From assembly GCA_027023025.1 (NCBI GenBank), contig JALVXB010000032.1, positions 1 through 32,414 of the forward strand: a stretch of 32,414 nt of DNA. The letters are read 5' to 3'. The stretch comes from Caldisericaceae bacterium (GTDB lineage: Bacteria; Caldisericota; Caldisericia; Caldisericales; Caldisericaceae). A program made the translations under genes and the position numbers. Positions 1 through 32,414 of the stretch are shown here, one piece after another. The notes beneath the pieces are model-generated. The model had not been told where the DNA came from and did not search any database. It saw only the letters and a list, made by a program, of their open reading frames with translations. How positions within the stretch are numbered: position 1 is the first letter of the stretch; every line of letters starts with the position of its first letter.

Positions 1-1113
1 ACCAATCTGTGGAAATACACTTTCTACAATAATTACGAGAGCAATGGAAAGCCCAGATTGATTCAATAAGCCAAATGTTCCATACTTCCTCATAACTTTA
101 TCTTTTGTCGCCAGAAGAATTCCTAATTCAGAAAAAACCCACTTTACCGCAATAAAAATCATAGTAATAGGTAACAAAGAAATCACTACCCTATAATCAA
201 TAGAAGCATCTGCAAGAACAAAGAAAAGAAGGTATATAATAGGAGATATTTGATCAAGCACAGATTCTATATCTTTTCCACAGTTAGTAAAATTTTGTAT
301 AAAGAACCCAATAATAATGCTTGCAAGAAGTGGATCAAGGTTTATAAGGTAAATCTGAGAAACAATAAATCCTACAATAAGTATAAAGATGTGACGCTCT
401 ACCGTAACTTTGCGCATATAAACAGAAATAACAAAGCCAACTAAAACACCAAATAACATTGAGAATACAACATGAGAGATGACTCCGCCAACGGAAAGAT
501 TTCCCTTACCATATGCAATAATTAAAACAAAGATAAGCGTAACAATAATGTCTTTCAATATTGCAATACTTAGTATTTTATCGCCAAATAGAGTATGGGT
601 TTGAGAATCTTTTATTACGGCAATTGTTGATAAGGGTGACTTTAACACAAGTAAAACACCTATAAGAATAGCAAATATCCAATAATCAGTAATCTTATTT
701 CTAAAAAGTAAAACAGCCGCAAAAAATAATCCGATAAATACAACCACACCTATCGAAAGAGTAAGAAGGGTAATTTCTTTCCACTGCTTTTTCAAAAAAG
801 ACACTTTCATCTCCATTCCTGACTGGAGAGCAATAAAAGTAATAGCCACTTCTTCTATAAACTTTACTTCTTTTAGAGTACTTGCAGGAACGAGCCCAAA
901 AAGATAAGGCGATACAAACATGCCTGTTATCAGATATCCGGTAATCTCGGGAAAACCTATAGATTTGAAAAATTTCCCGGCAAACAACCCTATAAGCATT
1001 ATAAATGCGAGTGAAAGCATCACATCATAAGCTGAAGGGAGTTGCACAAATGTACACCGCCTGACAAGAAAAAGCACTACATAGAAGAAAGAAGAAATGA
1101 TTAAATATCCCAT
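1..1113 (-). CDS. CPA2-type cation:proton antiporter (KefB/NapA-like), C-terminus cut by window edge
   Basis: The frame is open from an ATG at 1113 down to position 1 (371 codons, no stop), so the gene continues past the left edge. The protein is a chain of hydrophobic helices and matches the Na+/H+ exchanger fold of the CPA2 family: an early GFPEITGYLITGMFVSP stretch (the usual G-P-x-x-x-GYLxxGxxxGP helix) and an ALQSGMEM helix where the family has FxxGLE. A KD pair lies in the sequence LSIAILKDIIV (Asp about residue 188), where the family keeps its ion-binding Asp. It probably exchanges K+ or Na+ for protons across the inner membrane. The start overlaps the end of the upstream gene by 13 bp, so translation is likely coupled. 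Whether a TrkA-N regulatory domain follows lies outside the window. Family assignment is fairly sure; substrate is unknown. Confidence 0.82.
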   Translation of the reverse strand, partial: MGYLIISSFFYVVLFLVRRCTFVQLPSAYDVMLSLAFIMLIGLFAGKFFKSIGFPEITGYLITGMFVSPYLFGLVPASTLKEVKFIEEVAITFIALQSGMEMKVSFLKKQWKEITLLTLSIGVVVFIGLFFAAVLLFRNKITDYWIFAILIGVLLVLKSPLSTIAVIKDSQTHTLFGDKILSIAILKDIIVTLIFVLIIAYGKGNLSVGGVISHVVFSMLFGVLVGFVISVYMRKVTVERHIFILIVGFIVSQIYLINLDPLLASIIIGFFIQNFTNCGKDIESVLDQISPIIYLLFFVLADASIDYRVVISLLPITMIFIAVKWVFSELGILLATKDKVMRKYGTFGLLNQSGLSIALVIIVESVFPQIG

Positions 1114-2093
1114 AACCTTCTTAATACTTCCTCTACAAACATTAGAATAAAATAAAATATAGCTGTTGAGGTAATAAGTGTACTATTTTTGCTTTCCATA
1201 GCAACGGCAACAGATAGAGCACCAAACGGCGCAACAAACAAAGTGCGTCTCCTATAAAAAGGCATAAGTATAGAAACTTTCGTGCCTATTGAAAGAATAA
1301 ATGCAAATACAAAAAATCGTAAAGAAAAGAAAATACCAGAAAAAAGCATTAATGAAAGAAAAAAGGATTTTTCCAGAGAAGAAACAAACTTCTTTATGCG
1401 TATGTGGTAAAAATTATCTAATAACGCAACAGAAATTCCAAATATCATAGCAGAAAATATTGCGGAAGTTTTTATTCCTTCAGAAAAAGCACTTATAAGG
1501 AGGAGGAAACCAATAGTTAATACATAAGTCTCTTTACCCGATATAATTTTAATCAGCCCCACAAAAAGCACGGCAAGTAAAATCGTGACTAAAGGTAACA
1601 CATTACCCACTATGCCAAATTTAGATATCACATAAAACCACAAAATAAAAATCGTACTCACTTCAAAAGAAAGTGCCAAATCTGATAATTCTTTAGAAAA
1701 CAAGTACAACACATAGGACGAGGGAATCATAGACACGGCAGCAATTGTATAAGGAAAAGGCACACGCAACAACTTTAACAAGACAACGATCGGGAAGTAT
1801 ATGAGCGATATTAAAAAAGCAATAAAATAATGTCTGAAAGACATCTTTGAAACTATGTTTTTCTCAAACTGCATTCCAAAGTCAAAACCGATAAAAGCGA
1901 GTATAACATATATAAATGCATACAATCCCTGTATTACAGAATTCTTATTTATAATAAACGAAAGTATAACCCCTAACAGGTATAACTCAATACCTGAAAG
2001 AGGCATCGCGCCAAACTTCTTCTCAAAAATCGTTCTTTTAGAGAAAAAAGATAGCCCTATTACGAAGAGCACGATAATGAAAGCAGTTTTCAT
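1101..2093 (-). CDS. Polytopic membrane protein, degenerate CPA2 antiporter-like paralogue
   Basis: 330 residues, almost entirely hydrophobic helices. It can be aligned by eye with the downstream antiporter: a GIELYLLGVILSF helix at about residues 34-46, an AFIGFDFGMQFE helix at about 66-77 that parallels ALQSGMEM, and a PSSYVLYLFSKE segment where the partner has KSPLSTIAVIKD. The conserved Lys-Asp pair of the next helix is absent: the equivalent stretch reads LSFEVSTIFI, so Asp becomes Ser near residue 146. It may be a non-transporting partner of the adjacent antiporter, or a transporter with other chemistry. It starts at ATG 2093, 10 nt after the upstream amidohydrolase stop, with no clear SD. 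A TATAAT lies 9 nt before the ATG, so an internal promoter is possible. No close family name can be given from sequence alone. Confidence 0.7.
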   Translation of the reverse strand: MKTAFIIVLFVIGLSFFSKRTIFEKKFGAMPLSGIELYLLGVILSFIINKNSVIQGLYAFIYVILAFIGFDFGMQFEKNIVSKMSFRHYFIAFLISLIYFPIVVLLKLLRVPFPYTIAAVSMIPSSYVLYLFSKELSDLALSFEVSTIFILWFYVISKFGIVGNVLPLVTILLAVLFVGLIKIISGKETYVLTIGFLLLISAFSEGIKTSAIFSAMIFGISVALLDNFYHIRIKKFVSSLEKSFFLSLMLFSGIFFSLRFFVFAFILSIGTKVSILMPFYRRRTLFVAPFGALSVAVAMESKNSTLITSTAIFYFILMFVEEVLRRLWDI

Positions 2094-2103
2094 TAGTCTA
2101 CAA

Positions 2104-3198
2104 TTATATAAACACCTTCAGCACTTTCGTCTTCGTCTCCCACGGCTCTCCGTCAAATAGAACAATACTGGGTTTTGCGCCTTTCTTTATAACGCCGTAA
2201 TCTTTAAGGCCGAGTATTTCTGCTGGAATAGAGGTCACAGTTTTTAACGCATCTTCCACCTTAATGCCTTCTGCAATAATTGGGCCGAGTTGTATGCGTA
2301 AGTATTCGGCAGGATAGAACGGGTGCCCGGACATAATTGCCGTTTTCACACCTTTTTCGATAAGCCTCGCGGCAACTTTTGGGGTGTGATGTTTTAATTC
2401 AATACCAAAACGCGGCAAAATCACCGGGCCAAACACAACCGGAATGTTGTTTTCTTTAAGCAAATCCATCGCTATGTCTGCCTCACTGCCATAAGTTATG
2501 ACGGTATTTAATTTAAACTCCTTGCCAATTCTTACGCTCGTTGCAATGTCGTCTGCACGGAACGCCGCAAAAAATGCCTTTTCTTTGCCTTTTAATAGAG
2601 GAATAAGCGATTCTTCGGAAAGAGAAAACTTTTTCTCCTTTTTATTCATATACTCTTTCGCTTTGTAAAGCGCATTTCTTACGATGTACGCACTGCCCAT
2701 ACGCGTCATAGGCATTTTTCTCTGTTTCCCGTAAACTGTTTTCGGTGCATTATTTAAAGAAAACCTTACTCCACAGGGCGACTTTATAAGCATTTCCTCA
2801 ACGGTGCGTCCCTTCGTGTAAATAAGTGCGCCGCGCCCTCCAACTGGATTTGACAAACCAGGCAGAACGAGTGTTTCAAGAACACCGCCTCTAAGCGCCT
2901 TTGGAAACGCCTCGTCAAATGGGTTTATTCCGTCCAGTGCAAGCAGCTCCGGGGTGGATGGATTCGTTTCTTCGTCAAAGTCGTTTCCCTCAACGCTCGG
3001 CATTGACTCTTCCTTTAAGCCGATACCAGAAGAAAGGTCAATAAAACCAGGAGTTACGAACTTTGCCCTGTAAGTTTCCTTTACCTTTTCTTTGTTATCT
3101 TTTCCCACATATTGAATGCCTTTTTCGTCAAACATCACGACGGCATTTTCTATAATCTTCTTTCCGTCAAAAAGTTTATCTGCAATTATTTTTTTCAT
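2104..3198 (-). CDS. Amidohydrolase-fold protein lacking metal ligands (probable pseudoenzyme)
   Basis: 364 residues from ATG 3198, which has the SD GAGGTGAG just upstream; a longer reading to 3297 would overlap the upstream gene without an SD and is rejected. The protein aligns end to end with the upstream amidohydrolase (shared TNPSTP, INPFD, RMG, RADDI, HP..P.EYL segments), so the two are tandem paralogues. Every expected metal ligand is changed: the HxH of the partner (H60, H62) is S56 and G58 here, the HSH motif (H220, H222) is A211 and F213, H246 is Y236, and the catalytic D301 is G291. Hydrolase activity is therefore unlikely. A structural or regulatory partner role for the active copy is an inference supported by the 4-nt spacing between the two genes. 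Confidence 0.85.
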   Translation of the reverse strand: MKKIIADKLFDGKKIIENAVVMFDEKGIQYVGKDNKEKVKETYRAKFVTPGFIDLSSGIGLKEESMPSVEGNDFDEETNPSTPELLALDGINPFDEAFPKALRGGVLETLVLPGLSNPVGGRGALIYTKGRTVEEMLIKSPCGVRFSLNNAPKTVYGKQRKMPMTRMGSAYIVRNALYKAKEYMNKKEKKFSLSEESLIPLLKGKEKAFFAAFRADDIATSVRIGKEFKLNTVITYGSEADIAMDLLKENNIPVVFGPVILPRFGIELKHHTPKVAARLIEKGVKTAIMSGHPFYPAEYLRIQLGPIIAEGIKVEDALKTVTSIPAEILGLKDYGVIKKGAKPSIVLFDGEPWETKTKVLKVFI

Positions 3199-3202
3199 TT
3201 TC

Positions 3203-4357
3203 TCACCTCTCGTAAACGATTTGCCCTTCTGCAAAAACGAGCTCGCACTTTGCAGTAGAAGAGAACGGATGTTTGTCCCATACAGAAATGTTTGCAACTT
3301 TCCCTTCCTCTATACTCCCGTAGTCCTCGTCCAGTTCCATAATTTTTGCAGGGTTAATTGTTATCATCTTTAACGCCTCTTCTTCACCTGCTCCGCCTTC
3401 GTATGCAACGAGCCCTGCTTCAAGCGGTAGGTATTGAATGGGCATTACTGGATGGTCCGTCATAAGAGCAGTAAGCACGCCTGCTTTGCTGAGCAATGCG
3501 GGAGTTTCAAACGAGGAAGAGCGCGTTTCTATCTTTGGAGAAACATCCAACAGAGGGCCTGATATAACGGGTACTTTCTTCTTTGCGATAATGTCGCGTA
3601 TAACAGATGCATCTGTCCCGTGCTCAATCACGACATCAAGGCCAAATTCTTCCTTTGCAATTCGAATTGCAGTAAGAATGTCGTCTGCCCTGTGCGAGTG
3701 AATTCGTAAAGGGATTTTATGCTGAAACACAGGAACGAGCGCCTCCATATCCAGATTGAACTGGGGCTTACTTTTGCCCTTTTTCTTTTTGGCTTCAAAG
3801 TATTCTTTTGCCTTTGCAAGCGTTTCCCTGAAGACCTTTGCAGTACCCATCCTAGTAGAAGGTAGCCTTTTCTGGGAAGAGTACACGCGTTTTGGATTTT
3901 CTCCAAATGCACACTTTACGCCTGCAGGATTTTTCACCAGCATTTCGTCTATCGTGTTTTTATAAGTTTTCACCACGACACTTTGCCCACCTATAACATT
4001 TCCGGAGCCAGGCCCCGTGAAAACGAGGCAGATACCACTTGAGAGCGCATCCTTAAATGCAGGGTCAAATGGGTTTATTGCGTCGATTGCACGCATCGCT
4101 GGAGTTGAAGGGTTCGTCATTTCGTTTCCGTCGGTATCTTCCATTGGCACCTCAAGAGGGAATAGGCCCAAATGAGAATGCGCATCGATAAATCCAGGAA
4201 AAACGAGTTTTCCTTTTACATCAATTCGTTTTGCTTTTGTTTTTATTTTTCCTTTCGACACCTTTTTAATAAATCCATCGTCTCCAAGTAGAACTGAGCC
4301 GTTCTTGATTACGCCTTTTGTGACTGTAAAAATTGTCCCATTTTCTAATAAAATCAT
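3203..4357 (-). CDS. Metal-dependent amidohydrolase (imidazolonepropionase/dihydroorotase-like superfamily)
   Basis: 384 residues from ATG 4357, preceded by the SD GAAGGAGG; an upstream ATG at 4375 lacks one. An N-terminal beta-sandwich strand set (ILLENGTIFT, VFPGFID) leads into a TIM barrel with the full ligand set of the superfamily: HSH at residues 60-62, a second HSH at 220-222, EHG with H246, and TDHP with D301. The C-terminal NPAKIMELDEDYGSIEEGKVAN segment is the standard return to the sandwich domain. It should hydrolyse a cyclic or linear amide or C-N bond of a small molecule or dipeptide; the substrate cannot be read from the sequence. It is first in a probable operon with its degenerate paralogue and, 10 nt further on, the antiporter pair. 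It diverges from the MATE gene. Confidence 0.88.
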   Translation of the reverse strand: MILLENGTIFTVTKGVIKNGSVLLGDDGFIKKVSKGKIKTKAKRIDVKGKLVFPGFIDAHSHLGLFPLEVPMEDTDGNEMTNPSTPAMRAIDAINPFDPAFKDALSSGICLVFTGPGSGNVIGGQSVVVKTYKNTIDEMLVKNPAGVKCAFGENPKRVYSSQKRLPSTRMGTAKVFRETLAKAKEYFEAKKKKGKSKPQFNLDMEALVPVFQHKIPLRIHSHRADDILTAIRIAKEEFGLDVVIEHGTDASVIRDIIAKKKVPVISGPLLDVSPKIETRSSSFETPALLSKAGVLTALMTDHPVMPIQYLPLEAGLVAYEGGAGEEEALKMITINPAKIMELDEDYGSIEEGKVANISVWDKHPFSSTAKCELVFAEGQIVYER

Positions 4358-4394
4358 TTTGCCTCCTTCACACATTTGCTAAAAGACCTTTTTA

Positions 4395-4400
4395 AGTATA
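4395..4400 (-). promoter_or_regulatory. Putative -10 element of the amidohydrolase operon
   Basis: The minus strand reads TATACT at this site, about 38 bp upstream of the first amidohydrolase ATG. No good -35 hexamer is visible 16-17 bp further upstream, so this is a tentative call. Confidence 0.4.
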
Positions 4401-4467
4401 CAACAAAAATTAGTAAAAAGGAAACTTTTAAAAAGCACATTCTTTACAGTATAAGATTTTATACTTA

Positions 4468-4495
4468 TTGTAAAATAAAAAACTTTTGTTATTAT
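4468..4495 (+). promoter_or_regulatory. Putative promoter of the MATE gene with leaderless spacing
   Basis: The -35-like TTGTAA (4468-4473) and -10-like TATTAT (4490-4495) are separated by 16 bp. The -10 ends 8 nt before the ATG at 4504, so transcription would start at or next to the start codon. This agrees with the absence of a convincing SD. Confidence 0.5.
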
Positions 4496-4503
4496 GAGCG
4501 TGT

Positions 4504-5904
4504 ATGACTAAATTAAAGAAAATAGTTAACACTTTGCGAAGAAAACCAGACCTGTTAAACGGGAACATCATCGTAGAGCTTACTATTCTTGGACTCCCGG
4601 TAATGTTTGCAAACTTAATGCAAACACTTTACAACCTGATTGATGCGTTCTGGCTTGGTAAAGTAGGAAAAGCAGCGCTCTCTGCTCCAACGATTTCATT
4701 TAATGTGATCTTCGTTCTGATTGCATTCTCAATGGGGATATCCGTTGGTGGCTCAACACTCGTTGCGCAGTATACGGGTGCGCACATGGACGAAGACGCG
4801 GCAAAATCAGCAGGAACGACGATTACGCTGATGATTTTACTGGGTCTCGTATTTGGAATACTTGGATATGCTACAGCCGTGCCTGTGTTAAATATGCTAC
4901 ACACCCCAAAAGATGCATTTCACGCAACGCTCGTTTACATGAGGACTATTTTTGTAGGACTGCCGTTTATGTTCGGGTACATGAGCTTTCGGGGCATCGT
5001 TCAGGGTAAAGGAAATACCGTAACACCGATGAAGATTATCACGCTTTCATTAATACTTAACGCAGTACTTGATCCAATGATGATATTTGGTTACGGACTT
5101 CCAAAAATGGGCGTAATGGGAGCAGCCGTGGCAACGGACATATCGCGTGCACTTGCAATGTATCTGGGATTTAAATACCTATTCTCAAAAGACAGTGAGG
5201 TAAAACTTACATGGATAGACTTACGGATAAACTGGAGTATCGTTAATAAAATTATTAAGATTGGTTTTCCACTCTCCATTGGGCAAATGGCAACTTCACT
5301 CGGATTTACCGTACTTATCAGCATCGTAAATTTGTTTGGCTCTGCAGTAATCAGCGCATTTGGAATAGGTAACAGAATTATTTCTTTACTTAACATGCCT
5401 GCAATGGGATTTTCGCAGGCCGCAACGGTAATGGTCGGGCAGAACCTCGGAGCAGACAATGTAAAGCGCGCAGAGGAAACCGTCATTGCAGCAGTGAAAC
5501 TCATTGCAATCGTTTTGTTCTCAGGCGCAACGCTGACATTCCTATTTGGAGGATACATCGTAAAATTCTTTATAAACGACCCGGAAGTGATACGGGTAGG
5601 CGCAAACCTTTTCCGTATCGCATCGTACTCTGTGCCGTTTTTTGGAATTATGTTTGCTTTCAACGCTGCTTTCAGCGGTTCTGGGCATACGACTCCGATA
5701 CTCGTTTTAAATACGACGCGTTTGTGGGGAATAAGAATTCCGGTTGCATACTACCTTGCAATTAAAAAGGGTATGGGTCCAAACGGCATTTTTTACGCAA
5801 TGGTCGTAAGTAATGTTATAATTTCTGCTGCAGCATACCTCTGGTTCAGGAGAGGCACCTGGAAACAGAAAGTTATACGCAAAAAAGTTCAGAGTAATAC
5901 TTAA
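4504..5904 (+). CDS. MATE family multidrug/cation-coupled efflux transporter (NorM/DinF type)
   Basis: 466 residues, the normal length for the family, with about twelve hydrophobic helices arranged as two similar halves. Family hallmarks are visible: the N-terminal LGLPVMFANLMQTLYNLIDAFW helix, ISVGGSTLVAQYTGA in the first half, and the mirrored GFPLSIGQM and GFSQAATVMVGQNLGA segments in the second. It should export drugs or metabolites using a Na+ or H+ gradient. The N-terminus (MTKLKKIVN) is short and basic. It stands alone on the plus strand between divergent amidohydrolase genes and the non-coding stretch before the liv operon. No clear SD precedes the ATG; the promoter spacing suggests a leaderless mRNA. 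Confidence 0.92.
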   Translation: MTKLKKIVNTLRRKPDLLNGNIIVELTILGLPVMFANLMQTLYNLIDAFWLGKVGKAALSAPTISFNVIFVLIAFSMGISVGGSTLVAQYTGAHMDEDAAKSAGTTITLMILLGLVFGILGYATAVPVLNMLHTPKDAFHATLVYMRTIFVGLPFMFGYMSFRGIVQGKGNTVTPMKIITLSLILNAVLDPMMIFGYGLPKMGVMGAAVATDISRALAMYLGFKYLFSKDSEVKLTWIDLRINWSIVNKIIKIGFPLSIGQMATSLGFTVLISIVNLFGSAVISAFGIGNRIISLLNMPAMGFSQAATVMVGQNLGADNVKRAEETVIAAVKLIAIVLFSGATLTFLFGGYIVKFFINDPEVIRVGANLFRIASYSVPFFGIMFAFNAAFSGSGHTTPILVLNTTRLWGIRIPVAYYLAIKKGMGPNGIFYAMVVSNVIISAAAYLWFRRGTWKQKVIRKKVQSNT

Positions 5905-6282
5905 AGGCAGGTAGCAGTAACCAGAGGATCTATAATTTAAAAAACAACACATTTGGAAAAGTGCAGCCAATAGTTTTATTTTTACAAATTTATTCCCGAT
6001 TTGCTTTTCACCTTCGCAGGAAGAAAAGTTAGAAAGGAAACTCTGCGTCCGTTATAAACATGAGGTCCTTTGCAAAGGCGACAGGAGAAGAAAAACGCTC
6101 GCTCGAGGATGACCAGAAGACAGGAATTCCCTTACGGAGAAAGTGTAGACGGTTGTAAAGTGGAAAAGTGTTTGTCAGGGTGTAACCTTTTCTTTGTCAC
6201 TCAGGACAGAGCAAATAGTCTCTGACCTGACCATCCTACTTCTCATTAAATAACAGCAAAATTATACTTAACGAACCTTGTG

Positions 6283-6493
6283 TTTATCGGTATTTCTGAA
6301 AAATCGCTAATTTAAGGCCCATAGACGCGAATTTTGAGAAAAATCGGATAAATATACCTGCAAAACGCTTAAAACGCCTTATTTTAGAAGGCAACAAAGC
6401 CTGTATTTATCAGTGTTTCTTTGATTTTGGACCAAATTAAATGTGATTTGTCAGGTCATAATTTTCAGAAACCCTTTATTTATCTACATTTCT
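6283..6493. repeat. Cluster of TTTATC-N4-TTTCT degenerate repeats
   Basis: Three direct copies share TTTATC, four variable bases and TTTCT exactly (6283-6297, 6406-6420, 6479-6493), with looser similarity on both sides (a CCT-rich left flank). A fourth, imperfect copy is inverted (6337-6352, minus strand TTTATC then TTTTC after four bases). Spacing is irregular, so this is not a CRISPR array. Confidence 0.45.
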
Positions 6494-6622
6494 TGATACC
6501 CTATTTTCGCACTTTACGAACGAAAATTCGGCTATCCTACACCCAGTAATTAAGAATCATTGTAATTAATCTTTAATGAATGTTTAACGCAAATAGACTA
6601 CTGTGCACTTCAAATTCGAAAC

Positions 6623-6639
6623 CCCCGCACGAAGCGGGG
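6623..6639 (-). terminator. Hairpin terminator of the liv operon
   Basis: On the minus strand CCCCGC and GCGGGG form a perfect 6-bp GC stem around a TTCGT loop, about 34 nt after the livF stop. The following GTTTCGAATTTG is only moderately T-rich, so termination may be partial. Confidence 0.6.
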
Positions 6640-6672
6640 CAAAGCATAGATATAATTAGGACTTTACGCTAA

Positions 6673-7401
6673 TTAAGCACCAAGGTATGCTTCTTTCACC
6701 TTCGGATTTGCAGCAACTTCTTTTGCATCTCCTTCTATCGTAATGTTTCCGACTTCCAACACATACGCATAGTCAGCAATTTGAAGCGCCATCTCTGCAT
6801 TCTGCTCAACGAGCAAAATTGTTTTGCCTTCTTCGTTTATTTCAGTAATGACTTTGAAAATCTCTTCAACGAGCATCGGCGCAAGTCCCATTGATGGCTC
6901 GTCTAAAAGGACGAGTTGCGCTTCAGTCATAAGCGCCCTGCCTACTGCAAGCATTTGCTGTTCACCACCAGAAAGTGTGCCAGCACTCTGTTTCTGCCGC
7001 TCTTTCAAACGAGGGAAAAGTTCAAATACTGCTTCCATTTTATCCTGCTTGAGTTTTTTGTCTCTCAGCGTCCAGGCGCCCATTTCCAAATTTTCACGCA
7101 CGGTAAGGTCAGGAAAAATTCTTCTTCCTTCAGGTACATGCGTAATGCCCATCTGCACGATTTTGTGAGGTTGTTTGTTCGTAATTTCGTCACCCATGTA
7201 AAAAATGTGTCCTTCCTCTGCCCTGAGCAACCCGGAAATCGTTCGCAGCGTCGTCGTTTTTCCTGCTCCGTTCGCACCAATTAGCGTAACGATCTCACCA
7301 CTTTTTACCGTAAAGGAAATTCCCTTTAACGCTTTAATTGCGCCGTAAGATACGACGAGGTCTTTTACTTCTAATACCACTGAACCGTCTTTTTTAGGCA
7401 T
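6673..7401 (-). CDS. livF: Branched-chain amino acid ABC transporter ATP-binding protein LivF
   Basis: 242 residues from ATG 7401, chosen because the SD GGGAGG lies 7 nt upstream; the longer reading from 7416 starts at a TTG that overlaps the SD. The ATPase motifs are complete: Walker A GANGAGKTT, Q-loop region VPEGRRIFPDLTVREN, signature LSGGEQQMLAVGRAL, Walker B LVLLDEPS and switch His region LLVEQNAE. The VPEGRRIFPDLTVREN block and the C-terminal VKEAYLGA are typical of LivF rather than LivG. With LivG it drives the LivHM permease at the cytoplasmic face. The ATG overlaps the end of livG by 8 bp, indicating translational coupling, and the gene is last in the operon before a hairpin terminator. 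Confidence 0.95.
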   Translation of the reverse strand: MPKKDGSVVLEVKDLVVSYGAIKALKGISFTVKSGEIVTLIGANGAGKTTTLRTISGLLRAEEGHIFYMGDEITNKQPHKIVQMGITHVPEGRRIFPDLTVRENLEMGAWTLRDKKLKQDKMEAVFELFPRLKERQKQSAGTLSGGEQQMLAVGRALMTEAQLVLLDEPSMGLAPMLVEEIFKVITEINEEGKTILLVEQNAEMALQIADYAYVLEVGNITIEGDAKEVAANPKVKEAYLGA

Positions 7402-8269
7402 ATTTTTTCCTCCCAAGATACGCTTCTATAACTCTCGGGTTATTGCTTACTTCCTGAGGAGTTCCTTCTGCAATTGTCTCCCCGAAGTCCATTACCTTTA
7501 TGTGTTCACAGATTCCCATAACAAACTTCATGTGATGTTCTATAAGGAAAATAGTCAGGTTGAATTCTTTTCTTATCCACAAAATCATGTCCATTAGTTC
7601 TTGTGTTTCTTTAGGATTCATTCCTGCTGCAGGTTCGTCTAAAAGAAGGAGTTTAGGGTGCGTTGCAAGTGCACGCGCTATTTCGAGTCTGCGCAATTCT
7701 CCGTAAGGTAAACCTTTTGCAAGCGAATACGTCCTGCTGTGAAGATTGAAAAGTTTTAACAACTTTATCGCTTCTTCTTTTATTTTTTCTTCTTCCTCTT
7801 TGAACTTTTTATTCCTCATCACCGCGTCGTATAAACCGTACTTTACGCGGAAGTGCTCTGCAATTCTGATGTTGTCAAGAACGGTCAGGTTAGGGAAGAT
7901 TCTCAAGTTCTGGAAGGTCCTTGCAATACCCTTTGACACGATCGTGTGCGGTTTGTAACGGGTGATGTCCTCCATGTAGAACCTTTCCTCCTTTTGCTCT
8001 TTTTTGCCTTCAGAATCCTTTTTACCTTTTTGTTCATTTTTATCTTTTGACTTCTTTTTAAACTTCCTCTCCTGCCTGAAGTATATTTTCCCTTTCGTAG
8101 GTATGTAGACACCAGTAATCAGGTTAAAAATAGTCGTTTTTCCTGCACCGTTTGGGCCGATGAGCCCCCAGATTGCACCTTCGGGAAGTTCCATGTTAAA
8201 GTCGGAAACCGCTCGAAGACCACCAAAGTAGTGAGTAACATGGTCAATTTTAAGCACCGTGTTTTGCAT
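7394..8269 (-). CDS. livG: Branched-chain amino acid ABC transporter ATP-binding protein LivG with charged insertion
   Basis: 291 residues from ATG 8269, with SD GAGGAGG. Walker [10 protein letters not shown] is at residues 38-46, the Q-loop region is [12 protein letters not shown] (Gln 120), the signature segment is [14 protein letters not shown], and Walker B is [13 protein letters not shown] followed by LIEHHMKFV. These are LivG features. LivG proteins are usually about 250-260 residues; the excess here is a Lys/Glu/Gln-rich insertion at about residues 65-96 (for example [20 protein letters not shown]) between the Walker A subdomain and the DITRYKPH segment. The insertion is low-complexity and probably a surface loop. 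The gene overlaps livM by 20 bp and livF by 8 bp. Confidence 0.95.
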
Positions 8270-9302
8270 TTTCGTCCTCCTCTTCAGGTATCAACACTTT
8301 GAACTCCATGTCGCCCATCAGTCCATTCGTCTTGTAAAGCATCGTCGCAACGAGAAGCACGGAGAAAATAACCATCCTCCACTCAGGCCCCACATGGAAA
8401 GGCGTTACCTGGTCAAGTTTATCCAGCCCGAGCCTCAAACCTTCAGAAAGGAATGTTATACCAATCGCCGCTACGATTGAACCGCTCAAACTTCCCACAC
8501 CGCCAATGTAAACCATAATCAATACATATATCGTTGCCATAAATCCGAATTGAAGTGGATTAATGTACTGGATAAGGTGCGCAAGAAGCGCCCCACCAAT
8601 GCCAGCAAAAAATGCACCAACTGTAAAGCCCAAAACTTTATAGTATGTCGTATGTACGCCCACGAGTTCTGAGGCAACTTCGTCTTCACGAATGGAAAGC
8701 AGTGCACGACCAATTGACGAGTATATAATGTTTCTCAGCACGATAACGGAAAGGAAAGTAAAAATTACGATAACGGTAAAAGAAGAGAAACGCGGAATAC
8801 CTGGAATACCTCTCGGGCCACCGACAAAGTTGATGCTGTTAATCACTACGCGAATGATCTCACCAAAGGCAAGTGTAACAATTGCGAGATAATCACCTCT
8901 TAGCCTCAGCGTAGGAAGGCCTATAAGGAAACCAATGAACGCAGCGGCTATACCGCCAAGAATTACGGAGAGAATAAAAAGGCTGAACGGCCCTACACCG
9001 TGAGAGGGTAAATTCCACACGATAGTCGTGAGCGTAGCACTCGTGTACGCACCCACTGCAGCAAAGCCCATGTGTCCAATCGAGAACTGTCCGCTAAATC
9101 CATTAATAAGGTTTAAACTCGTAGTTAAAATCACATAGATCAGCGAAACATTAATAATGTGCATCCAGTAGAGATTCATCATTCCAAACTTCGTTAGGGT
9201 GTAAAAAATTGCCCAGAAGATGACCGTGCCTACGAGCAATTGAAAGTCACGCTTCTTAAACAGCGGAATTTTTTTATCCTGAACCGTTTCTTTCGCTTTC
9301 AT
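8250..9302 (-). CDS. livM: Branched-chain amino acid ABC transporter permease LivM
   Basis: 350 residues with a cytoplasmic N-terminus (MKAKETVQDKKIPLF) and multiple membrane helices. Diagnostic LivM segments are present: LNLINGFSGQFSIGHMGFAAVGAY, LRGDYLAIVTLAFGEIIR, and the loop ALLSIREDEVASELVGV that contacts the ATPases (the EAA-like site). It forms the inner-membrane channel with LivH. The ATG overlaps the livH stop as ATGA, and an AGGAGA SD lies in the end of livH. The C-terminus ends with a short charged tail ([11 protein letters not shown]) encoded in the overlap with livG. Confidence 0.95.
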   Translation of the reverse strand: MKAKETVQDKKIPLFKKRDFQLLVGTVIFWAIFYTLTKFGMMNLYWMHIINVSLIYVILTTSLNLINGFSGQFSIGHMGFAAVGAYTSATLTTIVWNLPSHGVGPFSLFILSVILGGIAAAFIGFLIGLPTLRLRGDYLAIVTLAFGEIIRVVINSINFVGGPRGIPGIPRFSSFTVIVIFTFLSVIVLRNIIYSSIGRALLSIREDEVASELVGVHTTYYKVLGFTVGAFFAGIGGALLAHLIQYINPLQFGFMATIYVLIMVYIGGVGSLSGSIVAAIGITFLSEGLRLGLDKLDQVTPFHVGPEWRMVIFSVLLVATMLYKTNGLMGDMEFKVLIPEEEDENAKHGA

Positions 9303-10207
9303 ACTTTTTCTCCTGTCTTCTTACCTAACAATCCCTGCGGAAGGAATATAAGCACGAGAATTAAAATTGCGTATGCAATACCCTCGCCAAGTATGGAGTT
9401 TATTGCCATACCAAATACTTCAGAAAATCCTAAGATGTAACTTCCAAGCATCGCTCCGGGAACGCTCCCTATACCGCCAAGCACGGCAGCAATAAACGCT
9501 TTAAGTCCGGGAATGATACCCATATACGGATTGATACGAGGATATGTGATACCGGTAAGCAAACCAGCAGCACCTGCAAGTGCGCCACCAATAATGAAAG
9601 TAAAGTCGATGATGTATTCAATGTCTATTCCCATAAGTCGCGCTGCGTCTTTATCCTGTGCAGACGCCCTCATTGCCATACCTATGCGCGTGTACTGAAC
9701 GATGTATGTCAGAACGACCATTAGTACGACGGCAACTGACATATTCACGATCTGGTAGTTAGAAAGGATCGCATGGCCTATTTTATAAGTGTGTTCCGGG
9801 ATCAGTGCGCTCTGAGGAAATGCCCTGTAAGAAGGCCCGATAGCAGGAATTGCAGACGAGGTATATTCAAGGAACATTGAAACGCCTATTGCCGTAATCA
9901 AAGCGGAAAGCCTTGGCTTGTAACGCAAAGGCCTGTAAGCGATTCTGTTTGATAGAAATGCAACAATCGCTCCTGCAGTCATACTGATAAGTAGTACAAT
10001 AAGGACGTTTGGATGTTCCTTTCGTGCTGCAGAAAACATCACGGCAAAGTATGCAGCATACGCGCCGACCATGTAAAAGTCGCCGTGCGCAAAGTTTATC
10101 AGTTGTATAATCCCGTAAACGAGTGTATAACCGATTGAAATTAGCGCATATATACTGCCAATCTGTATCCCGTTAATAATCTGCTGCAAGTTAAAGATAC
10201 TTCCCAT
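9299..10207 (-). CDS. livH: Branched-chain amino acid ABC transporter permease LivH
   Basis: 302 residues from ATG 10207, chosen because GAAGGAGG lies at SD distance; the longer reading begins at a TTG inside that SD. LivH hallmarks are clear: QQIINGIQIGSIYALISIGY, YGIIQLINFAHGDFYMVGAY, the ATPase-contact loop GMAMRASAQDKDAARLMGI, and AAVLGGIGSVPGAMLGSYI. It pairs with LivM as the membrane channel. It is separated from the substrate-binding protein gene by a hairpin likely to act as an attenuator, and is joined to livM by a 4-bp overlap. Confidence 0.95.
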   Translation of the reverse strand: MGSIFNLQQIINGIQIGSIYALISIGYTLVYGIIQLINFAHGDFYMVGAYAAYFAVMFSAARKEHPNVLIVLLISMTAGAIVAFLSNRIAYRPLRYKPRLSALITAIGVSMFLEYTSSAIPAIGPSYRAFPQSALIPEHTYKIGHAILSNYQIVNMSVAVVLMVVLTYIVQYTRIGMAMRASAQDKDAARLMGIDIEYIIDFTFIIGGALAGAAGLLTGITYPRINPYMGIIPGLKAFIAAVLGGIGSVPGAMLGSYILGFSEVFGMAINSILGEGIAYAILILVLIFLPQGLLGKKTGEKV

Positions 10208-10228
10208 TTCTTTCTCCTCCTTCAAATA

Positions 10229-10252
10229 AGAGGGAGGCTAAAACCTCCCTCT
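10229..10252 (-). terminator. Attenuator hairpin between the binding protein and permease genes
   Basis: AGAGGGAGG and CCTCCCTCT form a perfect 9-bp stem around a 6-nt loop, 10 nt after the binding-protein stop. On the minus strand it is followed by TTATTTG. A leaky terminator here would let the binding protein be made in excess over the membrane parts, and the stem would also protect the 3' end of its mRNA. Its function is inferred from position. Confidence 0.65.
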
Positions 10253-10261
10253 GTTCTATCA

Positions 10262-11446
10262 CTACGGGTTAATCGTCGTTACGTATACCTGTTTCCCGTT
10301 TTCGATCTTAATAATAACTGCACTCTTAACCGGGTTTCTGTCTTTGTCAAACTTAATGTGTCCTGTTACACCCTGATAGTCAATATTTTTCAGTGCGTCT
10401 TTAATCTTTGCCCCGTCAGTGGAACCTGCATTCTGAATTGCGGTAAGCATAATGTTCATTGCATCGTAACCAAGCGCAGCAAGTGCGTCTGGTGCTTCGC
10501 CGTACTTTTCAGTATACTTCTTAACGAATGCCTGAACTTTCGGATCTTTACTATCCTTGGAGAAGTGGTTCGTAAAGTAGCAGTTGTTCACTGCGTCTCC
10601 GCCGATCTTAAAGAGGTCTGGTGAATCCCAACCGTCTCCACCGACGATAGGCCCTGTAAAGCCAAGAGTCCTTGCCTGTTTTGCAATTAAGCCGTCGTCG
10701 TTGTAGTAGTTAGGAGAATAAATTACATCAGGTTTTGCGTCAATGATTTTGGTAAGCTGTGTATTGAAGTCAGTCGTTCCGTCAGGATAACCTTCATAGG
10801 CTACGATTTTCCCGCCAAGGCTCTCAAATTCTTTTTTGAAGAACTCTGCAAGGCCTGTATTATAGTCCTGTCCGATGTCGTAAATAACGCCTGCTTTTCT
10901 TGCTTTAAGGTTGTTAAATACGAATTTTGCAGCAACAGTTCCCTGGAACGGGTCGATGAAACACGCTCTGAAAATATAGTCTCCAACCTGAGTTACTTTG
11001 GGGTTCGTAGATGTAGGAGTAATCATAGGTACACCTGCACGCTGTGCAATGGGTGCACCGGCAAGAGAACAGGAACTCGTAACCGAGCCTACGATTGCAA
11101 CGACATGGTTGTCGTTAATCAGTTTTGAGAATGCATTTGCTGCTTCCGTGGGGTCTGCTTTGTCGTCTTCAAAAACGAGTTTTACTTTTCTTCCCAGTAC
11201 ACCACCTTTAGCATTCCACTCTTCAAGTGCCATCTCGTAGCCCTGTTTAGTAGACTTCCCATAAGTTGCCGCAGGGCCAGTAACAGGTGCAACACCACCA
11301 ATCAAAATAGGCTCAGATTCAGTTTTCTGACTGGATCCGCCATTATTGTTGGCAGTTTTGCTGCTACATCCCGTAAGCACCGTCCCAAACAGTGCAACGA
11401 CGAGAAGTAAAGAAACCAATACCGCAAATGTTTTTCTTCTCTTCAT
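10262..11446 (-). CDS. livJ: Branched-chain amino acid ABC transporter substrate-binding lipoprotein (LivJ/LivK family)
   Basis: 394 residues. A basic start (MKRRK), a hydrophobic stretch and the lipobox LTGC with Cys 27 mark a lipoprotein signal peptide; a Gly/Asn/Ser linker follows. The mature protein has the type I periplasmic binding fold of the family: ILIGGVAPVTGPAATYGKST, GYEMALEEWNAKGGVLGRK, the VVAIVGSVTSSCSLA pocket segment, and PIVGGDGWDSPDL. It captures leucine/isoleucine/valine or other amino acids outside the membrane for LivHMGF. A strong SD (AAGGAGGT) and a clear sigma-70-type promoter precede it, making it the first gene of the operon. The exact ligand cannot be stated; some members bind other amino acids or amides. 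Confidence 0.93.
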   Translation of the reverse strand: MKRRKTFAVLVSLLLVVALFGTVLTGCSSKTANNNGGSSQKTESEPILIGGVAPVTGPAATYGKSTKQGYEMALEEWNAKGGVLGRKVKLVFEDDKADPTEAANAFSKLINDNHVVAIVGSVTSSCSLAGAPIAQRAGVPMITPTSTNPKVTQVGDYIFRACFIDPFQGTVAAKFVFNNLKARKAGVIYDIGQDYNTGLAEFFKKEFESLGGKIVAYEGYPDGTTDFNTQLTKIIDAKPDVIYSPNYYNDDGLIAKQARTLGFTGPIVGGDGWDSPDLFKIGGDAVNNCYFTNHFSKDSKDPKVQAFVKKYTEKYGEAPDALAALGYDAMNIMLTAIQNAGSTDGAKIKDALKNIDYQGVTGHIKFDKDRNPVKSAVIIKIENGKQVYVTTINP

Positions 11447-11481
11447 TTTTTACCTCCTTATTTTTAGTGTAAATTTTTGTG

Positions 11482-11509
11482 AGTATATCAGAAAAAAATT
11501 AAAAGTCAA
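11482..11509 (-). promoter_or_regulatory. Sigma-70-type promoter of the liv operon
   Basis: On the minus strand TTGACT (11504-11509) and TATACT (11482-11487) are 16 bp apart, about 35 bp upstream of the binding-protein start codon. Confidence 0.75.
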
Positions 11510-11698
11510 GAAAAGTTAGAAAGTCCACGCAAGCCTGTAAAAATGGAAGTATTATAAACTTTAGACAAAGAACTCAAACGAAACAAATGTGTCAACGGTA
11601 GAAAATTAAAGCGGAATAGGTGCAAACAGAAGTTACTAATAGGGCAGATAAGTATCGCATTGAATAATAGCGCAAACTTTCGGTTAGCTCTTTCCGTA

Positions 11699-12238
11699 TT
11701 ACAAAGAGTTTATTACTTTTTTAATAAGTAATTCTGCTTCGGAAGGGTTGCTCACAAACTTAATTTCTACATTTCGTCTATCGTCCAGGTACTTTCCTTC
11801 GTAAAGACAGCCTTTTAAAGTATCTGCAAATCCACCGCTTCCCTCAATTACGATAATGGGCTTTTTCAGAATGTATGCAGCAGAAAGTTCCTTAAGCGTT
11901 CCGTTTTTCCCACCAATCATTACGACGAGATCCACCGTATTTATCATAAGCTCGGAACGCATACCGATACCCATTCCAGTAGTTATTGGAACATCCACAT
12001 ACTTATTTGCTTCCTCTTTTGAAAGAGAAGGAAGTATCCCCACGGTTAAACCACCTGCGTCCTTTGCGCCCCTGCTTGCTTCCCGCATTACGCCGTCTCT
12101 TCCGCCAGAATAAAGCTGCCATCCGTTTTTACCTATCAGATAACCCACTTCGTACGCAATACGCGCCGTTCTCTCGGAAATCGGTTTATTTGGGCGTTCA
12201 GACTGCCCTATTATCCCCACTCGTATTGGTTTTTCCAT
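11699..12238 (-). CDS. LOG-like (TIGR00725-type) nucleotide-binding Rossmann protein
   Basis: 179 residues from ATG 12238; the upstream ATG at 12256 is itself part of the SD (GAGGGGG), so the shorter form is chosen. Family motifs of the lysine-decarboxylase-like/LOG superfamily are present: an N-terminal IRVGIIGQS strand, YSGGRDGVMREASRGAKDAGGLTVGILPS, and IGGKNGTLKELSAAYILKKP, the equivalent of the PGGxGTxxE phosphate-binding motif. LOG proteins cleave nucleoside monophosphates to free a base; the TIGR00725 branch has no firm function and its motif here is GGKNGTLKE. The first 41 bp overlap the 3' end of ricT, so it is the last gene of the holB-ricT operon. Confidence 0.8.
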   Translation of the reverse strand: MEKPIRVGIIGQSERPNKPISERTARIAYEVGYLIGKNGWQLYSGGRDGVMREASRGAKDAGGLTVGILPSLSKEEANKYVDVPITTGMGIGMRSELMINTVDLVVMIGGKNGTLKELSAAYILKKPIIVIEGSGGFADTLKGCLYEGKYLDDRRNVEIKFVSNPSEAELLIKKVINSL

Positions 12239-12914
12239 TGTGTATATCCCCCTCATTTAATTCAAAGCGCAGACAGCAAACGAGTTTTCCGCATATTCCC
12301 GTAATTTTTGCCGTGTTGAGCGGCACACCCTGCATCTTAGCAAAAGAAAGTTCTATACTTTCCTTCTTCGTCATCCAGGTCGTGCAGCAAAGCGGCCTGC
12401 CACAAGGCCCGTACCCTCCAAAAAACTTCATCGCATCTCGTGCACCTACCTGCCAGAGCTGGATCTTGTGGTTCAGTGTCTTCGTTAAGTCCTTTACCAG
12501 TTCTCTAAAGTCCACTCGAGAGTCGGCAGTAAAGTAAAAAATGTACTTCTTCTCGTGTTCGTCCCACTCTGTAGCAATAAGGTGCATCGGTAAGTCGTGT
12601 TTTTTTATTTTCTCCTTACAAATTTTAAATGCTTCGTTTTCCCTTTCCTCCAATCGTCTTATGTAGTTAAGGTCCTTTTCGTTTGCAACCCGAATTACGC
12701 GCCCCATAAAACCACGCGAGCGAATAATGTCCCACCTCTTTACATCCATCTTTACGAGTGGCCTTCTCACGGTAGCCATTTTTAGCCCGTCAGGCGACTC
12801 CACTATTACTTTATCAAACAATTTTAAAGAAAACGGAGGCTTTGGAAGATAGTAAGTTTTTGCATCCTTCCTGAAAGCAACTCCTATAAGTTTAACCTCT
12901 TCGTTTAAGTTCAT
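12198..12914 (-). CDS. ricT: PSP1-domain protein RicT (YaaT)
   Basis: 238 residues. The PSP1 core is recognisable, with paired cysteine clusters in ARDAMKFFGGYGPCGRPLCC and GICGKLVCCLRFE that in RicT-type proteins help hold Fe-S clusters. In Bacillus RicT acts with RicA and RicF in mRNA maturation with RNase Y and in phosphorelay control; whether those partners exist here is not visible. The gene follows holB with an ATGA 4-bp overlap and an SD AGAGGTGGG, the same neighbour order (holB-ricT) as in Firmicutes. The tail after LRFELNEGD is short and overlaps the next gene by 41 bp. Confidence 0.88.
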   Translation of the reverse strand: MNLNEEVKLIGVAFRKDAKTYYLPKPPFSLKLFDKVIVESPDGLKMATVRRPLVKMDVKRWDIIRSRGFMGRVIRVANEKDLNYIRRLEERENEAFKICKEKIKKHDLPMHLIATEWDEHEKKYIFYFTADSRVDFRELVKDLTKTLNHKIQLWQVGARDAMKFFGGYGPCGRPLCCTTWMTKKESIELSFAKMQGVPLNTAKITGICGKLVCCLRFELNEGDIHNGKTNTSGDNRAV

Positions 12915-13891
12915 CTTCCCACCTCTTTCATTGCAAAAAGCGCATCCATTACGATGTACTGCGGGTTAGCATTCGTAAAAAGCGCCTCCCGCCCGTTCTT
13001 CACAATTTCAAACATCCGCTCAACAGATGCTTTTTTTATAACGGAAAATCTATCCGCTATGTAGCCTAAAAAGTCTATGTTTGCAATTTCCTCCTTCTCG
13101 TGCAAAATCGAGATGAACAGTATATCACGGATTAAAAGAGAAACAAAATCAAAAAACTTTACGGCACTCTGCCTTGCAGAAAGATCTGGAAAAACGCTTT
13201 GCCACTTCTTATAAACGGCAGACGAAACGGTTTCGTTCAGTAAAAACGAAAGAAGTTCACTTAAAAATGCCTTTCTGTTTTCTAAAAATTCGTCGCTCAC
13301 ATAAATGTCGAGGTTTTCCATGCTTCCGTCCGCAAAGTGGGAGATGAGAAACGCCTTTTCGTCGTCAACCCCGTGTTTTAGCAAATATTCGTAGATAACA
13401 TTAGAAGAAAGACTGTTAAATCGCACTTTTACGGAGCGTGAGCGGATCGTTTCAAGCAGGTTTGTTTCGTCGCTCGTAATGAGAATGTTTACCGTGCGCT
13501 CTGGCGGTTCCTCAAGATACTTCAGCATACTGTTAAAAGCCTGAAGAGTAGCATTTTCTGCATCGTCAAGTATGTTTACGCGATATCCACCAGAGAGCGG
13601 GACGAACGAATCGTTTATCATATTACGCACATCGTTAATCGTGATAACCTCTTTGCCACGGCCTATGATGCGCACATTAGGGCTTAAACCATTTTTGATT
13701 TTTTCCACGCAAAGCGTGTTTCCTTCTTCACAATTTAACTTCGCAGAGAACGCAATTGCCGTAAGGAAACGCCCCACGCCGTTTTTCCCAACAAACATAA
13801 GTGTAGGGGGGATTCTACCCCTCTCGGCAACGCTCTTTAAGTACCGAAGTGCGAAATCCTGCCCCTCTATCTCAATGCCACTAAACTCCAT
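12911..13891 (-). CDS. holB: DNA polymerase III subunit delta' (clamp-loader AAA+ protein)
   Basis: 326 residues from ATG 13891; a reading from a TTG at 13909 is less likely. AAA+ clamp-loader features are clear: FVGKNGVGRFLTAIAF in the P-loop position with the usual GKT replaced by GRF, as expected for delta', which need not hydrolyse ATP; IDDVRNM-like TINDVRNMINDSFVPLSGG; VNILDDAENATLQAFNSMLKYLEEPPE; and the SRC-like segment TIRSRSVKVRF. The zinc-module cysteines are reduced to CEEGNTLC. It serves to load the beta clamp at replication forks. The ATG overlaps the stop of the upstream unknown gene by 11 bp, and the stop overlaps ricT, so the genes are co-translated. Confidence 0.87.
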   Translation of the reverse strand: MEFSGIEIEGQDFALRYLKSVAERGRIPPTLMFVGKNGVGRFLTAIAFSAKLNCEEGNTLCVEKIKNGLSPNVRIIGRGKEVITINDVRNMINDSFVPLSGGYRVNILDDAENATLQAFNSMLKYLEEPPERTVNILITSDETNLLETIRSRSVKVRFNSLSSNVIYEYLLKHGVDDEKAFLISHFADGSMENLDIYVSDEFLENRKAFLSELLSFLLNETVSSAVYKKWQSVFPDLSARQSAVKFFDFVSLLIRDILFISILHEKEEIANIDFLGYIADRFSVIKKASVERMFEIVKNGREALFTNANPQYIVMDALFAMKEVGR

Positions 13892-14960
13892 TCTTTTTAA
13901 AGTCTGCAATGCGTTTTTTCATGTACTGGTAAAATTCCTCGTTCAGCACTCTTTCGTAAGAAATCTTAAAGTGAGGATACGGCTGCCCGGTAAGGAAGCG
14001 ATAGTGCGACTCAATCGTTGACATATGTGTTTCTTTGTCAATTTGCAAGAAGTACCTCTGAGAAGAATCGGGGAACTTCTTCTCTTCCTTTGGAATCGCT
14101 ATAAGGTAAATAAAGGACAGCACTTCGTCCTCGCTGATGTTCAGCCGTGGAAACTCCTTTTTAATAATGTGCGCAAGTTTGTCGTCCTGTTCGATAAACT
14201 TCAAAGAAAACTTGTCCAGCGTGTCAATTGCATCAGCAAGATATGCACCCAGGCCCACACTCACGCTGTAAAGCATGCCACCAGCAATCATTGCAGCGTC
14301 GTCAGAAACACCAAGGCCTTTTTTGTGCCTTATGTACTGAAAACGAATGTCAGAATGCCTGAGAAAGTTTATATTGCTTGGATCGAGAATTAAACCCTTT
14401 TCTTTATATTCTTCTATTTTATCCTCGTGCTCCCCGTGTGCAAGCACTTCACCGTCAAGCCCCATTCTTTCCATTACCCGGAAGTCGATAAGATAAGGTT
14501 TTCCACCGCCCATATTGATGTGGAACTTCTCGTTTACTTTCTTACGAACAGAAAAGTCGTCCATCAGTCCACCAAGATACAGACCGCGCAAAACATCTTC
14601 TGGATTTACTTCCCACTCGAGGAAAAGCGGGCATCGCATAAGCGGTTCACCCCGCTCGTTTACGAGGTGTGTAAGATTTTCCCCGTCAATTACGCGCTCA
14701 GCATAACGGTAAATTTCGTCTATAAGAGACTGGCGTGCAGAGCGGACGACGAAGACATCTCTATTCAGTGCTTCAGTGATGTCGTTCATCGTAGTATCAA
14801 CGAACTTTTGCCCCCTAAATTCTCCGTCGCCGTTGTGAGAGTGCCCTTCAATCGTTTGCATAAACAACAAATCTTCAACTTCTGGATCAGTGAGTAAGTC
14901 CTCTTCTCTTTGTAAGTGTCTAAAATCTTTCCATATAAGGCTTCTCGGTGCAATTTTCAC
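13881..14960 (-). CDS. Conserved-looking protein of unknown function upstream of holB
   Basis: 359 residues from a GTG at 14960 with the SD AAGGAG 8 nt upstream. I do not recognise a family. The protein is soluble (no signal peptide or membrane helix), mixed in charge and apparently largely alpha-helical in its second half. Features include EGHSHNGDGEFRGQKF near residue 38, a central INMGGGKPYLIDFRVMERMG, and a hydrophobic small-residue stretch GVSDDAAMIAGGMLYSVSVG followed by LGAYLADAIDTLDKF. In Firmicutes the gene before holB is often tmk or small regulators; this is neither. Overlap with holB suggests a link to replication or to RicT-type RNA control, but that is only context. Confidence 0.75.
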   Translation of the reverse strand: MKIAPRSLIWKDFRHLQREEDLLTDPEVEDLLFMQTIEGHSHNGDGEFRGQKFVDTTMNDITEALNRDVFVVRSARQSLIDEIYRYAERVIDGENLTHLVNERGEPLMRCPLFLEWEVNPEDVLRGLYLGGLMDDFSVRKKVNEKFHINMGGGKPYLIDFRVMERMGLDGEVLAHGEHEDKIEEYKEKGLILDPSNINFLRHSDIRFQYIRHKKGLGVSDDAAMIAGGMLYSVSVGLGAYLADAIDTLDKFSLKFIEQDDKLAHIIKKEFPRLNISEDEVLSFIYLIAIPKEEKKFPDSSQRYFLQIDKETHMSTIESHYRFLTGQPYPHFKISYERVLNEEFYQYMKKRIADFKKNGV

Positions 14961-14992
14961 ATTATCATCTCCTTTTCCACATTTTTTCTAAA

Positions 14993-14998
14993 ATTATA
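14993..14998 (-). promoter_or_regulatory. Putative -10 element for the unknown-holB-ricT operon
   Basis: The minus strand has a perfect TATAAT in the 58-bp gap after cysK, about 30 bp upstream of the GTG start. No -35 of quality is visible. It implies the operon is transcribed separately from cysEK. Confidence 0.5.
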
Positions 14999-15018
14999 CA
15001 CCTAACTTAAAAAAATTT

Positions 15019-15897
15019 TTAATTGCCTGCAATAAATTCCTCAATGTACCGCTCGCCCCTGTCGGGAAGGACAGTCACAATGCGCTCAAACCCAAATTGC
15101 TCGTGCACTCTTCGTGCGGCACACACATTGGCACCACTTGAAGGACCTGCGAAAACGCCCTCTTTCCTTAATAAACGCTTCGATTCTCTCCAGGCATCCT
15201 TTGACGAAACGCGGATGACGCCGTCAACTAAACTCCTGTCAAGTAACTTCGGAATAAACCCTGCACCTATTCCCTCAATCGTGTGAAAACCAGAAGCACC
15301 ACCGCTGAGCACGGCAGATTCGTCTGGCTCCACTGCAAAAACTTTTATCTGAGGATTAAACTTTTTAAGCACTCGTGCAATACCGGTAAGCGTTCCGCCC
15401 GTTCCTACGCCTGCAACGAATGCGTCAAGGTGATAATTTACTTCGCTTAATATTTCTGGTGCAGTAGTGAACTCGTGTGCAAGCGCATTTGCAGGATTTT
15501 CAAACTGGTTGAGGAATACGAATCCTCTTCTTTTAGAAATTTCCTTTGCCCGTTCAAATGCGCCAGCCATCCCCTTGCTGCCGTCGGTCAAAATAACTTC
15601 TGCACCAAGCATTTTCAATAGTTTCTGCTTTTCTTCACTGATAAAATCCGGCATTACGAGGTGTACACCTACATCAAACGCTTTCGAAACGAACGCAAGC
15701 CCTATGCCCGTATTTCCGGATGTAGGTTCTACGATGTCAGCACCTCTCTTCAATATACCCCTGTTCAATGCGTCCTTCACCATAAAGTACGCTGCTCTAT
15801 CTTTTATACTCCCTGTAGGGTTGAGAAATTCTGCCTTTGCAAACAAAGCAAAGCCTTCATTAAGCTGCATCATCGGTGTGTTTCCTATCCGAATCAA
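15019..15897 (-). CDS. cysK: Cysteine synthase (O-acetylserine sulfhydrylase), PLP-dependent
   Basis: About 292 residues. Beta-family fold-type II PLP motifs are all present: NPTGSIKDRAA with the PLP-binding Lys, PTSGNTGIGLA for substrate and cofactor binding, GVGTGGTLTGIARVLK as the phosphate-binding loop, and GPSSGAN near the C-terminus. It makes L-cysteine from O-acetylserine and sulfide. The start is uncertain: a TTG at 15897 has the strong SD GAAGGTGA 5 nt upstream and gives MIRIGNTP; a GTG at 15906 would add three residues but overlaps that SD. The start lies within the end of cysE (about 38 bp overlap), so the two steps are co-translated. Cysteine supply is of interest given the SCIFF system nearby. 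Confidence 0.93.
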   Translation of the reverse strand: MIRIGNTPMMQLNEGFALFAKAEFLNPTGSIKDRAAYFMVKDALNRGILKRGADIVEPTSGNTGIGLAFVSKAFDVGVHLVMPDFISEEKQKLLKMLGAEVILTDGSKGMAGAFERAKEISKRRGFVFLNQFENPANALAHEFTTAPEILSEVNYHLDAFVAGVGTGGTLTGIARVLKKFNPQIKVFAVEPDESAVLSGGASGFHTIEGIGAGFIPKLLDRSLVDGVIRVSSKDAWRESKRLLRKEGVFAGPSSGANVCAARRVHEQFGFERIVTVLPDRGERYIEEFIAGN

Positions 15898-16438
15898 AAA
15901 GTTCACCTTCTTTCTTTACGATTTTTGCAGGAATTCCAACGGCAGTCGCCCCCTCAGGCACATTTTCCAGAACCACGCTATTTGCCCCTATCCTTGCTCC
16001 GTCTCTAATGGAAATATTTCCAAGAATTGAGGCGTGGTTTCCGATAAGGACATTTCTTCCGATGTGAGGATGCCGCGGCCCGTTCATTACCCTGCGTGCT
16101 CCAAGCGTGACGCCGTGATAGATAACGGTGCCACTTCCTACAGTTGCCGTCTCTCCTATAACGACGCCAAAACCGTGGTCAATAATAATGCCCGGCTCTA
16201 TTTCGGCTGCAGGATGAATGTCCATGTGATACTTCCGTTTTGCAGTGTAGTAAAGAATGTTTGCTAAAAATTTGTGATTTCTAATGAAAAACTCGTGATA
16301 GATACGATATAAAAGTAGACCTTTAAACGAAATTGAAAATAGAATGATATCCCAAACGCTCTGAACGGATGGGTCGTTCTTCAAAAAGGCGCGTAAGTCT
16401 GCCTTTACAGTGAGGTAGATCTTTTTCACGACAACCAT
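15860..16438 (-). CDS. cysE: Serine O-acetyltransferase
   Basis: 192 residues. An alpha-helical N-terminal part (VKADLRAFLKNDPSVQS) precedes a left-handed beta-helix with hexapeptide repeats: AAEIEPGIIIDHGFGVVIGE, TVIYHGVTLGA, HPHIGRNVLIGNHASILGN and the capping VVLENVPEGATAVGIPAKIV. The catalytic His is in IDHGFG, the second in YHGVTLG. It acetylates serine for CysK. The start at ATG 16438 is preceded by a GGTGG SD-like sequence; a GTG at 16447 is possible. A much stronger SD (GGAAGGAGGTG) further upstream serves a different frame, so cysE translation may depend on a small overlapping ORF. Confidence 0.92.
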   Translation of the reverse strand: MVVVKKIYLTVKADLRAFLKNDPSVQSVWDIILFSISFKGLLLYRIYHEFFIRNHKFLANILYYTAKRKYHMDIHPAAEIEPGIIIDHGFGVVIGETATVGSGTVIYHGVTLGARRVMNGPRHPHIGRNVLIGNHASILGNISIRDGARIGANSVVLENVPEGATAVGIPAKIVKKEGELFDSDRKHTDDAA

Positions 16439-16466
16439 AAAGACCACCGTCCACTTCTTTGCTCAT
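16323..16466 (-). CDS. Out-of-frame 47-codon ORF overlapping the cysE start, possible leader peptide
   Basis: The best SD in this region (GGAAGGAGGTG) leads to ATG 16466, which begins MSKEVDGGLYGCREKDLPHC and stops at 16323, in a different frame from cysE. It has cysteine codons at 12 and 20. It could be a translational leader that couples to or controls cysE, or it could reflect a one-base error or deletion near the cysE start. No family is recognised, and the overlap with cysE means part of its sequence is simply a shadow of it. Confidence 0.35.
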   Translation of the reverse strand: MSKEVDGGLYGCREKDLPHCKGRLTRLFEERPIRSERLGYHSIFNFV

Positions 16467-16506
16467 AAAACACCTCCTTCCAAAAAATTTGTATTAAAAT
16501 TTTTGT

Positions 16507-16534
16507 ATTATACACTAATGCAGTAAAATTTCAA
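16507..16534 (-). promoter_or_regulatory. Sigma-70-type promoter of cysEK
   Basis: On the minus strand TTGAAA (16529-16534) and a perfect TATAAT (16507-16512) are 16 bp apart, about 40 bp before the strong SD. Confidence 0.7.
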
Positions 16535-16707
16535 AACTCACGGCAAGTGAACATTAACTAAGAATTTACTTTTATGATAGTAAAAATGTCACTCAATGCC
16601 GTAATAAACGGTATCCTATTGCAATTCTAATCGGGCAAAACTTTTCATATATTTTAAAAAGTATCAATGAAGTAAGAAAAAAATTGCTATTTTTTTATAA
16701 AAAACTA

Positions 16708-16735
16708 TTGACAAAATTTTAAAAAGTCCTATAAA
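16708..16735 (+). promoter_or_regulatory. Sigma-70-type promoter of the HU gene
   Basis: A perfect TTGACA (16708-16713) and TATAAA (16730-16735) with a 16-bp spacer, embedded in very AT-rich DNA, about 43 bp before the ATG. Confidence 0.8.
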
Positions 16736-16777
16736 CAAGATGAATAGTGACTTTAATAGGAAAGGAGGTGAAAAGCG

Positions 16778-17050
16778 ATGAACAAACCCGAACTCGTAAA
16801 CGCAATTGCAGAAAAAGCAGGGCTTAAAAAGAAAGAGGCTGAAGCAGCACTTAGCGCTTTCATTGAAGCAGTAGAAGAAGCTCTGAAAAAAGGTGACAAA
16901 GTGGCATTAATCGGATTCGGAACATTTGGCACCAGAAAGAGGGCAAAGAGAACCGGTGTTAATCCCAAAACAGGAAAGAAAATCAAGATTCCTGCAAAGA
17001 CAGTTCCATTCTTCAAACCCGGTAAAAAACTCAAAGAAGCAGTTAAGTAG
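16778..17050 (+). CDS. hup: HU family DNA-binding protein
   Basis: 90 residues, the standard HU length. The family pattern is complete: MNKPELVNAIAEKAGL, the helix EAEAALSAFIEAVEEALKKGD, the signature GFGTFGTRKRAKRTGVNPKTG that forms the DNA-binding arm, and the C-terminal VPFFKPGKKLKEAV. It bends and packages DNA as a dimer. A near-perfect SD (AAAGGAGGTG), a consensus promoter and a terminator directly after the gene mark it as a single, highly expressed unit. Confidence 0.97.
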   Translation: MNKPELVNAIAEKAGLKKKEAEAALSAFIEAVEEALKKGDKVALIGFGTFGTRKRAKRTGVNPKTGKKIKIPAKTVPFFKPGKKLKEAVK

Positions 17051-17075
17051 TAAAGAAAGCTTTGCTTGTAAAGGA

Positions 17076-17107
17076 GGGGGCATAGTAAAAAGTGCCTCCC
17101 CATTTTT
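17076..17107 (+). terminator. Rho-independent terminator of the HU gene
   Basis: GGGGGCA pairs with TGCCTCC (7 bp, one G-T pair) around a 10-nt loop, followed by CCATTTTTATTT. It starts about 26 bp after the HU stop codon. Confidence 0.8.
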
Positions 17108-17140
17108 ATTTAAGACTTCTACTTTAAAGACCGCTTATAC

Positions 17141-18544
17141 CTATTTTACTGAATCTCTAAATTCTTCAGATGTCGTCGTATCTACCTTCAGGCCTAAATC
17201 ACGCAGCTTTGCCTGCACGAAGAGTGCAGCTTCAATTCGCATCCTCTGTGTTTCACATCCCGTTTCGTAAGGTTTAAAAATGTCGCCGTTCATCGTATAG
17301 TTATTGGCAAGGCATCCGCCGCTGCAATAAAAACGCGCCCAGCAGCTTGCACACTCCTTTTTATTGAACAGAAAGTTCGCCTTGCGGAACTGTTCCACCA
17401 GATCTTTTCGCTCAATTCCCGTAAAGACATTGCCCAGCCTCATTTCCACTATCCCATCAAACTGATGGCAGGGAAATATGTCTCCGTTCGGGGCAACTGC
17501 CATGTATTCCACACCCGCACCGCACCCGTGGATGCGCTTTTGAATGCAGGGGCCTGCTTCAAGGTCCACATTAAAGTGGAAGAAGTGCCACTCACCTTCC
17601 TTTTGCGATTCCACATACTCTTTTGCGAGTTTTTCGTATTCTTTTCTTAAACGCGGCAAATCCTCTTTTGATATGTTTATACCTCCGTCTTTCGTAACGA
17701 CCGGCTCAAGCGATATGTACTTAAAGCCAAAGTCGTGCAAGTCCATTACGGTTTTTGAAATTTCAAGCGTGGAATGCGTATAGGTCCCCCTTATGTAGTA
17801 ACCGCCACTTTCTTTCCTGTGCTCTGCAACCATTCTTAAATTTGGCAATATTAAGTCAAATGTGCCGCGCCCGTCAGGAAGCACGCGGAATTTATCGTTT
17901 ACTTCTTTGTTTCCGTCCAGACTCAATACGAGACTCACATCGTTGTCGTAAAGAAATTGCTCCATACTCTCCGTAAGCAAAGAGCCATTTGTCGTAAGCG
18001 TAAACCTCCACTTTTTATCCGGATAAGTGCTCCGCGCATACTTTATCGTTTTTTTTACGACCTCAAAGTCAAGTAGCGGCTCCCCGCCAAAAAAGTCTAC
18101 TTCAAGGTGTTCTCTGCCTTCGGAATTTTCGTGCAGAAAGTCAATTGCACGCTTTGCAACCTTAAAGTCCATCAAGGCACTTTTTTCGCCGTAGTTTCCC
18201 TGCTTTGCAAAACAGTACTTGCAGGCAAAGTTGCAGGCATGCGCAACATTCAGACAGAGCGACTTTAACTTCAATTCTGATTCAAAGTAATTTGGAGGTT
18301 TTGAAAAGAGCAGTCCCTGATTTATAAGGTTCTCGACTTCGCTGCGGACTTCGTTTGCGTCTCCGTATGCTTTCTCAGTTTCTTCAGTTGCATTGGAAAG
18401 GGAATCGCTCTCAATAAGTTTCCCTAAAAAATAAAATGCAGGCTCGTCAACTTCAAGTAGTGAGCCTGTGTTCACATCAAGGGCAAAGTACTCTCCGTTA
18501 AACTCAAACGGATGTACATTGCTCCCGGGATATTTTTTCCCCAT
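17141..18544 (-). CDS. scfB: Radical SAM/SPASM thioether maturase of the SCIFF peptide
   Basis: 467 residues. An N-terminal region of about 85 residues (GKKYPGSNVHPFEFNGEYF...) has the form of a peptide-recognition (RRE-like) domain. The radical SAM cluster CNFACKYC has Cys 104, 108 and 111, followed by DFFGGEPLLDFE and LTTNGSLL. The C-terminal third carries the SPASM/twitch cysteines (GPC, HGCGAG, FPCHQFDG, ECASCWARFYCSGGC, ETGC) for two auxiliary 4Fe-4S clusters. The immediate upstream gene encodes a SCIFF peptide, so this is the SCIFF maturase, which joins a cysteine sulfur to a threonine carbon in the clostridial example. The ATG is 4 nt after the peptide stop and has only a weak SD, consistent with much less enzyme than peptide. 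Confidence 0.93.
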   Translation of the reverse strand: MGKKYPGSNVHPFEFNGEYFALDVNTGSLLEVDEPAFYFLGKLIESDSLSNATEETEKAYGDANEVRSEVENLINQGLLFSKPPNYFESELKLKSLCLNVAHACNFACKYCFAKQGNYGEKSALMDFKVAKRAIDFLHENSEGREHLEVDFFGGEPLLDFEVVKKTIKYARSTYPDKKWRFTLTTNGSLLTESMEQFLYDNDVSLVLSLDGNKEVNDKFRVLPDGRGTFDLILPNLRMVAEHRKESGGYYIRGTYTHSTLEISKTVMDLHDFGFKYISLEPVVTKDGGINISKEDLPRLRKEYEKLAKEYVESQKEGEWHFFHFNVDLEAGPCIQKRIHGCGAGVEYMAVAPNGDIFPCHQFDGIVEMRLGNVFTGIERKDLVEQFRKANFLFNKKECASCWARFYCSGGCLANNYTMNGDIFKPYETGCETQRMRIEAALFVQAKLRDLGLKVDTTTSEEFRDSVK

Positions 18545-18548
18545 TAAG

Positions 18549-18713
18549 TTACCAGATCCAGCGCTTTATAGGTTTTTTGACCTCACACACCTGGTTGCCT
18601 ACCGTAACGCTCGTTTTGCAGGCAGACTTGCACGGTGTCTGGCACTCCCTGCAGTCGTGTTTTTTGTTAATATTCCAGAACGGCCTTTTTGCAACAACTT
18701 TAATGTGCCTCAT
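18549..18713 (-). CDS. scfA: SCIFF-family ribosomal peptide precursor, five-cysteine variant
   Basis: 54 residues, beginning MRHIKVVAK, with the SD GGAGGT 4 nt before the ATG. The core reads CRECQTPCKSACKTSVTVGN and then QVC. This is the SCIFF pattern C-x2-C-x3-C-x3-C-KTS-C-TVGNQ-x-C, with Cys at 21, 24, 28, 32 and 43; the expected Cys 36 is Val. From memory, the characterised clostridial SCIFF peptide forms a thioether from Cys 32 to Thr 37, and both positions are kept here with the same spacing. A basic, Trp-ending tail (PIKRWIW) follows, which I do not expect in the family. The role of SCIFF peptides is unsettled; quorum-like signalling has been proposed. It has its own promoter and is followed by scfB. 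Confidence 0.93.
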   Translation of the reverse strand: MRHIKVVAKRPFWNINKKHDCRECQTPCKSACKTSVTVGNQVCEVKKPIKRWIW

Positions 18714-18740
18714 ATTTACCTCCAATGCAAAGTTTTTTAC

Positions 18741-18768
18741 ATTATAATCAATAGATTCGTTTTACAAA
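18741..18768 (-). promoter_or_regulatory. Promoter of the scfAB operon
   Basis: A perfect TATAAT (18741-18746, minus strand) lies about 28 bp before the peptide ATG. A weak -35 TTTGTA is 16 bp upstream, just after the stop of the redox operon, so scfAB can be transcribed independently. Confidence 0.6.
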
Positions 18769-18772
18769 AGCG

Positions 18773-19972
18773 CTAAATTACGCCAAACAGAAGAAGCGTC
18801 TTAAAAGAAAGGTACAAAAACAACACGAAGAAAACGATACCCGTCCAGAGTTTAACAGTTGCAAGGTTTCTCTTGAACCAGCCAATAACGGCTTGCGAAG
18901 TTGCACCCTTATATACGAAGTAAACGATTGCAATAAGTGGAAGTACAAACATTACATTGTACAGAATAAGGTAAAACGCTGCCTTCGCCTTTAACTGAGG
19001 AATGCTGTAAATGTAAACGATCGTGGGCAAGTAAGTCTGTCCCGTGCAGGAGAAAGAAACGATCGATACGGGAAAAGAAACGAGAAAAGAAAACAGCGCC
19101 GTTCCCTGCACGCGTGGGTTCCTTAAAAGAGAGTGAATCGTGCGCTTTTCAGTTCCAGAAAGCTGCAAAACCATTTCTGCAGCCTTTCCTTTTTTTACCT
19201 TTATGTAATCCTGCACGGTAAGAATTGCAAAAATAAGCGTCGCAACCGCAGTTGCAAGGTAAACCCACTTTGCGATGTCGTCAAAGTACCTCCACTTCGA
19301 CACCACGCTGAACAAACCGATGCCAAGCAAAAAGTAGGAAAGCCCAAAGCCTACAATAAAGGACGAGCCCACTACGAGAATTTCCTTCCGCGTTTTCTTT
19401 TTCAGAAGAAGAAACGATATAAAAAATATCAAAACCGTAAATGCGCACGGATTGTAGCCGTCGATAAGCCCTGCACCTATCACGGTAAGCACGCCAAACT
19501 TTTTAAATGCTTCAACCATCTGGTTTTTAGCACCTTTCGTTTTACCGTTTAACACCTTTTCGAGGAATGCAGTATCCGCATAATTATAATTTTTGACAGC
19601 ATTCTCTACTTCTTTTAACGCACTTACCCGCACGAAGTACTTCTTTCCGATAAATACAGCAGGCGTCGTATTTCTCAAATTGCTCGGGACATTATACGCC
19701 TCGTCAAAGTGGAGCAGCAACGCACGGCTTTTATCGTCTGCCATGGAGAACTCAATTATGTGCATATTGGGATAGAGTTCTTTCAGCGAATTAAGGAAGT
19801 TACGCGTGATCGTGCACTCCTCACACCCAGGTGTTGTAAAAACTACGACGGGAATTTCAGCCTTTCCGCTATTTGCTGCACACACCCCGTGCACAAAGAC
19901 GGGCAAAACGGATAAAACTAAAACGAGCAGCAGTAAAATCGCTGCTGCTCTTTTAATGCGCAAAGACTTCAT
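18773..19972 (-). CDS. Thioredoxin-CcdA/DsbD-like fusion, thiol-disulfide electron carrier
   Basis: 399 residues from ATG 19972, 2 nt after the upstream stop; a longer reading would run into the upstream gene. A signal peptide (basic start, Leu/Val-rich core to about residue 30) is followed by a thioredoxin-like domain with VVVFTTPGCEEC (Cys 50 and 53) and NTTPAVFIGKKYFV. The C-terminal part has about six helices with the CcdA/DsbD cysteines in DGYNPCAFTVLIFFISF and VSFSCTGQTYLP. Such proteins pass reducing power from cytoplasmic thioredoxin through the membrane to exported thiols. It is last in an operon with a secreted stalk protein and a membrane-anchored thioredoxin, so it likely keeps exported cysteines reduced or shuffles their disulfides. 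Confidence 0.88.
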   Translation of the reverse strand: MKSLRIKRAAAILLLLVLVLSVLPVFVHGVCAANSGKAEIPVVVFTTPGCEECTITRNFLNSLKELYPNMHIIEFSMADDKSRALLLHFDEAYNVPSNLRNTTPAVFIGKKYFVRVSALKEVENAVKNYNYADTAFLEKVLNGKTKGAKNQMVEAFKKFGVLTVIGAGLIDGYNPCAFTVLIFFISFLLLKKKTRKEILVVGSSFIVGFGLSYFLLGIGLFSVVSKWRYFDDIAKWVYLATAVATLIFAILTVQDYIKVKKGKAAEMVLQLSGTEKRTIHSLLRNPRVQGTALFSFLVSFPVSIVSFSCTGQTYLPTIVYIYSIPQLKAKAAFYLILYNVMFVLPLIAIVYFVYKGATSQAVIGWFKRNLATVKLWTGIVFFVLFLYLSFKTLLLFGVI

Positions 19973-19974
19973 CG

Positions 19975-22014
19975 TTACGGTCCCTGTATAGTTATGCTGT
20001 GTGTTTTTCCGTTCCACTGGACATTAAATCCCAGTGCTTCCACGACGAAACGAAGAGGGATAAATGTTCTGTTGTGTTTTATAATCGGCGGCTGGTCCAG
20101 CGTATAAGCAACGCCGTTCACATAAGCAATTTTGGAGTTTATCGTAAGTTTCAAAGTTTTGCCGTTAAGTTCTATCGTTACCGTTCTGGTTGCAGCATCC
20201 CACTGGACCGTTCCGCCTAAAAACTCCACGACGAAGCGCACCGGAACGAGCGTCCTGTTCGTTTTCGGATCAATAAACGGAGCAACATCCATTTGTTTTT
20301 TGCTCTTGCCGACGAGTGCAGACTTTTTCCCAATCGTAAGGCACACTTTTTTGGTATGCGGCTTGTAAATCACGGTAAGCGTTTCTTCTGCACTTTTTCC
20401 TGAAAGAGGATATACTGCTTTAAGTATTATTGGCAGTATTTTCGTATGTTCTTTTGGAACAAAACTATACGAAAATGTACCGTCAGGCTCAACACTTACT
20501 TCTTTGCCGTTGATGTAGAGAAGTGAAGAAGCAGGGGATACGCTCCCTTTTACGGTGATCGTTTTAGTGGTAACTTCTGCCCAATCACCTGGATAAGAAA
20601 CGGTAATCCGTGGAACAGTCGTATCATAGTTAATAATTAAAGTTACTTTCGTTGCGTTGCCTGCAATGTCCACTGCGCTTATAAGGAATGTATTTTTACC
20701 AGGAATAAGTTTTACCTCTTTTCCAAAGGAGAAGTCCTTCTTTTCAAGAACAGGCCTCCCGTTTATGTACACCGAACAAGGTTCACTCGTTTTACCGGAT
20801 ATCCTGATGGAAGACTTCCCCGTTGCAAACGGACTTTTATCAGGGTTCGTTATGGTAAGGATTGGCGCCTTAGTATCCACTTTAAATACTACTGAACGAA
20901 CTTCTTCTTTCAGATCGCCTGCGGTGCTGTAGAAGTAAAGCGTGTGCACGCCGTCTGGCACTTTGAAAGGCGCTACATACTGGACAAATTTTCCGTCGTC
21001 AAGTTTGTAAAAAGTTTTTACCGTTACGCCTTTCAGATTCGTTTCTGCACCGAGAGTTACGGTAGGTGCCGTTTTAAAGTATCCACTCGTCCCGTCAGGA
21101 GATTCAGGCACGGTGTCTATGTGAGTAAATACCGTAAACTGTTGCTTAATAGTAAACTTTGCTTCGACTTTGTCTGGTTCGTTATCCGTCCATATGTAAA
21201 GGCCGTAGTCTCCGCCTTTTGTGGGATTAACGATTCCAAAAGCACTTTTTATCTCCAGCATACACTTTCGGTCTTTGTTTATGGACCGCCTTAAAGTAAA
21301 TGCAAGAGTTCTTCCCAAAAGTTCTACTTTTTTCGGGCTGAATCCGTTTATAATGACCTCATCCTCGTTTAAAGAAGACGGAAACTTCGTCCCTTCCGGG
21401 AATTCCACATATATCTTCTGTCCGTTATTTAAGTTTCCCAGATCGCCTGTCGTAAAGTTAACTTTGTAGTCAGCAGCAAGCCCTGCGGTTTTCGGGTCAA
21501 CGCTGACGGAAACATCTTTTAAGTGGGTAGAGCCAATCTCGTAAAAGTTAGACTTTTCCTTGCCCTGGCGGTTCGTCCACACCGCAAGCTGGTACTTACC
21601 CGGTTTGGACGGATTCCAGATATTTGCCTGAGGCTTAATCACCACACTTATCTGCTCACCTTTTTTCAGTATGATGCCGCCAGGGACAGTAAGATATATC
21701 GTATTTGGAATGTCAAGGACTCTTCCTGCACGGGACGGTTTATAGCCATTAATACTGAAAAAGTTAAGGTGCCAGTTGTGCGGGCAGGAGCAGGGCAAGT
21801 GCGTGCCCTCTGGAAAAGTAATGAGAATGTTGTCTTTTCCGCCAATAAGGTCTGCTTCAGTTACGAAAGAAATGTCGTATTCTGCAAGTGACGCACGCAG
21901 AGGCGGTTTCACCGTAACTTTGACCGAACTATCTGCCTTTACGAACCCTACAGGCAGAATAACAGTTGCCGTAATAAAAATCGCAATCAATATACTTATT
22001 ATTCTTCTTTTCAC
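19975..22014 (-). CDS. Secreted multidomain protein with Ig-like repeats and C-terminal stalk (CuAO-N1-like) domain
   Basis: 679 residues from a GTG at 22014 with SD AGGAGG. An N-terminal signal peptide (MKRRIISILIAIFITATVIL) ends near KADSS. The first 290 residues hold two similar beta-rich modules (ITFPEGTHLPCSCP... and VEFPEGTKFPSSL... with NGYKPSRAGR / NGFSPKKVELLGR), then Ig-like modules with VDTKAPILTI and YDTTVPRITV. The last 120 residues are a tandem stalk domain: RTLVPVRFVVEFLGGTVQWD and RTFIPLRFVVEALGFNVQWN. It is probably a cell-surface or envelope protein. It carries several cysteines (CSCP near residue 76, others at KCM and EPCS), unusual for surface proteins and consistent with redox partners on both sides. 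Confidence 0.8.
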   Translation of the reverse strand: MKRRIISILIAIFITATVILPVGFVKADSSVKVTVKPPLRASLAEYDISFVTEADLIGGKDNILITFPEGTHLPCSCPHNWHLNFFSINGYKPSRAGRVLDIPNTIYLTVPGGIILKKGEQISVVIKPQANIWNPSKPGKYQLAVWTNRQGKEKSNFYEIGSTHLKDVSVSVDPKTAGLAADYKVNFTTGDLGNLNNGQKIYVEFPEGTKFPSSLNEDEVIINGFSPKKVELLGRTLAFTLRRSINKDRKCMLEIKSAFGIVNPTKGGDYGLYIWTDNEPDKVEAKFTIKQQFTVFTHIDTVPESPDGTSGYFKTAPTVTLGAETNLKGVTVKTFYKLDDGKFVQYVAPFKVPDGVHTLYFYSTAGDLKEEVRSVVFKVDTKAPILTITNPDKSPFATGKSSIRISGKTSEPCSVYINGRPVLEKKDFSFGKEVKLIPGKNTFLISAVDIAGNATKVTLIINYDTTVPRITVSYPGDWAEVTTKTITVKGSVSPASSLLYINGKEVSVEPDGTFSYSFVPKEHTKILPIILKAVYPLSGKSAEETLTVIYKPHTKKVCLTIGKKSALVGKSKKQMDVAPFIDPKTNRTLVPVRFVVEFLGGTVQWDAATRTVTIELNGKTLKLTINSKIAYVNGVAYTLDQPPIIKHNRTFIPLRFVVEALGFNVQWNGKTHSITIQGP

Positions 22015-23117
22015 TTCTTGCCTCCTAAAAATTCTTTTATGTTCGTCGTCGTATTAAGAGTGGGTTCTCCCGGCCCTCTATAATATAATTTAAGACCTTT
22101 GTTAATAAGTTCTATGTACGGCGATATGTCAATTTTTGCCTTTTTTGCATAAGAGCGATTCGGGTCAACGACTACGATCGTGTTCTTTGGAAGGTGTTCC
22201 GTAAGGTGTTCTGCGTCCGCTGCCTTATCGCTAAAGGAAAAAACGATAAATTGCACATTTGAAAGGTCGTAACCACCGTGATTTATTATCCACGCAAGTC
22301 GGTTAATGCTCTCAACGCAGCCGCCGCAGTTCGGGTTTCCACCGATAAGGAATAGTTTTTTATTGGCAAAGTCGGACAACTTGTATGTTTTTCCATTGGT
22401 TGCAGGAAACTCAAAGTCAGGTACCTTCGTACCTCTGCCTGCAAAAATAAACTCTCCGTTTGTAAGTTTGTCGTATCTATTTGCACCGTACTTCTCTATG
22501 TAAAATAGAGTCATTGCTTCGCGCACCTTGTTCTTTATAAGAAGAGCCGTATTACTGTCGTCTGTGTAAATACCGTCTATTCGCTTAATCATCTGCACAG
22601 CACTTTTACCTTTAAACGATTTAAAAAACTCGTTAAAGTTTACCTTGCCGCCGATGTCAAAGTAAGTGGGTTTGTAAGGCTTAAACCCCAAAATTGTCAG
22701 ATTATCGTTAACGACGAGTAGCATAAATGCCTCGTCAGGAATCTTTTTGGACTTTGCTGCATCAGGATTGTCGACAAAGATAACGGCTTCTTCACCTATC
22801 TTTTTGCCGTCCTTTAAAAGGTCTTCTGCAGCAAAGCTGTCTGCAACATACAAACTATTGGAAAGTGCCCTGAGGTTCGTAATCTGAGGGTTGAAACCAA
22901 GAATTTCCTTCCGCGCCTGCTCTTTTGTAATCGCTTTGGTGTATTTAGAGATACGCGCCTGGGGTATGACAAATGCAGCAAATACGATGCCTATAACGAT
23001 AGCGGCAATTATCACATTCAGGATCTGCCTGTCTTTTCGGTAAACTTTACGCTTTGAAACACTCTGTTTTTTACTCTTCTTCTTTATCTTCTTCCTGTTT
23101 TCCCTTGCCCTGCTCAT
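22011..23117 (-). CDS. Membrane-anchored thioredoxin-like (TlpA/redoxin) protein
   Basis: 368 residues. A very basic cytoplasmic N-terminus (RKKIKKKSKKQSVSKRK) precedes one membrane helix at about residues 33-53, so the rest is outside. The C-terminal third is a redoxin domain: GTKVPDFEFPATNGKTYKLS, then LIGGNPNCGGCVESINRLAW with Cys 264 and 267, and IVVVDPNRSYAKKAKI. The middle domain (residues about 60-215) is not recognised; its IDGIYTDDSNTALLIKNKV segment is faintly like an FMN-binding module. The GTGA overlap with the stalk-protein gene ties their translation. SD GGAGGT and a consensus promoter mark it as first gene of the three-gene operon. The expected role is reducing or isomerising disulfides of exported proteins. 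Confidence 0.83.
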   Translation of the reverse strand: MSRARENRKKIKKKSKKQSVSKRKVYRKDRQILNVIIAAIVIGIVFAAFVIPQARISKYTKAITKEQARKEILGFNPQITNLRALSNSLYVADSFAAEDLLKDGKKIGEEAVIFVDNPDAAKSKKIPDEAFMLLVVNDNLTILGFKPYKPTYFDIGGKVNFNEFFKSFKGKSAVQMIKRIDGIYTDDSNTALLIKNKVREAMTLFYIEKYGANRYDKLTNGEFIFAGRGTKVPDFEFPATNGKTYKLSDFANKKLFLIGGNPNCGGCVESINRLAWIINHGGYDLSNVQFIVFSFSDKAADAEHLTEHLPKNTIVVVDPNRSYAKKAKIDISPYIELINKGLKLYYRGPGEPTLNTTTNIKEFLGGKK

Positions 23118-23156
23118 TCAACACCTCCGATATCAAAAATCGTGAAAATTTTCTCT

Positions 23157-23184
23157 ATTATATAAAATAAAAACTTTTAGTCAA
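23157..23184 (-). promoter_or_regulatory. Promoter of the exported redox operon
   Basis: On the minus strand TTGACT (23179-23184) and TATAAT (23157-23162) are 16 bp apart, about 40 bp from the ATG. A second TTGACT (23192-23197) lies 13 bp upstream as part of a direct repeat TTTTGACTAAAA-like sequence, perhaps an operator. Confidence 0.75.
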
Positions 23185-23232
23185 AATTTTTAGTCAAATT
23201 AAACGCTGCTAAAGTGAGCATTATAATAGGCT

Positions 23233-23721
23233 TTACATCTTGTAGCCGAACTTTCTGAGGAGTTCCTTTCTCTTTTTAATGTCTTCTTCAGTTTCAATAC
23301 CCTTTGGCTTGAAGCCGTCAATTACCCCAAGTATGCCCCTGCCCTGCTCCGTTTCTGCAATAATCACCTGAATAGGATTCGCACTCGCAGTGTAAATAGA
23401 GCAAACCTCCTGCACATTCTTAATGGCATTGAGCACATTTATTGGGTAGGCGTCTTCAAGGAAAATAATAAAAGAGTGTCCTGCACCAATTTTGTAGGCA
23501 TTTTCCCTTGCAAGTTTTATCAAGCGTTCGTCGTTTCCAGCCCAGCGCACGAGGCAATCTCCTGACGCTTCCACAAAACCAATGCCAAACTTTATAAAAG
23601 GTGACGAAGTAATAAGCACTTCGTAGAGGTCTTCTACAGTTTTTATGAAGTGCGTCTGTCCGATAATGACATTCAAGTCATCTGGTTTGTCCAACTTTAT
23701 AATCTTAATTTCCAGTTCCAT
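23233..23721 (-). CDS. Adenosine-specific kinase family protein
   Basis: 162 residues from ATG 23721 with SD GGGAGG; the longer reading begins at a TTG within the SD. The sequence has the family layout throughout: [75 protein letters not shown], and [24 protein letters not shown] (here TASANPIQ). Members known from thermophilic archaea and bacteria phosphorylate adenosine; the in vivo role in bacteria is unclear. The gene stands alone with its own TTGACT-16-TATAAT promoter between the redox operon and mscS. Confidence 0.87.
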
Positions 23722-23742
23722 TTTACTGCCCTCCCTCAAAGA

Positions 23743-23770
23743 ATTATATAAAAATACACTTCTCAGTCAA
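23743..23770 (-). promoter_or_regulatory. Promoter of the adenosine-specific kinase gene
   Basis: On the minus strand TTGACT (23765-23770) and TATAAT (23743-23748) with a 16-bp spacer, about 21 bp before the start codon. Confidence 0.75.
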
Positions 23771-23778
23771 ATTGAAAG

Positions 23779-24687
23779 CTACTTTGCATTCTTTGGCTTT
23801 GTGCCGGGTTTTCCTTCCAGCAGGTTGTTGTAAAAGCGTTCAGTAGGATAGGCAAGGTCTATGTCGTCACACTTTGCAAACGCATTCAACACATCTTCCC
23901 ATATTGCTTCTGCAGAGCCTCTCCTATTACGCACCCAACAAAGGTAGCGAATCGTAAGCATTACCCCACTGTCTTCCACAGTCGTATACACGCGGGGAGT
24001 CGTATTTTTGTACAAAATTGCGTACTTTCTACTTGCTTTTTCTATGCTCTTCCGTGCAGCCTCACTAACCTTTTCTGCGTGGCGAGCGGCAATTTCCTGT
24101 AAAATCACTTTTGCCTTTTTCCAGTTGCTTTCAAAAGTAATGAGCACGCCAATTTCGTTCCAGATGTAGGGAAAACCCTTCGTGTAATTTACGAGCGGGG
24201 AAGTAAGCACGAGTTCGTTTGGTATGTGAATGATGCGCCCTGTGCTCTGGTCCGCATCTACCCAGTTGCCCACCTCGATCATAAGAAATTCAAATAGCCC
24301 GATGTCTATTACATCACCGATGTGTCCTGAGATTTCCACGCGGTCACCTATTTTAAACTGCTGTTCAGTAACGATAAAGAGCCACCCCGCAAAGTTTAGA
24401 ATAGGATCCTTCAGTGCAATAGAAACGCCCGCAGAAAGCAGGCCAAAGTAAGTCGCAAAGGAACGCATTCCATTTATCCACACGAGCCCGACAAACAGGA
24501 TAATCGAGGCATTAGCAGCGTAGTTTACTCCCTTGCGCCAACCGTAGCGTACATGGACGTCTTCCACGCGGTTGTAAACGATGTGCAGAACAACTTTCTT
24601 AACGAGCCAGACGATAAAGATAATAGCAATAGAAACGAGCAGTTTTATTTTTACATCTCTTGCCACAAAACTTAAAACATTATTCAT
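23779..24687 (-). CDS. mscS: Small-conductance mechanosensitive channel, MscS family
   Basis: 302 residues. Three membrane helices lie in the first about 110 residues; the pore helix is in SFATYFGLLSAGVSIALKDPI. The beta domain follows with the conserved FKIGDRVEISGHIGDVIDIG and the HIPNELVLTSPLVNYTK segment. A long C-terminal cytoplasmic domain contains VLITFESNWKKAKVIL and ends in a basic tail. It should open under membrane tension to release solutes on osmotic downshift. The promoter-like TATAAT upstream suggests it is a separate unit; the SD is GGAAG. Confidence 0.93.
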   Translation of the reverse strand: MNNVLSFVARDVKIKLLVSIAIIFIVWLVKKVVLHIVYNRVEDVHVRYGWRKGVNYAANASIILFVGLVWINGMRSFATYFGLLSAGVSIALKDPILNFAGWLFIVTEQQFKIGDRVEISGHIGDVIDIGLFEFLMIEVGNWVDADQSTGRIIHIPNELVLTSPLVNYTKGFPYIWNEIGVLITFESNWKKAKVILQEIAARHAEKVSEAARKSIEKASRKYAILYKNTTPRVYTTVEDSGVMLTIRYLCWVRNRRGSAEAIWEDVLNAFAKCDDIDLAYPTERFYNNLLEGKPGTKPKNAK

Positions 24688-24722
24688 CGTCTCACTTCCG
24701 CCACATTCCTCATAGTAATATA

Positions 24723-24728
24723 ATTATA
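24723..24728 (-). promoter_or_regulatory. Putative -10 element of mscS
   Basis: The minus strand reads TATAAT about 36 bp before the ATG. A weak TTTGCA occurs 16 bp further upstream. Confidence 0.5.
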
Positions 24729-24830
24729 CGCTTTTCTTACTGTATGCAAAATTCTTGAGTAAGCAGAATAAGGTGTAAATAAACGCTTTCTGTAAAAACT
24801 ATACACTCGATAGCGGAAAATAAATATTTC

Positions 24831-26174
24831 CTACTTACCTATGCAAAATTTGGAGAAAATGCTGTTTAAGATTTCCTGAGGGGCTTCTTCACCGCTGATT
24901 AAGCCGATGCTGAAAATTGCTTCCTTTAGTTCCTCGCTTATCAGCTCGTCCATGCCTTTGCCAATAAACGATTCTGCTTTTTCAATGTGTTTCACTGCTT
25001 CTTCTAAATTTTGCTTTTCGCGTTCCGTCGTTATAAAAACTGATTCTGCTTCTTTTGGGGCAATGCGCTCAAGAATTGCTTTTTCAAGTTTTTCGAGCCC
25101 TTCCTTTTTTAAGGCAGAAATCTGCAAAATCTGTTCGTTGAAAATCCTTTTTAATTCCTCAGCGCTCGTTTTGGGAGGCAAGTCCATTTTGTTCAGGACG
25201 ATAATGCGTTCTTTTCCTTCAGTAAGTTTTTCTAATTGCTTGTCCTCCTCAGAAATTGCTTCACTTGCATCAAACAAGAATAAAATAATGTCGCTTTCTT
25301 TTATCGCTTTAAGCGTCCGCTCCTTTCCTATCTGTTCCACTTTATCTTCAGTTTCACGAACGCCAGCAGTATCGATAAAACGCACGGGCACTCCGAAAAA
25401 GTCGATCGTTTCCTCTACCGTGTCGCGCGTAGTCCCTGGAATTTCGCTGACGATTGCTCGGTCAAAACGCAAAAGTGCATTGAGCAGCGTGGACTTTCCT
25501 ACATTCGGCTTCCCCACAATTGCAACGCGCACGCCTTCTTCAATCCTTTTCCCACTTTTGTATGTTGCAATAAGTTCCTTAATTGATTTTTTCACAGACT
25601 CCATTCTATCCCGCAATAAGTCTGCATCCGGCGGTTCTACATCAAAAGGAAAATCGATAGGCCCCTCCACGAGAGAAATCACTGCAAGAATTTGACTCTT
25701 TAATTCTCTTAACTTTTCGCTTACCCCGCCAAAAAGCCTTTTCGCCGCAACTTTTAAGGACTTCTCCGTTTTTGCGTTAATTAGTTCAAGCACCGCTTCA
25801 GCCTCTATCAGATCCATTTTGCCGTTGAGAAATGCACGCTTAGTAAACTCGCCGCGCTCTGCAAGCCGTGCTCCTTCCCCAATCAAAAGATTTAGCACGT
25901 ATTCGAGGTTTTTCACGCCGCCGTGAAGCTGAAGCTCTACGATGTCTTCACCCGTATAGGAGTGGGGTGCTTTAAAGTATATTGCTATCCCTGTATCGAT
26001 TTTTTCTTTTGTTTGCGGATCAAATACATACCCAAAGTATGCAACTCGCGGCTTTTCGATTTTCTTTGAAAAAATCTTCTGAGAAGTGGAAAGGGCGGCA
26101 GGACCCGAAAGTCTCACCACCCCTATGCCTCCAAATCCGTACGGAGTTGAAATTGCAGCTATTGTGTCGTCCAC
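24831..26174 (-). CDS. mnmE: tRNA uridine-5-carboxymethylaminomethyl GTPase MnmE
   Basis: 447 residues from a GTG at 26174, standard length. The N-terminal folate-binding domain (DTIAAISTPYGFGGIGVVRLSG, HSYTGEDIVELQLHGG) is followed by a helical domain and an inserted G domain: G1 GKPNVGKST at residues 221-229, GTTRDTVEE at about 247, DTAGVRETED at 268, and NKMD. The C-terminus ends FCIGK, the catalytic CxGK motif. With MnmG it modifies the wobble uridine of several tRNAs. The stop of khpB is 8 nt upstream. It ends the rpmH operon, while mnmG is at the other end of this block on the opposite strand. Confidence 0.97.
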   Translation of the reverse strand: MDDTIAAISTPYGFGGIGVVRLSGPAALSTSQKIFSKKIEKPRVAYFGYVFDPQTKEKIDTGIAIYFKAPHSYTGEDIVELQLHGGVKNLEYVLNLLIGEGARLAERGEFTKRAFLNGKMDLIEAEAVLELINAKTEKSLKVAAKRLFGGVSEKLRELKSQILAVISLVEGPIDFPFDVEPPDADLLRDRMESVKKSIKELIATYKSGKRIEEGVRVAIVGKPNVGKSTLLNALLRFDRAIVSEIPGTTRDTVEETIDFFGVPVRFIDTAGVRETEDKVEQIGKERTLKAIKESDIILFLFDASEAISEEDKQLEKLTEGKERIIVLNKMDLPPKTSAEELKRIFNEQILQISALKKEGLEKLEKAILERIAPKEAESVFITTEREKQNLEEAVKHIEKAESFIGKGMDELISEELKEAIFSIGLISGEEAPQEILNSIFSKFCIGK

Positions 26175-26182
26175 TTTTTACA

Positions 26183-26647
26183 TCACTTCTTCAAGTCTAC
26201 TATAACTCTTCGCCTTGGTTCCCTTCCTACGCTGTGCGTCCAGATGTTAGGGTAATTTTTCAGCGTCATGTGTACGATCCTGCGCGCAGCAGCAGACATC
26301 GGTTTGAGTTCGACAGGCTCTTTCAGCCTCTTTGCCCTGAGCGCTGCATTTAAAGCAATCGTCTTGAGAATCTCGTACTGCTTCGCTTTATATCCATTTA
26401 TGTCAAGAATAATCACTGGAAAACTTTTATCTAATCTATGTGCATACACATTCAAAATGTACTGCAAAGACCTCAATACTGCCCCGTCCCTTCCGATGAA
26501 TATACCTGGATTTTCCAGATGCTCTACATTTATGTAGTAACCACCGTATCTGCGCGCAGACTTCAGCATTGCACTTTCGTTCGCGTACAGAAATATTTTG
26601 CTCAAGAATTCCTTTACTTTATTTTCCACCATACTATTCACCGTCAT
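26183..26647 (-). CDS. khpB: RNA-binding KH-R3H protein, KhpB/Jag-like short form
   Basis: 154 residues. A KH-like domain with NPGIFIGRDGAVLRSLQYILNVYAHR is followed by an R3H domain with PVELKPMSAAARRIVHMTLKNYPNIWTHSVGREPRRRVIV. The N-terminal Jag domain seen in many family members is absent, so the protein starts almost directly at the KH domain. It binds RNA and in other bacteria affects cell division and elongation with KhpA. It lies between yidC and mnmE; the SD GAGAGG is inside the end of yidC. Confidence 0.9.
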   Translation of the reverse strand: MTVNSMVENKVKEFLSKIFLYANESAMLKSARRYGGYYINVEHLENPGIFIGRDGAVLRSLQYILNVYAHRLDKSFPVIILDINGYKAKQYEILKTIALNAALRAKRLKEPVELKPMSAAARRIVHMTLKNYPNIWTHSVGREPRRRVIVDLKK

Positions 26648-26653
26648 AAGCCT

Positions 26654-27838
26654 TTACCTCTCATCTTTTTTGTTTCCGTCTTTAAGCTTCTTGCTTTCCG
26701 TTTTCTTTTTGGTTTTTGGATTTTTCATAGCAGATTCAAGAATGTGGATAATGTAAATCTGCTCCGCTGCCTGGACGAGTGAGAATGTTACCCAGTAAAG
26801 TAGAATGGACGGTGCCCACTTAATTGACCACACGGCAAATAAAACTGGCATAAAGTACATCATAAGCTTCGTGTTCTGGTCCATTTCCTGGCCCGGAAGC
26901 TGAGAAGTCTTCGTCTGCAAGTACATCGAAACGAGTACGAGTACAGGCAAAATGTAGTATGGGTCGGGCCTATTCAAATTGGGCAGCCAGAGGAAACGCT
27001 CCAGATTAAACGGAGAGTAATTCGTCAGTGCCCCGAATAAAATAAAGAGCAGTGGCCACTGCACGAGCAGGGGCAAACACCCTCCAAACATATTCACATC
27101 GTGTTCCTTGTATACCTTCATTACCTCCTGATTTAACTTTTGCGGATTGTCCTTGTACTTCTGCCTCAACTTGTTTATCTCAGGTTGAATCTTCTGCATC
27201 CCCGTCGTTGACTTAAACTGGATCCTCGTAAGCGGATGCACGGCAAGTTTAATCAGAATCGTAAGCAGTATAATATCAAGCCCGTAGTTTGGTATAAAGT
27301 GGTGGAACCATTCGATAAGGTTACGCATCCACTTATACAGAACATTTTGTTTTACGATGTCGATAACTCCGTTTTGCGTAACGGTATGCAACTTTCCGTT
27401 ACTGTCTTTGTAGGTAACTTCTACTTTTACAGGATATGCCCTTGGGTCGATGTACTTGTAAGTCGTAACATTGAACACCACGGTAACTGCTTTTCCTGAT
27501 TCAAGCACATTGCTGTGATTTTTCGTAAACTCACTGATACTTACTTCTGGCGGGCCGTTGAGAGGTTCGTAATTCTGGTCTAAGAACTTAAAGTCTCCAA
27601 AGTCTGTCTTTCCGTCTATCGAAACGACTCTTACTTTTACATCCGATATAAAGTCGTTCGTATTATTGGTAATACGCACGGCAAGCGGCAGGTTTTGCAT
27701 TGCACGCCCGCTCCCTGCAATCTGAACGATTACGCCAGTGCCGGATGCCTTTGGAAACTGTACGCCACCCGCACAGCCCGTTAGCATTATTGCAAAAAGT
27801 GCCACACCAACGAGAACGATTAAAATTTTTCTTTTCAT
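26654..27838 (-). CDS. yidC: Membrane protein insertase YidC
   Basis: 394 residues. The N-terminus is a lipoprotein-type signal (MKRKILIVLVGVALF...LTGC, Cys 22), followed by about 150 residues of beta-rich extracytoplasmic sequence that I do not match to the long gammaproteobacterial P1 domain. The Oxa1/YidC core is in the second half: YGLDIILLTILIKLAVHPLT, TGMQKIQPEINKLRQKYKDNPQKLNQE, the GGCLPLLVQWPLLFILFGAL helix, and QNTKLMMYFMPVLFAVW. It inserts membrane proteins with or without SecYEG. SD AGGAGGAAAT; the yidD stop is just 8 nt upstream. Confidence 0.96.
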   Translation of the reverse strand: MKRKILIVLVGVALFAIMLTGCAGGVQFPKASGTGVIVQIAGSGRAMQNLPLAVRITNNTNDFISDVKVRVVSIDGKTDFGDFKFLDQNYEPLNGPPEVSISEFTKNHSNVLESGKAVTVVFNVTTYKYIDPRAYPVKVEVTYKDSNGKLHTVTQNGVIDIVKQNVLYKWMRNLIEWFHHFIPNYGLDIILLTILIKLAVHPLTRIQFKSTTGMQKIQPEINKLRQKYKDNPQKLNQEVMKVYKEHDVNMFGGCLPLLVQWPLLFILFGALTNYSPFNLERFLWLPNLNRPDPYYILPVLVLVSMYLQTKTSQLPGQEMDQNTKLMMYFMPVLFAVWSIKWAPSILLYWVTFSLVQAAEQIYIIHILESAMKNPKTKKKTESKKLKDGNKKDER

Positions 27839-27846
27839 ATTTCCTC

Positions 27847-28056
27847 CTATGGAACTGGGTCATTACCACCGGGGAAAAACGGATTGCACCTTAAAACCCT
27901 TTTAATAGCAAGCCATCCCCCTTTTTTTACGCCGTATCTATCTATTGCAATCATTGCATACTCCGAACAGGTCGGAGTAAATCTACAGGTAGGTGGCTTA
28001 AGTGGAGAGATGTACTTGCGATAGAACTTAATTAACCCCACGAGAAATTTTTTCAC
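27847..28056 (-). CDS. yidD: Membrane protein insertion efficiency factor YidD
   Basis: 69 residues from a GTG. The family pattern is intact: [57 protein letters not shown]. It assists YidC-dependent insertion at the inner face of the membrane. The GTG overlaps the rnpA stop as GTGA, and the SD GGTGAGG lies in rnpA. Confidence 0.96.
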
Positions 28057-28379
28057 TTTTCCTCACCTTCTTTTGAAAGCATTTTTTTTAAGTCTTCGTA
28101 CACATCCCACATCTTTACGGTCGTGATACTCTTCTTTGCAACGAGTATGTAACTTTTGTTCTGCGGAACTTCGCTCTGCACTCTAAGGAATGCTTCTCTC
28201 ATAAGCCTTTTTGCACGGTTTCTTTTAACCGCATTGCCTACCTTTCGTGACGCAACGAAACCCACTTTGTGTGAAACACCGTCAGATACAAACAACACGA
28301 CATACTTTCCAAAGTACTTCTTTGCGTCACTAAAAACAACTCTGAACTCTCGTTCATTCAGTCGTTTCCAGAGTTTCAC
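28053..28379 (-). CDS. rnpA: Ribonuclease P protein component
   Basis: 108 residues from a GTG at 28379 that shares its first base with the rpmH stop (TAGTG), so translation is tightly coupled; there is no strong SD. The family signature [20 protein letters not shown] is present, with the N-terminal [17 protein letters not shown] and the [13 protein letters not shown] strand. It binds the catalytic RNase P RNA and aids 5' processing of tRNAs. The order rpmH-rnpA-yidD-yidC is the conserved bacterial arrangement. Confidence 0.96.
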
Positions 28380-28513
28380 TAAACGGTAAGCCTTGCTCTA
28401 CCTTTTGCTCTTCTCCTGCTGAGAATTCTTCTTCCGCCGGGCGTTTTCATTCTTGCCCTGAAGCCAAAGTGCCTGGCTCTCTTTTTGTTATGCGGCCTAT
28501 AATTTGTTCTCAT
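28379..28513 (-). CDS. rpmH: Large ribosomal subunit protein bL34
   Basis: 44 residues starting [18 protein letters not shown] and continuing [13 protein letters not shown], then [11 protein letters not shown], a clear bL34 (family pattern: RTYQPS..KR...HGFR.RM.T..GR.VL.RRR.KGR..L). The SD GGAGGTACAAT is strong and a consensus promoter lies upstream. It is the first gene of the rnpA-yidD-yidC-khpB-mnmE operon. The third-to-sixth residues TNYRPH differ from the common TYQPS but the rest is canonical. Confidence 0.96.
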
Positions 28514-28562
28514 ATTGTACCTCCATATCTATAAATTTTTACACACATTTTTATACAGATAA

Positions 28563-28590
28563 AATATAGCAAAACTTTTATAATAGTCAA
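28563..28590 (-). promoter_or_regulatory. Promoter of the rpmH operon
   Basis: On the minus strand TTGACT (28585-28590) and TATATT (28563-28568) are separated by 16 bp, about 50 bp upstream of the rpmH start. Confidence 0.72.
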
Positions 28591-28702
28591 ATCTTTTTTG
28601 AAGAGTTATTTGAGAGTTATTTGTAAGGATTTTAATTTATTACAAACTCAAATACGACTTACGAAGTAAAAGCGTAGAGCTGGACACTTCACAAAAGTAA
28701 AC

Positions 28703-29227
28703 TTACTTTACAGTGAGAAGATTTTTATTTATCAGGTGCGCAACTCTAAGAAGTTCCTCCTTTAAGTCCTCCCCTTTGATAAACTCGGACACGGGCACAG
28801 GCCGTGCAAATCGTAAGACTTCTTTCATCTCTTCGGCGCTCAAGTCCAATTCCGTGTCAATCTCGTCGTTCATTACGACAGATTTATCCGCAGCACCTAT
28901 AAAGTGTCTGAGCTCGCCGTATATAAAGTCTATTAACTCCAGTGTATGTTTGGCGCCACGCGGGATACTCTCCTCTGATTCAGTCTTTTCTATCGGCTCT
29001 GAAAAAAGAAAAGAGAAGTTTCCTTTTTCTAAAAACAGGTCTATTAACGCATCGTCCCCTTCCATTCTCCATCCAAATGCACCCACCACATTGCCGTTCG
29101 AAAACTCCAGCATACAGAAGTGCTCGCCTTTATTCAGGGTAAGCCTTCCTGAAAAGTGCGCAGCGCTTGCAAGTAAAATCAAGTTTCTTAAAGGAATAGT
29201 TTTCGTGTTTCCTTCCCTTATCTCCAT
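28703..29227 (-). CDS. DUF4388 (PATAN-like) domain protein
   Basis: 174 residues. The N-terminal 90 residues have the DUF4388 pattern: SGRLTLNKGEHFCMLEFSNGNVVGAFGWRMEGDDALIDLFL, then a K/E-GNFSFLF strand. The domain is found in bacterial gliding, polarity and signalling proteins and is thought to mediate protein contacts. The remaining 80 residues are helical and not recognised. It stands between the rpmH operon and divergent mnmG, where other genomes often have different genes. No SD is seen: the sequence before ATG is TATCAT plus 6 nt, suggesting a leaderless mRNA. Confidence 0.72.
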   Translation of the reverse strand: MEIREGNTKTIPLRNLILLASAAHFSGRLTLNKGEHFCMLEFSNGNVVGAFGWRMEGDDALIDLFLEKGNFSFLFSEPIEKTESEESIPRGAKHTLELIDFIYGELRHFIGAADKSVVMNDEIDTELDLSAEEMKEVLRFARPVPVSEFIKGEDLKEELLRVAHLINKNLLTVK

Positions 29228-29301
29228 ATAAAAATGATAGTCACTTACGACAAAAAATAAATATCTGTTTTACCAAAACTTTTCTCTAAAGGAAAAATAA
29301 A

Positions 29302-29307
29302 TATAAT
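29302..29307 (+). promoter_or_regulatory. -10 element of mnmG with leaderless spacing
   Basis: TATAAT ends 7 nt before the ATG at 29315, so the transcript would begin at or beside that codon. It also overlaps the ATG at 29306, which would therefore not be transcribed. No good -35 is visible. Confidence 0.6.
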
Positions 29308-31192
29308 GTATTTTATGATAAGTTTTGATGTGATCGTGGTGGGTGCAGGCCACGCAGGTGTGGAGGCTGCACTTGCTTCAGCAAGAATGGGGGCTGAAAC
29401 GCTCCTTATAACGATAGACAACGACGCAATCGGGTGGATGCCGTGCAATCCCGCAATAGGCGGCCCTGGGAAAGCACAGGTCGTGCGCGAAGTGGACGCA
29501 CTTGGCGGCGCAATGGCGCTGAATACGGATGCAACGCTCACGCAGATCAAAATGCTGAATACCTCCAAAGGGCCTGCCGTGTGGAGTCTGCGCGCACAGT
29601 GTGACAAGTGGCTATATTCACTCGGTATGAAAGAGCGCGTGGAAAACCAGAAGCACCTTCACCTTAGGCAGGGCATCGTAGACAAAATTCTCGTAAAAGG
29701 CCAGCGCGCAATAGGCGTAAAGGTTGCTGACGGAACAGAATTTTACGCAGGTGCAGTCGTTATTACGGCAGGCACATACATAAAAGGGCGCATATACATT
29801 TCCACCTGGTCGCAACCTGCAGGAAGGTGGGCAGAACCGCCAGCAAACGGAATATCAGAGTCGTTAAAAGCGCTCGGCTTTGAAATAAGGCGGTTCAATA
29901 CGGGCACGACGCCCCGCGTTGACAAACGAACGATAGACTTCTCCAAATTTGAAGTAGAGAAAGGCGATGTGAAGCCGCTCCACTTTTCCTTCTGGAATCC
30001 ACCCAAAGTATACGAAAACCAGATTCCCTCGTATCTTGGATGGACGAACGAAAAAACGATAGAAGAAACGCGCAAGCATCTGGACTTATCCCCGTCCGTA
30101 ATGGGCATAATGGTAAAAACAGGGCCACGCACCTGCCCTTCCATTGAAGAGAAAGTGCGCTGGTTCCCTGATAAAACGCGACACCAGTTTTTCCTTGAGC
30201 AGGAAGGCTTCCACACAAACGAAATCTACATGCAGGGAATGTATATGTCTATGCCGTACGAACTGCAGCTTAAAGTGTTAAGGACGATACCAGGGCTCGA
30301 AAGTGTGGAAATCATCCGCCCTGCGTATGTAATCGACTACGACTACATCGTGCCAACACAGTTAAAACTTACATACGAAACAAAACTCGTTGAAGGCCTG
30401 TTTATTGCAGGACAACCCAACGGAACTACAGGCTACGACGAAGCGGCGGGGCAGGGACTGCTTGCAGGTATCAACGCGGCGCTAAAAGTAAAAGGAAAAG
30501 AGCCCTTTATCTTGAAAAGAAGCGAAGCATACCTTGGCGTAATGACAGACGACCTTCTTACGAAAGAACTGTTTGAGCCTTACAGGATTACGCCTTCCCA
30601 CTGTGAATACCGTTTGCTCCTCAGGGAAGACAACGCCGACTTGAGGCTTACCCGCAAGGGATACGAAATTGGCGTCGTGGAAGAGTGGAAGTACAAAAAA
30701 GTACTGGAAAAGGAAAGAATGATAAACGAAGTTAAGCGCGCGCTTGAAAGCATTGCGCTAAAGCCAAACAAAGAGACGCTGCAGCGTTTAAAAGCGCTTG
30801 GAATAAAAGAGATAAACAAACCAGTTTTGCTGTTTGAACTGTTGAAGCGGCAGGACTTTTCAAAAGAAGACTTGAAAAAACTCAACCCGGAATTTGAAAA
30901 CTACCCCGACGAAATACTTGAAGAAGTAGAAATAGAAGCAAAGTATTCTGGATACATACTGCGCGAGAAAAACCGCGTGAAAGAATTCAAAAAGTGGGAA
31001 AGCTTCCGTATCCCGGAGAACTTTGACTACTCGCTCGTTCCCTCACTTTCAAAAGAGGGGCGGGAGCGCCTTATCCAGATAAAGCCGGAATCTATCGGGC
31101 AGGCAATGCGCATTTCAGGGGTGCGTCCTGCAGACATACAGATGCTGCTACTTTACTTTAAGTCTCAGGACAATAAACCGAAGAAGCAGTAA
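29306..31192 (+). CDS. mnmG: tRNA uridine-5-carboxymethylaminomethyl modification enzyme MnmG (GidA)
   Basis: 628 residues from the first ATG (29306), or 625 from the second (29315), which I prefer because a TATAAT overlaps the first and sits exactly 7 nt before the second. The FAD-binding N-terminus is clear: FDVIVVGAGHAGVEAALASARMG, NPAIGGPGKAQVVREVDALGG, and GRIYISTWSQPAGRWAEPPANGISESLKALG. The C-terminal helical domain has the usual YSGYILREK and ALSxxxR-like IKPESIGQAMRISGVRPADI. With MnmE it installs the 5-carboxymethylaminomethyl group on tRNA wobble uridine. It is in the same block as mnmE but on the other strand, and is followed at zero distance by the flavodoxin-ferredoxin gene. Confidence 0.97.
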   Translation: MYFMISFDVIVVGAGHAGVEAALASARMGAETLLITIDNDAIGWMPCNPAIGGPGKAQVVREVDALGGAMALNTDATLTQIKMLNTSKGPAVWSLRAQCDKWLYSLGMKERVENQKHLHLRQGIVDKILVKGQRAIGVKVADGTEFYAGAVVITAGTYIKGRIYISTWSQPAGRWAEPPANGISESLKALGFEIRRFNTGTTPRVDKRTIDFSKFEVEKGDVKPLHFSFWNPPKVYENQIPSYLGWTNEKTIEETRKHLDLSPSVMGIMVKTGPRTCPSIEEKVRWFPDKTRHQFFLEQEGFHTNEIYMQGMYMSMPYELQLKVLRTIPGLESVEIIRPAYVIDYDYIVPTQLKLTYETKLVEGLFIAGQPNGTTGYDEAAGQGLLAGINAALKVKGKEPFILKRSEAYLGVMTDDLLTKELFEPYRITPSHCEYRLLLREDNADLRLTRKGYEIGVVEEWKYKKVLEKERMINEVKRALESIALKPNKETLQRLKALGIKEINKPVLLFELLKRQDFSKEDLKKLNPEFENYPDEILEEVEIEAKYSGYILREKNRVKEFKKWESFRIPENFDYSLVPSLSKEGRERLIQIKPESIGQAMRISGVRPADIQMLLLYFKSQDNKPKKQ

Positions 31193-31978
31193 GTGGACAC
31201 ACTCATTCTGTACTTCAGCGGAACGGGCAACACGCACTTCGTCGCAAAACGAATAAAAGACTCTTTGCAAAACGCCGAATGCAGTGCAGTAGAAACTTTT
31301 CCGCCTGAGCGCATAAAAAATTACGACACTTTAATTTTCGGCTTTCCCGTTTATTCCTGCAAAATGCCGGAATTCTTAAAACAATTTACGGAGAAATTTC
31401 CTCTCACAAAGAGCAAAAGAATTATTTTGTTCTCCACTTTTGCGTATACACCGTGCAATGCAATGAAAGATGCGGCAAATTACTTTGAAAAAAGAGGTTT
31501 CTATGTGGTATTTGCAAAAGGAATAAAAATGCCGGGCTCTGACGCTTTGCTTCTTTTAAAGAAAGGCTCACGCGCAGCAAAGAAAGCATCGCAGGTAAAC
31601 CTTACAAGCATAGAGCAATTCGTAAACGGCGTAAAAGACGCAATTTATTCAAATTCTACAGAGAAAGCACAGGGCAACTTCCTTTTTGCACCGCTTGGTT
31701 TAATTGCAAAACTTTTCATCCCAATTGAAAACACGCTTAAAAGGGCAATGTTTGCAGACGAAAAGTGTATCCACTGCGGAATTTGCGAGAAAGTGTGCCC
31801 CACAAACAACATAAAAGTTACGGAGAGAAAAGTTTTGTTTGGAAAAGAATGTGTGCTGTGCCTGCGGTGCGTGAGCCAGTGCCCGGTGGAGGCAATCCAG
31901 ATAGGCAAGTTTACGAAAGGCACGGTACGCTGGAGAGGCCCATCAGGAGACTTCAACCCGCTTAAAAATAAGTGCTAA
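31193..31978 (+). CDS. EFR1-type flavodoxin/ferredoxin fusion protein
   Basis: 261 residues from a GTG that abuts the mnmG stop with no gap. The N-terminus is a flavodoxin-like FMN domain (LILYFSGTGNTHFVAKRIKDS, FGFPVYSCKMPEFLK). Near the C-terminus are two 4Fe-4S motifs: CIHCGICEKVCP at about 194-205 and CVLCLRCVSQCP, typical of EFR1 ferrodoxin family proteins. It should carry electrons in an anaerobic redox reaction; its partner is not evident. Direct coupling with mnmG suggests cotranslation, not necessarily a shared function. Confidence 0.9.
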   Translation: MDTLILYFSGTGNTHFVAKRIKDSLQNAECSAVETFPPERIKNYDTLIFGFPVYSCKMPEFLKQFTEKFPLTKSKRIILFSTFAYTPCNAMKDAANYFEKRGFYVVFAKGIKMPGSDALLLLKKGSRAAKKASQVNLTSIEQFVNGVKDAIYSNSTEKAQGNFLFAPLGLIAKLFIPIENTLKRAMFADEKCIHCGICEKVCPTNNIKVTERKVLFGKECVLCLRCVSQCPVEAIQIGKFTKGTVRWRGPSGDFNPLKNKC

Positions 31979-32076
31979 TATGTAAAAGTTAAAAGTGTAA
32001 TGAGGTAACATTAATTATCGCAAACACTACTGCTCTACGGTGTATCACCTTTTAATTCAAATCTGAAACTATAATC

Positions 32077-32137
32077 GTTAACAGAAGCGTGGAGTGTAAA
32101 CCATAAATGCAAGATTACACTCCACGCTTCTGTTAAC
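32077..32137. repeat. Perfect 23-bp inverted repeat, likely two-way terminator
   Basis: Arms at 32077-32099 and 32115-32137 (GTTAACAGAAGCGTGGAGTG... and its exact complement) enclose a 15-nt loop. It lies between two convergent genes and ends 6 bp from the stop of the right-hand gene. T-rich DNA lies to the right, so it could stop transcription from either side. Confidence 0.85.
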
Positions 32138-32142
32138 TTATC

Positions 32143-32414
32143 TTATTCTTCAGACACGACAATCTTGAACTCGCAGTACGAGCCGCTCATTGCAGCACAG
32201 GTCGTTTCTTCTACTTTTACGGGCTTACCTTTTAGTTCGCTGAATACTTCTCCAAGTATGCCTCTCGTAAAGTGGCAGACGGGCTGTGTTGCAGGTTTGT
32301 CAAAGTTCCGTTTGTAACTGTCCACTTCAAAACTGTTGTGCAGTCTTACTACGATTTCCTCTTCCGTTTCGCTGACGAGTTCAAACAAGCCGTAACCACT
32401 GAAGACGAGGAAAC
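32143..32414 (-). CDS. V4R (vinyl-4-reductase-like) domain protein, N-terminus outside window
   Basis: The frame is open through the right edge; 90 codons are visible and an internal TTG at 32388 is not the true start. The segment FSGYGLFELVSETEEEIVVRLHNSFE, followed by CHFTRGILGEVFSELKGK and ETTCAAMSGSYCEFKIVV, is the V4R domain, including its three conserved cysteines. V4R proteins bind small hydrophobic or metal ligands and occur alone or fused to regulators; the rest of this protein is unseen, so its role cannot be stated. Confidence 0.82.
   Translation of the reverse strand, partial: FLVFSGYGLFELVSETEEEIVVRLHNSFEVDSYKRNFDKPATQPVCHFTRGILGEVFSELKGKPVKVEETTCAAMSGSYCEFKIVVSEE

Follow-up and report, generated by a model that had tools for sequence, protein, structure and literature searches.

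A five-cysteine SCIFF precursor and its radical SAM/SPASM maturase in Caldisericaceae, with variation at position 36 and at the donor cysteine among related peptides

SCIFF is among the commonest modified peptides of Clostridia, where the described system consists of the precursor ScfA and the maturase ScfB, as in CteA-CteB ("thermocellin") of Clostridium thermocellum and Tte1186a-Tte1186 of Caldanaerobacter. The role of the peptide is unsettled and the published acceptor threonines conflict: in vitro work (Bruender 2016, Grove 2017) gave a link between Cys32 and Thr37, whereas co-expression (Hudson 2019) gave a Cys32-Thr34 link via the gamma carbon, both as reported in reviews (PMC8326336, PMC8172795). 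The mechanism described in the CteB literature (PMC8326336) involves the leader and the RRE, a radical on threonine, and Cys32 at an auxiliary cluster. In a 2017 study, 234 radical SAM genes were found next to scfA, each scoring well over the ScfB cut-off, and clear ScfA homologues were judged functionally equivalent (PMC5300114). A search of the open-access literature, with most subscription papers outside it, returned no paper on a SCIFF of Caldisericota or on a five-cysteine SCIFF.

The DNA analysed here (the window) is a stretch of 32,414 nucleotides from a Caldisericaceae bacterium (assembly GCA_027023025.1, contig JALVXB010000032.1), of phylum Caldisericota and thus the non-clostridial host for which the original prediction had proposed a divergent branch of the family. 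Its scfA gene, an open reading frame at exactly 18549..18713 (-), encodes 54 amino acids plus a stop, MRHIKVVAKRPFWNINKKHDCRECQTPCKSACKTSVTVGNQVCEVKKPIKRWIW. With a ribosome-binding site, GGAGG (18719..18723, (-)), 5 nt upstream of it, the ATG at 18713 is preferable as start codon to the in-frame TTG at 18725. The translation holds five cysteines, at positions 21, 24, 28, 32 and 43, and valine at residue 36 (codon 18606..18608, (-)), the place of a cysteine in Clostridia-like SCIFFs. The core from Cys21 to Cys43, as defined by the sequence and alignments, is CRECQTPCKSACKTSVTVGNQVC (18585..18653, (-)), and is followed by a C-terminal tail, EVKKPIKRWIW, with an aromatic-x-aromatic end (18552..18584, (-)). 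The peptide passes both family models, TIGR03973 (63.9 bits, E 9.4e-18, cut-off 50) and PF13165 (63.5 bits, gathering threshold 27), and was the only SCIFF match of a family-model search in the 1.66-Mb, 99.9% complete genome. It lacks the eponymous six cysteines in 45 residues, having only five, and is regarded as a variant SCIFF because the curated model does not demand the sixth; the "six cysteines" of the name are inexact. The donor Cys32 and both possible acceptors, Thr34 and Thr37, are present, and the gene adjoins a ScfB maturase.

That maturase gene, scfB (17141..18544, (-)), begins 4 nt beyond the stop of scfA and encodes 467 amino acids comprising RRE, radical SAM and SPASM regions. 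The protein scores 504.6 bits on the SCIFF maturase model TIGR03974, above the equivalog cut-off of 425, and matches the CteB crystal structure (5wgg/5why) with 439.5 bits over a nearly full-length alignment. Conserved columns and the sequence place the radical SAM motif, C104-x3-C108-x2-C111, at 18212..18235 (-), and the SPASM region at 17255..17548 (-) (TIGR04085, 68.9 bits; PF13186), with Cys 333, 341, 359, 398, 401, 407, 411 and 430; all eleven conserved radical SAM and SPASM cysteines are kept. The original reading of a SCIFF precursor without Cys36, beside a complete maturase, is thereby borne out by both curated cut-offs and by the residues themselves. It is very unlikely that the locus is another radical SAM/SPASM peptide system merely resembling SCIFF, such as that of PapB, a nif11-like one or that of the "not_ScfB" orphan maturase: the model of the last (NF040492) does give 476.6 bits, but its cut-off of 855 is far higher and here a SCIFF peptide is present, the PapB (287.5 bits, cut-off 340) and nif11 models also remain below their cut-offs, and TIGR03974 and TIGR03973 are both passed. 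The QhpD model was likewise not reached (251.2 bits, cut-off 453). Upstream of scfA, the window (18773-23117, (-)) encodes a membrane protein with a glutaredoxin-like domain and a redoxin-domain protein. These redox neighbours were rejected as a clue to function, being shared with one genome only (G002), while other Caldisericota have unrelated neighbours.

The locus is best read, with good confidence, as a genuine, expressed-looking two-gene SCIFF (ranthipeptide) cassette in which ScfB joins Cys32 to a nearby threonine and position 36 takes no part. The N-terminal RRE of ScfB would bind the ScfA leader, and the radical SAM centre, aided by the SPASM auxiliary clusters, would perform radical chemistry on the threonine. 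The sulfur of Cys32, held at an auxiliary cluster, would then bond to that residue, more likely Thr34 than Thr37. Position 36 would stay outside the bond, so that Cys, Val, Ser or Met could be tolerated there without loss of the cassette.

The peptide occurs in 47 of 61 near relatives. In the seven Caldisericota genomes that lack it (G001, G003, G005, G027, G039, G049 and G052), ScfB-like matches likewise did not exceed about 77 bits, which indicates that the two genes are retained or lost as a pair; the cassette is dispensable, since G003, which is 99% complete, has none. The SCIFF core was read in 174 loci, every fetched locus giving one, from genomes picked by the family model, which may overlook strongly diverged peptides. 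Of these loci, 127 have cysteine at position 36 and 47 another residue. All 15 Caldisericaceae loci have Val36, the Cryosericum family (f2) has Ser in 14 and Cys in one, family f3 has Met (4/4) and family f4 Asn (5/5), and the eight loci of families f5, f6 and f7 have Cys. Three genomes of a small separate phylum outside Caldisericota (G098, G981 and G982; loci L086, L135 and L136) all show Met36, together with a KKPLGKWTW-type tail. From this distribution, Cys36 is dispensable for retention of the cassette, which addresses the doubt raised at the outset as to whether it is needed at all.

The five-cysteine form with a KKP[IV]KRWIW tail is the rule in Caldisericaceae. It is therefore not a lone oddity: Val36 and the tail recur in all 15 SCIFF-bearing genomes of the family that were read, and the form is already common inside the clade. 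Valine is encoded by GTT in five of these loci, GTA in nine and GTG in one, so that Val itself seems to be kept. Over its 54 codons, the window scfA differs from that of locus L008 by 28 synonymous changes against 7 nonsynonymous ones, which shows strong purifying selection on peptide genes of this type. A sequencing error at Val36, or a decaying copy of scfA, is hardly credible: the reading was rejected on the 15 loci with valine in three codons, the few nonsynonymous differences, the GGAGG site and the intact maturase.

Outside Caldisericota, Cys36 was found in all 111 Clostridia-like loci read, a sample drawn across the score range (30 genomes from the top, 40 from the middle and 41 with low scores). 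In the 391 genomes of this class no SCIFF with another residue at position 36 was detected by a degenerate pattern (A-C-K-T-S-(non-Cys)) that covers residues with codons starting with A, C or G, thus omitting TCN serine, F, Y, W and TTR leucine, and that recovers the V, M and I forms among the loci read. Bacilli-like loci are more varied, with Cys in seven, Ile in two, and Met, Val, Leu and Ala in one each. Both class labels were assigned from SCIFF prevalence (322/391 Clostridia-like and 13/301 Bacilli-like genomes), the former also from a yajC-like gene before scfA in locus L084. In three Clostridia-like loci (L154, L160 and L163) a single open frame of 95-112 codons joins two complete SCIFF repeats. 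In the maturase tree, every Caldisericota family with more than one member forms one clade and, without a resolved root, the pattern of Cys and non-Cys at position 36 requires at least four changes. Loss of Cys36 outside Clostridia is not separable from gain in Clostridia, because rooting with other SPASM enzymes puts the outgroups on long branches (3.6 and 8.4 changes per column) and the fork has a support of 75. The maturases of the small phylum of G098 group with those of Caldisericota, which would fit either shared descent or transfer.

The same 174 loci bear on the acceptor of the cross-link. Cys32 is kept in 169 of them and Thr34 in 173, with serine in the remaining one; Thr37 is kept in 150, being replaced by Gly in 23 and Ala in one, and all 24 of these peptides retain Cys36. 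As neither Gly nor Ala has a gamma carbon, the reported gamma bond would be impossible at position 37 in these peptides. The near-universal presence of Thr34 and the replacement of Thr37 in 24/174 loci favour Thr34 as the general cross-link site. The original prediction had stressed the pair Cys32 and Thr37; the residues are indeed there, at the expected places, but a Thr37 linkage is only one of two published assignments, and the emphasis on it is doubtful given its replacement.

The five loci without Cys32 all belong to f4, a family of Caldisericia known from five MAGs in two genera (L043-L047; also L076, L077, L079, L080 and L082), including Caldisericales bacterium AS27yjCOA_144 and UR.bin110 and the Caldisericia bacterium Go_SlDig bins. 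Their peptide core reads CRECQTPCKSAAKTANT[IT][SG]NQ[IV]C, with Ala in place of the donor Cys32 (5/5), Ala35 for Ser35, Asn36 and one new cysteine in the leader, and each genome gave one SCIFF match only. The maturase gene adjoins that of the peptide, with an open frame of 441 or 477 codons; its product has every conserved Fe-S cysteine and agrees at 60 of the 64 columns with at least 95% conservation in the other maturases, differing at F112, T184, S278 and F386 (window numbering). An AlphaFold model of the f4 maturase (pLDDT 76) has CteB as its closest fold (TM 0.82). Within the genus g14, the peptides differ by 4-5 synonymous and 0-1 nonsynonymous changes and the maturases by about 79-91 and 28-39, respectively, so that both genes are under purifying selection. 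In this genus (L043-L046) the maturase frame offers neither ATG nor GTG nor TTG ahead of the RRE region, and the counterpart of the ATG of f5 and f6, 10 nt upstream of the scfA stop, is a CTG; either a non-standard start or a frameshift could account for this.

Two f4 peptides scored 45.3 and 39.8 on TIGR03973 (cut-off 50) and the maturases 362.5 and 387.1 on TIGR03974 (cut-off 425), while the peptides passed Pfam PF13165 (45 and 40, threshold 27). Because both proteins fall below their cut-offs, the pair would go unnamed in NCBIfam annotation, and the f4 peptides are SCIFF-like rather than SCIFF. This is at odds with the picture of uniform, equivalent ScfA/ScfB pairs (PMC5300114). In the maturase tree f4 lies within Caldisericia beside f5 and f6 (support 94-96), and since these neighbours carry both Cys32 and Cys36, the simplest reading is that loss of Cys32 is a derived state. 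As an intact maturase has been kept with a peptide lacking Cys32, a retained peptide-maturase pair alone is no proof of the Cys32 thioether.

The example of this sister family, and the divergence of the enzyme branch from that of Clostridia in the tree, could also be taken to mean that loss of Cys36 marks a different product, the Caldisericaceae ScfB forming another bond (with, for example, Cys28 or Cys43 as donor) or acting without a Cys32 thioether. Caldisericaceae, however, keep Cys32, Thr34 and the entire KSACKTS-T[VI]GNQ core, and the window maturase lies above the equivalog cut-off, which makes such a change of product unlikely and leaves the Cys32 thioether as the preferred reading for the window.

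Cys21, Cys24, Cys28 and Cys43 are the sole near-universal cysteines in the 174 loci, f4 included. The one replacement noted at Cys21 is by histidine in a Bacilli-like SCIFF (L101, HGECQTSCQSACKTSCGVANQQC), a single case that would fit a metal site. These four cysteines may bind metal or form disulfides. A search for solved structures of a SCIFF peptide gave none, and the AlphaFold model of the window peptide, made with 28 sequences, shows no secondary structure (mean pLDDT 48.9); a four-thiol site has no structural support because the model has no fold. We tentatively raise the possibility that the constant functional core of SCIFF is C21-x2-C24-x3-C28-x14-C43 rather than the Cys32 thioether, given that f4 keeps exactly these core cysteines, in addition to that of its leader, and a competent-looking maturase. 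The f4 enzyme would then use another donor and acceptor (such as Cys28, with Thr34 or Asn36) or be a leader-guided enzyme that forms no thioether. If this were true, SCIFF would be a small thiol or metal-binding protein and the cross-link a clade-specific addition.

The KKPIKRWIW extension pointed out in the original prediction is common to Caldisericaceae, where all 15 loci have it with synonymous codon changes, and has variants throughout the class. No tryptophan occurs in the tails of the 124 Clostridia-like and Bacilli-like peptides read. In Caldisericia and the small phylum of G098 the peptides end in WIW (19), FIW (15), WIL (5), WTW (3), YIF (2), FVF (2) or WMF (1), and f7, a family of the outer class, has no aromatic-x-aromatic end. 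The aromatic tail thus appears to characterise Caldisericia as a class, together with that small phylum, and to be maintained as peptide sequence. In f5 (2/3 loci), f6 and the phylum of G098, scfB may start with an [A/G]TG embedded in the W-[IT]-W codons of scfA, 10 nt ahead of its stop. Candidates for such an overlap, with the start in W-I-W or W-T-W codons, are loci L019, L033, L035, L086, L135 and L136. Gene overlap may therefore have shaped the origin of the tail; that the tail is mainly its by-product, TGG-AT(T/C)-TGG-TA(A/G) supplying an [A/G]TG-GAT start for scfB with no role in the peptide, seems rather improbable. In f1 (Caldisericaceae) and f2, the scfB start almost always comes downstream of the scfA stop and the peptides nevertheless retain W/F-I-W through synonymous changes of Ile and Arg codons, and f3 keeps aromatic-x-aromatic ends (YIF, FVF) without TGG codons. 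Conservation of this kind, where scfB starts past the stop, suggests that the tail is selected as peptide sequence.

The non-clostridial variants amount to a natural mutant series, in which position 36 is free, Thr37 replaceable and Thr34 nearly universal, and the dispensing with the donor cysteine by f4, which kept the enzyme, bears on whether the system exists for the sake of the thioether. This wider pattern of a free position 36, a replaceable Thr37 and a donor-less lineage is more interesting than the window alone. Compared with the clostridial SCIFF, the window has the same core (CxxCQTxCxSACKTSxTVGNQxC), an MKHIK-like leader start, an RRE/radical SAM/SPASM maturase and adjacent genes, and differs in Val36 instead of Cys36, in the KKPIKRWIW tail and in its host outside Clostridia. 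The neighbourhood is also different, with a yajC-like gene preceding scfA in the Clostridia-like locus L084 and redox genes in the window. The f4 pair has the peptide architecture of the window and an adjacent intact maturase, and is set apart by Ala32, Ala35, Asn36, the leader cysteine and the tail SPWIL. PapB/freyrasin ranthipeptides resemble the window system in their SPASM-type maturase and non-alpha thioether chemistry (PMC8172795), but have Cys-x3-Asp motifs and six bonds. QhpD, the maturase of quinohemoprotein amine dehydrogenase, is a homologous radical SAM/SPASM enzyme that makes Cys-Asp/Glu thioethers (PMC8326336) and, unlike the window ScfB, acts on a protein substrate.
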